A stretch of DNA of 64,000 bases, taken from Gammaproteobacteria bacterium (GTDB taxonomy: Bacteria > Pseudomonadota > Gammaproteobacteria > GRL18). Both the position numbers and the translations under genes were made by a program. Location of the stretch: positions 1-64,000 of the forward strand of contig WFNB01000032.1 of NCBI GenBank assembly GCA_015488755.1, written 5' to 3'. Positions 1-64,000 of the stretch are shown here, in pieces (position 1 is the first letter of the stretch; every line of letters begins with the position of its first letter). The notes beneath the pieces were generated by a model, which saw only the letters and a list, made by a program, of their open reading frames with translations, did no database searches and had not been told where the DNA came from.

Positions 1-236
1 ACTGGCTTAGAGGTTATGGTCTAATTACTATTATTGACCATAATGATGGCTATATGAGCTTATATGGTCATAATCAGACTCTACTCAAAGAAGTGGGTGA
101 CTGGGTAGAAAGTGATGAAATTATCGCTACAGTTGGTAGCAGTGGTGGCCTCAAAAAGGTCGGCGTCTATTTTGAAATTCGTCATAATGGCAAGCCCTCT
201 AACCCATCACGCTGGTGTAAAAAACAACGACACTAA
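1..236 (+). CDS. envC: EnvC C-terminal part (murein hydrolase activator), truncated by window edge
   Basis: The open frame runs in from the window edge (frame 3) and ends at TAA. It translates as a LytM/peptidase M23 C-terminus (YGLITIIDHNDGYMSLYGHNQ, VGSSGG, VYFEIRHNGKPSNPSRW). The HxH zinc pair of active LytM enzymes is replaced by YFE, as in E. coli EnvC, so this is most likely a non-catalytic activator of septal amidases rather than a hydrolase. The internal ATG at 54 in the ORF track is not a start. The genes that follow, ctpA and a polysaccharide deacetylase, are its usual gammaproteobacterial neighbours. Confidence 0.88.
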   Translation, partial: WLRGYGLITIIDHNDGYMSLYGHNQTLLKEVGDWVESDEIIATVGSSGGLKKVGVYFEIRHNGKPSNPSRWCKKQRH

Positions 237-325
237 GCTATTTAGAATAATTATAAATAGCTTGATTATTTATCTATTATGATTAAGCTACACGTAGATT
301 ACTTTTTTTAATTTCGGAGCAATGG

Positions 326-1705
326 ATGTTTAAACCACAGTATTTATCAATCCTTCTTTCTTTGTCATTAGCGCTTAGCTTGTGCTTACCAATGAGTATT
401 GCTAATGCCAAGCCTCCTGCTAAGGTCTCAGAACCTCTGCCACTTGAGATGTTAAAAGAATTTACCGATGCCTTTGCCAGCATTAAAAGTGACTATGTTG
501 AAGATATAGATGATAAGACCATTTTAAAAAATGCTATTAAAGGCATGATGTCTGGTTTGGATCCGCATTCAAGCTATCTGGATGAAAAAAGCTTTAAATA
601 CCTCAAAGAAGGTACCAGTGGTGAGTTTGGAGGTCTAGGTATTGAGATAGGCATGGAAGATGGTTTAATTAAAGTCATTTCTCCCATTGATGATACACCC
701 GCACAACGTGCAGGCATTCAGCCGGGTGATCTTATTTTTCGTATCGATGATCAACCTGTTAAAGATATGGAACTCGATGAGTCTGTCAAGCTTATGCGTG
801 GCAAAGCGGGTACTGAAATCAAATTGTCTATTATTCGTAAGGGTACAGACAAACCATTGAATATCACTTTAAAGCGCGCCATTATTAAAGTCAGCAGTGT
901 TAAGTCACGCTTACTTGAGGCTAATTTTGCCTATTTACGCATTTCCAGTTTTCAGTCCAGAACGGCACAACAACTTAAAAAAGCCTTAAAAAAACTCTAT
1001 AAGGATAACAAAAAACAGGCACTTAAAGGTCTGATCCTCGATCTAAGAAATAATCCAGGAGGGATCCTCAATAGTTCCGTTGATGTAGTCGATACTTTTT
1101 TAAATGATGGCCTAATTGTTTACACCCAAGGACGGGCTAAAGACTCCGAATTAAAGTTTTCTGCTACCCATGGTGATGTCTTAAAGGGAGCACCGATTGT
1201 GGTACTGGTTAACGGTGGTTCCGCCTCTGCTTCTGAAATTGTTGCTGGTGCCTTACAAGATCATAAACGAGCCATTATTATGGGCTCTGATACCTTTGGC
1301 AAAGGTTCAGTACAAACCATTAAGCCTCTGACTCAATCAACGGCCATTAAGTTGACTACCGCGCGTTACTACACACCCTCTGGGCGTTCAATTCAAGCAG
1401 AAGGTATTGTACCTGATATTAGCTTAGCAAAGGTTAACCTAAAAAAGGAACACGATAATGCGTTTACACCAATTAAAGAGTCCGATTTAAAAGGGCATCT
1501 GGAGCACAAAAACGCACGCTCATCCAAAAATACTAAAAAAGAGTCTGCTAAGGAAATACACCCTAATCAAAAAGAATTATCTAAAGAAGATAATAGTGAA
1601 AAAACTGATTATGCACTTCATGAAGCATTGAATCTACTAAAAGGCTTAAATATTCTCAGTGTAAAAAATACCAAGAAGAATACTGTTAAAAAAAGTAACT
1701 ATTAA
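326..1705 (+). CDS. ctpA: S41 family C-terminal processing protease (CtpA)
   Basis: A periplasmic tail-specific serine protease of 459 residues. An N-terminal signal peptide ends near ANA-KPP (residue 28). A PDZ domain follows (GEFGGLGIEIG through LSIIRKG, about residues 95-175), then the S41 core with the nucleophile region NGGSASASEIVAGAL and the general-base lysine in FGKGSVQT. The Lys-rich C-terminal tail (about residues 370-459) is poorly conserved. An ATG four bases upstream runs into a stop at once; the chosen ATG lies behind CGGAG. It sits between envC and the YibQ-like deacetylase, an arrangement linked to cell-wall remodelling. Confidence 0.93.
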   Translation: MFKPQYLSILLSLSLALSLCLPMSIANAKPPAKVSEPLPLEMLKEFTDAFASIKSDYVEDIDDKTILKNAIKGMMSGLDPHSSYLDEKSFKYLKEGTSGEFGGLGIEIGMEDGLIKVISPIDDTPAQRAGIQPGDLIFRIDDQPVKDMELDESVKLMRGKAGTEIKLSIIRKGTDKPLNITLKRAIIKVSSVKSRLLEANFAYLRISSFQSRTAQQLKKALKKLYKDNKKQALKGLILDLRNNPGGILNSSVDVVDTFLNDGLIVYTQGRAKDSELKFSATHGDVLKGAPIVVLVNGGSASASEIVAGALQDHKRAIIMGSDTFGKGSVQTIKPLTQSTAIKLTTARYYTPSGRSIQAEGIVPDISLAKVNLKKEHDNAFTPIKESDLKGHLEHKNARSSKNTKKESAKEIHPNQKELSKEDNSEKTDYALHEALNLLKGLNILSVKNTKKNTVKKSNY

Positions 1706-1736
1706 TGTTAAACGGCACCAAAGCTAACACAAAAAC

Positions 1737-2549
1737 ATGATAAAACAACTCATATTAGTTACTTTTTTAGTATTCCCTTTATGTTCTATTAGCCTTACTG
1801 CGGATAGTTCAATAAAAAAAGCTTTACTAAAAAATAACACTCAAACACCTGTTTATATTGCCATTATTATTGATGACTTAGGTTATAAGTTTAAGCAGGA
1901 TAAACGTGCTATTAACTTACCCGGTCAAGTCAGTCTGGCCTTTTTGCCGCACACACCTTATTTAAAACCTCTGGCTAAAAAAGCATATAAAAAAGGTAAA
2001 GATATTATGTTACATTTGCCTATGCAAGCGATATTAGACACCTTTTATCTTGGTCCAGGAGCACTGAAAGATAAGATGACTGAACAGGAATTCAAACAAT
2101 CTGTGCGCAGGAGTATCGCCTCAGTTCCTCACATTAAGGGGGTTAATAACCATATGGGCAGTCTTATTACCAGCCAAAAAACGAAAATGAAATGGTTGAT
2201 GGATGAATTAAGTAAAACCAAACTCTTTTTTGTCGATAGTCGTACAACGGTTAAAACGGTCGCCGAACAAATAGCTAATCAATACCATATACAAAACACT
2301 CGCAGAAATGTTTTTTTAGATCATGAATTAAATTTACCTGCCATTGAATTTCAATTTAATCGTTTAGTTAAATTAGCAAAAAAAAATGGTTTTGCAGTAG
2401 CCATTGGTCACCCCTTTAATAAAACCTTAGATGTATTAGAGGAAAAACTCCCTTTACTTGAATCAATGGGCGTTAAATTAATTCCCATTTCTCAACTAAT
2501 TAAATACCAGTCTGAACAAAAACAACGTACATTGAGTGATGCTCGTTAA
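1737..2549 (+). CDS. Divergent polysaccharide deacetylase family protein (YibQ-like)
   Basis: A 270-residue exported protein with a signal peptide (MIKQLILVTFLVFPLCSISLTA) and the divergent polysaccharide deacetylase fold. Visible hallmarks are the opening IAIIIDDLGY with its paired aspartates, VSLAFLPHTPY, MLHLPMQA, GVNNHMGS, FFVDSRTT and the late IGHPF. The family is a NodB-like relative retaining metal-ligand Asp/His residues; its substrate is unproven, but its constant position after envC-ctpA suggests work on the envelope. It starts 31 bases after ctpA and is probably in the same operon. Confidence 0.85.
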   Translation: MIKQLILVTFLVFPLCSISLTADSSIKKALLKNNTQTPVYIAIIIDDLGYKFKQDKRAINLPGQVSLAFLPHTPYLKPLAKKAYKKGKDIMLHLPMQAILDTFYLGPGALKDKMTEQEFKQSVRRSIASVPHIKGVNNHMGSLITSQKTKMKWLMDELSKTKLFFVDSRTTVKTVAEQIANQYHIQNTRRNVFLDHELNLPAIEFQFNRLVKLAKKNGFAVAIGHPFNKTLDVLEEKLPLLESMGVKLIPISQLIKYQSEQKQRTLSDAR

Positions 2550-2563
2550 CAAGGAAAATTATT

Positions 2564-3130
2564 ATGAGCAAGGTTCTTGTCCCTTTAGCCAATGGCTGTG
2601 AAGAAATTGAAGCCATTACCATTATTGATGTTTTACGTCGTGCTGAAATTCAAGTAATTACTGCCAGTCTTGATATAGGTCAGCAAGTCACCCCCATAAC
2701 AGCCAGCCGAGGCGTTGTCCTCATCCCTGATATGACATTGGATGATGCTCTATGCCATCACTTTGATATGCTAGTCTTACCGGGTGGCCTACCTGGAGCC
2801 GATCATTTAGACAACGATCAACGTATACACAATTTATTAACAAAAATGGCTGTTACAGGAAAATATACCGCAGCTATTTGTGCAGCCCCAAAGATTCTAG
2901 CTCATGCTCAATTGCTAGAGGGTAAGTCAGCAACCAGTTATCCGGGATTTATTGATAAGATGAACTTAGATAATACACAGGTTAGTGATGAAGCGGTTGT
3001 TATTGACGCGAAAGTAATTACTTCAAGAGGCCCTGCAACGGCAATGGCTTTTGCTTTAAGCTTAGTGGAAGTATTGGTAGGGAAGGAAAAACGTGACGAG
3101 ATTGCTAACGGTTTGCTATTCAAAGAATAA
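2564..3130 (+). CDS. yajL: DJ-1/PfpI family protein, YajL-like
   Basis: At 188 residues this has the usual length of DJ-1 superfamily proteins. It opens KVLVPLANGCEEIEA, where the Glu of the catalytic pocket lies in CEEIE, and carries the nucleophile elbow AAICAAPKIL with the reactive cysteine (about residue 106) and the VLPGG strand. YajL and relatives act as cytosolic chaperones or covalent stress protectors; the claimed deglycase activity is disputed. It lies 14 bases after the deacetylase behind AAGGAAAA and is likely cotranscribed. Confidence 0.88.
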   Translation: MSKVLVPLANGCEEIEAITIIDVLRRAEIQVITASLDIGQQVTPITASRGVVLIPDMTLDDALCHHFDMLVLPGGLPGADHLDNDQRIHNLLTKMAVTGKYTAAICAAPKILAHAQLLEGKSATSYPGFIDKMNLDNTQVSDEAVVIDAKVITSRGPATAMAFALSLVEVLVGKEKRDEIANGLLFKE

Positions 3131-3173
3131 TATTTGATAGTTTTTTATGGTAGTAACTTTACGTTTATCGAAT

Positions 3174-3207
3174 ACTTAACGAGACTTAGAACTTAACGAG
3201 ACTTAGA
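3174..3207. repeat. 17-bp perfect tandem duplication
   Basis: ACTTAACGAGACTTAGA occurs twice head to tail (3174-3190 and 3191-3207) in the gap between the convergent yajL and TIGR02647 genes. It looks like a slippage duplication with no evident function. Confidence 0.8.
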
Positions 3208-3209
3208 TT

Positions 3210-3238
3210 AATAGCCTATCTTTAAAAAACAGGCTATT
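3210..3238. terminator. Possible bidirectional terminator hairpin
   Basis: AATAGCCT and AGGCTATT form an 8-bp perfect stem around a 13-base A-rich loop between two convergent genes. There is no strong T run after either arm, so termination is an inference from position. Confidence 0.4.
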
Positions 3239-3274
3239 GATCTAGATACTACAACACGCCGAATGGGTGTCTAT

Positions 3275-3517
3275 TTAGCTTTTACTGAGCGTATCTAATA
3301 CCGTGTGTAAGTGCTCAACCATTTCACGACCACTATCGGTTAAATAGCCACCATCTGTTTGAGTAACCATACCTTTATCAAAGAGAGAGCGCGCGGACTT
3401 GATCAAGATCTCATCGGCATCGTGATGGATTTTTAGCCCTTCTAAATGTGATTCTTCGGGAAATTTCGCTAATAATCTGACTTCATCAAATAGAGCGTCT
3501 GAATACGTTTTTATCAT
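3275..3517 (-). CDS. TIGR02647 family protein (putative DNA-binding)
   Basis: An 80-residue protein starting MIKTYSDALFDEVRLL, with the family signature LEGLKIHHDADEILIKSARSLFDKGMVTQTDGGYLTDSGREMVEH. TIGR02647 proteins are small gammaproteobacterial proteins with a winged-helix-like appearance (LFDKGMVTQTDGGYLT looks like a recognition wing); their role is unknown. The ORF track begins 22 residues earlier, inside the upstream gene. The ATG at 3517 makes an ATGA overlap with the stop of the metallo-hydrolase, so the two are translationally coupled. Confidence 0.8.
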   Translation of the reverse strand: MIKTYSDALFDEVRLLAKFPEESHLEGLKIHHDADEILIKSARSLFDKGMVTQTDGGYLTDSGREMVEHLHTVLDTLSKS

Positions 3518-4422
3518 AATTCGATAACCATACCTTCTTTGGCAAAAAATGATTCTGTATCGCCACAATATTCTGGTGTACAAAATTTTGCAGTTAACTC
3601 ATCAAGCTGATCATCTGAGCGCAGAGGATCATGATGAAACAGAGCCAGTTTTTTAACCTGTTTGCGTTGAGCAGCCTGACAAACATATTCTAAATATGAA
3701 TGTCCCCAGCCAATGTATTTTTGTTCATATTCTTCTTGAGTATATTGGCTGTCATGTACCAGCAAATCTGCCCCTTCATAGAACTGCTCGATCATAGCAT
3801 TTTGTTCACCTGCAACCAAGTCACCTTCGACAGCCATTTCATGATCATAGTCAGGATCTTCGGGATCAGTGATAAAAACATTACGAAAAATTTCAGTATC
3901 ATAAGCAGTACAAAATACTTTACCTTGATATTCGATTCGATAACCAAGGCAGAGAACTGGGTGATTCAGGTATTTTGTTTTAATAATAATGCCATCACCT
4001 AAATCCATCTCTTCTTCTTTTAAACTGAAATATTGGATATTAGCAGCCAGTTCAGCCTCTCGGATAGGAAAATAACGATAGGTCATTTGTCCACCAACTA
4101 CTTTTTCCAAGGTATCTTCTTCATAAGTCACGGGGCCATAGACACGAATATGTGTACCCGGAACATAGGCAGGCACAAAGAACGGAAAGCCCATAATATG
4201 ATCCCAATGGGTATGGGTTAATAATAAATGCGCTTCTACTGGTTTTTGACGGGTCATTAAATCATTACCAAGCTCTCGAAGACCGGAGCCAGCATCAATA
4301 ATGATTAGACGTTCAATCTCAGGGAAGCGGATTTCAATACAGGGTGTGTTGCCACCATAACGAACGGTATTGATTCCCGGGCAGGGTATTGATCCCCTAA
4401 CACCCCAGAACTTAATTAACAT
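3514..4422 (-). CDS. MBL-fold metallo-hydrolase
   Basis: About 302 residues beginning MLIKFWGVRGSIPCPG, typical of the MBL branch near phosphodiesterase-like and tRNase Z-like hydrolases. The dinuclear metal motif is LLTHTHWDHIMGFPFF; a further ligand Asp is in LLVHDSQYT and a late His in LALFHHDPL. Family members cleave phosphodiesters, often cyclic ones, but the substrate here cannot be told. The track uses a TTG; I prefer the ATG two codons later, though no clear Shine-Dalgarno decides. Its last bases overlap the TIGR02647 gene as ATGA. Confidence 0.85.
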   Translation of the reverse strand: MLIKFWGVRGSIPCPGINTVRYGGNTPCIEIRFPEIERLIIIDAGSGLRELGNDLMTRQKPVEAHLLLTHTHWDHIMGFPFFVPAYVPGTHIRVYGPVTYEEDTLEKVVGGQMTYRYFPIREAELAANIQYFSLKEEEMDLGDGIIIKTKYLNHPVLCLGYRIEYQGKVFCTAYDTEIFRNVFITDPEDPDYDHEMAVEGDLVAGEQNAMIEQFYEGADLLVHDSQYTQEEYEQKYIGWGHSYLEYVCQAAQRKQVKKLALFHHDPLRSDDQLDELTAKFCTPEYCGDTESFFAKEGMVIEL

Positions 4423-4562
4423 TTTCAAATTACAAGCCTTGAACTATTTTACCCAATGAAACCTTCATTATATAACCTATACCTTGAATTCGCTACAGAC
4501 GAACGGCTAGCATCACGCTAAAAAATAAGTAGCCGTTCACTATTATGACTATTTTTCTAGGT

Positions 4563-5426
4563 TTAACTGATTTGTAAGAAGATGGCTGCTTTTTCAATTG
4601 CTTCTTGAATAGTCTCATGCATAGGGGTAAGTTGTTGCCATGATAACGTGCTTTGCTGAAAAATCTCCATAATATGCTCTTCAGCAATAAAATGATTGCC
4701 TGCTGATCCCATATCAAACACATTTGCATAAACATCGGCAATGGCGATGCTAGAAATTAATAACCTATGTTCCTTATCAGATTTTTCTGGCTCATGATGG
4801 TGTTTCATCGCCTCAATAATATTGTTATTAAGTTGCCATTTTTTAGCAATAATATAACCACAGTGTTGGTGGTTAAAACCAAAAATAATTGTTTCTGCCT
4901 GATGTAATGACATTTGATGCTCTTGTGCATAAGCGAGACAAGCGGAGTATTCCTCGGCAAAGCAATGTGCCATAGGAATTTTTCCTAGATCATGTAACAG
5001 GCCAGCAAGAAAAAACTCTTCTCTTTGATTAACAGGGACTTTGTGTTCACCAGCAATTGCTTTAGCCGTGACACCCACACAAAGAGAATGCATCCAAAAT
5101 TTATCCATCAATAAACTCGATTGTTTACTTTCTTTCATATTAGCTAATACAGCGGTACTTAGGGCAAGGTTTTTAACGGTATTAATACCTAAAATAATAA
5201 TCGCACGAGTAAGAGAAGTAATGTGGTTAGGCAGAGCATAATAAGCCGAATTAATAAGCTTGAGAACATTCCCTGCCAATACTGGGTCAAGTGAAATAAT
5301 TTTATTGAGATCATTTGGCGAGACATCTTTTTGATTGCAGATTTCCAGCACTTTGGTGACGGTTGTGGATAAGCTGGGCATTTTATCAATATAGTTTTGG
5401 ATAATCTTCAAGTGCTGTTCTGACAC
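4563..5426 (-). CDS. HDOD domain-containing protein
   Basis: A stand-alone HDOD protein of about 287 residues. The domain begins MPSLSTTVTKVLEICNQKDVSPNDLNKIISLDPVLAGNVLKLINSAYY and includes AIIILGINTVKNLAL, AGLLHDLGKIP and HHHEPE. HDOD domains are HD-GYP relatives found in signalling proteins, mostly without proven enzyme activity. The track starts at a TTG (5441); a GTG at 5426 sits nine bases after GAGG and keeps a normal N-terminus, so I use it. It stands apart from the genes on either side and may be monocistronic. Confidence 0.85.
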   Translation of the reverse strand: MSEQHLKIIQNYIDKMPSLSTTVTKVLEICNQKDVSPNDLNKIISLDPVLAGNVLKLINSAYYALPNHITSLTRAIIILGINTVKNLALSTAVLANMKESKQSSLLMDKFWMHSLCVGVTAKAIAGEHKVPVNQREEFFLAGLLHDLGKIPMAHCFAEEYSACLAYAQEHQMSLHQAETIIFGFNHQHCGYIIAKKWQLNNNIIEAMKHHHEPEKSDKEHRLLISSIAIADVYANVFDMGSAGNHFIAEEHIMEIFQQSTLSWQQLTPMHETIQEAIEKAAIFLQIS

Positions 5427-5491
5427 AGAAAAATGCCTCAATTGGGTGTTAGTAAGATACCTAGTTTAGCAGAAGATATAACAAATAATAA

Positions 5492-5809
5492 CTACGCTTG
5501 AACATCTAAATAACCACGCTCAATGGCCACTTCTAATGCTTTTGAACCTGCAACTAACTCTTCATAAGTTTCTCGCATAATTTTAAGCTCTTTAATCTGT
5601 TCTGGCATAGGCTGTTTATTATTAGAGGTGTTGGCTAAATCAAATAAAGCAGTCAAATAGCGAGCTCTGGCCTGAGCAACCATTTTAACCACTGGATTTA
5701 AGTCATGTAATTTAAGCTCTGTTATTCTGGGGTTTATTTCATCATGATTAATTTCACGTACTGCTTTCTCAAATTGCAATAATAAACGTTTAACATCCAA
5801 ATCACCCAT
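5492..5809 (-). CDS. Small conserved-looking helical protein of unknown function
   Basis: A 105-residue soluble, largely helical protein (MGDLDVKRLLLQFEKAVREINHDEINPRITELKLHDLNPVVKMVAQARARYLTALFDL). The ORF track extends it 48 residues upstream into the previous gene, but the ATG at 5809 has a strong GGAGGT five bases ahead and starts just after the upstream stop. I do not recognise a named family. The 13-base gap implies cotranscription with the membrane-anchored gene before it, which suggests the two work together. Confidence 0.75.
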   Translation of the reverse strand: MGDLDVKRLLLQFEKAVREINHDEINPRITELKLHDLNPVVKMVAQARARYLTALFDLANTSNNKQPMPEQIKELKIMRETYEELVAGSKALEVAIERGYLDVQA

Positions 5810-5822
5810 ACCTACCTCCAAA

Positions 5823-6641
5823 TTAATTATTATCTCCTGAAGACGCAGTATTTTCAGTATCAACACTAATATTATCTGCCACGTTCTCATTCTGTACATC
5901 TGTATTTTCATCTTCACTTTGTTCTGACTGATCGGCTTGAGCCAATTTTTCATCTGCCGCTTCCTGAGCTTTTTGGCTAGACAATTTATTTAATTGCTCC
6001 ATCATAAAGGTCACTTGCTCAATTAATTCAAGCACTCGTGGATGTGTTTCAATGGTTGATTTTTTTAGTGCATGGCTAATATAATAATAATGTTCTCTGG
6101 CCAGCATATACTTACCTTGCTCAGAGTCCATGCTTGCTTTATCTGAGTAATACTGAAATATTTTTTCACATCGTAATAATTTTAGCTCTTCAATAAAATC
6201 TTGCAACTTTGAGGGGCTAATATTTGTATGCCAGCCCTGAGAATTGAGTAATTTAATAAGACGGCGTATGAGTACCAGCTTTGCTTTAAAATCAGCATCA
6301 TCCTTAATCTGAAATTGAGCATTATCTTTTACTTTAGGGTCTTTTTCTGTATTGGCATCGGCCAAAAGCGTGTCAATGCCTCTAAAGTTTCTGTCCAGAT
6401 TTTGGATCATTTGTAGACGAGCCATAATTTCATCGGTCAATAAATTAGTCACACCATCACTAACATTACATACTTGCAAACTTTCTAATAAATCACTCAG
6501 TTCATCAAGGCCTTGTTTTATTCTAAGAATTTTAAGTCGTTTTTCACGCTGTTTTTGCTCGTAAGCTTCTGACACACTATTGACCAAAAGTGTTAGAAAT
6601 AACAAACCGCCAATCACTGCAAAAATAAGATACTCTTCCAT
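5823..6641 (-). CDS. Membrane-anchored coiled-coil protein of unknown function
   Basis: This 272-residue protein has one N-terminal transmembrane helix (EEYLIFAVIGGLLFLTLLV), a basic stretch (EQKQREKRLKILRIKQ) and a long helical cytoplasmic region with coiled-coil character. The last 40 residues are acidic and low-complexity (QADQSEQSEDENTDVQNENVADNISVDTEN). No catalytic motif is visible and I do not recognise the family. It is the first gene of a two-gene unit with the 105-residue protein. The topology suggests a scaffold or adaptor at the inner membrane; this is inference only. Confidence 0.75.
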   Translation of the reverse strand: MEEYLIFAVIGGLLFLTLLVNSVSEAYEQKQREKRLKILRIKQGLDELSDLLESLQVCNVSDGVTNLLTDEIMARLQMIQNLDRNFRGIDTLLADANTEKDPKVKDNAQFQIKDDADFKAKLVLIRRLIKLLNSQGWHTNISPSKLQDFIEELKLLRCEKIFQYYSDKASMDSEQGKYMLAREHYYYISHALKKSTIETHPRVLELIEQVTFMMEQLNKLSSQKAQEAADEKLAQADQSEQSEDENTDVQNENVADNISVDTENTASSGDNN

Positions 6642-6693
6642 TATATCACTCTATTTATGCCAAGCTAAAACAATAGGGCAATGAGTAGAATCA

Positions 6694-7455
6694 CTACCTA
6701 TTTTTTTCAATGGCCGATAAAATACCCCGTAAAATATTAAGTTCTTTTTCATCGGGTCTGGCACGATTAAATAAGCGCCTGAGACGCTGCATCATTTGCC
6801 CTGGATGCTGAGGGATAAGGAATTTAACATCCACTAATACCCTCTCTAGGTGTTGATAAAAATATTCCATATCTTTAACTTCAGGGTATTGATAATCAAT
6901 ATTTTTAGGCTGAGTATGCTTAGCCTCACTGGCCTGAAAGATTTCATAACAAAATGTTTGTACTGCAGCCCCTAAATTCAGTGATGAATAGTCTGGATTA
7001 GCAGGAATATAGCCATGAAAATGACATTGCTTCAAGTCATCACCTTGTAAACCACAACTTTCCTGACCAAAAACAACCGCAACCTGTGCCTTTACGGCCT
7101 CTGCTAGCACTTGTTCACCACTTTGTCTGGCCGTCAATAGTGGCAGGCTCATGCCTCGATCACGAGTACTGGTTCCCACAACCAATTGGCAATCACTGAT
7201 GACCTCACTCAGTGTATCGGCAATGATTGCATTTTCTAAAATATCGGTGGCACTGGTTGCTCGAATATATGCCTCTTTATCTAAGCGACAACTTGGGTTT
7301 ACCAGATAGAGACGAGATACGCCCATATTTTTCATAGCTCGCGCCACCGCACCAATATTACCCGGAAACTGAGTATTAATAAGAATAATACGAATATTAT
7401 CTAAAGGATTATCATTAAGCATGCTAGGTTCTGTCATAGAAAGGGTCACTGTCAT
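6694..7455 (-). CDS. trmJ: tRNA (cytidine/uridine-32 2'-O)-methyltransferase TrmJ
   Basis: A SPOUT-class methyltransferase that 2'-O-methylates position 32 of tRNAs using S-adenosylmethionine. Diagnostic parts are IRIILINTQFPGNIGAVARAMKNMG, LVVGTSTRDRGMSLPLLTAR, VAVVFGQESCGLQ, NPDYSSLNLGAAVQTFCYEI (the knotted cofactor site) and the C-terminal helix RLRRLFNRARPDEKELNILRGILSAIE, all close to E. coli TrmJ. The start is uncertain: a TTG at 7464 abuts the upstream stop, and ATGs lie at 7455, 7437 and 7422. None has a strong Shine-Dalgarno, and the extra N-terminal residues are not conserved. Confidence 0.9.
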   Translation of the reverse strand: MTVTLSMTEPSMLNDNPLDNIRIILINTQFPGNIGAVARAMKNMGVSRLYLVNPSCRLDKEAYIRATSATDILENAIIADTLSEVISDCQLVVGTSTRDRGMSLPLLTARQSGEQVLAEAVKAQVAVVFGQESCGLQGDDLKQCHFHGYIPANPDYSSLNLGAAVQTFCYEIFQASEAKHTQPKNIDYQYPEVKDMEYFYQHLERVLVDVKFLIPQHPGQMMQRLRRLFNRARPDEKELNILRGILSAIEKNR

Positions 7456-7464
7456 CCGATACAA

Positions 7465-7824
7465 CTATGGTTTACTGCTTTGGGGTTTACTGTCTATTGG
7501 ATTTTTTTGTAAGCTAAGCTGTAAGGAATGTCTTATTTTTTGCTTTAAATTATCGTCAATTGAACCTAAAAAATCTAGCTTTGGCTCAGCACTATTAGTA
7601 TCACTGGCATTAATAATCAGACTATCAGGCTTATTAATACGTGCTAATTGTTGCACATCATAGAGAAACTCTGAGGGAACCTGACCAATATTTTCCGTAA
7701 TAACTCCCTTCTCAATGACTAATTTAAATTGACCTTGTCGTTTTTTACGCACATGACCTATTAATAAGGCATCGAAGATTAATAAGATCACCACACCAAT
7801 AATAATAACTAATAATGTACTCAT
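7465..7824 (-). CDS. Small inner-membrane protein, DUF3634-like
   Basis: A 119-residue protein with one N-terminal transmembrane helix (LLVIIIGVVILLIFDALLI), a basic patch (HVRKKRQGQ) and a short cytoplasmic domain FKLVIEKGVITENIGQVPSEFLYDVQQLA. This layout and the G-x-I-x-x-x-G-x-V-P-x-x-F pattern resemble DUF3634 proteins of gammaproteobacteria, which have no known role. The low-complexity end (NPIDSKPQSSKP) is probably disordered. It abuts trmJ and is likely cotranscribed with it. Confidence 0.65.
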   Translation of the reverse strand: MSTLLVIIIGVVILLIFDALLIGHVRKKRQGQFKLVIEKGVITENIGQVPSEFLYDVQQLARINKPDSLIINASDTNSAEPKLDFLGSIDDNLKQKIRHSLQLSLQKNPIDSKPQSSKP

Positions 7825-7917
7825 TTTTTAACCTTTTTAATTAATAAATATTCTGTCTGTATTTGGCTAGGGCAATCAACTATTTGTTCAGTTATTCGTT
7901 CAGTACCTAGCATTAGT

Positions 7918-8577
7918 TTATTTTAAGCCTAATAGTTTATGGGTTTGCAGTGATACCCGCCATTGAGGATGAGTCAAACAATAGTGGATCACTGCAGGTA
8001 AATTATCATCTACTGCTTCATCTACAGCCTGCAAATAAAAACGCTCAAAACTGAGATCAACAAAGGCCTCTGGTGGTAGCTGACTCAGTGGAAACAACAA
8101 TTTTAATTCATTACCCGAACGCTGTTGTAAATTATCCAGTTGCTTAGGGCTAACACAGAGCCAGTCGATACCATCTGGAGCCACAAGTGTACCATTAGTT
8201 TCTACACCAACCTCAAAACCGGCCTGATGCAAATCATCAATTAGCTCAGCAGTTAATTGTAATAATGGTTCACCACCGGTAAAAACCACATAGGGTTTTG
8301 CCCCTGTTGACTTGTGATCCGGTGCCTGTGGCACAGCCTGATGCCAGCAGTGAACAATAGCATGAGCTAACTGCTTGCTATGAGAAAATTTACCACCACC
8401 TTCACCTGTTGTCCCAACAAAGTCCGTATCACAAAAAGGGCAAGCACTGTTGCTACGATCTTTTTCTAAACCGCTCCAGAGATTGCAGCCGGTAAACCGG
8501 CAAAAAACACTGGCACGTCCTGTTTGTGCGCCTTCACCCTGTAGGGTATAAAAAATTTCTTTTACTGAATAAGACAT
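7918..8577 (-). CDS. queE: 7-carboxy-7-deazaguanine synthase QueE
   Basis: A radical-SAM enzyme converting 6-carboxy-tetrahydropterin to 7-carboxy-7-deazaguanine for queuosine. The start MSYSVKEIFYTLQGEGAQTGRASVFCRFTGCNLW is conserved; the track's 25-residue extension overlaps the queD gene and is rejected. The cluster motif is C-x14-C-x2-C (CNLWSGLEKDRSNSACPFC) instead of the classical CxxxCxxC, a variant known in one QueE subgroup. VFTGGEPLLQ is the SAM-binding GGE region. It is last in queC-queD-queE, ten bases after queD. Confidence 0.93.
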   Translation of the reverse strand: MSYSVKEIFYTLQGEGAQTGRASVFCRFTGCNLWSGLEKDRSNSACPFCDTDFVGTTGEGGGKFSHSKQLAHAIVHCWHQAVPQAPDHKSTGAKPYVVFTGGEPLLQLTAELIDDLHQAGFEVGVETNGTLVAPDGIDWLCVSPKQLDNLQQRSGNELKLLFPLSQLPPEAFVDLSFERFYLQAVDEAVDDNLPAVIHYCLTHPQWRVSLQTHKLLGLK

Positions 8578-8587
8578 AATATAAGCA

Positions 8588-9679
8588 TTAATCTGGTAAT
8601 GCTGGGCCTTCTTCACCCCAGCACAAAGTGGCACCACACCCGGGTGTTTCAAAGAGGTCTATACGATCCAATTGAGGTAATTTATCGGCCATTTTATCTT
8701 TAATCCAGATTAAGACACTGCCAACATCAGTATCACCAAGGCCATCAAGCAAATCTAAACGAGCATGATCCAATTGTTGATAAACCGGTTTAAACAGGCG
8801 TTTCACATCACCATAATCAACCGTCCAGCCCATAACCTTATCTAAGGTTGCCGTTAGGTGAAGGCGTATAAGATAACTATGACCATGCAATTGTCGACGC
8901 TTGTTATTGGCATTAACCGATTTTAAACGTAAGGCACTTTCAAAGCGTTGTTCTTTCCATATCCGATAATGACTGCCGTTATAGTGACAACCAGAGGTAT
9001 GGGTTTCATAAACAGTCACCCATGAAAGTTGCACAAAATCTGCCTTGAGCTGTTGCCAAATCCAGTGCGCCAACACTTCTGATGTGGGGTTTTCCAGCCC
9101 CTTGATATCATTTAAACAATGGTAATCTAATTGCTCATGTAAGGCTTGCCAATGATTATCAATGGCATCAAAATCAATGCCCATATCACTGATATTATCT
9201 TGATCAGCATGTAAAATCACTTCAAAACCATGACCATGCATATTGCCACAAGGATGCCCCTTTGGAACATGGGGTAATTGGTGAGCTGCTTCAAAACGAT
9301 AACGGCGCCAGATATGTGCATGACCTTTTTTATCCAGATCGACACCACTATCATGAGTACTTTGAATAGCCACCCGATCAATGGCTGCTAGATTAATTTT
9401 ATGATGGAGCCAACGAGCCAGATTTTCATCGGTGGGAACATCAATGTGTTTATTGAGTAAACTATAATTTAACGGTTCAAGGCTTGTTGCTAATTGTTGT
9501 TTTAAGAAACTCACTTGCTCAGGTGAATTATTGCGATCATTAACGGGTATGGGAACACGTATGGAGGCACTATAACTATGGCCATGCAAATGAGCAGCAG
9601 GATGATTTTTATCTAAAATATCAATCTGGCAGGCCGCTTCAAACGGCATGGTTGCCAAGTACAAAAGAGTGTCTCTCAT
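8588..9679 (-). CDS. queD: 6-carboxytetrahydropterin synthase QueD, three PTPS domains in tandem
   Basis: QueD turns 7,8-dihydroneopterin triphosphate into 6-carboxytetrahydropterin. Single-domain QueD is about 120 residues; this protein has 363, with three PTPS-like units near 1-120, 125-235 and 240-355. The middle unit resembles E. coli QueD most (FEAAHQLPHVPKGHPCGNMHGHGF): zinc ligands H133, H148, H150 and catalytic C144 are present, but LDYHCLN has Tyr where E. coli has catalytic His71. Unit 1 (FEAACQI, HLHGHSY) has Cys for the first zinc ligand. Unit 3 (FESALRL, LHGHSY) lacks that ligand and the catalytic Cys but keeps LDH and a late Glu. It sits between queC and queE. Confidence 0.88.
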   Translation of the reverse strand: MRDTLLYLATMPFEAACQIDILDKNHPAAHLHGHSYSASIRVPIPVNDRNNSPEQVSFLKQQLATSLEPLNYSLLNKHIDVPTDENLARWLHHKINLAAIDRVAIQSTHDSGVDLDKKGHAHIWRRYRFEAAHQLPHVPKGHPCGNMHGHGFEVILHADQDNISDMGIDFDAIDNHWQALHEQLDYHCLNDIKGLENPTSEVLAHWIWQQLKADFVQLSWVTVYETHTSGCHYNGSHYRIWKEQRFESALRLKSVNANNKRRQLHGHSYLIRLHLTATLDKVMGWTVDYGDVKRLFKPVYQQLDHARLDLLDGLGDTDVGSVLIWIKDKMADKLPQLDRIDLFETPGCGATLCWGEEGPALPD

Positions 9680-9706
9680 AATTTATTATTACTTATAATC
9701 TGGTCT

Positions 9707-10399
9707 TTATTCTGGATGATTGTGGCTGAAAAATGCAAAACGTTCTACTAATGGATCAGCACATTGTGCCTCAGCAAAGCCTTTGGCTCTCAATTGACAC
9801 GCCTGACAATGACCACAAGGTGGCTGCGCACCATTATAGCAGGTATGCGTATAAGCCATAGCATCCATTGCGCCCAATTTATTGGCCATAGTAACGGTAT
9901 CAGCCTTAGATAAATTCATCAGAGGTGTGTGAATGGTGACAGTATATTCCATGCCTAGTCTCAGCGTTTGTTCCAGTGAGCTGAGCGTGTTTTCACGACA
10001 GTCAGGATAACCGCTATAGTCTGTTTGTGCGACCCCCGTAATTAAGTGCTCAATATTACGCTGATAGGCATAGGCGGCGGCAAAGGTAAGAAACACAAGA
10101 TTTCGTCCTGGCACAAAGGTATTGGGTAATTGTGTGTCTTGCTCTGAACTATCCACCACAGGCCGATCATCAACTAACGCATTACCACCGAGCACTTTAA
10201 AGGTGTCAATAGGTAATATGGCATGTCCAATAGCAGCAATTTCAGCCACTTTTTTAGCCGCCGTAATTTCCACCCGATGACGTTGCCCATAATCAAAAGT
10301 AAGACTGCTGACATTCTCATGACCAAATTCTTTTATTGCCCAGTACAAACAAGTCGTTGAATCCTGACCACCCGATAGTACAACCAACGCTTTACTCAT
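9707..10399 (-). CDS. queC: 7-cyano-7-deazaguanine synthase QueC
   Basis: An ATP-dependent enzyme converting 7-carboxy-7-deazaguanine to preQ0 with ammonia. The N-terminal pyrophosphatase loop is VVLSGGQDSTTCLYWA; FVPGRNLVFLTFAAAYA is conserved; the C-terminal zinc cluster is CYNGAQPPCGHCQACQLRAKGF. The track starts at an ATG whose codons contain the Shine-Dalgarno (ATGAGGAAAATT); AGGAAA points to the ATG at 10399, giving MSKALVVLSGG and 230 residues, the family's length. It is the first gene of the que operon and is divergent from cobO. Confidence 0.95.
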   Translation of the reverse strand: MSKALVVLSGGQDSTTCLYWAIKEFGHENVSSLTFDYGQRHRVEITAAKKVAEIAAIGHAILPIDTFKVLGGNALVDDRPVVDSSEQDTQLPNTFVPGRNLVFLTFAAAYAYQRNIEHLITGVAQTDYSGYPDCRENTLSSLEQTLRLGMEYTVTIHTPLMNLSKADTVTMANKLGAMDAMAYTHTCYNGAQPPCGHCQACQLRAKGFAEAQCADPLVERFAFFSHNHPE

Positions 10400-10436
10400 A
10401 ATTTTCCTCAATGACTAGGTTTATATTTTAAAACCA

Positions 10437-10470
10437 GTATACTCTAGATAAGATGATCTTAAAAAGATAA
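10437..10470 (+). repeat. Dispersed repeat, partial copy D
   Basis: AGTATACTCTAGATAAGATGATCTTAAAAAGATAA resembles the left half of the palindromic element at 42461-42540 (GGATAAGATGATCTTGAAAATAAC). It lies just upstream of the cobO start, in the queC/cobO divergent gap. Confidence 0.5.
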
Positions 10471-10474
10471 ACCT

Positions 10475-11077
10475 ATGAACAATAATAAAATACAGCGTCA
10501 TAACGAACGCATGAAACGCCATAAAGAAATAGTCGATGACAAAATTGCTAAGGCAACCATTGAGCAAGGCGTGGTGATTGTTATTACCGGTAATGGCAAG
10601 GGTAAAACCACTTCAGCATTAGGTACGTTATTGCGCAGTTTAGGGCATGGTCATCACTGTGCTTTAGTGCAATTTATTAAAGGCCAATGGGCTTGTGGGG
10701 AAACACAGTTTTTTGCTCAGACTGACAATCTCAAAACATTTACCATGGATACAGGGTTTACTTGGAACACTCAGGATTTTGCCCAAGACAAACTCGCAGC
10801 ACAAACGATTTGGCGGGAGTGCCTACCTTTGTTTAGTGATCCCAATTGTCGCTTAATTGTGCTTGATGAAATAACCTATATGTTTAAATATAACTATTTG
10901 GCTATTAATGAGCTACTCAGTGCCTTAAAAAATCGCCCTAAGCAACAAAATATAATTATTACTGGCCGTGGTGCACCTAAAGAACTGCTCGAATTTGCTG
11001 ATACAGTGAGTGAAATAAAACCGCTAAAACATGCGTTTAATCAAGGCATTAAAGCGCAGGAAGGTATTGAGTGGTGA
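10475..11077 (+). CDS. cobO: Cob(I)yrinic acid a,c-diamide adenosyltransferase
   Basis: An ATP:corrinoid adenosyltransferase of the CobO/BtuR/CobA type (200 residues), attaching the 5'-deoxyadenosyl group to cobalamin precursors or salvaged corrinoids. It has the family's P-loop VVIVITGNGKGKTTSALGTLLRSLGHGHHCALVQFIKG, then CRLIVLDEITYMFKYNYL and IIITGRGAPKELLEFADTVSEI. No other cobalamin gene is near, so it may serve salvage. A basic N-terminus (NNNKIQRHNERMKRHKE) precedes the domain, as in BtuR. Confidence 0.93.
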   Translation: MNNNKIQRHNERMKRHKEIVDDKIAKATIEQGVVIVITGNGKGKTTSALGTLLRSLGHGHHCALVQFIKGQWACGETQFFAQTDNLKTFTMDTGFTWNTQDFAQDKLAAQTIWRECLPLFSDPNCRLIVLDEITYMFKYNYLAINELLSALKNRPKQQNIIITGRGAPKELLEFADTVSEIKPLKHAFNQGIKAQEGIEW

Positions 11078-11144
11078 GACCTAAAGCGACCCTTAGTTTA
11101 TTTAGCTTGATAGTCAGCAAAAAATAGTATTGATAAGCAAGCAC

Positions 11145-12278
11145 CTAATTATCCAAGCGATCAACCTTTACATTTTGAGGATTAACAGGTGGCAGTTTTT
11201 TACCGCCGAATAGGCTTTCAAAGCGCCAACTCATAAAATTAGGACGAGAGAGGTAGTTTTTACTAACAATAAACTCTAAGACACTTTTTAAACGATATAT
11301 GTGTGCCACAGAATCAATACGAATGATCTCATTGCCTCGTTCATCAAAGGCAATAAGTGTTGGTGCATAAAATAAATTAAGCTGATCCGCCCATTGTTTT
11401 GCAGTGATACGTTGGCCATTGGGTGTGATGACTGGGGTGTCTGAATTCATATCTAATTGCACAATGTCAAACTGAGATAATAGTTTTTTAGTCTCTGCAA
11501 ACTCTAATGGTTTAGAGTGTAAGACATCACAGGCATGGCAATTTTGTTGTTCAAAAAAAACCAGTAAAGGATCTTTAGCAGGAAAATGGCTGCGATCTAA
11601 AGCAAAAGGCGGTGACATAAAGAAATCTTCATGGTTCATATCCGTCACTTCAAACTTAGGCGGTGGATTGGCACGTAACATATAATCTCGAAAGGATTCA
11701 TACTTATAATAATCATGGCCAACATATTCTATGGCGGCGCGAAATTTATAGGGAGGGTAAAAGCCACGCAACATGAGTGTCTGCTGAGCTTGAGTATTAT
11801 AAAAGATAAGCGTGGGGGTAAAATTAGCATTTTCACGAAGGGCATACTCACGTTCTGTCATGACTTGACCATCCGGTGTGGTAAGCTCATTACTGCCCCA
11901 AATGTTGATGGGGATGACATCGAAATTTTTTCGTGTATAAGTCTCAATATCTTTTTGGCCAAAATCCTTATCAATTAATGCCTGACAATAGGCACAATGT
12001 TTTTGCCCAAAATAAACAATAATACCTTTTTTCCCTGTATTTTTAGCTTCATTGATATCGTCTGGAAGCTCTAAAAAACTTTTTTTAAACCATTCAGGAT
12101 AAACAATTTCAGGAATAACCGGTTGATCATTAAAACCATTTTCCCAGTCCTCATCCCAATCATCACTTGCTTGCTCGGCAGCAAAACCAGAGAGGCTCAG
12201 TACTGACAAGAGCAGAAAGAAGACTGTCTTATAGCGCTTTTTGTCTACGATATGGTGCATTAGCTGTCGTGTGTTCAT
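11145..12278 (-). CDS. Exported protein with two thioredoxin-like domains
   Basis: A 377-residue exported protein (signal peptide YKTVFFLLLSVLSLSGFAAEQ). Two related thioredoxin-fold units follow: IIVYFGQKHCAYCQALIDKDF with cis-Pro region NFTPTLIFYN, and LLVFFEQQNCHACDVLHSKPLEF with FYAPTLIAFDERG. Both keep CxxC (CAYC, CHAC), and both carry a similar stretch before the cis-Pro (TPDGQVMTEREYA, TPNGQRITAKQWA), so the protein arose by internal duplication. The units resemble SoxW-like periplasmic thioredoxins. Likely a periplasmic disulfide reductase or isomerase; the partner is unknown. A long palindrome lies in the gap upstream of it. Confidence 0.8.
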   Translation of the reverse strand: MNTRQLMHHIVDKKRYKTVFFLLLSVLSLSGFAAEQASDDWDEDWENGFNDQPVIPEIVYPEWFKKSFLELPDDINEAKNTGKKGIIVYFGQKHCAYCQALIDKDFGQKDIETYTRKNFDVIPINIWGSNELTTPDGQVMTEREYALRENANFTPTLIFYNTQAQQTLMLRGFYPPYKFRAAIEYVGHDYYKYESFRDYMLRANPPPKFEVTDMNHEDFFMSPPFALDRSHFPAKDPLLVFFEQQNCHACDVLHSKPLEFAETKKLLSQFDIVQLDMNSDTPVITPNGQRITAKQWADQLNLFYAPTLIAFDERGNEIIRIDSVAHIYRLKSVLEFIVSKNYLSRPNFMSWRFESLFGGKKLPPVNPQNVKVDRLDN

Positions 12279-12299
12279 TTAGATCAACTCTTGAATAAC

Positions 12300-12366
12300 A
12301 AAAAATTGGCACCAATGATTTTAAAGTAATTTTTATGTTATTTAAAACCATTCATGCCAATTTTTT
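12300..12366. repeat. 67-bp imperfect palindrome (long hairpin)
   Basis: The outer arms AAAAAATTGGCA (12300-12311) and TGCCAATTTTTT (12355-12366) are perfect inverted repeats, and pairing continues inward through AATG and TTTTAAA, about 24 of 30 positions per arm around an AT-rich centre. It fills the divergent gap between the double thioredoxin gene and the GGDEF-EAL gene. It could be a miniature palindromic element or a strong mRNA hairpin in the leader of either gene. Confidence 0.75.
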
Positions 12367-12530
12367 TGGCTGTGGGCACTTATAAGTAAATATGGCCATT
12401 TGTTTAATATGATCATTATATACCCTTTATGTGACATACGGGTCTTTTTTATCTATGATTACAAGACCTAACTTAAGTAATCACTTAGTGTTAGCTTCTC
12501 TCATTAATTTAGTGGAATACTTAATCCTTT

Positions 12531-14546
12531 ATGGCTTTAACATCAACATTGCTGGCAAAAAAACAGGCGCATTACCTCTATCAGTCATTAAACCTAACGG
12601 TTGTCAGCCTGTTTCTGGCCGTTTCAATGGTGCTTTATTTATTATGGGATTTACCTAATACTCGAGAAATGGCTCTGTATTGGTATATTGCGAACTTATT
12701 GGTTTTAGCTCTACGTATGTTGATTGGCCGTTTTTATTGGTCTTCCAGCGCTAAAGATAATCCTTATAAATGGATTATCTTGTTTGCTGTTGCTGTGTGT
12801 CTCAATGGTACTATTTTATCTCTGATTATTTTTATTGTGCCAAGTGATCACAGCTTTTATTATACTTATATCTTATTGTTATTAGGCACAATAGCCATTG
12901 CCTCGATTGCCTCATTGGGTATTATTAAGCGGGTATTTTTTACTTACCTTGGTTTTTTGGCCACCCCCTTAATGATATTTTTTATCACCAATAATAATGA
13001 ACTGCATACGTTTCATATATATGGCTACCTTGTTATCTTTCTATTCACCAGTAGCGCCGTAGTACGTATTAATAAAAGCTTAATATCTGCCTTTACCATG
13101 GAGATTGAAAATAAAATCTTAAGAAAAAAACTGACCAAGGAAACCAGTTCACGTTTACATGCAGAGGATGAAATGCGCAATAAAGCACAAGAACTGCAAG
13201 TGCTTAATGAAACCTTAGAAACAAAAGTAAAAGAAAAAACGGTAGAACTTGAGAATCTCGCCTTTTACGATACCTTAACCCAACTACCAAATCGCCATCA
13301 TTTTTATGATTATCTGGAACGGACCTTAAAACGAAATAAACTCAATCAAGATCCCTTTGCCTTATTTTTTATTGATTTAGATGAATTTAAAACTGTTAAT
13401 GACACTTTAGGACATGACTTTGGTGATATTTTATTAACTCAGGTTGCTCAGCGTTTACGTAACATAATGCGTGTGGACGACTTTGTTGCTCGTATCAGTG
13501 GTGATGAGTTTATTATTGTTGTTAAAAAAGTATTGCACCGAAGCAAGTTTATGCAAATTGCTGATAATATTGTTAAAAAAATATCAGAGCCCTATTTGCT
13601 TATTGATACTCAAACCTTTATTAGCTGTAGCTTGGGTATTGTGCTTTATCCTGAAGACGGTGATAACACCAATACCTTAATTAAACATTCTGATTTAGCC
13701 ATGTATTATGCCAAAGAAAATGGTAAAAATTCTTTTTGCTTTTTTAATACTGACCTATATGAGAAAAAAGCCCAGAAATTCATTTTAAAAAATGCCTTAC
13801 AAACCGCCATTCAAAATAATGAATTATCTCTTGTGTATCAACCTAAGGTAAGTTGTGAGGATGCCTCCATATCCAGCATGGAGGTATTGCTTCGCTGGAA
13901 TAGTCCACAATTTGGCTTTGTGCCACCGGATGAGTTTATTGCTCTGGCAGAAGAGTCCAATCAGATTTTAGAACTAGAAGAATTTGTCCTGATAACAGCA
14001 CTCACGCAGGTGAAACAGTGGAATAACAACCTGCATAAAAATCTTTGTGTCGCAGTGAATATCTCCGGCATTCACTTTATGCAAAAAAACTTTGTGCCAC
14101 AAATAGAGGACATTCTTTCTAAACTGGAATTTAATCCTCAAAATTTAGAGTTAGAACTTACCGAATCAGCCTTAATGAGTGATAGTTGGGAAAGCATTGA
14201 AAAACTAGCACGTTTAAAGTCAAAGGGAGTAAAACTCAGTATTGATGATTTTGGTACAGGGTATTCCTCTTTAAGTTATTTGAAACAATTACCCATTGAT
14301 AACCTGAAAATTGATAAAAGCTTTATTGATTGCATTCCAGATGATAAAAATAATACTGCTATTACCAAGGTGATCATTGATCTGGCTCACCAGTTTAATC
14401 TGCAAACCATTGCCGAAGGTGTTGAGCACAAATATCAGTGTGATTTTCTACAAGCAGCAGGTTGTCACTTTATTCAAGGTTATTATTATCATAAGCCCCT
14501 GAGCATTGAAGCATTTGAAAAACTCATAGGAGCCGATCAGCCGTAG
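12531..14546 (+). CDS. Membrane-bound GGDEF-EAL cyclic-di-GMP signalling protein
   Basis: A 671-residue protein with about six transmembrane helices (residues 20-175), a coiled-coil linker (MRNKAQELQVLNETLETKVKEKTVELE), a GGDEF domain and an EAL domain. The GGDEF domain has FIDLDEFKTVNDTLGHDFGD, signature SGDEF instead of GGDEF and an RxxD inhibitory site (RVDD) five residues before it. The EAL domain has the variant MEVLLRW plus NISGIHF, ELTESALM, DDFGTGYSSLSYLKQLP, LKIDKSF and AEGVE, so metal and catalytic residues look intact. It probably degrades c-di-GMP and may also make it. The membrane part is a sensor of unknown input. Confidence 0.9.
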   Translation: MALTSTLLAKKQAHYLYQSLNLTVVSLFLAVSMVLYLLWDLPNTREMALYWYIANLLVLALRMLIGRFYWSSSAKDNPYKWIILFAVAVCLNGTILSLIIFIVPSDHSFYYTYILLLLGTIAIASIASLGIIKRVFFTYLGFLATPLMIFFITNNNELHTFHIYGYLVIFLFTSSAVVRINKSLISAFTMEIENKILRKKLTKETSSRLHAEDEMRNKAQELQVLNETLETKVKEKTVELENLAFYDTLTQLPNRHHFYDYLERTLKRNKLNQDPFALFFIDLDEFKTVNDTLGHDFGDILLTQVAQRLRNIMRVDDFVARISGDEFIIVVKKVLHRSKFMQIADNIVKKISEPYLLIDTQTFISCSLGIVLYPEDGDNTNTLIKHSDLAMYYAKENGKNSFCFFNTDLYEKKAQKFILKNALQTAIQNNELSLVYQPKVSCEDASISSMEVLLRWNSPQFGFVPPDEFIALAEESNQILELEEFVLITALTQVKQWNNNLHKNLCVAVNISGIHFMQKNFVPQIEDILSKLEFNPQNLELELTESALMSDSWESIEKLARLKSKGVKLSIDDFGTGYSSLSYLKQLPIDNLKIDKSFIDCIPDDKNNTAITKVIIDLAHQFNLQTIAEGVEHKYQCDFLQAAGCHFIQGYYYHKPLSIEAFEKLIGADQP

Positions 14547-14608
14547 CAAAATTCTGGCATATAAAATGCTTCTCTTAAAGAATAGAAAATATAAAAAGAG
14601 AGTATTCT

Positions 14609-15889
14609 ATGACACTGCAAATTACTGATAAGGCCATGGTAAACAGCCACAATTCTCATAGTATAAAACCACCCATGCAAAGTGATTTTGCCAAAGACTT
14701 TACTTTTCAGCAGCTCATAAGTCAAAAATCAGACACAATAACGATAACCACAAAAACAATAGCCACCAGCAGACCATCTGATAATTTACTATCACTGGGT
14801 ACTCTCTCAGGAGCAAATAAAAATGTTGCCCAACTATTACTCGCAAACCCTGCGCTTAAGGCAAAAACTTGGTCCATTATCCATAATCCCATTAATCAGA
14901 CTAAGGCTTTTCATAAGATCCCCTCAGGTCAGGAAATTTATTTTAATACGCAGACTCAAGAGATCTCTTGGCCTAAAAATAGGCTTCATTCACCCAAGCA
15001 GCAATATAAACAAGTCTCTAGTCAACAAGACTCTGTTTCTAGAGCAATTGCGACACCAATATCAGCTGCACCACAAAAAAAAGTGCTGGGTCAGCTCACA
15101 TCACATCAGTCAACCGTATTAAGTCTCTTGGCACAGCAAGATGAGTTTCGTTTACAACGTTGGAGCATTATCCATTCAGCTTTAAATAAAAATAAAGCAT
15201 TTACCCAAATACCCAAAGGAGCCACTGTTTTTATTGATACACAAAGCAAAGAAATTTCATGGCAGAGCCCTGATAAACAAATGACACAGCCTATCTCTGA
15301 TAATAATACGTTATTGGCAAGGAAACTCGATGATGCCGTAAAGCCTTTTATGGGCACAGACTACAAAAAAATGGATTGTTATACCTTGGTTGTTAATGGT
15401 TTGGAAAATATGGGGGTTCATTACCGAGGCGAAGGCAGTTTAAGTCGGCAACTACTGCAAATGGCTCAAACAGAAGGAAAAGTGAACAATGCTTATTTTA
15501 CTGGGGAAGGGATTACTCAAGCAATGGGAGAGAAAGTCTATGCTCATTCAATTACTAAGGTACAAAATATCGAACAACAAAGTCAGGCCATTTTTAAAGA
15601 CATGCAGGCCTTGATAAAAGCGGGGGATATTTTATCTTTTTCACTAGAAAGCAAGGGGCATACAGGGATCATTTCTCAAAATCAACAGCAATGGACCTAT
15701 ATTAATTCGGGACGCTTAGATCACTCCATTAATGACAACGCTCCCAAACAAGGTGTTGGCGAGGAAGTCTTAGTAAAAGAAATTACCAATTGGCTTAAAC
15801 GAGCTAAACGATACCATGAGTCATTGCAAATTACCGTGGGGCGATTAGATAGTCAAAAATTCTCCAGACTGGATGTCGTCAGTTTATAA
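14609..15889 (+). CDS. NlpC/P60-like protein with two 60-residue repeats
   Basis: I recognise no exact family for this 426-residue protein. Residues about 62-121 and 159-218 are two copies of one unit: compare TWSIIHNPINQTKAFHKIPSGQEIYFNTQTQEISW with RWSIIHSALNKNKAFTQIPKGATVFIDTQSKEISW. The C-terminal part looks like a papain-like NlpC/P60 fold: MDCYTLVVNGLENMGV supplies a candidate nucleophile C257, KGHTGII a candidate H351, and YINSG a possible third residue. It is probably a peptidoglycan peptidase or amidase with repeat binding domains. No signal peptide is visible, so its location is open. AAGAGAG lies six bases before the ATG. Confidence 0.75.
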   Translation: MTLQITDKAMVNSHNSHSIKPPMQSDFAKDFTFQQLISQKSDTITITTKTIATSRPSDNLLSLGTLSGANKNVAQLLLANPALKAKTWSIIHNPINQTKAFHKIPSGQEIYFNTQTQEISWPKNRLHSPKQQYKQVSSQQDSVSRAIATPISAAPQKKVLGQLTSHQSTVLSLLAQQDEFRLQRWSIIHSALNKNKAFTQIPKGATVFIDTQSKEISWQSPDKQMTQPISDNNTLLARKLDDAVKPFMGTDYKKMDCYTLVVNGLENMGVHYRGEGSLSRQLLQMAQTEGKVNNAYFTGEGITQAMGEKVYAHSITKVQNIEQQSQAIFKDMQALIKAGDILSFSLESKGHTGIISQNQQQWTYINSGRLDHSINDNAPKQGVGEEVLVKEITNWLKRAKRYHESLQITVGRLDSQKFSRLDVVSL

Positions 15890-15908
15890 TCTGACGGCAA
15901 GTTATTTA

Positions 15909-15942
15909 AGATACCTGAACTCTGGATAAGATAATATTTTTT
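15909..15942 (+). repeat. Dispersed repeat, partial copy A
   Basis: AGATACCTGAACTCTGGATAAGATAATATTTTTT matches one arm of the palindrome at 42461-42540 (ATAACCTGAACTTTGGATAAGAT). It lies in the gap upstream of mnmG. Confidence 0.6.
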
Positions 15943-16006
15943 CCTACAAGTAAAGTGAATGATTTATAATGCTTGCAATTATCGGTCTTTAACTTGGGGA
16001 AACGGC

Positions 16007-17902
16007 GTGTTTTATAGTGATCAGTTTGATGTCATTGTTATTGGTGGTGGTCATGCCGGTACAGAGGCTGCTATGGCAGCCAGCCGGATGGGTGTTAGCA
16101 CCTTACTGATCTCACATAATATAGAAACTCTGGGGCAAATGTCTTGCAACCCAGCTATTGGTGGCATTGGTAAAGGACACTTGGTAAAAGAAATTGATGC
16201 TCTGGGTGGGTTAATGGCCAAAGCAACCGATCAGGGAGGCATCCAGTTCCGCCGTCTTAATGCCTCTAAAGGCCCCGCAGTGCGAGCCACTCGTGCTCAG
16301 GCTGATAGGGTACTATACAAGGCTGCTATACGTTATGCGTTAGAAAACCAAGAAAATCTAAAGCTTTTTCAGCAGGCAGTGACCGATCTCATTATAGAAA
16401 ATGAGCAGGTTGTTGGTGTTGAGACAGAGATGGGGCTAAAATTTCGAGCCAAAACCGTGGTGCTTACTACAGGCACATTTTTAGGTGGTTTAATTCATAT
16501 TGGTTTAGAACATTATCAGGGGGGGCGAGCTGGTGATCCCCCTGCTAACCAACTATCACAACGCTTGCGGGAACTCCCTTTTCGTGTGGATCGCTTAAAA
16601 ACAGGAACCCCCCCACGGCTGGACGGACGTAGTATTAATTTTTCGGTACTTGAAGAACAACCCGGTGACAGCCCCATTCCCACTTTTTCTTTTTTAGGTA
16701 AGGCCAGCGATCACCCACCACAGATCAGTTGTTATATCACCCATACTAATGAAAAAACTCATGAAATTATTCGTACGGGTTTTTCTCGCTCACCGATGTT
16801 TACTGGGGTCATTGAAGGGGTGGGACCTCGATACTGCCCTTCTATTGAAGATAAAATTAATCGCTTTGCCGATAAAACATCGCACCAAATTTTTGTTGAG
16901 CCAGAAGGCTTACAGACTCATGAAGTGTATCCCAATGGCATTTCTACCAGCTTACCTTTTGACATTCAACTGGCTTTTATTCGTTCCATGAAAGGTTTTG
17001 AAAATGCTGACATTGTACGCCCCGGTTATGCCATTGAATATGACTTTTTTGATCCCAGAGATTTAAACGCATCATTAGAAACCCAATTTATTCACGGCTT
17101 GTTTTTTGCCGGACAAATTAATGGTACCACTGGTTACGAAGAGGCCGCCGCACAGGGTCTTATTGCCGGTGCTAATGCCGCCTTGCGAGTGCAGGAAAAA
17201 GAGGCTTGGTCACCGAGACGTGATGAAGCATACATTGGTGTCATGATTGATGATCTGATCACTCAAGGGACATCCGAGCCCTATCGTATGTTCACCTCAC
17301 GAGCAGAATATCGGCTGATACTAAGAGAAGATAATGCTGATTTTCGTTTAACAGAAAAAGGCTATGAGCTAGGGTTGGTAGATGAGCAACGCTGGCGGAT
17401 CTTTAGTGATAAAAAAGCACAGGTAGAAACTGAATTAGCACGTTTAAAAAGCACTCGTATTGGCCCTAATGCCCTAAGCAAAGAAGAAGCCATTCGAGTG
17501 TTAAGCGTTCCCTTAAGCAAAGATTCCAGCTTATATGATTTATTGAGAAGGCCAGAAGTAAGTTATGACTCACTAACAAGCTTGAGCATTGCAGGTAATA
17601 AGCTTGCTGATCCCATTGCCGCTGAGCAAGTCGAAATTCAGAGCAAATATTCGGGCTATATTAAACGCCAACTCGAAGAAATTGATAAACATAAACGCTA
17701 TGAAAATAAGTCTATTCCAGACGATTTTGACTATTTGTCAATCAAAGCCTTATCGTCCGAGGTTCGGGAAAAACTACAACAGGCAAAACCACAGACGATT
17801 GGTCAGGCTGGTCGAATAGCGGGTGTTACACCTGCGGCAATCTCTTTACTTTTGGTGTTTCTAAAAACTTATAAGGCAAATACAAGGCCTGAGGTTAACT
17901 AA
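16007..17902 (+). CDS. mnmG: tRNA uridine-5-carboxymethylaminomethyl synthase subunit MnmG
   Basis: The FAD-containing subunit that, with MnmE, places carboxymethylaminomethyl groups on wobble uridine 34. Features are the FAD loop [91 protein letters not shown] and C-terminal [19 protein letters not shown]. The track starts 16 codons earlier; a GTG at 16007 behind TTGGGGA gives [15 protein letters not shown], matching the MFYPDPFDVI start of E. coli MnmG, and 631 residues. rsmG follows after two bases. Confidence 0.97.
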
Positions 17903-17904
17903 TC

Positions 17905-18561
17905 ATGCCACACGATTTAACACCTTATTTGCTATCTGGTTTAGCCAAGCAAAACCTAGACTTGCAAACACATGAGCAACAACAGCTTATGCAGTTTATT
18001 ACCTTGCTCAGCAAATGGAATAAGGTTTACAACCTAACCTCAATTAGCAATCCAAAAGACATGATCACTCGACATTTATTAGATTCATTAGTGATGTTGA
18101 CATTTTTTAACAATGACACCGATCAACAAAGCATAAAAGAAGTATTGGATGTCGGCACAGGTGGCGGTATTCCCGGTATTCCTTTAGCAATTTGTCTGCC
18201 GGATATCCACTTTGTATTGCTCGATGCTCGGAGTAAAAAAATACGCTTTATACAAACTGCTATTGCACAATTAGGTTTAAAAAATGTTACCGCTGTGCAT
18301 TCACGGGTAGAAGACTACCATTGCGATCAGCAAGCACAATTTGATCGAATTATCTCAAGAGCCTTTGCTTCTTTAGAAGATATGTTGCTATTTTGCCAGC
18401 ACTTATGCAAAAAACAGGGTAAGTTTTTTGCTATGAAAGGGCAAATTCCCGAAGAAGAGATTGCACAACTGCCAGAAGGCTTTAGAATAGAAGCAATCAA
18501 TGAATTATCCGTAGCAGGCTTAAATGCTCAGAGGCATCTGCTGCAAATTACATTTTCATAA
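17905..18561 (+). CDS. rsmG: 16S rRNA (guanine-527-N7)-methyltransferase RsmG
   Basis: A class I methyltransferase (218 residues) modifying G527 of 16S rRNA. It shows the conserved LLSKWNKVYNLTSISNPKDMITRHLLDSL, the SAM loop VLDVGTGGGIPGIPLAICLPDIHFVLLDARSKKIRFI, and RIISRAFASLEDMLLFC. mnmG-rsmG-parA-parB is a widely conserved order; two bases separate it from mnmG, so it is cotranscribed. Confidence 0.95.
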   Translation: MPHDLTPYLLSGLAKQNLDLQTHEQQQLMQFITLLSKWNKVYNLTSISNPKDMITRHLLDSLVMLTFFNNDTDQQSIKEVLDVGTGGGIPGIPLAICLPDIHFVLLDARSKKIRFIQTAIAQLGLKNVTAVHSRVEDYHCDQQAQFDRIISRAFASLEDMLLFCQHLCKKQGKFFAMKGQIPEEEIAQLPEGFRIEAINELSVAGLNAQRHLLQITFS

Positions 18562-18565
18562 TACC

Positions 18566-18629
18566 GAACCTAAAACATTAACACTTGCTTAGGCAATAGC
18601 CATTGCCCAAACAAAATTAATTTAGGTTC
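18566..18629 (+). promoter_or_regulatory. Nested inverted repeats in the rsmG-parA gap
   Basis: GAACCTAAA (18566-18574) and TTTAGGTTC (18621-18629) bracket an inner hairpin GGCAAT-AGCC-ATTGCC (18592-18607). No T run follows, so it may be an mRNA leader structure or a palindromic operator for parAB rather than a terminator. Confidence 0.45.
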
Positions 18630-18650
18630 AATAGAGAGGAATGCAACGTT

Positions 18651-19451
18651 ATGGCAAAAATTATCGCCATATCCAATCAAAAAGGGGGCGTGGGTAAAAC
18701 TACCACCAGCATTAATTTAGCGGCTTCACTCGCAGCTACACGGCGCCGAGTCCTGCTTGTGGATATGGATCCACAAGGCAATGCAACCACGGGTAGCGGT
18801 ATTGATAAAAATGCTGTGGAATTTTGCGGTTATGATCTACTGATCGCTAGAACCTCTGTGGCAGAAGTTGCTATTCATGTAAAAGAAGCTGGCTATGATC
18901 TGATCCCCGGCAATGGTGACTTAACTGCGGCAGAAGTTGAGTTGATGAACAAGTTTGATCGTGAACGGCAATTAAGCTATCGCTTTAAAGAAGTCGCTGA
19001 TAGCTATGACTTTATTATTATTGATTGTCCTCCTTCACTGAACATGCTGACCGTTAATGCCATGGTTGCTGCTGACAGTATTATGATCCCCATGCAATGT
19101 GAATACTATGCCTTAGAAGGTTTATCTGCTCTAAATGACACCATTAATAGCATTCAAGAAACTCTCAACCCAAAGCTTGAGATTGAAGGTATTTTAAGAA
19201 CCATGTTTGACCCCCGTAACCGTCTGGCAATTGAAGTATCACGACAATTATTAGAGCATTTTAATGACAAGGTCTATCGCACCATCATTCCTAGAAATGT
19301 ACGTCTTGCTGAAGCACCCAGTCATGGTATGCCAGTGATCACTTATGACCGTTCATCCAAAGGTGCTCGTGCTTATCTTGCCCTAGCCGGTGAAATATTA
19401 CGCCGTGATGAAGACAATGAAAAAAGTGCACCACAGGCAAAAAGCGCCTAA
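18651..19451 (+). CDS. parA: Chromosome partitioning ATPase ParA (Soj)
   Basis: A 266-residue Walker-type ATPase that binds nucleoid DNA and drives origin segregation with ParB. It has the deviant Walker A SNQKGGVGKTTTSINLAASLA with the signature lysine, VLLVDMDPQGNATTGSG, the Walker B region FIIIDCPPSLNMLTVNAM and the C-terminal NVRLAEAPSHGMPVITYD typical of chromosomal ParA. There is no N-terminal helix-turn-helix, so it is a chromosomal-type ParA. AGAGAGGA precedes the ATG, and parB follows. Confidence 0.96.
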   Translation: MAKIIAISNQKGGVGKTTTSINLAASLAATRRRVLLVDMDPQGNATTGSGIDKNAVEFCGYDLLIARTSVAEVAIHVKEAGYDLIPGNGDLTAAEVELMNKFDRERQLSYRFKEVADSYDFIIIDCPPSLNMLTVNAMVAADSIMIPMQCEYYALEGLSALNDTINSIQETLNPKLEIEGILRTMFDPRNRLAIEVSRQLLEHFNDKVYRTIIPRNVRLAEAPSHGMPVITYDRSSKGARAYLALAGEILRRDEDNEKSAPQAKSA

Positions 19452-19513
19452 ATATTGGTTAAAAAACGCTCTTTTAGAAAAATAATAAGTATTAGTAAAA
19501 AAGGAATAGGATT

Positions 19514-20392
19514 TTGGTTGGTAAAAAACGTGGTTTAGGTCGAGGCTTAGATGCGCTGCTAAGTAAGAGTGTTAAGCAAGAAAGTACTGTGCAACCAAAA
19601 TCAGATGGTGAATTGCATAATGTCCCTGTAGAACTCATCCAGCCAGGCGTTTATCAGCCTCGTATTGATATGCACCCTGAAGCACTTGAAGAGCTGGCCA
19701 ATTCAATTAAGGCTCAGGGCGTTGTCCAACCGATTATTATCCGCCCTGTGGGAGACAGCACAGCGAGTGGTGACCAGAAGTATGAAATTATTGCTGGGGA
19801 ACGTCGTTGGCGAGCCTCACAAATGGCTGGTCTAGCCGATATTCCAGCCGTTATTCGTGATGTTCCTGATCAAACTGCCATTGCCATGGCTCTGATCGAG
19901 AATATCCAACGCGAAGAACTCAATCCCATTGAAGAAGCCGGTGCTCTTAGGCGCTTAATTGATGAATTCAATATGACTCACCAAATAGCAGCAGAAGCCG
20001 TGGGGCGTTCACGGGCAACCGTATCCAATTTATTGCGTTTACTTGATTTAGAAACAGCAACTCGCAGTCTATTAGAGAATGGTGATCTTGAAATGGGTCA
20101 TGCTCGCACACTGCTGGCCTTAAAAGGTGATGAGCAAAGTCATACGGCTCAGCAAATTGTCGATCAAGGGCTCTCTGTTCGTGAAACAGAACGCCTAGTG
20201 AAAAAAATCCTTAATCCCAAGCCACAGCCAGAAAAAAAGGCTGATCCTAATATTAACAACCTGCAACAAAGTCTTAGTGATAAATTAGGTGCTAAAGTTT
20301 TGTTCCAACATGGTAATAAGGGACGAGGAAAAATGGTCATTCATTACAATACGGTTGATGAACTAGAGGGGATTATTGCCCATATTCGCTAA
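19514..20392 (+). CDS. parB: Chromosome partitioning protein ParB (Spo0J)
   Basis: A CTPase clamp and parS-binding protein (292 residues). The start MVGKKRGLGRGLDALLSK, read from TTG behind AAGGA, is the conserved ParA-stimulating N-terminus. VPVELIQPGVYQPRIDMHPEALEELANSI and YEIIAGERRWRASQMAGLADIPAVIRD make the N-terminal domain with the GERRWRA motif; ALIENIQREELNPIEEA and the helix-turn-helix MTHQIAAEAVGRSRATVSNLLRLLDL follow, then the C-terminal dimer domain. No convincing parS was found in this window. Confidence 0.96.
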   Translation: MVGKKRGLGRGLDALLSKSVKQESTVQPKSDGELHNVPVELIQPGVYQPRIDMHPEALEELANSIKAQGVVQPIIIRPVGDSTASGDQKYEIIAGERRWRASQMAGLADIPAVIRDVPDQTAIAMALIENIQREELNPIEEAGALRRLIDEFNMTHQIAAEAVGRSRATVSNLLRLLDLETATRSLLENGDLEMGHARTLLALKGDEQSHTAQQIVDQGLSVRETERLVKKILNPKPQPEKKADPNINNLQQSLSDKLGAKVLFQHGNKGRGKMVIHYNTVDELEGIIAHIR

Positions 20393-20793
20393 CGGCTCTG
20401 TATCCTCACAATTTACCTTTTTAATCAAGGCTGATTTTTACTGGCACAATTATCTTTTTTAGACTATCGTTTAATGAGGTATCTTATTGATAAAAAGAGC
20501 TAAAATAAAGATCACCAAAAGAGACCAAAAAATAAAGTGAATAAATAGATGAGGGATATAAAGCAAACTGACTTTCCTATCATAGAGAGTAGTATATAGT
20601 GAATGTTACTACCTATTTATGGATAAATATTAGAATATCGTTAATTTCATTGATCTAGCACAAGATAATCTTTATACTCTACGCTTTGTAAAAGCACCCG
20701 AAATAATAGTGTTAAAAAGAGTCCTAAATCAGCACGTTAAAAGCCCTAAAGCGGGCTGGTAATTAATCGCTTTTTGTTAATAGAAAATGGATA
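20393..20793 (+). other. Intergenic region upstream of the atp operon
   Basis: This 401-base AT-rich gap contains no ORF that I can support. It holds a sigma-70-type promoter (20650-20678) and a small leader hairpin AGCCC-TAAAGC-GGGCT (20742-20757) ahead of atpI. No parS palindrome and no tRNA were seen. Confidence 0.7.
20650..20678 (+). promoter_or_regulatory. Sigma-70 promoter of the ATP synthase operon
   Basis: TTGATC and TATACT are separated by exactly 17 bases, close to consensus TTGACA-17-TATAAT, about 115 bases before atpI. It is the best-formed promoter in this gap, but its use is inferred. Confidence 0.65.
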
Positions 20794-21192
20794 ATGAGTG
20801 CCATGAGTTTTGCTGCCATTGTGATGCGCAGAGTAGTTCATAGGCTACTCATAATACAGCTCATGCTAACATTTTTGGTTGCTTTAGCTTATCTTATTTT
20901 GCAAAATGCAGAGGCTTTTACGGCTGCATTTTATGGCGGCACAATTACTCTGTGTGGCACCATGCTAATGGCTTGGCGTATTAATCGGGCAGGTGAAGTC
21001 GCTGCAAGGCAAAAACAGCAGGGCTATATAGAAATTTATATGGGTGCCATACAAAAATTTATTTTGACACTGGTTCTGATGGCATTTGGCATGGGCTATT
21101 TGAAATTGGATCCTTTAACATTACTGGTTTGCTTTGCTATAACTCAAATGAGTTTTGTCGCTAATAAAGTTGATACCAGCCATCATTCTTAA
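20794..21192 (+). CDS. atpI: ATP synthase subunit I
   Basis: A 132-residue membrane protein with four predicted transmembrane segments (LLIIQLMLTFLVALAYLIL, AFYGGTITLCGTMLMAW, FILTLVLMAFGMGYL, LTLLVCFAITQMSFVAN). AtpI helps assemble the c-ring and is poorly conserved, so recognition rests on topology, the AFYGG motif and its position directly before atpB. An internal ATG four codons later is an alternative start. Confidence 0.85.
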   Translation: MSAMSFAAIVMRRVVHRLLIIQLMLTFLVALAYLILQNAEAFTAAFYGGTITLCGTMLMAWRINRAGEVAARQKQQGYIEIYMGAIQKFILTLVLMAFGMGYLKLDPLTLLVCFAITQMSFVANKVDTSHHS

Positions 21193-21214
21193 TGAATGAT
21201 AATGAAAAAATTGA

Positions 21215-22051
<837 letters not shown>

Positions 22052-22120
22052 CAGCTCAATCTAAACAATTGAGCACAATACTCATTAAATTTTAAAAATA
22101 GTAAATATTAGGAGAAACTA

Positions 22121-22402
22121 ATGGAAGCAGCAATGGCTACAGTTTACGGTTCAACCGCAATCGCTGTCGGTATTATTCTGGCAGCAGCAGGTTTGGGTTC
22201 AGCTTTAGGATGGGGACTTATTTGTTCTAAATTCCTTGAAGGTATCGCCCGTCAACCTGAAATGCGTCCGCAGCTAATGGGTCAAATGTTATTTACCGGT
22301 GGTTTGATGGAAGCATTTCCAATGATCGTTCTGGGTATGGCAATGTGGTTCGTATTTGCAAACCCATTTGCAGCAGCAGTTCAAGCCTCTATCGGCGGTT
22401 AA
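22121..22402 (+). CDS. atpE: ATP synthase subunit c
   Basis: A 93-residue hairpin proteolipid of the rotor ring. The polar loop is ARQPEMRPQL and the ion-binding carboxylate is the Glu in GLMEAFPMIVLGMAMW, at the site of E. coli Asp61. The residue after Glu is Ala and the first helix (GLGSALGWGL) has no Gln, so the sodium-binding pattern (Q, ES) is absent and proton coupling is inferred. AGGAGA lies six bases before the ATG. Confidence 0.97.
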   Translation: MEAAMATVYGSTAIAVGIILAAAGLGSALGWGLICSKFLEGIARQPEMRPQLMGQMLFTGGLMEAFPMIVLGMAMWFVFANPFAAAVQASIGG

Positions 22403-22506
22403 TTTTTATTCCTTGCGCATGACACTTTCAGTCATTCGCTTAAATAAAATTAATGCCTTCTTTTATTAAAAGAAGTTTAACAAACGATGAACATAGGAAT
22501 TAGGCG

Positions 22507-22977
22507 ATGAGCATTACCGCAACTCTTATAGGCCAAATGATAACCTTTGCGATATTGGTTTGGTTCATAGGTAAATATCTCTGGGGACCAATGACCCAGA
22601 TGATGGATGATCGCAAAAAGCGTATTGCCGATGGTCTTGCCGCTGCTGAACGTGGTGTGCATGAGCAAGAGCTGGCAGAGCAAAGAGCCGCTGAACATAT
22701 TAAAGAAGCTAAAGAGCAAGCAGCAGGCATTCTTGCTCAAGCGCAAAAGCGTGGTGCTGAGATAATAGATGAAGCTAAAATTGACGCCAAGACTGAAGGT
22801 GAACGATTAATTACAGCAGCTAATGCTGAAATTGAGCAAGAGGTCAACCGTGCTAAAGAATCATTACGTGCACAAGTGGTCGATATCACAATTGCTGCTG
22901 CCAGTAAGATCGTCAAGAAAGAGATTGATGCCAAAGCACATGGTGATTTATTAAAAGATGTCGTAGGACAATTATGA
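22507..22977 (+). CDS. atpF: ATP synthase subunit b
   Basis: A peripheral stalk subunit of 156 residues: one N-terminal transmembrane helix (LIGQMITFAILVWFIGKYLWGPM) and a long charged helix (AAERGVHEQELAEQRAAEHIKEAKEQAAGILAQAQKRGAEII) that dimerises. It has the usual gammaproteobacterial length and position between atpE and atpH. Confidence 0.97.
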   Translation: MSITATLIGQMITFAILVWFIGKYLWGPMTQMMDDRKKRIADGLAAAERGVHEQELAEQRAAEHIKEAKEQAAGILAQAQKRGAEIIDEAKIDAKTEGERLITAANAEIEQEVNRAKESLRAQVVDITIAAASKIVKKEIDAKAHGDLLKDVVGQL

Positions 22978-23038
22978 GTATAACAATACACGTTGCTATC
23001 GGTTATGCACAAATGAATTACGAAACAAGGACTCCATA

Positions 23039-23575
23039 ATGGCAGAAGTAAGCACATTAGCAAGACCTTATGCGCAAGCAATCTTTAATTTGGCACAGAG
23101 CAATAACACTCTTAAATTGTGGTCTGACACGTTGGCTCTTTTTAAAGAAGTGACAGCGAATGAGTCAATGATTGAGTTAATTAACAATCCAGATATTTCT
23201 GATGAGCAGGTGATCGGTGTGATTGCCGATGTTTGCCAAGATGGGCTGGATGAGCAAGGGAAGAATTTTCTTTATGTGGCAGCAGAAAATGGCCGTTTAG
23301 AAATAATCCCCGTTATTGCTGAAAGCTTTGAAGCTATGCGTGCTGAAGAAGAAGGCAGTATTAAAGCTCAGGTAATTTCTGCTTATGCAGTTAATGCCAC
23401 TCAAAAAAAGAGCATTGCTAGCGCATTGAAAAAGAAACTCGGTCGTGAAGTAACAATTACCACTCAAACTGACAAATCATTGTTGGGTGGCGTGATCATT
23501 CGTGCAGGTGATATGGTCATTGACGGTTCAGTAAAAACACAACTGGAAAAAATTAGCCACTCTTTGCTTAGCTAA
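23039..23575 (+). CDS. atpH: ATP synthase subunit delta
   Basis: The stalk subunit joining b to the top of F1 (178 residues). The N-terminus STLARPYAQAIFNLAQ and C-terminal QTDKSLLGGVIIRAGDMVIDGSVKTQLEKISHSL are diagnostic for the OSCP/delta family. Confidence 0.96.
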   Translation: MAEVSTLARPYAQAIFNLAQSNNTLKLWSDTLALFKEVTANESMIELINNPDISDEQVIGVIADVCQDGLDEQGKNFLYVAAENGRLEIIPVIAESFEAMRAEEEGSIKAQVISAYAVNATQKKSIASALKKKLGREVTITTQTDKSLLGGVIIRAGDMVIDGSVKTQLEKISHSLLS

Positions 23576-23602
23576 GCGAGTCGGAACACAGAGGATTAGA
23601 AA

Positions 23603-25144
23603 ATGCAGTTAAATCCATCAGAAATCAGCGATTTAATAAAAAGTCGTATTGAAAATTTTGATGCTAAAACCGAAGCAAATACCGAAGGCACTGTTGTCAG
23701 TCTAAGAGATGGTATTGCATTAATTCACGGTTTAAGTGATGTCATGTCAGGGGAAATGATTGAATTTCCCGATAATATTTTTGGTATGGCATTAAACTTG
23801 GAGCGTGACTCAGTAGGTGCCGTGGTCTTAGGTGACTATAAGCATATCTCTGAGGGAGACAAGGTTAAGTGTACGGGGCGAATTTTAGAAGTACCTGTAG
23901 GTGATGCCTTACTTGGTCGCGTGGTTGATTCCTTGGGTAACCCCATTGATGGCAAAGGGCCGATTGATGCCGCACAAACATCACCGATTGAAAAAATCGC
24001 CCCTGGAGTAATTGCCCGTCAATCAGTCGATCAGCCCGTACAAACGGGTTTAAAATCAGTTGATTCTATGGTGCCTATTGGTCGTGGTCAGCGTGAGTTG
24101 ATTATCGGTGACCGCCAAACAGGTAAAACAGCCGTTGCTATTGATGCTATTATTAATCAAAAAGACTCTGGTATTAAATGTATTTATGTTGCTGTGGGTC
24201 AAAAAGCATCCAGTGTGGCAGCAGTTGTACGTAAGCTAGAAGAATTTGGCGCTATGGAAAACACCATTGTTGTTGCTGCTACAGCATCAGACGCAGCTGC
24301 CATGCAGTATATTGCTCCGTACTCTGGTTGCGCCATGGGCGAGTATTATCGTGATCGTGGTGAAGATGCTTTGATTGTATATGATGATCTGACTAAGCAA
24401 GCTTGGGCATATCGTCAAGTGTCTTTATTGTTGCGCCGTCCACCAGGTCGTGAAGCCTATCCGGGTGATGTTTTCTATCTTCATTCACGTTTGCTTGAGC
24501 GCTCTGCTCGTGTTAATGCTGATTTTGTTGAACAGCAAACCAATGGCGAAGTAAAAGGGAAAACAGGTTCATTAACCGCTTTGCCGATTATTGAAACACA
24601 AGCAGGTGACGTATCTGCTTTCGTACCAACGAATGTTATTTCAATTACAGATGGTCAGATTTTCTTAGAAACAGACTTATTTAACTCTGGTATTCGCCCA
24701 GCCATTAATGCCGGTTTATCGGTTTCTCGTGTCGGTGGTGCAGCACAAACAAAAATTATCAAGAAGCTTGGCGGTGGTATTCGTCTTGACTTAGCTCAGT
24801 ATCGTGAATTAGCAGCATTTGCTCAGTTTGCTTCTGATCTGGATGATATGACCCGTGGTCAAATTGAGCGTGGTCAACGTGTAACAGAATTGATGAAGCA
24901 GACACAATATTCTCCTTATAGTTTGGCACAAATGGCAATCACTTTATTTGCTGCAACCAAGGGCTATCTCGATGATATTGATGTTGCTAAAATAGTCGAT
25001 TTTGAAGATGCTATGCAAGATTATATAAAAGCTAATTTCAAGGACTTAATTGATAAAATTAATGAGTCTGGTGATTACAATGACAGTATTGACAGTGACC
25101 TGCATGAAGCTATTAAAAGCTTCAAAGCAAATAGTAGCTGGTAA
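23603..25144 (+). CDS. atpA: ATP synthase subunit alpha
   Basis: The non-catalytic nucleotide-binding F1 subunit (513 residues, the E. coli length). It begins [20 protein letters not shown], has the P-loop [15 protein letters not shown] and the arginine-finger region in the late part ([13 protein letters not shown]). It is at the expected place between atpH and atpG. Confidence 0.98.
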
Positions 25145-25160
25145 ATAGGAGGCTCTGAGG

Positions 25161-26072
25161 ATGGCAAGCGGAAAAGAGATTCGCACTCAGATCAGCAGTA
25201 TTAAGAATACGCAGAAAATCACCAGTGCAATGGAAATGGTGGCTGCCAGTAAGATGCGTCGCGCACAAGATCGGATGAGTGCATCCCGACCTTATGCTGA
25301 AAAAATGATTGAAGTCGTACATCATTTAGCAAATGCTCATACTGAATATAAACACCCGTTTTTATTAGAACGAGATGTACAGCGTGTTGGTTATATTGTT
25401 GTTTCTTCTGATCGTGGTTTATGTGGTGGCTTAAATACTAATGTATTTAAAGAAACCGTGGCAAGTATGAAAAAATGGCATGAGAAAGACAAAGAAATTG
25501 ATGTCTGTGTCATTGGTTCAAAAGCCAGCGCTTTTTTTAAGCGTATTGGTGGCAACGTAATCTCACATGCAGAACATTTGGGTGATGATCCTAGTATTGA
25601 AGATTTAATTGGCAGCGTTAAAGTCATGCTCGATGCCTATAACGAAGGCAAAATTGATCGCCTTTTTGTGGTGTTCAATAAATTTGTAAATACCATGACA
25701 CAGCAACCTATTGTGGCACAGATGCTCCCCATTGGCCCTTCTCAAAGGGAAAATGATCAACAGGAAAAATATTATGAAGTGTCTGAAGACGAAGCAACAG
25801 ATGGCCGTAAACATCACTGGGATTATTTGTATGAGCCAGATGCGCAAACCGTTATTGATGCACTGCTCATGCGTTATATTGAATCATTAGTTTATCAGGG
25901 CGTTGTGGAAAATGTTGCTTGCGAAATGGCAGCAAGAATGGTTGCAATGAAAAGCGCAACAGACAATGCTGGTGACATGATTGATGACTTGCAACTGGTT
26001 TACAATAAGGCCAGACAAGCAGCAATTACCCAAGAGTTGTCAGAAATTGTTGCCGGTGCTGCAGCTGTTTAA
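25161..26072 (+). CDS. atpG: ATP synthase subunit gamma
   Basis: The central rotor shaft of F1 (303 residues, slightly longer than the usual 287-290). The ends are typical: [34 protein letters not shown] and [48 protein letters not shown]. Extra length lies around [29 protein letters not shown] full AGGAGG precedes the ATG. Confidence 0.97.
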
Positions 26073-27512
<1,440 letters not shown>

Positions 27513-27532
27513 TAAGCGCTGAGCAATTGAGA

Positions 27533-27570
27533 TAAGCCCCATCTAAAGAACATACCAAAGACGGGGCTTA
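27533..27570 (+). promoter_or_regulatory. Intercistronic hairpin between atpD and atpC
   Basis: TAAGCCCC (27533-27540) and GGGGCTTA (27563-27570) form a perfect 8-bp stem with a 22-base loop directly before the atpC ribosome site. No T run follows, so it is not a normal terminator; it may tune mRNA stability or partial readthrough. Confidence 0.55.
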
Positions 27571-27591
27571 GGATTTTAAAGGAGAGTTGCC

Positions 27592-28017
27592 ATGGCAATG
27601 ACCATGAAACTGAATATTGTAAGCGCTGAAAAAGAGATTTTCTCTAATTTAGCTGAAATGGTTATCGTTCCGGGCGAGCTGGGCGATCTTGGTATTTTAC
27701 CCCAACATTCCCAGCTATTGTCTACCCTAAAAGCTGGTGAAGTCGTTATCACTGAACAAGGCGGCAATCAAGAGTCTGTTTATGTATCAGGTGGTCTAGT
27801 CGAGGTGCAACCTCATGTCGTGACGATTCTCTCAGATACTGCTTTAAGAGCAGGTGAACTCGACCAGCAGGCGGCACAAGCAGCAAAGGAACGAGCGGAA
27901 GAAATACTGAAAGATCAAGAGTCTGAGATTAATTTTGCCCAAGCAGAAGCACAATTAGTAGAAGCCATTGCACAATTGAAATTAATAGAAAAATTAAGAA
28001 AAAAGAAAGGCGTTTAA
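27592..28017 (+). CDS. atpC: ATP synthase subunit epsilon
   Basis: The rotor subunit that also inhibits ATP hydrolysis (141 residues). The beta-barrel domain MKLNIVSAEKEIFSNLAEMVIVPGELGDLGILPQHSQLLSTLKAGEV is typical and is followed by a two-helix C-terminal domain. AAGGAGAG precedes the ATG. It is the last gene of the operon and is followed by a strong terminator. Confidence 0.97.
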   Translation: MAMTMKLNIVSAEKEIFSNLAEMVIVPGELGDLGILPQHSQLLSTLKAGEVVITEQGGNQESVYVSGGLVEVQPHVVTILSDTALRAGELDQQAAQAAKERAEEILKDQESEINFAQAEAQLVEAIAQLKLIEKLRKKKGV

Positions 28018-28063
28018 ATATAATTTTAATCTTGATTGTTTCTGCTTAATTTCTCTTTAAACT

Positions 28064-28092
28064 AGGGTCGTATTTAATACGACCCTTTTTTT
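28064..28092 (+). terminator. Rho-independent terminator of the atp operon
   Basis: AGGGTCGTAT-TTA-ATACGACCCT forms a 10-bp perfect stem with a 3-base loop, followed by a run of seven T. It lies 46 bases after the atpC stop. Confidence 0.95.
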
Positions 28093-28095
28093 GTC

Positions 28096-28344
28096 TCATT
28101 TTAAAAATTCGGAATAATAGTTGGCCAGTGACTCATTGTTTGTGTAGTGTTTAGGTAGAATAATTAACTCATTTTGATGAGGCGTTATCTTTTGGTCAAA
28201 TTCTTTATAATAATTATCTAAAACTTCAGATACCGTAATTTTATTGGCTTTATTTGTAGTCTTTTTTTGATCGTCACAATACACACTATTTGAAAATAGT
28301 GAGATAGAAGTAATAATAAAAAGCATATAAAAAACCTTAGACAT
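28096..28344 (-). CDS. Small putative secreted protein, unknown
   Basis: An 82-residue protein beginning MSKVFYMLFIITSISLFSNSVYC-DDQ, a convincing signal peptide, then a short hydrophilic domain (KITVSEVLDNYYKEFDQKITPHQNELIILPKHYTNNESLANYYSEFLK). An ATG four codons earlier (28356) is an alternative start; neither has a clear Shine-Dalgarno. It lies alone and opposite to atpC and glmU. I recognise no family. It is kept because the signal peptide is well formed and no other gene covers the region. Confidence 0.5.
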   Translation of the reverse strand: MSKVFYMLFIITSISLFSNSVYCDDQKKTTNKANKITVSEVLDNYYKEFDQKITPHQNELIILPKHYTNNESLANYYSEFLK

Positions 28345-28481
28345 AAGATAAACCATAACTATATTATAATTTAATAATATGGGTAGTCAAACTAAAGATC
28401 AAGGTATCCCATGGTGTTTCTAAGGGTTTTCCCTTGATTTGTGATGAATGTCAATAGAAAATACTAATGAAAGGAATAGCA

Positions 28482-29867
28482 ATGGAGAATAAAATAAAAA
28501 GAACAAGACCTCTTCAAGTCATTATTTTAGCTGCTGGAAAAGGCACCAGAATGTTCTCAAAAAAGCCCAAGGTGCTTCATGAATTAGCAGGAAAAACACT
28601 GCTCAGACATGTTGTGGATAGTGCCACAAGTATGCAGGCAGACTCTATTACTATTGTCTTTGGGCATGGTGGTAATGAGGTTCAGCAGAGCATTGGAAAT
28701 ACTACAGTGAATTGGTGTGAACAAAAAGAGCAACTAGGTACAGGACATGCTGTCCAACAGGCCATTAATACCATTAGTGACTCTGCTGATGTACTAATCT
28801 TGTATGGTGATGTACCACTCTTAAAAGCAGAAACCTTAGAAAAATTAATTTTAGCAAAAAAAGAGGGTTCATTGGCATTGTTGACTGCTTGTTTAGAAAA
28901 TCCATCAGGTTACGGACGGATTGTAAGAAATAAGCACTCAACTATTGAAAAAATTATTGAAGAAAAAGATGCTAATGACAAAATTAAGCTTATTTCAGAA
29001 ATTAATAGTGGTGTCATGGTTGTCAGAGGGGATAAACTGAAATTTTGGTTATCCAAAATTGGTAATAATAATGCCCAGAATGAATACTATTTAACCGATT
29101 TGGTTGAGCTAGCCGTCACTGAAGGTGAAATAGTAGACAGTTATATACTTGATGATCATAAACAAATAGAAGGTATTAATAATAAACTGCAACTCGCTGA
29201 TCTTGAACGAGAACATCAACGAAGACAAGCAAAAAAACTTATGTTAAAGGGTGTCACTTTACGAGATCCCGAACGTTTTGATTTACGAGGTGAATTATCT
29301 ATTGGCCAAGATGTAGTGATTGATATAAATGTTATTATAGAAGGTTCATGCCACATTGGTAATAATGTCAGCATTGGCGCTAATACTATCCTAAAAGATG
29401 TTAACATTGCCGATAATGTAACAATACTAGAAAACTGTATCTTAGAAAAATCAACGATTGAGCAGGCATGTACTATTGGCCCATTTGCCAGACTAAGACC
29501 AGAAACACAATTGGACAAAAATGTAAAAGTAGGTAATTTTGTCGAAATAAAAAAATCTCATATTGCCCAAGGCTCAAAAATAAATCACCTAAGTTACATT
29601 GGTGATACTCAAATGGGTCAAGATGTTAATATTGGAGCAGGCACAATCACCTGTAATTATGACGGCGCCTATAAGCATTTAACTCGTATTGGTGATAATG
29701 CTTTTATCGGTTCTAATACCGCCTTAGTTGCCCCTATAGAAATAGGCTCGTGGGCAACTATTGGGGCAGGTTCTACCTTAAGTAAAGATGCTGAAGCAGA
29801 AAAATTAACGTTCACCAGAGCGACTCAAAAAAGTCTATCTGGATGGCAGAGACCAAGTAAAAAATAG
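28482..29867 (+). CDS. glmU: Bifunctional UDP-GlcNAc pyrophosphorylase / GlcN-1-P acetyltransferase
   Basis: The enzyme makes UDP-GlcNAc for peptidoglycan and lipopolysaccharide. The N-terminal uridylyltransferase domain shows [29 protein letters not shown] and YGDVPLL; the C-terminal left-handed beta-helix shows hexapeptide repeats ([13 protein letters not shown]), [24 protein letters not shown] and [11 protein letters not shown]. The track ATG at 28467 contains the AAGGA that serves the ATG at 28482, so I use the latter (461 residues). glmS follows after eight bases. Confidence 0.97.
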
Positions 29868-29875
29868 GAAAATTT

Positions 29876-31702
29876 ATGTGCGGAATAGTAGGAGCCATTG
29901 CAGAGCGAAATGTTGTGGCAATATTAATTGAAGGCCTAAAACGCTTAGAATATCGAGGTTATGATTCTGCTGGTCTTGCTATTCAAGAACAAGGAACAAC
30001 AATAAAACGTTGCCGTTCATTAGGAAAAGTGTCACAGCTTGCAAGTGATGTTAAAAAAAGTGCTATTAAGGGTACCATTGGTGTGGCTCATACACGCTGG
30101 GCAACACATGGTGAACCGGCAGAATGTAATGCACACCCTCATATGAGCGATGAAAATATTGCTCTAGTCCATAATGGTATTATAGAAAATTATGAAGACA
30201 TTAAAAAAGAATTAGAAATCAGTGGTGTCAAGTTTTGCTCTCAGACGGATAGTGAAAGCATTGTTCACTTAATTGGCAAATACAGACAAGACAATCATTC
30301 ATTACTTAAATCCGTACTAAAAACAATTACACACTTAAAAGGAGCCTATGCATTAGGCATTATTGATAACAAAGAACAACGGATTATTGCCGCAAGAAGT
30401 GGTAGCCCTTTAGTGATTGGCTTAGGTATTGGAGAAAATTTTATTGCTTCAGATGTCTCAGCACTACTACCAGTGACACAGCAGTTTATCTTTTTAGAGG
30501 AAGGTGACGTTGCCGATATTACACGAGATTCTATTGTTATTTATGATACAAATAGAATAGCAGTTGAACGTCCGATGAAGACCAGCCAAATCAGTGCCGA
30601 TGCGGTAGAGCGTGGTGAGTATCGACATTATATGTTAAAGGAAATCTATGAACAGCCACAGGCTGTCAGTGATACCTTAGAAGGTCGTATTGATAATGAG
30701 CATGTTTTCACCCAGTCTTTTGGTCATAGCGCTGATAAAATCTTTAAAGAAATTGATGCCGTTTATATCATTGCCTGTGGCACCAGTTACCACTCAGGCC
30801 TAGTGGCAAAATATTGGTTTGAAGATATTGTTAATATACCCTGCATGGTCGAAGTGGCCAGTGAGTTTCGTTATAGAAAAGCAGTCTATAATGAAAAAAC
30901 ATTAATAATAACCATTTCTCAATCCGGTGAAACTGCAGATACGTTGGCCGCATTAAGAGAAGCAAAAAAACAAGGTGCCAAGCATTCTTTAGTCATTTGC
31001 AATGTCCCAGAAAGCTCATTGGTTAGAGAGTCTAGCTTATCATTTATGACCCATGCTGGTCCAGAAATTGGTGTTGCCTCAACCAAAGCCTTTACCACCC
31101 AACTTACAGCATTGTTTATGCTGGTGGTTTGTGTAGCAAAAGAAAAAGGTAATACCACATTAGAAAAAGAAGCCGTTGATGCCTTAAAAAAACTACCCAG
31201 ACAAATTGAAAAAGCATTACAGCTCGACAAACAAATTGAAATCCTATCCAAAGAATTTTCCAATAAACACCACACCCTTTTTCTGGGTCGGGGCACACAA
31301 TACCCTATTGCCATGGAAGGTGCATTAAAACTAAAAGAAATTTCTTATATTCATGCCGAAGCCTATCCAGCAGGTGAGTTAAAACACGGCCCCCTAGCCC
31401 TAGTTGATAATGATATGCCTGTTGTTGCAGTGGCACCAAATAATCAACTCATTGATAAATTAAAATCCAATCTCCAAGAAGTAAAAACCCGTGGTGGTAA
31501 ACTCTATGTTTTTGCCGATAACCATGCTGATTTACTAGCAGAAGATGCTATAACGATAATTAAAGTCGGTGAAATTGACTCCTATATTGCCCCAATGGTT
31601 TTCACCATTCCCCTACAACTTCTCTCTTACCATGTGGCAATAATTAAGGGCACCGATGTTGACCAACCAAGAAATCTAGCAAAAAGTGTTACGGTGGAAT
31701 GA
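29876..31702 (+). CDS. glmS: Glutamine-fructose-6-phosphate aminotransferase GlmS
   Basis: Converts fructose-6-phosphate and glutamine to glucosamine-6-phosphate, the first step of hexosamine synthesis (608 residues). Cys2 of [13 protein letters not shown] is the glutaminase nucleophile; [20 protein letters not shown] and [12 protein letters not shown] belong to the amidotransferase domain. Two SIS domains follow ([28 protein letters not shown], and [42 protein letters not shown]), ending [11 protein letters not shown]. It is in an operon with glmU. Confidence 0.97.
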
Positions 31703-31785
31703 TGGCTGATTTTTATTGCTACAATTGTGTATATCTAAAAATTCATATGGACTTGTGTTTTAGAGTCTAAGCAGAAGCATTCAAG

Positions 31786-32490
31786 CTAACTTATTAGCGT
31801 TTTTAAACTAATGACCTCAACTTGATCGCTATTAATCTGCCATTTTAAATCATAGTCATAAACTGTAGTCGAATAGATTTTATCAATTTTTTTATAGTAA
31901 TAAGCGCGGTGATCAAGTGATAATAATTGCTGAATAAACTGCTCTATATCGGGGTATTTCTGTTTAGCTTTTAGGCAATCTATTTTTGCTGCCGATGAAA
32001 AAGTAATGCTTAATGTTTGTTCTTTGATTTGATCAGTAAAGCCCCCTTTGGCATTTGGAATGCTGTCACTATAGGGAACATAGGGTTTTATGTCAATAAC
32101 CGGTGTTTTATCAAGTAAGTCAGCCCCTTTTATATTGATAAAGACACTGCCCTGTTTTTGTTCAATGGATTCTATTTTGACTAAGGATAGACCGATAGGG
32201 TTTGGGCGAAAACTGGCGCGTGTTGCAAAGACCCCAAAGCGTTGTTTGCCATCTAATCGAGGTGGTTTTACTGTTGTATTCCAGCCTTTTCCCACATGCT
32301 TATGAAAAATAAAGCTCAGCCATAAGTGAGAAAAGTCCTCTAGACCTTTGGTGGTTTCTAAATCATTATAAGGGGCTAATAATTCAATCGAAGCAGTCGA
32401 TGCACTAACCAAACCTGCCTGTCTTGGGATGGCAAATTTATCTTTATAGCAAGAGTGTATAATAGCAATGGTATCAAAAGTATATTGCAT
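31786..32490 (-). CDS. trmO: tRNA (t6A37-N6)-methyltransferase TrmO
   Basis: A SAM-dependent enzyme of the TsaA/UPF0066 family that methylates N6-threonylcarbamoyladenosine at position 37 (234 residues). Conserved parts are FDTIAIIHSCYKDKFAIPRQAGL, LEDFSHLWLSFIFH, KPPRLDGKQRFGVFATRASFRPNPIGLSLVKI and DIKPYVPYSDSIPNAKGGF. The C-terminal part after residue 150 is the small domain seen in E. coli TrmO. It is monocistronic and convergent with glmS. Confidence 0.93.
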   Translation of the reverse strand: MQYTFDTIAIIHSCYKDKFAIPRQAGLVSASTASIELLAPYNDLETTKGLEDFSHLWLSFIFHKHVGKGWNTTVKPPRLDGKQRFGVFATRASFRPNPIGLSLVKIESIEQKQGSVFINIKGADLLDKTPVIDIKPYVPYSDSIPNAKGGFTDQIKEQTLSITFSSAAKIDCLKAKQKYPDIEQFIQQLLSLDHRAYYYKKIDKIYSTTVYDYDLKWQINSDQVEVISLKTLIS

Positions 32491-32536
32491 CGTGCAGACT
32501 CCATTGAGTTAACTTATAGCAACAAAATCTAAATGA

Positions 32537-33667
32537 TTAAGGCTTAGGCAAGGCATTAGCTAGGCGACGTGTTTCCTCTAGTAATTCAGATACCGATTGC
32601 CCAAGACAAGTAAAATGACCCATTTTTCGACCTGCTCTTGCTTCTCTTTTGCCATATAAATGCAGTTTAACATTTGGGTTAGAGAGTAGTTGTGTCCAGT
32701 CAGGCTCACCATTTTGCCAAATATCACCCAGAATATTAAACATGACCACGGGTGATAAAAGCTCTGTACTGCCTGCTGGCAGACCACACATCATTCTAAC
32801 TTGTTGTTCAAATTGTGATGTTTTGCAGGCATCTATGGTGTAATGACCGCTATTATGAGGGCGAGGAGCTACTTCATTAATTAATAATCTATCATCGCTC
32901 GTATAGAAAAATTCAACCGCCATAATGCCGCAATAGTTGAGTTTTTCTGAAAAAGCTGAGGCTTCATTAATTGCTTGATCTAATATTCTTTTTGCTAAGT
33001 TACTCGGTACGGCTGTATATTCAAGAATACCATTAACATGATGGTTTTCACCTACAGGATAACAGGTGATTGCTCCATTAATACCACGGGATAATACCAC
33101 TGAGACTTCAGAGGCTAAACTGACTTTCTCTTCAAGTACACAAGGTACGGATCCCATTGCCTCAAAAGCAGCAATGGCTTCGTCCAGATTATTGATAATG
33201 GCTTGGCCTTTGCCGTCATAACCAAAGCTGGCGACTTTTAAAATAGCGGTGCTGGCAATTTGATTAAGGGCAAAGTCGAGATCATCTTGTTCATAAATGG
33301 GGAAAAATTTAGCCGTTTCAAAACCATTGTCGGCAAGAAATGTTTTCTCAGCAATTCGGTTTTGAGCAATTTCAACTGCCGAAGAAGAGGGTCTAACAGG
33401 TACAGATTGTTCTAATTTCTTTAATGTTTCAGAAGGAATATTTTCAAATTCAGTGGTAATGGCATCGCAACTTTTTGCTAACTGCTCAATTGCCCATTGA
33501 TCACTATAAGAAGCATGAATGTGTTCATCCGCAATTCTTCCCGCAGGACTGTCTGGATCAGGGTCAAGGACAATAACGTGATAACCCATAGCATGTGCAG
33601 CCATCACAAACATTCTTCCTAACTGGCCTCCGCCGAGCATGCCAAGTGTTTTTCCTGGTAGTATCAT
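32537..33667 (-). CDS. purK: 5-(carboxyamino)imidazole ribonucleotide synthase PurK
   Basis: An ATP-grasp enzyme that carboxylates aminoimidazole ribonucleotide (376 residues). The start LPGKTLGMLGGGQLGRMFVMAAHAMGYHVIVLDPDPDSPAG is diagnostic; ATP-grasp features include ILKVASFGYDGKGQ, CVLEEKVSLASEVSV, MAVEFFYTSDDRLLINEVAPRPHNSGHYTIDAC. It follows purE by 28 bases in a purEK operon for purine synthesis. Confidence 0.96.
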   Translation of the reverse strand: MILPGKTLGMLGGGQLGRMFVMAAHAMGYHVIVLDPDPDSPAGRIADEHIHASYSDQWAIEQLAKSCDAITTEFENIPSETLKKLEQSVPVRPSSSAVEIAQNRIAEKTFLADNGFETAKFFPIYEQDDLDFALNQIASTAILKVASFGYDGKGQAIINNLDEAIAAFEAMGSVPCVLEEKVSLASEVSVVLSRGINGAITCYPVGENHHVNGILEYTAVPSNLAKRILDQAINEASAFSEKLNYCGIMAVEFFYTSDDRLLINEVAPRPHNSGHYTIDACKTSQFEQQVRMMCGLPAGSTELLSPVVMFNILGDIWQNGEPDWTQLLSNPNVKLHLYGKREARAGRKMGHFTCLGQSVSELLEETRRLANALPKP

Positions 33668-33695
33668 GAGTAAACCTTATACAAAAATAGAATAA

Positions 33696-34193
33696 TTAAC
33701 AGGGTAATTCCATTTCAAGAACAGTTTGTGCTTGTTTTTCTCTGAACGCCTGTAACTTGTCTGCTATTATAGCATCTTCAATAGCAAGCATGGATACGGC
33801 ATATAAACCAGCATTTGCAGCACCTGCTTCGCCAATAGCAAAGGTGGCAACGGGAATACCCTTAGGCATTTGTACAATGGATAATAGTGAATCCATCCCT
33901 TTTAGATAACGTGAATTAACGGGTACACCTAAAATGGGAATGGTTGTTTTTGCTGCGAGCATACCAGGTAAATGAGCAGCACCACCTGCACCAGCGATAA
34001 TACATTTAATACCTCTATCTCGTGCTTGCTCTGCGTACTGGTAGAGCAAATCAGGTGTCCGATGTGCGGAGACAACCTTAGCTTCAAAAGGAATACCAAA
34101 GTCTTTAAGTTGTTGGCAAGCATTTTTCATGACATCCCAGTCACTATTACTGCCCATGACAATTCCTACAATGGGGTTTTTACTATTACTCAT
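33696..34193 (-). CDS. purE: N5-carboxyaminoimidazole ribonucleotide mutase PurE
   Basis: A class I PurE of 165 residues that moves the carboxylate made by PurK. Motifs are [66 protein letters not shown] and [17 protein letters not shown]. The catalytic His is in SAHRTP. Confidence 0.96.
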
Positions 34194-34235
34194 ATTTTTT
34201 CACTTTAACGCATTTTTAAAAATCGGCCATAAACT

Positions 34236-34264
34236 AAAAAGGACGGTAAGTTACCGTCCTTTTT
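34236..34264 (-). terminator. Bidirectional Rho-independent terminator between fba and purE
   Basis: AAAAAGGACGGTAA and TTACCGTCCTTTTT are perfect inverted repeats of 14 bases about a single G, giving a GC-rich stem with T runs on either strand. It lies about 65 bases beyond the fba stop, so it ends the fba transcript. Confidence 0.92.
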
Positions 34265-34329
34265 AATCGAGCTAAAGTCAGTCAGAAGAGCAGTTGCCGT
34301 TATTCTCTGAGCTAACAATAAAATTTCTA

Positions 34330-35394
34330 TTAAGAAATTTTAGGATCGAGCTCGCCACTTGCATAGCGACTGATCATAGTCTCTAATGTTTGAATCTTAA
34401 TTTTAGAGGCATGACCGGCGCTACCAAAAGCTTCAAAGCGCGCTTTACAAATGCCTGACATAGCTGCTGTAGAGGCCTTAAGGAATTTACGTGGATCAAA
34501 GTTAGCTGTATTTTCAACCATAAATTTACGCACAGCGCCAGTAGATGCCATACGCAAGTCGGTATCAATATTAACTTTACGCACACCATTTTTGATGCCT
34601 TCTACGATTTCATCAACAGGGACACCATAAGTTTGACCCATGTCACCACCATAGTTATTGATAATCTCTAACCACTCCTGAGGTACAGAAGAAGAGCCGT
34701 GCATAACTAAATGAGTATTAGGAATGCGCTTATGAATATCAACAATACGATCAATGCGTAACACATCACCTTCTGGCTCTTTAGTAAATTTATAAGCACC
34801 ATGAGAAGTACCAATAGCAATCGCTAAAGCATCGACACCTGTTTGTTTAACAAATTGAGCCGCTTCTTCAGGATCGGTCAATAATTGATCCATATCTAAT
34901 TTGCCGTCAGCACCATGACCGTCTTCTTCACCCATCATGCCGGTTTCTAATGAACCCAAGCAACCTAACTCACCTTCTACAGAAACACCGCCAGCATGAG
35001 CCATTTTAACAACTTCAAGTGTGGTATTTACATTATATTCAAAGCTTGAAGGCGTTTTCATATCTGCTTCTAGAGAACCATCCATCATAACAGAGGTAAA
35101 ACCAGACTGAATTGAGCGTAAGCATACTGCTGGCTCTGAGCCGTGATCCTGATGCATAACAACAGGAATATGAGGATACATTTCAACTGCTGCTGAAATT
35201 AGGTGACGTAAGAATGGTTCACCTGCATAAGAGCGAGCGCCTGCTGAACCTTGCATAATAACAGGAGAATCTGTTTCATCAGCGGCCTGCATAATGGCAT
35301 GAACTTGCTCCATATTATTAACGTTAAAAGCGGGTAGACCAAAGTCGTTTTCTGCTGCATAGTCTAGTAATTGACGCATTGAAATCAAGGCCAT
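34330..35394 (-). CDS. fba: Class II fructose-bisphosphate aldolase, Calvin-cycle subtype
   Basis: A zinc-dependent aldolase (354 residues) joining dihydroxyacetone phosphate and glyceraldehyde-3-phosphate, or erythrose-4-phosphate in the Calvin cycle. It begins [38 protein letters not shown]; metal and active-site segments are [46 protein letters not shown] and [13 protein letters not shown]. These match the TIGR01521-type aldolases common in autotrophs. It appears to have its own promoter region with a palindrome, separate from pyk. Confidence 0.94.
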
Positions 35395-35434
35395 CTTGAC
35401 TCTCCTGTGTTAGGTTATTTTGGTTATAAATTAT

Positions 35435-35462
35435 TAGTATGAAATATATTTATATCATACTA
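35435..35462 (-). promoter_or_regulatory. Palindrome upstream of fba
   Basis: TAGTATGA and TCATACTA are perfect 8-bp arms separated by 12 AT-rich bases, about 40 bases before the fba start. The size and place suit a dimeric regulator site. No regulator can be named. Confidence 0.45.
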
Positions 35463-35524
35463 TGTGTAAAAATTAATATTTTTTTAACAAGTTATTTTGG
35501 TAATTCGTATATTATCTTGATTAC

Positions 35525-36976
35525 TTATTCATCAAAATCAGGTTCAACTAATTCACCGACGGTGACAATTTTCATGGCATTGGTACCACCCATGACACCC
35601 GCCAAATCGCCTTTAGTTATAATGACTCTATCACCATCTCGAACAGTACCTCGACGCTTAAGTTCATCAATGACTTCCATATTGACTTCGGCATGATCCG
35701 TTGTGGTAATATCAAAACTAACGGGTACAACCCCACGATAAAGGGTAACTTTACGACGGGTATCAACATGTCCAGTAAAGGCAAAAATAGGAATACCTGA
35801 ACCGATACGAGACATCCATAATGTTGTAGAACCTGATTCAGTCAGGGCAACAATGGCTTTTACTTTAAGATGATTTGCCGTATACATGGTTGACATGGCA
35901 ATGGCTTCATCAATCTGAGAAAAGTTTGTATGCATTCGATGCCCAGATTGGCTAACTTGGCGTTGCTTTTCTGCTTCGCGGCACACTCTATCCATTGCTA
36001 TGATAGCTTTATCAGGGAATTTTCCAGCGGCTGTCTCTGCCGATAGCATAACCGCATCGGTGCCATCTAAAACAGCATTGGCGACATCAAACACTTCTGC
36101 TCTGGTGGGTATCTGGTTTTCAATCATTGATTCCATCATCTGAGTGGCAGTAATGACCACCCGGTTCATGGTGCGTCCCAAACTGATAAGACGTTTTTGA
36201 ATAGGTGGCAAAGAGGCATCGCCTATTTCTACACCCAAATCACCACGGGCAATCATAATAGCATCCGATGCTTCAATGATGTCTTCAATGCAGTTAAGCG
36301 CCTCTGCACGTTCTATTTTTGCTACTAAGCCACCATGGCCACCAGCTGCTCTAAATAATTTACGTGCTTGATGAATATCATCAGCGCAAACAGGGAAAGA
36401 AACAGCCAGATAATCAGCACCCATTTGAGCCGCTGTTTTAATATCTTTTTTATCTTTTTTACTTAGCGCATTAGCAGAAAGACCACCACCTTGTAGATTA
36501 ATGCCTTTGCGATCAGAGAGTTTACCACCAACAACGACACGGCAAATTACTTTTTGCTTATCAATACGATCAACCCAAAAAACTAAGCGGCCATCATCAA
36601 CAAGTAAATTATCACCACGTTTTACATCACTCACTAAGGCTTTATAGCTGATACCAACACTATGTTGATTGCCATCAATATTGGGTAATTCAGCATCAAA
36701 GGTAAATTCATCACCTTCTTCAAGTTCAATAGGACCATTTTTAAAACGTTCGATGCGGATCTTAGGGCCTTGTAGATCAGCCAGCACTCCGACCTGACGG
36801 CCAAATGCTCTTGCTCGTGAACGTAACTTTTCTGCTCGGGCAAGGTGCTCTTCAGCGGTGCCGTGTGAAAAGTTAATGCGCACAACATCTACACCTGCCT
36901 CGATGATCTTGTCTAAAACTTTGGGATCATCGGTTGCTGGTCCAAGTGTTGCGAGAATTTTTGTTCGTCTAAACAT
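35525..36976 (-). CDS. pyk: Pyruvate kinase
   Basis: A 483-residue pyruvate kinase making ATP and pyruvate from phosphoenolpyruvate. It shows RRTKILATLGPATDDPKVLDKIIEAGVDVVRINFSHG, VLADLQGPKIRIERF, the active-site AIMIARGDLGVEIG, VITATQMMESMIENQIPTRAEVFDVANAVLDGTDAVMLSAETAAGKFP, and a C-terminal domain (ITKGDLAGVMGGTNAMKIVTVGE). It lies 51 bases after pgk and is likely cotranscribed with it. Confidence 0.96.
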   Translation of the reverse strand: MFRRTKILATLGPATDDPKVLDKIIEAGVDVVRINFSHGTAEEHLARAEKLRSRARAFGRQVGVLADLQGPKIRIERFKNGPIELEEGDEFTFDAELPNIDGNQHSVGISYKALVSDVKRGDNLLVDDGRLVFWVDRIDKQKVICRVVVGGKLSDRKGINLQGGGLSANALSKKDKKDIKTAAQMGADYLAVSFPVCADDIHQARKLFRAAGGHGGLVAKIERAEALNCIEDIIEASDAIMIARGDLGVEIGDASLPPIQKRLISLGRTMNRVVITATQMMESMIENQIPTRAEVFDVANAVLDGTDAVMLSAETAAGKFPDKAIIAMDRVCREAEKQRQVSQSGHRMHTNFSQIDEAIAMSTMYTANHLKVKAIVALTESGSTTLWMSRIGSGIPIFAFTGHVDTRRKVTLYRGVVPVSFDITTTDHAEVNMEVIDELKRRGTVRDGDRVIITKGDLAGVMGGTNAMKIVTVGELVEPDFDE

Positions 36977-37027
36977 TGACTGATCTGCTATAGTAAAGTG
37001 TTGTCAGGATAAGTATTATTCTAGTGC

Positions 37028-38206
37028 TTAGCCTTTTGCACGTTCTTCTAAAATAGCAACGGCAGGTAGTTTTTTACCTTCAAGAAACTCTAAAAAAGCC
37101 CCTCCACCAGTTGAAATATAGGAGACTTTATCAGAGATATTGTATTTATCAACAGCGGCTAAGGTATCACCCCCACCTGCAATTGAAAATGCAGGTGACT
37201 CGGCAATAGCCATTGAAATTGCTTTTGTGCCTTCACCAAATTGATCAAATTCGAATACGCCAACAGGGCCATTCCAGACAATGGTACCGGCTTTCATAAT
37301 AACATCAGCCAATGCTTTGGCACTATCAGGGCCAATATCAAAGATCATGTCATCGTCAGTGGTATCTTCTACATTTTTCAAAGTAGCTTCAGCACTTTCA
37401 GAAAACTCTTTAGCACAAACGACATCAGTAGGTACAGGGATATCACCACCACGCGCTTGAGCAGCTTCTTTAAGGCTTTTAGCCGTCGCAACTAAGTCTT
37501 CTTCGTATAATGATTTACCCACGTTATAGCCATCAGCAGCAATAAATGTATTGGCAATACCACCACCGACAATCAATTGATCAACTACTTTTGAAAGTGA
37601 TTCAAGTACGGTCAACTTCGTTGACACTTTAGAACCACCGACAATAGCTACCATAGGACGTGCGGGATTGTCTAAGGCTTTACCAAGTGCTTCTAATTCA
37701 CCTGCGAGTAAGGGTCCTGCACAGGCAGTGGGGGCAAATTGTGATGCACCATAGGTTGAGCCTTGTGCTCTGTGAGCGGTACCAAAGGCATCCATTACAA
37801 ATACATCACAAAGAGCAGCATATTTTTTAGCTAAGTCTTCGGTATTTTTCTTTTCGCCTTCATTGAAACGGACATTTTCTAGAAGTACAACTTCACCTTC
37901 ATCTACTTCAACACCATAAAGATAGTCTTTGGCAAGACGAACTTCTTGTCCTAATAAGAAAGACATATGTTCAGCAACAGGAGCCATTGAAAATTCTTCG
38001 TTATACTCACCTTCAGTTGGACGACCAAGGTGTGACATAACCATGACTTTGGCACCAGCTTTTAAAGCCAGTTCAATGGTAGGTAACGATGCACGAATAC
38101 GTTTATCTGATGATACTTTGCCATCTTTAATTGGAACATTTAAGTCTTGACGGATTAGAACGCGTTTTCCGGATAAGTCCAAATCGCTCATTTTAATAAC
38201 TGACAT
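37028..38206 (-). CDS. pgk: Phosphoglycerate kinase
   Basis: A 392-residue kinase interconverting 1,3-bisphosphoglycerate and 3-phosphoglycerate. Diagnostic are [94 protein letters not shown] and [15 protein letters not shown]. It is part of the gap-pgk-pyk run and serves glycolysis and gluconeogenesis or the Calvin cycle. Confidence 0.97.
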
Positions 38207-38336
38207 GTAAATTCCTCTTTGCTGAATATCTTTGGGTATAGTTCTAATAACTATTTAAATAGTCTTTAAGACTTGTCTATAAAAATTATTTAGATAGTAA
38301 TTAAGTAATACTACTTTATGCTATTTTTATGATGGA

Positions 38337-38382
38337 GTAAAAAACACTAAAGAGCACCAGTGTTACCTAGGTGCTCTTTAGT
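38337..38382 (-). terminator. Rho-independent terminator after gap
   Basis: ACTAAAGAGCACC and GGTGCTCTTTAGT form a 13-bp perfect stem with an 11-base loop. On the minus strand it is followed by GTTTTTT. It lies 45 bases past the gap stop, so pgk-pyk probably have a separate promoter or rely on readthrough. Confidence 0.88.
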
Positions 38383-38426
38383 ATTTAACCAAATTTAATA
38401 GCTGTGATTAAATCTGGTTGTTCCCC

Positions 38427-39434
<1,008 letters not shown>

Positions 39435-39480
39435 TTATTCTCCTAACTCGTAATTAAAATTTATACTATTCTGATAATAA

Positions 39481-39503
39481 CTCTTGTGTTACTTCAACAA
39501 GAG
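39481..39503 (-). terminator. Possible weak terminator after tkt
   Basis: CTCTTGT and ACAAGAG make a 7-bp stem with a 9-base loop, 35 bases past the tkt stop. Only an imperfect T-rich stretch follows on the minus strand, so it may be an attenuator ahead of gap. Confidence 0.4.
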
Positions 39504-39537
39504 CTATTTTGAATGTTTATCAAATGCTTGCGTTCTA

Positions 39538-41511
39538 TTATGCAATGCTTTCAACGGTTTTTACAACGTTCTCTATAGTAAAGCCAAATTCTTTAAATAG
39601 AACATCGGCAGGTGCTGATTCACCAAAGTGATCAATACCAACAACAGCATCTGCATATTTATACCATGCATCGGTAACGGCTGCTTCAACGGCAACAGTA
39701 GGTATACCCTTAGGTAAGACTGATGCTTTATAGTCAGCATCCTGAGCATCAAAAATATTAGTTGAAGGCATTGATACAACACGAATTTTCTTAGCACTCA
39801 TTTGCTCTGCTGCACCCATTGCTAAGGCAACTTCAGAACCGGTACCAATAATAATTGCATCTGGAGTGCCATCACAATCTTTAAGAATGTAACCGCCTTG
39901 GCTAATGGCAGCAATTTGTTCATCTGTACGTGTTTGATGTGGCAAACCTTGGCGAGAGAATATCAGACAAGATGGGCCTGTTGCACGTTCTGCAGCTTGT
40001 TGCCATGCAACCGCTGACTCAACAGCATCACATGGACGCCACACAGCCATATTAGGGATCATACGCATGGTTGGAATTTGCTCAACCGCTTGGTGTGTTG
40101 GGCCATCTTCACCCAAGCCAATGGAATCATGTGTATAAACAAAGATTGAACGAATTTTCATTAATGCGGCCATACGCAGAGCATTTCGTGCGTATTCGGA
40201 GAACATTAAGAAAGTAGCACCAAATGGAATCAATCCGCCATGCAGTGCGATACCATTCATAATGGCTGACATAGCAAACTCGCGAACACCATAATTGACG
40301 TAGTTGAAGACGTCATTTTCACACATGGGCTTATAGCCAGACCATTCAGTCAGGTTAGAACAACCTAAATCAGCAGAACCACCAAACATTTCGGGTAACA
40401 TAGGTGAATAGGCTTCAATGCTAGCTAAAGATGCCTGACGTGTTGCTGGGCTTTTAGCATCGGCATTCACTTGGGCAATATATTTAGCCGAGTTGTCGGC
40501 CCAGTCTGTGGGTAATTCACCAGACATGCGACGCTCAAATTCAGCGGCTAATTCAGGGTGAGCGGCTTTATAAGCAGCAAATTTATCATTCCATGCGGCT
40601 TCTGCAGTAGCCCCTTTTTCTTTTGCATCCCAACCAGCGTAGACATCATCAGGCACTTCAAAAGCACCATAATTCCAGCCTAAAGCTTCTTTAGTCAGCT
40701 TAATTTCTTCGTCACCTAATGGTGCGCCATGACAGGCATGACTGCCACCTTTATTAGGTGAACCATAACCGATGGTTGTTTTACAACAAATCATGGTTGG
40801 CTTGCCTGTTTCGGCTTTGGCCGCTTCGACTGCCGCAGTCAGTGCCGCAGCGTCATGACCATCGACATCAGCAATAACGTGCCAGCCATAAGATTCAAAA
40901 CGTTTTGGTGTATCGTCAGAGAACCAGCCTTCAACATGACCATCAATAGAAATACCATTGTCATCCCAGAACGCAATCAGCTTGCCCAAACCTAAGGTGC
41001 CAGCAAGTGAGCAAGCTTCGTGAGAGATGCCTTCCATTAAGCAACCATCACCTAAAAACACATAAGTGTTATGATCAACAATTTCATGACCATCGCGGTT
41101 GAATTGTCCAGCCATTGCTTTTTCAGCAATCGCCATACCAACACCATTAGTGATACCTTGACCTAGTGGTCCTGTGGTTGTTTCTACACCAGGTGCATAA
41201 CCATACTCTGGGTGTCCGGGTGTTTTAGAGTGTAGCTGGCGGAAGCTTTTGAGATCATCAATTGAAAGGTCATAACCAGTCAGATGAAGCAATGAATAAA
41301 TTAGCATAGAACCATGACCGTTTGATAAAATAAAACGATCTCGGTCAGCCCAATCTGGGTTTGCCGGATTATGATTCATGAAACCATTCCACAGCACTTC
41401 TGCGATATCAGCCATACCCATCGGCGCACCGGGGTGACCTGAGTTTGCTTTTTGTACGGCATCCATACTTAATGCACGAATAGCATTGGCTAGTACCTTA
41501 CGTTCTGGCAT
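39538..41511 (-). CDS. tkt: Transketolase
   Basis: A thiamine-diphosphate enzyme (657 residues) of the pentose phosphate and Calvin pathways. Conserved parts include [94 protein letters not shown] with the ThDP-binding GDG, and [33 protein letters not shown] lies before the ATG. It heads the tkt-gap-pgk-pyk-fba run on the minus strand. Confidence 0.97.
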
Positions 41512-41861
41512 ACGTTTCTCCTGGAATTAAGGAATTTCTAATTAAAAATTTATCAAGTTTTTCATTGTCGCTTATCTCAACGCTTATCTCAACAAAAGAC
41601 AGCAACTTTAATTGAGATTTTCCCGACATTATACTTAGCATAAATAGCAGTTTAGGGAATATAATAGAAATCAGGTATAAAGTACAACTTTATTTTTTAA
41701 TAGTTTGTATAAGTTTTTACTTATAACAAGGCTTAGTAAATGCTTAACTTTGAATCATTTTAAGCATTTTAATTCAATAGCTTAATGTTTAAAAAAAGAA
41801 GGCAAGCTCTAGATTTTATAATTTTTTTGCTACAAATAACTTTGCCAAATATTGATAATTG
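41512..41861. other. Intergenic region between the redoxin gene and tkt
   Basis: In this 350-base AT-rich gap I see no credible ORF or RNA gene. It should hold the tkt promoter on the minus strand, and it contains the 12-bp tandem repeat noted separately. Confidence 0.6.
41569..41592. repeat. 12-bp perfect tandem duplication
   Basis: CGCTTATCTCAA occurs twice in tandem about 60 bases upstream of the tkt start. It could be slippage or a pair of regulator half-sites. Confidence 0.75.
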
Positions 41862-42416
41862 TCAATCAAGCCATTTAATAGAACAACCCATGCTGGGAAT
41901 TTGTTCGGTGGGTCCTATGCCTGATTGAGCAATTTGCTTCATTGCTTCAAATAAGTCACGTTTGACACCTTCTGGTGCTGTATCTTTTCGTGAGGCGTCT
42001 AAACGGCCTCGGTATTGCAATTTAAGGCTCTTGTTATAACCAAAAAAATCTGGCGTGCAGACAGCACCATATTGCTTGGCTACTTTTTGGTTAGCATCTA
42101 ATAGATAAGGAAATGAAAATGCTAAAGATTGAGCTAGTTTTTTCATGTTTTCAGGGGAATCTTCATCATATTGTGTGGCATCATTTGACATAATAGCAAC
42201 ACTATTAATGCCCAATGATTTTAGCTCTAAAGTATCTCGTATTAAACGTTTAAGTATGGCCTTAACATAAGGGCAGTGATTACAAATAAACATCACCAAT
42301 AAGCCATTTTCACCACAGCATTTTTTTAGATCCCACAATTCTCCGCTGGTATCAGGCAGTGAAAAATCAATAGCAGGCTGATTAAAATCACAAATAGGCG
42401 ATTGTAGACTGACCAT
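41862..42416 (-). CDS. Thioredoxin-family redoxin (peroxiredoxin-like fold)
   Basis: A 184-residue cytoplasmic protein of the AhpC/TSA-like thioredoxin group: FSLPDTSGELWDLKKCCGENGLLVMFICNHCPYVKAILKRL with a CNHC active-site motif, then GINSVAIMSNDATQYDEDSPENMKKLA, FPYLLDANQKVAKQYGAVCTPDFFGYN and LQYRGRLDASR. Related proteins are annotated only as thioredoxin-family proteins and no partner is known. It is divergent from metK, with a palindromic element between them. Confidence 0.85.
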   Translation of the reverse strand: MVSLQSPICDFNQPAIDFSLPDTSGELWDLKKCCGENGLLVMFICNHCPYVKAILKRLIRDTLELKSLGINSVAIMSNDATQYDEDSPENMKKLAQSLAFSFPYLLDANQKVAKQYGAVCTPDFFGYNKSLKLQYRGRLDASRKDTAPEGVKRDLFEAMKQIAQSGIGPTEQIPSMGCSIKWLD

Positions 42417-42460
42417 TTAGAGACCCCGTATATTTTTTAGGTTAAAATTGTGCGCTTATC

Positions 42461-42540
42461 ATAACCTGAACTTTGGATAAGATGATCTTGAAAATAACTT
42501 CAATGACGTTACTTATTCAGTTATCCAGAACTCAGGTTAT
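42461..42540. repeat. Palindromic intergenic element, full copy
   Basis: ATAACCTGAACTTTGGATAA (42461-42480) pairs with TTATCCAGAACTCAGGTTAT (42521-42540) at 17 of 20 positions, giving an 80-base hairpin-forming element. Similar half-elements occur at 10437, 15909 and 55119, so it is a dispersed repeat family. Confidence 0.7.
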
Positions 42541-42661
42541 CATATCACTAAAAACTATGAATTTTATTCAATTTATCATTCATTTTCTTTAAAATATATA
42601 AAGTTAGACCAATAAGGTCTAAAATTATGGGTTAATAATTAGTTAAATAATAGGAATTATT

Positions 42662-43822
42662 ATGGCCAATAGCCACTTGTTTACCTCTGAATCTGTTTCC
42701 GAAGGGCACCCCGATAAAGTTGCCGATCAAATATCTGATGCGATTCTTGATGCAATTTTAAGTGAAGATAAAGCTGCCCGTGTCGCTTGTGAAACAATGA
42801 TAAATACCGGTATGGTTGTTATCGCAGGTGAAATAACAACCTCTTCTTATATTGATATGCAGCAAGTGGTACGAAACACTATTAAAGAAATTGGCTATAA
42901 CCATTCTGATATGGGTTTTGATTATCGTTCTTGTGCCGTATTAACGTGTATTGATAAGCAGTCGGCTGATATTGCTATGGGCGTGGATGTGACCGATAGC
43001 CACGAACAAGGTGCCGGTGATCAAGGCCTCATGTTTGGTTATGCGAGCAATGAAACAGATGTACTCATGCCCGCTCCTATTACTTATGCTCACCAACTCG
43101 TTAAACGCCAAGCAGAGGTAAGAAAGTCAGGTTCTTTAAACTGGTTACGTCCAGATGCTAAAAGTCAGGTGACCTTTCGCTATGAAAATAATGTACCAGT
43201 GGGTATTGATGCCGTTGTTTTGTCTACCCAACATGATGCTGATATTGCTATTGATACTTTACGAGAAGCTGTTATGGATGAGATTATTAAACCCATCCTG
43301 CCAGAAAAATGGTTAAGCAAAGACACTAAATTTCATATTAACCCAACAGGACGTTTTGTTATTGGCGGGCCTGTGGGCGATTGTGGTTTAACAGGACGTA
43401 AAATTATTGTTGATACTTATGGTGGTATGGCACGTCATGGAGGAGGGGCTTTTTCGGGTAAAGATCCTTCTAAAGTTGATCGCAGTGCCGCTTATGCGGG
43501 TCGCTATGTTGCTAAAAACATTGTTGCTGCAGGTTTGGCTGAACGTTGCGAAATACAGGTGTCTTATGCTATTGGTGTGGCTCAACCCACATCGATTTCA
43601 GTCAACACCTTTGGGACAGCAAAAATTAGTGATGAAAAGCTGGTTGCTCTGATTAACGAACATTTTGATTTGCGTGCTGGTGGTTTAGTTAATATGCTGG
43701 ATCTATTACGTCCTATCTATAGAGCAACGGCAGCTTATGGCCATTTTGGTCGTGATGAGGCGGGATTCAGCTGGGAAAAAACCGATAAGGCAGAGGCTCT
43801 GAAGTTAGCAGCGGGCATTTAG
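42662..43822 (+). CDS. metK: S-adenosylmethionine synthetase
   Basis: A 386-residue enzyme making SAM from methionine and ATP. Motifs are [44 protein letters not shown], the P-loop-like [26 protein letters not shown] and [26 protein letters not shown]. It leads metK-sahH-metF, a plus-strand set that makes, recycles and remethylates the methyl-donor cycle. No SAM riboswitch fold was recognised upstream. Confidence 0.97.
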
Positions 43823-43835
43823 ATTAACCATTAAG

Positions 43836-43862
43836 TGGCTTAATTGAGACATTGCTAAGCCA
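43836..43862 (+). promoter_or_regulatory. Hairpin in the metK-sahH gap
   Basis: TGGCTTA and TAAGCCA form a 7-bp stem with a 13-base loop. There is no T run and no SAH-riboswitch consensus, so it is probably an intercistronic RNA hairpin. Confidence 0.35.
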
Positions 43863-43895
43863 GAAAATAGAATAGACATATAATTAGGGATCATA

Positions 43896-45302
43896 ATGAG
43901 TACATTTACAGATTATAAAGTAGCTGATATCAGTCTTGCTGAATGGGGACGCAAAGAAATTGCTATGGCTGAAGTTGAAATGCCGGGGCTAATGGCTTTA
44001 CGAGAAGAGTATAAAGGTAAAAAACCTTTAGCAGGCTGTCGTATTATGGGCAGTATTCATATGACCATTCAGACAGCCGTATTAATAGAGACATTGGTTA
44101 ATTTAGGTGCTGAGGTACGTTGGGTTTCTTGTAATATCTTTTCTACTCAAGATCATGCTGCCGCCGCTATTGCTGCGCAAAATATCCCTGTTTTTGCTTG
44201 GAAAGGTGAAACCATTGAAGAATACTGGTGGTGTACTGAGCAGGCATTGATGTGGCCTGATGGTAAATTAGCTAATATGATCCTAGATGATGGCGGTGAT
44301 GCAACATTATTGGTACATAAAGGTGTTGAATTTGAAAAAGCCGGTGCTATCCCTGCAACTAAGGCTGGTGATAATGAAGAATATCAGGCCATATTAGACG
44401 TATTACGCCGGACAATAAAACCAAATGCAACAATATGGCAAGATATTGCAGGCAGTATTAAAGGCGTAACAGAAGAAACCACAACAGGCGTGCACCGCCT
44501 CTATGAAATGCAGGAAAAAGGTGAGTTATTATTCCCTGCTATGAATGTGAATGATTCTGCTACCAAATCTAAATTTGATAACCTTTATGGCTGTCGTGAA
44601 TCCTTAATTGATAGTATTAAACGGGCAACCGATGTCATGATTGCCGGTAAAATCTGTGTCGTTTTAGGTTATGGCGATGTCGGTAAAGGCTGTGCTCAAG
44701 CCTATCGAGGCATGGGGGCTACCGTTTGGGTAACGGAAATTGATCCCATTTGCGCCTTACAGGCCGCAATGGAAGGCTATCGTGTTGTTGATATGAACGA
44801 AGTCGCTTCTATGGGAGATATTTTTGTTACTACAACAGGTAATGTCAATGTCATTAACCATGATCATATGGCCGCCATGAAGAATGAAGCCATTGTGTGT
44901 AATATTGGCCACTTTGATTCTGAAATTGATATTGCTTCTCTGGAAAAATATGAATGGGAAGAAATTAAACCCCAAGTCGATCATGTTATTTTCCCCGATG
45001 GTAAGAAAATTATTATTCTAGCTAAAGGCCGTCTAGTCAATCTTGGTTGTGCCACAGGACATCCTAGCTTTGTCATGTCAGCCTCTTTTACCAATCAGGT
45101 AATGGCACAAATTGAATTTTTTACTAATGCTCAAGCCTATGAAAATAAAGTTTATATATTACCTAAGATACTGGATGAGAAAGTCGCTCACCTCCACTTA
45201 ATGAAAATTGGTGCTAAGCTGACCCTCCTTTCTAAGGAGCAGGCCGATTACATTAATGTACCTCAAGAAGGTCCTTATAAAGCCGATCACTACCGTTATT
45301 AA
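43896..45302 (+). CDS. ahcY: Adenosylhomocysteinase
   Basis: A 468-residue NAD-dependent hydrolase splitting S-adenosylhomocysteine to adenosine and homocysteine. Conserved: [88 protein letters not shown] loop [30 protein letters not shown] and the ending [11 protein letters not shown]. Having sahH instead of luxS/pfs is usual for many environmental gammaproteobacteria. It follows metK by 73 bases. Confidence 0.97.
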
Positions 45303-45341
45303 AACGGTTCTGACTACTATTAATTTACTTAAAGTGCATAG

Positions 45342-46187
45342 ATGACTATGAGTTCACAAACACAGCCCATTAGTTTTGAATTTTTTCCAACAAAAACACC
45401 AGAAGGTGCCACTAAGCTTGCGCTGGTTCGTGAGAAATTAAGCGTGCTCAAACCACACTACTTTTCGGTGACCTATGGTGCGGGTGGCAGTACTCAGGAA
45501 GGCACCATTAATACAGTCAAAAGTATCAAGGAGGCAGGTTATTCAGCTGCCCCTCACTTATCCTGTATTGGTTCTACTGAGACTGGCATTCGTGACATTT
45601 TAAGCACCTTTAAAGACATTGGTATTAATCGGATTGTTGCCTTGCGAGGTGATTTGCCCTCTGGGCATCGTGATGTGGGTGAATTTCGCTATGCCAATGA
45701 ATTAGTCGCATTTATTCGTGCAGAAACAGGTAGCCATTTTCATATTGACGTGGCAGCTTATCCAGAAGTGCATCCACAAGCAAAAAATTCACTAAGTGAT
45801 CTAAATAATTTTATAACAAAAATGGATGCCGGTGCTGATAGTGCCATCAGCCAATATTTTTTTAATATTGACGCTTATCTTTATTTTGTTGATAGTTGTG
45901 AAAAAGCGGGGATGGATAAGCCAATTGTGCCGGGTATTATGCCCATAACAAACTATTCACGTCTTGCTGGCTTCTCTGATATGTGTGGTGCAGAAATCCC
46001 GCGCTGGTTAGCCAAGCGTTTGGAAGCCTATGGTGATGACATTGATTCCATTAAAGCCTTAGGCTTAGAGGTTGTTTCTGATCTATGTGAAAAGTTATTA
46101 GCAGCGGGGGCACCCGGCCTACATTTCTATACTCTAAATCAAAGTAAAGCAAGCTTAGAGATTTGCCAAAATATCGGCCTTAAATAA
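45342..46187 (+). CDS. metF: 5,10-methylenetetrahydrofolate reductase
   Basis: A FAD enzyme (281 residues) making 5-methyl-tetrahydrofolate for methionine synthesis. Signature regions: ISFEFFPTKTPEGATKL, FSVTYGAGGSTQEGT, NRIVALRGDLPSGH, IDVAAYPEVHPQA, DAGADSAISQYFFNIDAY and GAPGLHFYTLNQSKAS. An ATG two codons later is an equal alternative start. It completes the methyl cycle with metK and ahcY. Confidence 0.96.
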   Translation: MTMSSQTQPISFEFFPTKTPEGATKLALVREKLSVLKPHYFSVTYGAGGSTQEGTINTVKSIKEAGYSAAPHLSCIGSTETGIRDILSTFKDIGINRIVALRGDLPSGHRDVGEFRYANELVAFIRAETGSHFHIDVAAYPEVHPQAKNSLSDLNNFITKMDAGADSAISQYFFNIDAYLYFVDSCEKAGMDKPIVPGIMPITNYSRLAGFSDMCGAEIPRWLAKRLEAYGDDIDSIKALGLEVVSDLCEKLLAAGAPGLHFYTLNQSKASLEICQNIGLK

Positions 46188-46207
46188 GGTGTATACATTA
46201 TACGTGG

Positions 46208-46963
46208 CTAAGCAAAAATCAGCTTAATGCCCACGCTAATAGTTATCAGTTCAAAAATACGCTTAATCCACTGATTTTTAGATATTATGGCTAGATGAGC
46301 GCCGGTATAGCCACCCAAGAAAGATCCTATCAAGAGAGCTGGCAACCAGTCCCACTGAATGGTACTGAGCATACCAAGTGTCAGAGCACCTGTACCATTC
46401 CAAAAAATACCGACTAACACCAATGTGTAAGCAACCGCTGTTTTATAGTCAAGACCAAACCAACGGATAATCCATAGGGTAACAAACAGCCCAGTACCCG
46501 AAGTTAGGGAGCCATTAAGAAGTCCTATCAGACACAATATAATACCACCAATAATAAAGCCGGAAGTATTATGGTGAATAGGTTGGTATTGTTGTCCTAG
46601 GTTTGGCTTTGACCAAGAATATACACCAAGAAAAACTGTTAGTACCCCTAAGGCAATTTCTGCTTGGCGTTCAGGGACTTGTATTATCATAAAGCCTCCA
46701 GTGATGACTCCTGGAATACCCGATAGTAGAACAAACAAAGCAAAAGAAAGGCTTAATTTCCCTGAACGTAAATGTCGTATGGTTGCTCCTACCCCCAGTG
46801 CAACACTGGCAATCTTATGGGTAGCTAAAGCAATACTGAAGGGTAAACCAAGGAAGATAAGCATAGGTAGCTGGATTAATCCAGCACCACCACCGGCAAA
46901 AGCAGAGAAGGTATTAGCAATATATGAAATAAGTAAGAGTAAAAATTGTTCGCTAATTAGCAT
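46208..46963 (-). CDS. TauE/SafE family sulfite exporter-like permease
   Basis: A 251-residue inner-membrane protein with about seven or eight helices. The typical start is LLISYIANTFSAFAGGGAGLIQLPMLIFLGLPFSIALATHKIASVALGVGATIRHL, and the repeat IIGGIILCLIGLLNGSLTSGTGLFVTLWIIRWFGLDYKTAVAYTLVL follows. The family exports sulfite, sulfoacetate or other organosulfur anions, so the substrate is uncertain. The track's upstream start is rejected: AAAGG lies six bases before the ATG at 46963. Confidence 0.88.
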   Translation of the reverse strand: MLISEQFLLLLISYIANTFSAFAGGGAGLIQLPMLIFLGLPFSIALATHKIASVALGVGATIRHLRSGKLSLSFALFVLLSGIPGVITGGFMIIQVPERQAEIALGVLTVFLGVYSWSKPNLGQQYQPIHHNTSGFIIGGIILCLIGLLNGSLTSGTGLFVTLWIIRWFGLDYKTAVAYTLVLVGIFWNGTGALTLGMLSTIQWDWLPALLIGSFLGGYTGAHLAIISKNQWIKRIFELITISVGIKLIFA

Positions 46964-47198
46964 ATAAACCTTTAAATTTATTAAAAATACCAAGCATTTG
47001 CTATTCTATACGCTGATAAAATGTTATATATTAGTCTAAGTAAAAATAATAATAAGTTAAAACTCAAATACCTATGATACTTGCATGATTTTAGATTGAT
47101 TTTTATAAAGCTTACTTTGTGTAATTATCCCTATAACGGGTAGTGATTAATATACTTCAATAATATTGCTATTTTATAGACTTCTTAATAAGAACAAC

Positions 47199-48212
47199 AT
47201 GACTGAAAATAAACTAATGCAACTATCCATAAAGTCTTTGACGCTATACTCTGCCTTTTTAATGATATTTTTTACCAATACATTTTTGCTAAGTGAATCG
47301 TTTGCTGCGAGCAGTAGCTACATTAAATGCTGGAAAAACAAAGAGAATATGACAGAGTGCGGTAATCGTGTTCCAAGGGAGTATTATAACACGCAGGTTC
47401 GTTATATTGATAATTCAGGTATTACTAGAAAAATTAAAGAAAGAACAAAAACACAAGAAGAGATTGAGGCTCAAATTGAGTTACAACAATTACAAGCCAA
47501 AAAAGATAGAGAAAGAAAAAAACTGGTCGATTATGATCGAGTATTGTTAAAAACGTATCTTACTATTGATGACTTGCTCGGCTCTCTAAATTCAAGGCTT
47601 GCTATTATTGAATCGCGTAGCGCAATATTAGATTCAAACCTTACTATCAAAAAACGTAAATTTTCTGATTTGGTAAAACGGGCTGCAAATATAGAGCGAG
47701 CAGGCAAAAAAATACCCAAAGGACTTACCGAACAATTGGAATTGGCACGCAGTGATTTAAAAACCATACAAAATCGTAAAAAGGAGCAACAAGAGGAAAC
47801 TCGTAAGCTTAAAGAAGTTTTCGCTCATGATGTGGAACGCTTTATTTTAACTAAGTCTCAACGGATTAAATACAGCATGTCATCACCGAGTCAGTCAAAA
47901 AAATTACGTGCTGCACACCTTAGTTGTATTGATTCTCAATGTGATAAAAAATGGCAACAAGCAAATAATTTTATTAAGCAATATGCGACAACAAAGATTC
48001 TATACAATACCAATTCTATCTTAGTGACGGGCATTCCAATTAAAAATCATGATATTGCTATGAGTCTTTCAATATTGGATGCAGAAAAAAAATCAGAGAA
48101 AGTGATTATTTTTCAAATTCGTTGTAATCGCTTACGTGAAGGACAGGAGTTTTGTGATGGCAAAGAAATTAAGAATTTATTAAAAGAGTTTAAAACCATT
48201 GCTTACAACTAA
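47199..48212 (+). CDS. Secreted coiled-coil protein, DUF4124-like N-terminus
   Basis: The 337-residue protein has a signal peptide (LYSAFLMIFFTNTFLLSESFAAS), then SYIKCWKNKENMTECGNRVPREYYNTQ, which resembles the DUF4124-type motif of periplasmic gammaproteobacterial proteins (aromatic, CW, short loop, CGN, P). A long charged helical region (about residues 75-220, QEEIEAQIELQQLQAKKDRERKKL) suggests a coiled coil. The C-terminal part has four cysteines (LSCIDSQC, IRCNRLREGQEFC). The ORF track starts at an upstream TTG; the ATG at 47199 fits better, though its Shine-Dalgarno is weak. The function is unknown. Confidence 0.75.
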   Translation: MTENKLMQLSIKSLTLYSAFLMIFFTNTFLLSESFAASSSYIKCWKNKENMTECGNRVPREYYNTQVRYIDNSGITRKIKERTKTQEEIEAQIELQQLQAKKDRERKKLVDYDRVLLKTYLTIDDLLGSLNSRLAIIESRSAILDSNLTIKKRKFSDLVKRAANIERAGKKIPKGLTEQLELARSDLKTIQNRKKEQQEETRKLKEVFAHDVERFILTKSQRIKYSMSSPSQSKKLRAAHLSCIDSQCDKKWQQANNFIKQYATTKILYNTNSILVTGIPIKNHDIAMSLSILDAEKKSEKVIIFQIRCNRLREGQEFCDGKEIKNLLKEFKTIAYN

Positions 48213-48238
48213 ATAACAAGCTCTCTTAAATTAAGATA

Positions 48239-48835
48239 TTAGATTTTTTCTGATACTAAAAATGAACTTACAAGAGCCCATTTTTTAGGCCAATCTTCAT
48301 CTGGGTTTTTAGTAAACTGGCTTCTTACATACCGATTGAGTTGTCCCTCCAAAATACTCAGCAATAAACTGGCAAACAAGTGGCTATTACTACCTTGGTA
48401 GGAAAAGTGTTTGCTTAGCTCCCCTGCTCTTAATATTGACCTTAGCTGAGTTTCTATGCGTTCAAAAAACTGGTTGCTACGCTTAAGCAAACGCTCATTT
48501 TCACCGACTAAAGCATCCCCCAATAAAATACGAGTAATCCCTGGATTGCGTGTGGAAAATACTAGAATAATGGCCATAATATTTTCTATTTGTGCAATAG
48601 GGTCATTATTATTAGCTATTGACTGAGTAATAAGACCAAAAACAGCTGTTTCACTAAAGTCGATCAAGGCATCAAACATTTTTGCTTTACTAGGAAAGTG
48701 CCTATAAAGCGCCGCCTCTGAAACACCCACGGCTTTAGCAAGGTTTGCAGTGGTAATACGTTCCCCTGGCCTTTGCTCTAATTCCAGAGCAAGTGCCTGC
48801 AAAATCTGTTCTTTACGATTATTGGCTTTAGTCAT
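48239..48835 (-). CDS. slmA: Nucleoid occlusion factor SlmA
   Basis: A TetR-family protein (198 residues) that binds SlmA sites on the nucleoid and blocks FtsZ assembly over unsegregated DNA. The helix-turn-helix ERITTANLAKAVGVSEAALYRHFPSKAKMFDALIDF is nearly that of E. coli SlmA, and NPGITRILLGDALVGENERLLKRSNQFFERIETQLRSIL matches its core. It follows argB by 20 bases in algC-argB-slmA, a common gammaproteobacterial order. Confidence 0.95.
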   Translation of the reverse strand: MTKANNRKEQILQALALELEQRPGERITTANLAKAVGVSEAALYRHFPSKAKMFDALIDFSETAVFGLITQSIANNNDPIAQIENIMAIILVFSTRNPGITRILLGDALVGENERLLKRSNQFFERIETQLRSILRAGELSKHFSYQGSNSHLFASLLLSILEGQLNRYVRSQFTKNPDEDWPKKWALVSSFLVSEKI

Positions 48836-48855
48836 AATATTATGTGTCTTTAAAA

Positions 48856-49785
<930 letters not shown>

Positions 49786-49804
49786 TCAAAGTTATCGTTG
49801 TAAA

Positions 49805-52339
49805 TCAAAAGGGGAATTTTAGTTTTGGCTCAATAGCCATAAGAGCACTCTTAAAGGTACTGGCAATGCGTTGTAAGGCTTCTTCATCATCCGCTTCAAA
49901 ACGCAAAGTAAGGTTGTCAGTTGTATTAGAAGAGCGAACCAAGCCCCAACCATCAGAGTACTCCACTCGAATACCATCAATATCAATAATTTTTGCCTCA
50001 TCAAAACAACTAAGATCAGCGCTAAGTGTTTCTATAATCTCAGGGGCATTATCTGTCGCAATAAGAATTTCAGGCGTATTAAGTGAATCGGGTAGTTCAG
50101 CAAATACCTGGCGTGATTTTCTCAGATCAATAGATAACACTTCTAAAATTCTAGCGGCAACAAATAGGGCATCATCAAAGCCAAACCATCTCTCTTTAAT
50201 AAAAATATGACCACTCATTTCACCAGCAAGCAATGCGCCTGTTTCTAGCAATTTGCTCTTCATAAAGGAATGGCCACTTTTGCACATTTGTGTCTTACCG
50301 CCAAGTTCACGGACAAAACTATCTAGTTTCCATGTTGATTTAACATCATATAAAATAGTTGCATCGGAGTTTCGTGATAAAATATCTTTTGCTAGGAGCA
50401 TTAATATCCGATCGGGCCAGATAATTTCACCACCAGAGGAAACCAAAGCAATCCTGTCGCCATCACCATCAAAGGCAATACCAAGTTCAGATTTTGTTTC
50501 CATTACTTTTTCTATTAACTCAGACAAATTTTCAGGGCGACTGGGATCAGGAGCATGATTAGGGAAGTTCCCATCAACTTCTTCATTAATAATTGTAATA
50601 TTACAGCCAAGTTGTTCAAAAAATGTGCTGGCAAACTTTCCAGTGACACCATTAGCACAATCAATAACAATATTCATAGGGCGAGCTAAAATCACATTGC
50701 CTGTTATCTTAGTTATATACTCTTCTAAGACATTTGCTTGGGATAAAGTACCTTCTCCAGTAACACGTTCACCTTTAATGACTTTTTGTTTAAGCGCTTG
50801 TAACCTTGCTTGACTATAACTATGACCTGATAACATGATTTTCATGCCATTATAGTTTGCTGGATTATGGCTAGCGGTTACAATAATACCATTGCCTGCC
50901 GTTTTTGTTATGGCAGAAAAATAGAGTATTGGACTGCTGACCATACCAATATCCATGACATCAATACCACTTTCTAACAAGGCATCAATCAATGACTTGA
51001 CTAACTTTTCACTACTATTTCGGCCATCATAGCCAATTGAAATTTGGCTCTGTTGTTGCTCAACCATTTCTTTGGCAATACCATAGGCAATTTGTCGAAA
51101 TACTTCAGGGTTAACAAATTCACCTACGACACCTCTGATATCATAGGCTCTGAATATTTTATCTGTTACATGGTGTAAATATTCAGCTTCATCTTCATTA
51201 CTTTCGTCAAGGATAATGCCATTATTGGTATTGTATATACTATTAGTGATGTCCTTGCTTTTGGTAATATTAGGTGAATCATGAGTAGTGGCAACACTAT
51301 TGCTGGTGCTTTTATTCTGTTGCCTTTGAGGCAGTAAAATTTCTTGACTAATACGATATTTTTTAATTTTCAGGATAGCTAAAGTGATTGAAACTAAAAA
51401 TAATAGTATGCCTAAGAATAACGCAATGATAGCGGGCAATAGGGATAGGATAGGAGCAAAATCTTGTTGAGCTATTGGCCAAAATTTTAGCATCCATGGA
51501 GAATAAGGGATTTTTTTAGAAACACTTAAGGGCAGATATTGAAGCTCTTGAAGCCCTTTTTTTACCAACACAGTACGAAGGTTTGAAAAAGATTGAGTAA
51601 TTTCAAGATAGCCATTATCAGTACTAAAAGTAGCTATCAATTTATTTATAGCGCTTTGAGGGTAGTGAACGATAATAAATCCCAAAGTAATGTTTTTCTT
51701 TTGCTTAGTGTCCGTATAATTAACCCGCTTTGCTAAGATTAATTGAGCATTGTCTTCATTGGCACGATGTACTTCAGCACGGACATTAGAATCAAAATTG
51801 CTAGAGTGTATATTTTTGAGTTCATTTAAAAGAGACAGCATCGCATAGCCCATATTAGGCTGATCGATGATCTCATCATCTTTAAAATTAGCCGGAATAA
51901 TATTGATACTAACATTAGGACCTAAGCGTGCAGTGAGTTCAACTTTAAAAATGTCTTGCCAGTTGGGTTTGTTAAAATTCTTTATATAGTGATTACTTTG
52001 TAAGGTACGACTTACTACTGCAAATTTTTTCTTTAATATGAGTTGAGATTGTCTAGCAATTATATCTAATTCATTTTTGGCTTGTTGCGTTAAACTTTGT
52101 TTGTGGCTTTCGTCAGAATAGTCTTTTGCTAAAGAGGCACCATAGAGCAAGATAAAAGAAGCAATTAACATAAGTAAAAGATAGAAAAGACTGCGGATTA
52201 GTTGTTTTTTCTGATCATCAACAGGAATTTTTTCTTTTAAGTTTGATTTTTTTGAACGTTCTTTATTAAGATCTTGCCTACGATTTGAAGCAATTTCTTC
52301 ATCGATCATTGCCTGAATTTTTTCTTTTGTTTCATTCAT
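49805..52339 (-). CDS. algC: Phosphomannomutase/phosphoglucomutase AlgC with membrane-anchored extension
   Basis: The C-terminal half (about residues 390-844) is a full alpha-phosphohexomutase: IFRAYDIRGVVGEFVNPEVFRQIAYG, the phosphoserine loop IVTASHNPANYNGMKIM, metal site IAFDGDGDRIALV and sugar loop LLAGEMSGHIFIKERWFG. The N-terminal 390 residues have one helix near 48-68, an extracytoplasmic region of about 220 residues and a second helix near 295-325. Long AlgC proteins with such extensions are known in Pseudomonas and relatives. It interconverts mannose- or glucose-1- and 6-phosphates for polysaccharides; the extension's role is unknown. Confidence 0.93.
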   Translation of the reverse strand: MNETKEKIQAMIDEEIASNRRQDLNKERSKKSNLKEKIPVDDQKKQLIRSLFYLLLMLIASFILLYGASLAKDYSDESHKQSLTQQAKNELDIIARQSQLILKKKFAVVSRTLQSNHYIKNFNKPNWQDIFKVELTARLGPNVSINIIPANFKDDEIIDQPNMGYAMLSLLNELKNIHSSNFDSNVRAEVHRANEDNAQLILAKRVNYTDTKQKKNITLGFIIVHYPQSAINKLIATFSTDNGYLEITQSFSNLRTVLVKKGLQELQYLPLSVSKKIPYSPWMLKFWPIAQQDFAPILSLLPAIIALFLGILLFLVSITLAILKIKKYRISQEILLPQRQQNKSTSNSVATTHDSPNITKSKDITNSIYNTNNGIILDESNEDEAEYLHHVTDKIFRAYDIRGVVGEFVNPEVFRQIAYGIAKEMVEQQQSQISIGYDGRNSSEKLVKSLIDALLESGIDVMDIGMVSSPILYFSAITKTAGNGIIVTASHNPANYNGMKIMLSGHSYSQARLQALKQKVIKGERVTGEGTLSQANVLEEYITKITGNVILARPMNIVIDCANGVTGKFASTFFEQLGCNITIINEEVDGNFPNHAPDPSRPENLSELIEKVMETKSELGIAFDGDGDRIALVSSGGEIIWPDRILMLLAKDILSRNSDATILYDVKSTWKLDSFVRELGGKTQMCKSGHSFMKSKLLETGALLAGEMSGHIFIKERWFGFDDALFVAARILEVLSIDLRKSRQVFAELPDSLNTPEILIATDNAPEIIETLSADLSCFDEAKIIDIDGIRVEYSDGWGLVRSSNTTDNLTLRFEADDEEALQRIASTFKSALMAIEPKLKFPF

Positions 52340-52444
52340 AAAATCAGATTCCCTTTGAATTCATTACTTAAACATCTTATGGCTGCTCTAAAATTGTGAA
52401 CAGGTTTGTCTACGTCTATACTATTTGTAAACGCCACAGATAAA

Positions 52445-52456
52445 GTAAGTGCTTAC
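52445..52456. promoter_or_regulatory. Candidate SlmA-type palindrome ahead of algC-argB-slmA
   Basis: GTAAGTGCTTAC is a near-perfect 12-base palindrome between dut and algC. It matches the E. coli SlmA-site consensus GTGAGTACTCAC at 9 of 12 positions, and its exact reverse complement occurs upstream of coaBC. Confidence 0.45.
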
Positions 52457-52465
52457 TATCGAGAA

Positions 52466-52498
52466 ATAGCCATACTTACTTAGTTAGATAGTGGCTAT
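52466..52498 (-). terminator. Possible terminator after dut
   Basis: ATAGCCA and TGGCTAT form a 7-bp stem with a 19-base loop just beyond the dut stop; TTTC follows on the minus strand. The hairpin is weak. Confidence 0.35.
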
Positions 52499-52502
52499 AT
52501 TT

Positions 52503-52958
52503 TCAGTGTGTTCCTGTATGCCCAAAGCCACCTTCTCCACGCTGGCTTTGTTCAAATGACTCAACAAGCTTAAATGTTGCTTGCACAACAGGAACAAACA
52601 CTAATTGTGCAACCCGCTCGCCCGGCTTAATGGTAAAAACCGTGTCACCTCTATTCCAACATGAGACAAAGAGTTGTCCCTGATAATCAGAATCAATTAG
52701 GCCGACTAGGTTACCCAATACGATACCATGTTTATGACCTAGGCCTGAGCGTGGCAGAATCACTGCCGCTAAATCATTATTAGCAATATGAATGGCAAAA
52801 CCAGTGGGGATTAAGAGTGTTTCTCCTGGTAAAAGATCATGTGGTTCATCAAGGATTGCTCTTAAATCTAGGCCTGCAGAGCCTTGTGTTGCATATTCTG
52901 GTAATGGAAATTCTGTACCAACTCTGGGGTCAAGAATTTTAATATCAACTTCATTCAT
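52503..52958 (-). CDS. dut: Deoxyuridine 5'-triphosphate nucleotidohydrolase
   Basis: A trimeric dUTPase (151 residues) that keeps uracil out of DNA and supplies dUMP. All five motifs are present: [41 protein letters not shown] and the C-terminal arm [12 protein letters not shown]. It follows coaBC by 60 bases, the usual order. Confidence 0.97.
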
Positions 52959-53018
52959 AGCTTATGGATATCCTTCTGGAGTGTCAAATAAAGATTCCAT
53001 AGAAAGATTCTTTATTAT

Positions 53019-54269
53019 TTAATTAAAATAAAGTAAGGCAACTTCATTAAGTAATTGGCTTGCTAGCTGTTTTTTACTGGCCAGAGGCAATTTTTTTTGC
53101 CCCTGTAAAATTTCTTTTTTATGCCCTTCTTTATGCCATAGTTGTGCTTTCCAAAATAAGTGTAACTCATTATTATCGACTTCAAAACCTTGATCAGCAC
53201 CAACCTTATTAGCAACGATTATATCAAGATTTTTATTGTTTAATTTATTGCGTGCGTAGTTTTCAAGATTATCTGTCTCAGCGGCAAAACCGACACATAA
53301 AGGTTTATTCTCCAGCTTCGCAACATCAGATAAAATATCAGGATTTTTTTGTAATTCGATTATTAGGGTGTCCGCATTTTTTTTAATTTTTTTCTGGGCA
53401 AGCTTAATAGGACGATAATCAGCAACCGCAGCAGTAGCAATAAATATATCAGCCTGTGTGACTTCTTCAAAGACAGCATCATGCATTTCTTGAGCACTAC
53501 GAACAGTAACTAAGTCAACACCTGAAGGGGCATTTAATGCCACAGGGCCGCTGATAAGAGTCACCTTAGCTCCTTGCTTCTGTGCTACTTGAGCAATAGC
53601 ATACCCCATTTTACCACTACTACGATTACTAAGATAACGTACTGGGTCAATATCCTCGATAGTTGGACCTGCAGTAATTAAAATACGTTTGTTATACAGA
53701 GGTGTTTGCTCTGCTTGATTAGTGAATGTTTTTTGACAAGCCGATAATAGTACCTCAGGTTCTTCCATTCGGCCTGGACCATTATCACCGCAGGCTTGCT
53801 CACCAATGGCTGGCCCACAAATAGAAAGCCCATCTCTTTGAGATAGGCTATTAATATTATTTTTAGTGGCTTCATTTAACCACATTTGCTGGTTCATTGC
53901 CGGAGCAATCAATAGTGGAGCCTTACTTGCTAAGCATAATGTTGTCAGTAGATTATCAGCCATGCCACAAGTGATTTTAGCAATGGTATTGGCTGTTGCT
54001 GGAGCAATTAGAATTAAATCAGCCCATTGTGCCAATTCAATATGTCCCATACCAGCCTCAGCACTGAGATCAAATAATGAACTGCGTACTTCCTTAGTGG
54101 ATAACGCCTGAAAGGTAATACTACGAATGAATTGTTGGGCAGAAGCAGTCATAACCACTTGCACTTGAGCACCTTGTTTGATCAGCAGGCGCAAAAGTTC
54201 AGCAGATTTGTATGCAGCAACTCCACCACATACACCTAAAATAATTTTCTTTTGATTGAGAACGGACAT
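53019..54269 (-). CDS. coaBC: Bifunctional phosphopantothenoylcysteine decarboxylase/synthetase CoaBC
   Basis: A coenzyme A synthesis enzyme of 416 residues. The CoaC flavoprotein domain begins KKIILGVCGGVAAYKSAELLRLLIKQGAQVQVVMT and has the PAMNQQMW motif and the substrate flap cysteine in GEQACGDNGPGRMEEPE. The CoaB domain starts KRILITAGPTIEDIDPVRYLSNRSSGKMGYAIAQVA and includes IFIATAAVADYRP, KIKKNADTLIIELQKNPDIL and VGFAAETDN. It is divergent from radC. Confidence 0.97.
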   Translation of the reverse strand: MSVLNQKKIILGVCGGVAAYKSAELLRLLIKQGAQVQVVMTASAQQFIRSITFQALSTKEVRSSLFDLSAEAGMGHIELAQWADLILIAPATANTIAKITCGMADNLLTTLCLASKAPLLIAPAMNQQMWLNEATKNNINSLSQRDGLSICGPAIGEQACGDNGPGRMEEPEVLLSACQKTFTNQAEQTPLYNKRILITAGPTIEDIDPVRYLSNRSSGKMGYAIAQVAQKQGAKVTLISGPVALNAPSGVDLVTVRSAQEMHDAVFEEVTQADIFIATAAVADYRPIKLAQKKIKKNADTLIIELQKNPDILSDVAKLENKPLCVGFAAETDNLENYARNKLNNKNLDIIVANKVGADQGFEVDNNELHLFWKAQLWHKEGHKKEILQGQKKLPLASKKQLASQLLNEVALLYFN

Positions 54270-54288
54270 AGGGCTATTTTACCGATTA

Positions 54289-54300
54289 GTAAGCACTTAC
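54289..54300. promoter_or_regulatory. Candidate SlmA-type palindrome ahead of coaBC-dut
   Basis: GTAAGCACTTAC lies 20 bases before the coaBC start and is the exact reverse complement of the site at 52445-52456. Both resemble the SlmA consensus half-site GTGAG with one change per half. Confidence 0.45.
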
Positions 54301-54430
54301 TGCAACACTAAAAAGCAAACAAAATGGCCTTTGTAAGAAAATGCCTGCAAGTGAAACAAATACTATCAGTTAAGATGTTTAGTAAGAGCATGAGTGATGG
54401 CATAGATTTATAAATTTTTTGGAGAGCAAG

Positions 54431-55105
54431 ATGACAATTATTGACTGGCCTGAGGCTGAACGCCCAAGGGAGAAGCTGTTACAACGGGGTGCAGAGGCAC
54501 TGACAGATGCTGAATTATTGGCTATTTTTTTACGCACAGGAACAAAGGGTTTAACAGCAATTGATCTAGCCTATATTTTACTAAATGAATTTTCTTCATT
54601 ACGCAATTTATTTAATGCCAGTTTAGAAGAGTTTTGCCAATGCAAAGGGGTTGGGCCGGCCAAATATGTACAATTGCAAGCAGTATTGGCAATGTCAAAG
54701 CGCTATCTTCATGAAACACTGGCACAGCAGGATGTTATTAGTAACCCTCAAGCTTCCCAACAATATTTAATTCAACAACTTAGAGACCGGCCTCATGAAG
54801 TGTTTGCGGTTTTATTTTTAGACAACCGCCATCAGGTTATTAAATTTGAAGAATTATTTCATGGTACTATTGATGGGGCATCAGTCTATCCAAGAGAAGT
54901 CGTTAAAAAAGCACTTGAGTATAATGCGGCGGCACTTATTATTGCCCATAACCATCCATCAGGGGTCGCTGAACCAAGCCTTGCAGATGAACAAATAACA
55001 TTACGTCTTAGAGAAGCACTGGCCTTAGTCGATATTCGTTTACTGGATCATTTTATTATTGGCAATGGGGAAACCATTTCCCTAGCGCAACGAGGTATCC
55101 TTTGA
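54431..55105 (+). CDS. radC: RadC family JAB-domain protein
   Basis: A 224-residue protein with an N-terminal helix-hairpin-helix-like region ([18 protein letters not shown]) and a C-terminal JAMM domain with the zinc motif [21 protein letters not shown]. Despite its name, a role in DNA repair is not established. It begins [37 protein letters not shown]; the track's TTG start lies on the GGAGAG that serves the ATG at 54431. It is divergent from coaBC as in many gammaproteobacteria. Confidence 0.94.
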
Positions 55106-55118
55106 TGCGGTTCGGTTA

Positions 55119-55160
55119 TCTAACTTGAACGCTGGATAAAATGATTTTGAAAATAACGTG
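55119..55160 (+). repeat. Dispersed repeat, partial copy B
   Basis: TAACTTGAACGCTGGATAAAATGATTTTGAAAATAACG matches the left half of the element at 42461-42540 closely (GGATAAGATGATCTTGAAAATAAC). The right arm is missing. It lies just after radC. Confidence 0.6.
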
Positions 55161-55185
55161 TTTATACTAGAAATACATGGTTACT

Positions 55186-55644
55186 TTAAGGATTATTGCT
55201 TATTCGAACGATAACATCAAAGGAATCAATTTTACTATCTTTGGGAAGTTCATTTTGTATAAAGGAGGGATCAATATGTTTTTGTATATCAATTAATAGG
55301 CCCGTATCGACATTATAGAAATGTTGATGTGGTTTGGTATTGGTATCATAAAAAGTTTTTGTTGAATCAACAAAAATCTCATTAAGTAAGCCTTTTTTAA
55401 CAAATAAGCCTAATGTATTATAAACAGTCGCCTGAGATACCTTCGTGTGCTTAGCTGCTACTGCTGTGTATATTTGTTCAGCCGTCATATGCTGGTGTTT
55501 TGCTAATAGCATATTAGCAATGGCAATTCGCTGTGCAGTAGGATAAATACCATGAATACGAAGAGACTCACTAGCATTATAGGTAGTATTGGGTACAGAA
55601 TTGTCCGTGGCTAATTTTTTTAAAGGCATAATAATACAGGTCAT
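55186..55644 (-). CDS. Fur-family transcriptional regulator, PerR/Irr-like
   Basis: At 152 residues, this has the Fur winged helix: IHGIYPTAQRIAIANMLLAKHQHMTAEQIYTAVAAKHTKVSQATVYNTLGLFVKKGLL. The dimer domain has TKPHQHFYNVDTGLLIDIQ with regulatory-metal histidines, but the CxxC pairs that hold structural zinc in Fur and PerR are absent and the C-terminus is short, as in Irr-type proteins. It is divergent from the rubrerythrin gene with a PerR-box-like site between, so it probably represses that gene and itself in response to peroxide or iron. An ATG at residue 6 is an alternative start. Confidence 0.85.
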   Translation of the reverse strand: MTCIIMPLKKLATDNSVPNTTYNASESLRIHGIYPTAQRIAIANMLLAKHQHMTAEQIYTAVAAKHTKVSQATVYNTLGLFVKKGLLNEIFVDSTKTFYDTNTKPHQHFYNVDTGLLIDIQKHIDPSFIQNELPKDSKIDSFDVIVRISNNP

Positions 55645-55666
55645 TAAGAATATTAAAAGATCAGTA

Positions 55667-55694
55667 TAGCATAATTTTATAGGTAGTTATGCTA
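55667..55694. promoter_or_regulatory. Inverted repeat upstream of the Fur-family gene
   Basis: TAGCATAA and TTATGCTA are perfect 8-bp arms 12 bases apart, 23 bases before the regulator start. A candidate self-control site. Confidence 0.4.
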
Positions 55695-55708
55695 ATCCAT
55701 AAAATTAG

Positions 55709-55731
55709 CTAACACTTGAAGTAAGTGTTAG
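55709..55731. promoter_or_regulatory. Inverted repeat in the regulator-rubrerythrin gap
   Basis: CTAACACTT-GAAGT-AAGTGTTAG has perfect 9-bp arms with a 5-base spacer. It may be a second operator or the base of a leader hairpin. Confidence 0.45.
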
Positions 55732-55783
55732 TACTATTATTAAATTATAAAAGAAAATACCAAGGCTTATCTTTAAGTTTTCT

Positions 55784-55798
55784 TTATAATGATTCTAA
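55784..55798 (+). promoter_or_regulatory. PerR box
   Basis: TTATAATGATTCTAA matches the Bacillus PerR-box consensus TTATAATNATTATAA with one mismatch. It lies between the divergent Fur-family regulator and the rubrerythrin gene, about 108 bases before the latter's start. Confidence 0.6.
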
Positions 55799-55905
55799 AT
55801 ATAATGTATTTCATCTGGAATCTGCTATTATCACTTATTTATAACCGTATTTTCTGAGTAGTTTTTAAGAATTTTTTCTAATATCAAATAATGAGGCCTA
55901 TTAAC

Positions 55906-56565
55906 ATGAGACAATATGAATCCTATCAATGTAAACACTGTGGTAATGTTGTAGAAGTGCAGACTGCTGGTGGTGGAACATTGACCTGTTGTGGTGAAGC
56001 AATGACAATGGCGACAGAAAACTTAACCTTAGTTAATTTAATGAAAGCTTTTGCAGGTGAATCTCAGGCAAGAAACAAGTATGAATATTTTTCTAAAGTT
56101 GCTCAAAAAGAAGGCTATCGGGATATTGCCGAGCATTTTCAACGAGCAGCCAATAATGAAAAAGTCCATGCTAAACTTGAACTGGCATTACACAATCGTA
56201 TGCTGAGTCAAAGCAAAAATAACTTTGGTAATACCCAAGAGAACTTAATCTCTGCCATTGCTGGCGAAAGCTATGAAAATATTACCATGTACCCAGATTT
56301 TGCCGCCATTGCAGAAGCTGAAGGGCATCAAGAAGCAGCAACTCTTTTTAAGGGAATTGGTCAAATAGAGGTGGAGCATGAAAACATGTATAAAATGCTT
56401 TTAGACAGACTGGAGGCAAAGGCTGAATTTGTCAGTGAAAATGATAATGAAGCTTGGATTTGTGAGGTCTGTGGTCATGTGCATTATGGTAAAAAAGCGT
56501 TAAATATATGCCCTGTGTGTAACCATCCTCAGGAATATCAATCACGATTAAATAGCAAAAAATAG
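55906..56565 (+). CDS. Rubrerythrin with N-terminal desulforedoxin-like and C-terminal rubredoxin modules
   Basis: A 219-residue three-module protein. Residues about 6-35 form a desulforedoxin-like iron centre ([27 protein letters not shown], CxxC and CC). A rubrerythrin diiron ferritin-like domain follows ([60 protein letters not shown]), then a rubredoxin-type end ([22 protein letters not shown]). Rubrerythrins reduce hydrogen peroxide. The track ATG at 55891 is replaced by the ATG at 55906, which has AGG at a proper distance. The divergent Fur-family gene and PerR box suggest peroxide control. Confidence 0.9.
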
Positions 56566-56593
56566 GCTCTTATCTATTTTTGGACGGGCTCCT

Positions 56594-56618
56594 AGGATCT
56601 TATTTACAATAAGATCCT
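56594..56618. terminator. Hairpin between convergent rubrerythrin and DUF5610 genes
   Basis: AGGATCTTATT-TAC-AATAAGATCCT is an 11-bp perfect stem with a 3-base loop, 28 bases past the rubrerythrin stop. No T run follows, but its place between convergent genes suits a bidirectional terminator. Confidence 0.65.
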
Positions 56619-56635
56619 AATAATGTACTTAGAGG

Positions 56636-57865
56636 CTAAGCTGGTTTACTATGCAATTGCTTAAGTTCAGCTACTAGGGAATCAAGGAGTTCTGTAGAAC
56701 CTTTTTCCAATTGTTTCATATCATCAGATTCCAATAATTGGTTTACTCCTTTGAGTAAGTCAGCAATACCCTGTGTACCGTCGGCAAAATTATTTTTGGC
56801 AATAGGATTATCAAATAGTTGATCCAATTGTTTAATAAAAGTGCTTATTTCTTTGAGACCATTTTGAGTATTTGCTTGCTCAGATTGGGGTAGGGTATTG
56901 GGTTGATAGCTACTATAAGTACTGATAGCTGTCTGACGAGATTCCTGATAACTTAAGTTTAGAGAAAAACGAGTCAACTCTTTGGAGTCAAAGTTCATTT
57001 CCGTCGCTGTTTTAAACGCTTGTTGAGTATCACCGGAAAAAAACTGATTAGAGACCTGAGCAATATTTTTGAGTAAGTCATCTATTGCTTTTTGCTCGTC
57101 TTTATCCAAATTACCATCGACTTGATAGCTGATCCCTGTACTGGCAGAAAAACTCTGGGATTGACTATAACTGCTCCCTTCTTTGTTTTGGCGATAGTAT
57201 TGTTCTGATTGTGCACTCTGTTCTTTAAATAGATCAATCAGTATTTTATCACCATCCGCAGTTGTAATACTGACTTGTGTGCTTTCACTTCGGGCATAAC
57301 TATTTTCTATAGACGCTTCTTGAACATTTTTATTCTTTGCTTGCTCAGTCTCATCTTTTGGTGCTTCATCTTGACCATTAATTTTCTGATCCAGACGATC
57401 CAATCCTTGTTGGATGAGCTTATAGGTTGAGTCTGCATCCGATTTGACTTTGCCATTAAGCACATCCAAACTGTCAAGAATATCTCTTGCTTCAGCAAAC
57501 CCCTTTTCAATACCTTCTCTCGCCTGAGTAAGTAATTTATTCTGTTGCTCATTGTCACCACCGGCTAAAATGCGCCCGGAAACAAAACCTAAAATTCGTT
57601 CGGACACTTTTTCAGGGGTGTAATCATCAGCATTTAAACCTTTAAGCTCAATACCTTCTTCTTTAAAACGTTCTTTAAGTTTATCAGCGATTTCACGGTT
57701 TACTATTGCTTGAGTTTTTTCTGGGGTTAACACACCAATTGAGACATCATCGCTGGCTTTATTAGCAATGCTTTTTGGTAATATATTGGCTTTTGCCAGA
57801 TTATTAGTCAAAAGTTGGTTTTTTGTGGTGATAGCGGATAAAGATGCTTGCATGTTTGGCTCCAT
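56636..57865 (-). CDS. DUF5610 domain-containing protein
   Basis: This 409-residue, Gln/Ser-rich soluble protein has no signal peptide or membrane helix. Residues about 50-135 match the DUF5610 pattern (TPEKTQAIVNREIADKLKERFKEEGIELKGLNADDYTPEKVSERILGFVSGRIL). The middle has an acidic, low-complexity stretch (NGQDEAPKDETEQAKNKN) and a region QSQSFSASTGISYQVDGNLDKDEQKAIDDLLKNIAQVSNQFFSGD. Function is unknown. AAGGG lies eight bases before the ATG. It is probably monocistronic. Confidence 0.75.
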   Translation of the reverse strand: MEPNMQASLSAITTKNQLLTNNLAKANILPKSIANKASDDVSIGVLTPEKTQAIVNREIADKLKERFKEEGIELKGLNADDYTPEKVSERILGFVSGRILAGGDNEQQNKLLTQAREGIEKGFAEARDILDSLDVLNGKVKSDADSTYKLIQQGLDRLDQKINGQDEAPKDETEQAKNKNVQEASIENSYARSESTQVSITTADGDKILIDLFKEQSAQSEQYYRQNKEGSSYSQSQSFSASTGISYQVDGNLDKDEQKAIDDLLKNIAQVSNQFFSGDTQQAFKTATEMNFDSKELTRFSLNLSYQESRQTAISTYSSYQPNTLPQSEQANTQNGLKEISTFIKQLDQLFDNPIAKNNFADGTQGIADLLKGVNQLLESDDMKQLEKGSTELLDSLVAELKQLHSKPA

Positions 57866-58178
57866 TCTTAACCCTTAAGTCATTATATTTAATAAGGGAT
57901 TTACTCATTTAAGTGTACTGTGACGCCAATATATCTCGGTTTAATTCACTCTCTATAAAAACAGTTTTACAGTCTTTTTATGTGCTCTTTTGCACCACTT
58001 TGTCGCATATTTAATAAAAATAGCTTGGCTGTCCCACCTATTAGCGTCTAGGTATGATTTTTCTTTATTATTTTACACTTCCACCTTTCCATTCTACCTA
58101 AAATGAGATATATTCAGCGCTTATATATATCCCCCTTTTTTTGAATTAAGGATTGAGTTAAGGAAGGTCAAAGAAGCC
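57866..58178. other. Intergenic region between the DUF5610 and reductase genes
   Basis: A 313-base divergent, AT-rich gap with no ORF, RNA gene or clear palindrome that I can support. It should carry promoters for both neighbours, but no promoter is convincing by eye. Confidence 0.5.
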
Positions 58179-59189
58179 ATGCGTCATCGTGTAACTATAC
58201 AACCCAGTGAACACCAATTTTATGTTGAATCAAATGAAACTGTACTTGATGCAGCCCTACGCCAAGGGATCAATCTGCAATACGGTTGTCGCAACGGTGT
58301 GTGTGGTGCTTGCAAAGGTAAATTACTAAAAGGCGACATTTATTATGATGAAGATCCTTTTGCCCTAAGCGATGAAGAGAAGGATGACAATCAAGTATTG
58401 TTCTGTGCATCATTTGTAGATTCTGAATTAGTGATAGAAGTAGAAGAAGTGGAGCTTGATAGCGCCATTGAAATTAAAAGCCTCCCTTGTCGTGTGCATG
58501 AAATGAATCATCTAGCCGATGATGTCATGCAGGTTTTTGTTAAGCTACCGGCATCTGAGCGTCTGCAATTTTTATCTGGACAGTATATTGACATTCTTCT
58601 TGAAGATGGTCGCCACCGCAGTTTTTCTATTGCTAATGCCCCCCATAATGATGAGTTTTTAGAGCTACACATTCGTTTGGTTGAGCAAGGACTCTTTACC
58701 CCCAAAGTATTTAACTCCATGCAAGCCAAAGATTTATTACGCATCGAAGGGCCTCATGGGAGCTTCTTTTTTCATGAAGACTCCAATAAGGATATTTTGC
58801 TCGTTGCTGGTGGTACCGGCTTTGCGCCAATAAAAAGCATTATTGAGCACTTAATTAATGAAAAAAATACACGTCCAATTTACCTTTACTGGGGTGCTCG
58901 TACACAGGCTGATCTCTATATGAAAGAATTGGCTGAGCAATGGGCTAGCAATCAGACAAATATAAGCTTTATACCGGTATTATCTAATGCAGAATCTGAT
59001 ACCACTTGGTCTGGCAGAACAGGTTATGTTCATGATGCGATAGTAAAGGATTTTGATGATTTATCGGTCTTTGATATTTATACCTGTGGTCCACCTGCTA
59101 TGATTAAAGCGGCAGAGAAAAGTTTTACCGAGAAGGGCATGACTAAGGAGCAATTTTTCTATGACTCTTTTGATTTTTCTACAGAATAA
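58179..59189 (+). CDS. 2Fe-2S ferredoxin-FAD/NAD(P) reductase (AscD-like)
   Basis: A 336-residue electron-transfer reductase. The N-terminal plant-type ferredoxin domain has YGCRNGVCGACKGKLLKG and the distal VLFCASF cysteine. The FAD-binding barrel has RHRSFSIANAP and the NAD domain has LVAGGTGFAPIKSII and DIYTCGPPAMIKAAEKSF. Such proteins are often annotated CDP-6-deoxy-delta-3,4-glucoseen reductase, or serve oxygenases (as in MmoC, BenC). No oxygenase or deoxysugar gene is nearby, so the partner is unknown. Confidence 0.88.
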   Translation: MRHRVTIQPSEHQFYVESNETVLDAALRQGINLQYGCRNGVCGACKGKLLKGDIYYDEDPFALSDEEKDDNQVLFCASFVDSELVIEVEEVELDSAIEIKSLPCRVHEMNHLADDVMQVFVKLPASERLQFLSGQYIDILLEDGRHRSFSIANAPHNDEFLELHIRLVEQGLFTPKVFNSMQAKDLLRIEGPHGSFFFHEDSNKDILLVAGGTGFAPIKSIIEHLINEKNTRPIYLYWGARTQADLYMKELAEQWASNQTNISFIPVLSNAESDTTWSGRTGYVHDAIVKDFDDLSVFDIYTCGPPAMIKAAEKSFTEKGMTKEQFFYDSFDFSTE

Positions 59190-59273
59190 CATTCACAGAC
59201 TAACTACTCAGTAAAGCCTTATTGAATAATAAGCTATTACAGAAATATTCAACTATTTTTGTAATAGCAGACA

Positions 59274-60509
59274 TCAACAACTGAGCATCAAAGGCAATTC
59301 TTCATTAAGTTTAATCACCTCTACTTTGGTATTAAGTAACAGACCTTCCCGATAGCAATTCATCGCTTCTACAGAATCATCCAGCTGATTTTCATACAAT
59401 TTACCAAGCAATTGATAGGCCTCTGTACTAGGTGCTACCGCAATGCTTTCAGAAATATAATCGCGTGCTTTACCCCATAACTGATTATAAATACTCAAAC
59501 GGCCAAGCGTTAATAACAGCTCTGCACTGCGACCATTATCACTGAGCCATGACTCGGCTTTTTCTAATTGTTTAGCAACATCGGGCTCTTTTACTTGACC
59601 ATAAAGTAGAATTAATGCCGCATCCCAATGGTGCTTAAGCCCTTCTCTAATCAGCTCCAGAACTTGATCATGATCACCCAAAGATAATAATAATTGACAG
59701 TAAAATTGAATCATCTCTGGCTCGGTACGTGTTGCTTTAGGTAAGCGTTGCCATATTAGATTGAGTTCGCCCTGATTTTTACTTTGCAAGGCTTGTAACA
59801 TTAAGCGCTTACTCAAGGCCTGTTCATACTGGCTTAATTCCTGATAGCTAAAAATATTATTCTTACGTAGTTCCGGCAATAATTTTTCTAAATCTTGCCA
59901 GCTATTGAGTTGCTGGTAGACTCGAAATAACATTTTCAATACCTGTTGATGCTTGGGTGCCAAGGTACGTAAATGCATTAGAGTAGCCAAGGCTTGTTCA
60001 GCCTGACCATCTTTAATCTGTAATTCTGCCTGAGTCAAACCAATCGCAATATCCGCCTGAGGATCACTCTTATGAGCCTGTAATAAATAATCATCTCGGC
60101 GTTGTTGGGCGCCACCTTCTTGAGCAGCTCGGGCAGCTGCCAGATAATTTAAAATTGGCATGCCACTGGTATGAGCACTTTTGCGCAAATGGTTTTCTGC
60201 TTCACGCCAATTACCTTCAGCTAGTTCAATATAGCCTTGATTGCAGTTTTTAAGCGCCTTTAATGTCTTACGGTTTTGGTTCCAATGGTTGATCTGAGAA
60301 GGAAATTTAATGGTCTTAACAATTAAAAAAACCAATAACAAAATGCTGGCAATAATAGTGCTCAAGACACCTATTAACAAGACCATAGTACCTTCTATGC
60401 TCCAGTCACCATGACTGAGCAAGGCATAGCCAGGATCTTCTTTGGCAATCAAGGCAAGATAAACCGCAATAATAAGAAAAATCAGTGAATAAAAAAGCAG
60501 TTTTATCAT
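59274..60509 (-). CDS. hemY: HemY, TPR membrane protein of the hem operon
   Basis: At 411 residues this has the HemY_N domain: two N-terminal transmembrane helices (LLFYSLIFLIIAVYLALIA and VLLIGVLSTIIASILLLVFLIVKTI) and then TPR-like helical repeats (GYIELAEGNWREAENHLRKSA, LYGQVKEPDVAKQLEKAESWL, AYQLLGKLYENQLDDSVEAMNCYREGLLL). This is the enterobacterial HemY of unknown function, not protoporphyrinogen oxidase. It overlaps hemX as ATGA, so translation is coupled. Confidence 0.92.
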   Translation of the reverse strand: MIKLLFYSLIFLIIAVYLALIAKEDPGYALLSHGDWSIEGTMVLLIGVLSTIIASILLLVFLIVKTIKFPSQINHWNQNRKTLKALKNCNQGYIELAEGNWREAENHLRKSAHTSGMPILNYLAAARAAQEGGAQQRRDDYLLQAHKSDPQADIAIGLTQAELQIKDGQAEQALATLMHLRTLAPKHQQVLKMLFRVYQQLNSWQDLEKLLPELRKNNIFSYQELSQYEQALSKRLMLQALQSKNQGELNLIWQRLPKATRTEPEMIQFYCQLLLSLGDHDQVLELIREGLKHHWDAALILLYGQVKEPDVAKQLEKAESWLSDNGRSAELLLTLGRLSIYNQLWGKARDYISESIAVAPSTEAYQLLGKLYENQLDDSVEAMNCYREGLLLNTKVEVIKLNEELPLMLSC

Positions 60510-61663
60510 CTCTTAGCCTCTTGCTGTTGTTCAAGCTCTTTTTGGTAGGCACGCAATAATTTAATGGATTTGGAAATATCAGGCATGGTACCTGTAATGC
60601 TCATTTTTTTCAGTGTATGCAATTCTTCAATGGTCTGTTTAATAGCAGAGCTTTCTGGATCAAAAAATTCTGTTAACCATTGCGTAGCTTCTGTCAAACT
60701 CTCAACAAACAGTGTTTTTTGTCCCAATAAAAGTGACCGCCGTGCCGTTTCAAGTTTTAACTGTAAATTTTGCTGCAAAAAAAACTGCTCTTTGGGTGTC
60801 ATAAGTGCTTTAGGGGACTTATCTAATTTACGAAAGACCACTAAGGCTCTCAATTCATGCAAAAAGTCTTTACCTACTTGTTCTAAATCAGCACTATCAT
60901 GGGAGGCTTTTTTATCGACTAAATCTGCTATTTTTTTCTTGGTATTCACTTGAGTGTATAAAATAGGCAGCGAGGGTAACATTTTAATAATGCTAGCCAA
61001 ACGAGCAGCCATGCCAACAATATCGGGTTGTCGAAGTGCTTTTAGTTGCTGAATCTCGTCTCGGATCTGTGTTCTAGTTTCAATGGTTGCCGGATCACCT
61101 GTATCCAGTAAGCGAGAATCCGCAGCTTCTAAGGCAGCAATTGAGGTCGCCACATCTTTTTGTAGTTTTAAACTATGATTAGCCACTAATAGTAAATATT
61201 CAACTTCAGCCAATACCCAACCAATACGCTCACGTCCTTTTTGTTTAAATAATACATCCAATGACTGCAACATTTGTTGATTGCTTAAAGCCACTTTTTT
61301 AGATAAGGCTTCTGTGGTTTGTTGCTGACCAGATACCTGCTGCTGAAATTGTTGTTGCTCAGCGCTAATGCGTGCCATTTTATCAGCCATTGTTGTTAGC
61401 TGTGCACTGATACCACCGTCTACTTTAACGGCTAATGCCGATAAATCGGTTCTGGTCTTCTCCATTTTCTGGGAAAATTCGGCACGATTTTTCTCTAAAC
61501 TCTGAGCGAGTAAAAAAGTAATACCCGCAGATGCTAAGGAAAAGACAATGGCTAAAAAGATAAAAGCCGAAGCAACACCAGATGATGCAGTTTTTGCTTT
61601 ATCAACGTTCAGTTCATCATTTTCAATATCTTGCTTGTTTACTTTATCAGGGGTTTTATTCAC
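60506..61663 (-). CDS. hemX: HemX (uroporphyrinogen-III C-methyltransferase-like membrane protein)
   Basis: A 385-residue protein with one transmembrane helix near residues 30-53 (ASAFIFLAIVFSLASAGITFLL) and a coiled-coil periplasmic region (KMARISAEQQQFQQQVSGQQQTTEALSKKVALS), followed by EVEYLLLVANHSLKLQKDVATSIAALEAADSRLLD, a family signature. HemX is often labelled a methyltransferase but lacks the enzyme domain. It starts with GTG. It lies between hemD and hemY. Confidence 0.93.
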   Translation of the reverse strand: MNKTPDKVNKQDIENDELNVDKAKTASSGVASAFIFLAIVFSLASAGITFLLAQSLEKNRAEFSQKMEKTRTDLSALAVKVDGGISAQLTTMADKMARISAEQQQFQQQVSGQQQTTEALSKKVALSNQQMLQSLDVLFKQKGRERIGWVLAEVEYLLLVANHSLKLQKDVATSIAALEAADSRLLDTGDPATIETRTQIRDEIQQLKALRQPDIVGMAARLASIIKMLPSLPILYTQVNTKKKIADLVDKKASHDSADLEQVGKDFLHELRALVVFRKLDKSPKALMTPKEQFFLQQNLQLKLETARRSLLLGQKTLFVESLTEATQWLTEFFDPESSAIKQTIEELHTLKKMSITGTMPDISKSIKLLRAYQKELEQQQEAKR

Positions 61664-61681
61664 TTTGTTTTCCCATTTATT

Positions 61682-62482
61682 TCATATTGATTGTGTAGTT
61701 ATTTTAGCCCATTTCAAAACACTGTCCAATAAGGCCTGATTACTTGCCTTATTGGCAATCAAAATAGTATTTTTAAAGCCTATTTTTTTGGCATTACGCG
61801 CCATTTTTTCAGTCACAACGACCAATGGTGTTTGCCTAACCTGTTGCCAATACTGCCCATCTAGTAAAGAAACTAAATTCATTAGACCTTCATTACTGGT
61901 TAGTGTAATAACGTCGGGTGGCTGCTTAGTCCAAATGTTGGCCAGTTGCTGTGCTTCATATTGTGGCTTAATACGTTGATACACCTCAGCATAAGAAACA
62001 ATAGCTCCTCGCTGCTTCAAGCTATCAGAGAGTAATTCTCGACCACCACAACCGCGAAAGATTATAATATGCTTATGATTAACATAATTGGCTTGTAAAT
62101 CATCTAAGGCCAGCAAGGCTTCTGTATTATACTGATCTCTAGGGTAGATATCTGCTGTACGTCCGAGTATTTGCTGTATTTTTAAGGCACTGGCTTGACC
62201 AATGGCCACAAGCTTGAGTGTCTTAGGAATAGCGCCCAATGAGCGCAATTTTTCTAGGCCATATTCAACCGCATTAGGGCTAATAAAAATAGCAAAGGAA
62301 ATTTGAGATAACTGCCTCAGTTGAGTCTCTACTTGCTGTGAAACAGGTATGGGTTCAATGGCAATCAGTGGTAGGCATATAGCCCTAGCCCCTGTCTCTT
62401 CAAGCATATCACATAATGCTTGTATTTGGTGTGCTGGCCGAGTGACTAGAACCCGAATCCCAGCTAAAATTTTACTTTGCAT
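61682..62482 (-). CDS. hemD: Uroporphyrinogen-III synthase
   Basis: HemD cyclises hydroxymethylbilane to uroporphyrinogen III (266 residues). Recognisable are ILAGIRVLVTRPAHQIQALCDMLEETGARAICLPLIAI, FAIFISPNAVEYGLEKL, VAIGQASALKIQQIL and IIIFRGCGGRELLSDSLKQRGAIVSYAEVYQRI, ending DVITLTSNEGLMNLVSLL. The track's TTG start is replaced by the ATG at 62482 behind AGGA. hemC, which usually comes first in this operon, is not upstream here; a plus-strand gene lies there instead. Confidence 0.92.
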   Translation of the reverse strand: MQSKILAGIRVLVTRPAHQIQALCDMLEETGARAICLPLIAIEPIPVSQQVETQLRQLSQISFAIFISPNAVEYGLEKLRSLGAIPKTLKLVAIGQASALKIQQILGRTADIYPRDQYNTEALLALDDLQANYVNHKHIIIFRGCGGRELLSDSLKQRGAIVSYAEVYQRIKPQYEAQQLANIWTKQPPDVITLTSNEGLMNLVSLLDGQYWQQVRQTPLVVVTEKMARNAKKIGFKNTILIANKASNQALLDSVLKWAKITTQSI

Positions 62483-62588
62483 CTGCCATCCTAAATATTT
62501 CAGCTTAAACAAGCAGTTGTCTATTTATAAGCAATATTATTCAATATAGACTAAAATGTACCATAAACATCAACAATAATCCTTACTT

Positions 62589-63101
62589 ATGCCTAAAAAC
62601 AAGTCGTTATACTGTATTTTAATTTTTCTTATAGTCACTATTTTGAGCTCACTTACTCTCGCAAGTGATACTGCTCAGAGACACCGCCCTAAGGTCAAGC
62701 AAATCACAGATTTACGGATTGCGGCAAATGAAGCACGGTTAAAAAAAGTGCCTATTTTATTAATGTTTGGTACAACAAGTTGTCCTTATTGTCGCTTATT
62801 AAAAGAAGACTTTTTAATTCCCATGCTAATATCAGGAGATTATGAGCATAGGGTATTAATTCGAGAAGTTCATGTAACACCACGAGCCAAGCTGATTGAT
62901 TTTTCAGGAGAAGATATTTCTGTTAAAGAATTTAAAAAACGCTATAAAGTCAGGCTTTATCCAACCACTATTTTTATTGATGCCAATGGCAAACAATTGG
63001 TCGATAGCATTTTAGGAGTCACCACACCGTCTTTATTTGGTGGTACATTGGATGATCAAATTGATAGGGCTTTAGCTAAATTGAAAAAAAGAAACCACTG
63101 A
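62589..63101 (+). CDS. Periplasmic thioredoxin-fold protein, SoxW-like
   Basis: A 170-residue exported protein with signal peptide (LYCILIFLIVTILSSLTLAS) and a single thioredoxin domain: VPILLMFGTTSCPYCRLLKEDF with a CPYC active site and cis-Pro RLYPTTIFIDANGK. The stretch before the cis-Pro (DISVKEFKKRYKV) resembles that in the double-domain protein at 11145, so the two are related. SoxW-type proteins reduce periplasmic disulfides, for example in sulfur oxidation, but no sox gene is near. Confidence 0.82.
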   Translation: MPKNKSLYCILIFLIVTILSSLTLASDTAQRHRPKVKQITDLRIAANEARLKKVPILLMFGTTSCPYCRLLKEDFLIPMLISGDYEHRVLIREVHVTPRAKLIDFSGEDISVKEFKKRYKVRLYPTTIFIDANGKQLVDSILGVTTPSLFGGTLDDQIDRALAKLKKRNH

Positions 63102-63362
63102 AACATAACCTTTAAAGCTAATTGCGTGGATTGTACTGTCTAATGGTAGCATGCAATTCAACAGAAGTCGGGCTGATTATTGTAAACCGACTAGGCCAGA
63201 GATTACTTAAACAATCTCAGTTTGCAATAACAACTAGATGTTGTACCAGTTTTAAATGAATTAATTTATTATCTTAAATAAATCAGCCTCGACTGGGAAC
63301 CATTTGTACCCAGTTGTGAGCTTGCTTTAATCTATTTATGAGTTGAACCTAGAGAGTCGGCT

Positions 63363-63731
63363 TCAATTAAGTTTACGTTCATGACCGGCATCACTGAGTT
63401 TTTGCAAATAGTCCTGCCACATTTTTTCTTGGTTTTTTCCATAATTATAAAAAAGATCCCATGAAAAAATACCACTATCATGGCCATCGGTAAATTCAAT
63501 TTTTATAGCATAGTTACCAACTGGTTCGAGGTTTTTTATATTGACATTTTCTTTACCTACTTGCAGTGTTTCTTCTCCTGGTGCATGACCTCTAACCTCT
63601 GCTGAAGGTGAGTGTACACGTAAGAATTCACTAGAAAAATGAAACCGAGAGCCATCATCAAAAGCAATTTCTAATTCACGGGACTTAGAATGCAAATTAA
63701 TTTCAGTCGGTGTGGGTGTTTTTTGAGACAT
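63363..63731 (-). CDS. DUF971 domain protein
   Basis: A 122-residue gamma-butyrobetaine hydroxylase N-terminal-like (DUF971) protein: EINLHSKSRELEIAFDDGSRFHFSSEFLRVHSPSAEVRGH, then VGNYAIKIEFTDGHDSGIFSWDLFYNYG. This domain is found in iron-sulfur related contexts and stands alone in many proteobacteria beside hslVU, as here. Its function is not known. It begins 64 bases after hslU on the same strand. Confidence 0.9.
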   Translation of the reverse strand: MSQKTPTPTEINLHSKSRELEIAFDDGSRFHFSSEFLRVHSPSAEVRGHAPGEETLQVGKENVNIKNLEPVGNYAIKIEFTDGHDSGIFSWDLFYNYGKNQEKMWQDYLQKLSDAGHERKLN

Positions 63732-63795
63732 AATAATTTTACCTTATTCTTCTTTCTATAATTTTTTGCTATTGCTTCTTCTTGCAGTTTTTCAA

Positions 63796-64000
63796 TTACA
63801 AAATGTAGCGCGATAAATCTTCATTAACGGCAAGTTCACCCAGTTGCTTATCAACATAGTGACCATCAACAACTAAGGTCTCACCATTTTTATCAGATGC
63901 GTCATAAGAAATAGATTCCAATAAACGCTCCATAATGGTGTGTAAACGCCGTGCGCCGATATTTTCAGTCGACTCATTGACGGTAAAAGCAACCTCTGCA
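63796..64000 (-). CDS. hslU: HslU C-terminal end (ATPase subunit of HslVU protease), truncated by window edge
   Basis: The minus-strand frame ends at TAA (63798-63796). Read backward it gives the C-terminus of Hsl[53 protein letters not shown]. The final DLSR[FY]IL tail that docks into HslV is conserved, so the protease complex is probably functional. The rest lies outside the window; hslV should lie farther upstream on the same strand. Confidence 0.94.

Follow-up and report, generated by a model that had tools for sequence, protein, structure and literature searches.

Early flagellar subunits require two signals for export, a nonpolar signal in their first residues and a gate-recognition motif (PMC8983047). 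In FlgD, the gate-recognition motif is FLTLL at residues 36-40, and a distance of at least 19 residues from the nonpolar signal is needed (PMC8983047). Passage of the rod through the wall is only partly settled where FlgJ has a single domain, and two separate proteins have been proposed for delta-proteobacteria (PMC8517470). Our search of the open-access literature found no flagellar NlpC-like exported enzyme. FlgJ itself is exported by the flagellar apparatus. Here we describe P0001, the product of a gammaproteobacterial gene, and its relatives. We propose, with a probability of about 0.6, that P0001 is a papain-like cysteine hydrolase associated with the flagellum, is exported via the flagellar type III apparatus, and probably opens peptidoglycan.

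Results

The window (the whole stretch of 64,000 nucleotides that was analyzed) is part of contig C32 in a genome of 3.5 Mb, which its closest named relatives place in the Gammaproteobacteria. As judged from the open reading frame and from relatives, the P0001 gene occupies 14609-15889 (+), begins with ATG, and encodes a papain-like and repeat-bearing protein of 426 residues, in agreement with the initial annotation. That annotation also described the gene as following one for c-di-GMP signaling and its product as having no signal peptide. Both descriptions hold: the upstream neighbor (12531-14546, +) encodes a GGDEF-EAL protein, and neither a hydrophobic signal nor a membrane segment was found in P0001, whose 19-residue Kyte-Doolittle mean reaches a maximum of 0.89 overall and 0.12 within the first 60 residues. 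A signal peptide was likewise looked for in the relatives and found in none of them. The GGDEF-EAL gene adjoins the family gene in most gammaproteobacterial relatives, and the link to c-di-GMP signaling is mostly local to these loci.

Two other genes of the window are worth recording. The gene at 11145-12278 (-) encodes a protein that looks secreted and has two thioredoxin-like domains (Pfam Thioredoxin_2); this gene is kept upstream of the same neighborhood in the relatives L016 and L019 and lies beside the relative in L012. A protein of 363 residues (8588-9679, -) reads as three tandem QueD/6-pyruvoyl-tetrahydropterin-synthase units with repeated HxHGH motifs; it adjoins a queC-like gene, and such a fused triple copy seems unusual.

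With P0001 as the query, 10 among 56 other genomes yielded orthologues, every one of these genomes belonging to its own bacterial family, and only one of those orthologues was met again in a sample of 369 genomes of the same class. A search of genome contigs with P0001 alone gave no match, while an alignment of the orthologues did match as the query and brings in Desulfobacterota and Nitrospirota relatives that are 30-40% identical. The protein family spans Gammaproteobacteria, Desulfobacterota, and Nitrospirota, with zero to three repeats per member; among its carriers are Desulfosediminicola flagellatus, Desulfopila aestuarii, Desulfatibacillum alkenivorans, and Desulfospira joergensenii, and D. 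flagellatus and Desulforhopalus sp. IMCC35007 are examples of cultured ones. The family is seldom met, being present in 8 of 297 Desulfobacterota genomes and 1 of 198 Nitrospirota genomes. The catalytic-domain tree unites the gammaproteobacterial rows (98/96) and, separately, the Nitrospirota rows (100/99). The most divergent relatives, the pair L086 (1186-2289) and L088 (1075-2178), have no repeats and carry a different N-terminal region in their place, and they retain the FxxxPhi motif, the sigma-54 site, and the active site discussed below. A mobile or phage origin was dropped because searches of phages, plasmids, and viral contigs for the family returned no match. Molybdopterin-type genes (moeA- or mobA-like by sequence reading) lie near the homologue in four Desulfobacterota loci (L025, 6330-7535; L027, 11112-12512; L035, 9396-10145; L038, 9383-10105), possibly by chance.

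The papain-like catalytic domain (15326-15847, +; residues about 240-413) is delimited by the model and by fold matches. In the AlphaFold2 model, the predicted nucleophile Cys257 (15377-15379, +) begins a helix, the predicted general base His351 of the GHTG motif (15659-15661, +) begins a strand, and the predicted third residue, Asn366 of YINSG (15704-15706, +), lies 15 positions past His351 on the following strand. Modeled alone, the domain has a pLDDT of 92 and a pTM of 0.88. Across 32 aligned sequences, Cys257 is conserved in all 31 that cover it, and His351 and Asn366 are conserved in 32 of 32. The initial annotation had placed Cys257, His351, and GHTGII correctly, and all are kept wherever relatives cover them; homologues without the Cys, which were to count against its claim, did not appear among the 31. 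We regard Cys257-His351-Asn366 as a putative active site of predicted geometry.

The top Foldseek matches of the domain are papain-like cysteine peptidases, among them AvrPphB (1ukf, E 5.7e-5), viral tegument deubiquitinases, Josephin, and SpeB, and the whole of P0001 gives the same picture. These matches have TM-scores of about 0.4 or less, with 13% identity to peptidase C58/deubiquitinase folds, and the fold match therefore says little on substrate. No NlpC/P60 structure is among the best 50 PDB matches. At the sequence level, Pfam NLPC_P60 scores 12.1 bits on P0001 against a cut-off of 23, and the best of 30 members reaches E 0.014; weak hits to NLPC_P60 in 8 and to CHAP in 5 of these 30 are never convincing. 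The Pfam C58 family, looked for among the members at E up to 1, gave no hit, the likeness being structural only. Both the fold and the conserved Cys and His place the family among the papain-like (clan CA) proteins, and the layout of NlpC/P60 enzymes, with the Cys at a helix start and the His and a third polar residue on later strands, is present in sequence and model. The initial assignment as NlpC/P60-like is thus upheld for the papain-like fold and the conserved Cys/His pair but not for the NLPC_P60 score, which falls under the cut-off, nor by the best 50 structures. The most fitting description of the P0001 family is as a separate papain-like family with a distant NlpC/CHAP affinity. The likeliest substrate is probably peptidoglycan, as suggested by the weak NLPC_P60/CHAP similarity and the LysM-like topology of the repeats.

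Two repeat copies precede this domain, at 14789-14980 (+, residues 61-124) and 15080-15271 (+, residues 158-221), as delimited by profile, alignment, and model. They had been noticed from the sequence and read as a possible uncharacterized domain, a reading that the profile and the model now support. The unit is 64 residues long, with 24 of 64 positions identical between the ungapped copies, and is real by a shuffle test (local alignment score of 132, where 2000 shuffles averaged 23.4 with an sd of 4.7 and never exceeded 60). With a profile built from the two, 46 copies were detected across 26 relatives, each of which has one to three. The model gives a beta-alpha-alpha-beta-beta order, mostly at high confidence in each copy and with a pLDDT of about 90 across most of repeat 1. 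The repeats would probably bind the wall. Their order of elements is that of LysM plus one strand, but Pfam LysM was looked for in 30 family members without a hit, and an hhalign comparison with the LysM domains of the same genome is weak (probability 3.8, p 0.011, 20 columns), too weak for a claim of LysM identity. Some copies match Pfam DUF7071 weakly, below or near threshold. A phmmer search against the PDB aligned residues 101-132 with PRP40/FBP11 WW domains (E 0.002), and PF00397 is weak in two members; we dropped a WW domain because this stretch belongs to the end of the 64-residue unit that is kept in 46 copies.

The first 50 residues are modeled as disordered (pLDDT 31-39), and the N-termini of the family are hard to align. 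At the extreme N-terminus, TLQI (residues 2-5; 14612-14623, +) may serve as the nonpolar signal, a role suggested by PMC8983047. An I, V, or L at residue 3 or 4 is present in 25 of 27 members versus 56 of 180 controls (31%). The gate-recognition motif is reportedly of the form FxxxPhi, according to the same early-subunit export work, and the family counts point to FAKDFTFQQLI (residues 27-37; 14687-14719, +) as a candidate for it in P0001. Of the 27 members, 26 have F-x-x-x-[ILVMF] within residues 20-50, usually at 26-30, as opposed to 56 of 180 controls (31%); shuffled N-termini contain it in a mean of 4.5 of 27 and never reached 26 in 1000 trials. The family therefore has what is expected of early flagellar type III substrates, a nonpolar start and an FxxxPhi at least 19 residues on. 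The spacing, about 22-25, lies close to the smallest useful one in PMC8983047, and FxxxPhi is a low-information motif.

A sigma-54 (-24/-12) promoter, TGGCATATAAAATGCT, is found at 14555-14570 (+), 54 nt before the P0001 start codon. It stands directly behind the GGDEF-EAL stop, and the P0001 gene is therefore probably its own transcription unit. Where GG and GC are required in place with at most two mismatches to TGGCAC-N5-TTGCW, such an element lies upstream in 28 of 30 family loci, in most of them at a distance of 54 to 130 nt from the start, versus 4 of 222 other genes of the same loci (Fisher p about 1e-30; kinship makes the counts non-independent, yet the loci come from three phyla). Within the P0001 genome, flhA is preceded by TGGCACATAACCTGCT, 76 nt upstream, and flgF by the weaker TGGCTTAAATAATGCA at a similar distance. 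Exact sites elsewhere in this genome precede sulfur, porin, and other non-flagellar genes, so the promoter alone is no proof of a flagellar role. A separate observation concerns the 16-base site TGGCATATAGATTGCT, which is identical in L093 (G000:C5:10988) and L102 (G000:C68:83011), 62 nt ahead of two unrelated genes, one for a secreted-looking protein and one soxY-like. A sigma-28 promoter was sought upstream of the family genes as well; no site was consistent among the loci, and sigma-28 control was dropped.

FlhA is encoded in 29 of the 33 carrier genomes and the FlgJ rod-binding domain in three of the other four, which makes 32 of 33 flagellar; the only carrier with neither is G403. The base rate of FlhA is about 62% (188 of 297 Desulfobacterota genomes and 123 of 198 Nitrospirota genomes), and all eight carriers of the Desulfobacterota sample have it (p 0.024). 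Within the bacterial family of P0001, 11 of 11 carriers are flagellated versus 9 of 13 non-carriers (p 0.07), indicating that the carriers are a subset of the flagellated genomes. The gene is missing from 9 of the 20 flagellated genomes there, and the P0001 family is therefore not a core flagellar part. P0001 lies outside any flagellar cluster in its own genome. Elsewhere, the family gene is convergent with fliW-csrA-flgL-flgK-flgN-flgM-flgJ-flgI-flgH-flgA-flgG in a Desulfobacula (L033), adjoins fliW-csrA in a member of the Desulfohalobiaceae (L040), and is one gene away from fliK in a member of the Nitrospirota (L044); fliW, csrA, flagellin-type FlgL, FlgK, FlgJ, and FliK were named by Pfam and the rest by sequence reading.

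The FlgJ of the P0001 genome has a glucosaminidase domain; in Desulfobacterota, FlgJ is single-domain and without a wall-cutting part, with a length of 108 residues in D. flagellatus. The Rod-binding domain (PF10135) was looked for in the family members and found in none, and their genomes encode FlgJ by a gene of its own. For the P0001 genome, the idea that the protein stands in for an absent FlgJ wall domain was dropped on account of the glucosaminidase domain of its FlgJ. From these domain contents, the role of the family may be one of replacement in Desulfobacterota and of addition in the genome of P0001.

Discussion

Three lines of evidence link the P0001 family to flagella, namely, the promoter, the N-terminus, and the co-occurrence and adjacency in genomes; each is strong as a correlation drawn from sequence. 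The family is best read as a putative rod/hook-type flagellar export substrate, and export through the growing flagellum would explain why P0001 has no ordinary secretion signal. In the mechanism that we envisage, the conserved sigma-54 site, which is of the same promoter class as that of flhA in this genome, would drive expression together with the flagellar programme. The FxxxPhi motif would then dock at FlhB and the N-terminal nonpolar residue would open the gate, such that the flagellar apparatus, and not Sec or Tat, would deliver the enzyme to the periplasm while the rod grows. There, the beta-alpha-alpha-beta-beta repeats may keep the enzyme on the wall, where the conserved Cys257-His351-Asn366 would cleave peptidoglycan stem peptides or cross-links, either letting the rod through or remodeling the surrounding wall. 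The full proposal, that this is an unnamed family of cysteine wall peptidases in three phyla, sent through the cell's own flagellar channel, equipped with repeats that bind the wall, and controlled by a sigma-54 promoter of its own, we hold more tentatively, at somewhat short of an even chance.

The evidence for export would be identical if the cargo were a cysteine protease that cuts a protein (of the rod, hook, or cap, or an extracellular one) and not peptidoglycan. The nearest folds do cut proteins (1ukf at E 5.7e-5, the tegument and Josephin deubiquitinases), and the spacing after the His is AvrPphB-like; we nonetheless consider a protein substrate unlikely, because best TM-scores of only about 0.4 say little on this point and because the sequence similarity, although weak, is to the wall-cutting NLPC_P60 (8 of 30) and CHAP (5 of 30) and is accompanied by a LysM-like order of elements in the repeats. 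Less probable again is an enzyme that never leaves the cytoplasm and serves the flagellar or c-di-GMP programme, perhaps in the processing or recycling of a muropeptide or flagellar protein, with FlhB, a chaperone, or the like as the cytoplasmic partner of its N-terminal motif. Against it stand both export signals, found in the N-terminus at the expected spacing, whereas the lack of a signal peptide in every relative, the GGDEF-EAL gene of most gammaproteobacterial loci, and the PilZ-like and GGDEF neighbors of some other members would suit it. Binding-type repeats in varying number typify wall and surface enzymes that are exported, and the variable repeats of this family argue for export also.

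Type VI effectors include papain-like wall amidases that lack a signal peptide, which invites comparison with an ordinary NlpC/P60 wall peptidase or an interbacterial toxin released by type VI secretion, phage lysis, or non-classical export. The Tae enzymes are listed in PMC10318531. Such an origin is highly improbable for P0001: no conserved immunity-like partner gene sits beside the family genes, phages, plasmids, and viral contigs are without a match, and the carriers are almost all flagellated and share one conserved promoter class. We give next to no credence to the idea that control by sigma-54 belongs to a surface programme, of exopolysaccharide or PEP-CTERM, and not to flagella. Although a PEP-CTERM-like gene lies near the L025 relative and 18 of 33 carriers have an exosortase, 15 of 33 lack one, while flagella are absent from a single carrier, and the adjacent genes are flagellar; the exosortase/PEP-CTERM link was dropped on the basis of the 18 of 33.

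If the reading of P0001 as an exported flagellar wall hydrolase is correct, there would be a second, peptide-cutting route to open the wall for the flagellum beside the glycan-cutting FlgJ and SltF. A conserved cysteine hydrolase with early-flagellar signals would be a candidate for letting the rod through the wall where FlgJ has a single domain, and a new kind of cargo for the export gate. It also suggests a rule by which further cargo may be found, which combines the lack of a signal peptide, a sigma-54 promoter, an M-x-[ILV] start, and an FxxxPhi near residue 27.

Comparison with Known Systems

The catalytic domain shares with NlpC/P60 (peptidase C40, PF00877) and CHAP (PF05257) enzymes a papain-like fold, a D/N-C at the helix start, and a GH at the strand start, and differs from them in the long helical stretch from Cys to His and in having Asn as the third residue. 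Its nearest solved folds are those of peptidase C58 (YopT/AvrPphB) and the tegument and Josephin deubiquitinases. The AvrPphB pair is H212-D227 (PMC11475232), and the spacing of 15 from the His to the third residue is the same in P0001. Unlike C58, however, the P0001 family comes from free-living sulfate reducers and from MAGs of environmental origin, with no sign that it is a host-directed effector. The repeat resembles LysM in its predicted beta-alpha-alpha-beta order and in an I-x-x-G-x-x-I end but has an additional C-terminal strand.

With the early flagellar export substrates FlgD, FlgE, FlgG, and FliK, the family has in common a nonpolar start and an FxxxPhi in a disordered N-terminus; in contrast to these, it has an enzyme domain, and its genes are mostly outside flagellar clusters. 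FlgJ (a rod cap with a glucosaminidase), SltF, and LTase-Bb provide the precedent for the flagellum-linked wall opening that we propose for the P0001 family. P0001 has neither the Rod-binding nor the Glucosaminidase domain of these systems, and it would bring to the same task a cysteine peptidase fold in place of a glycan-cutting enzyme.
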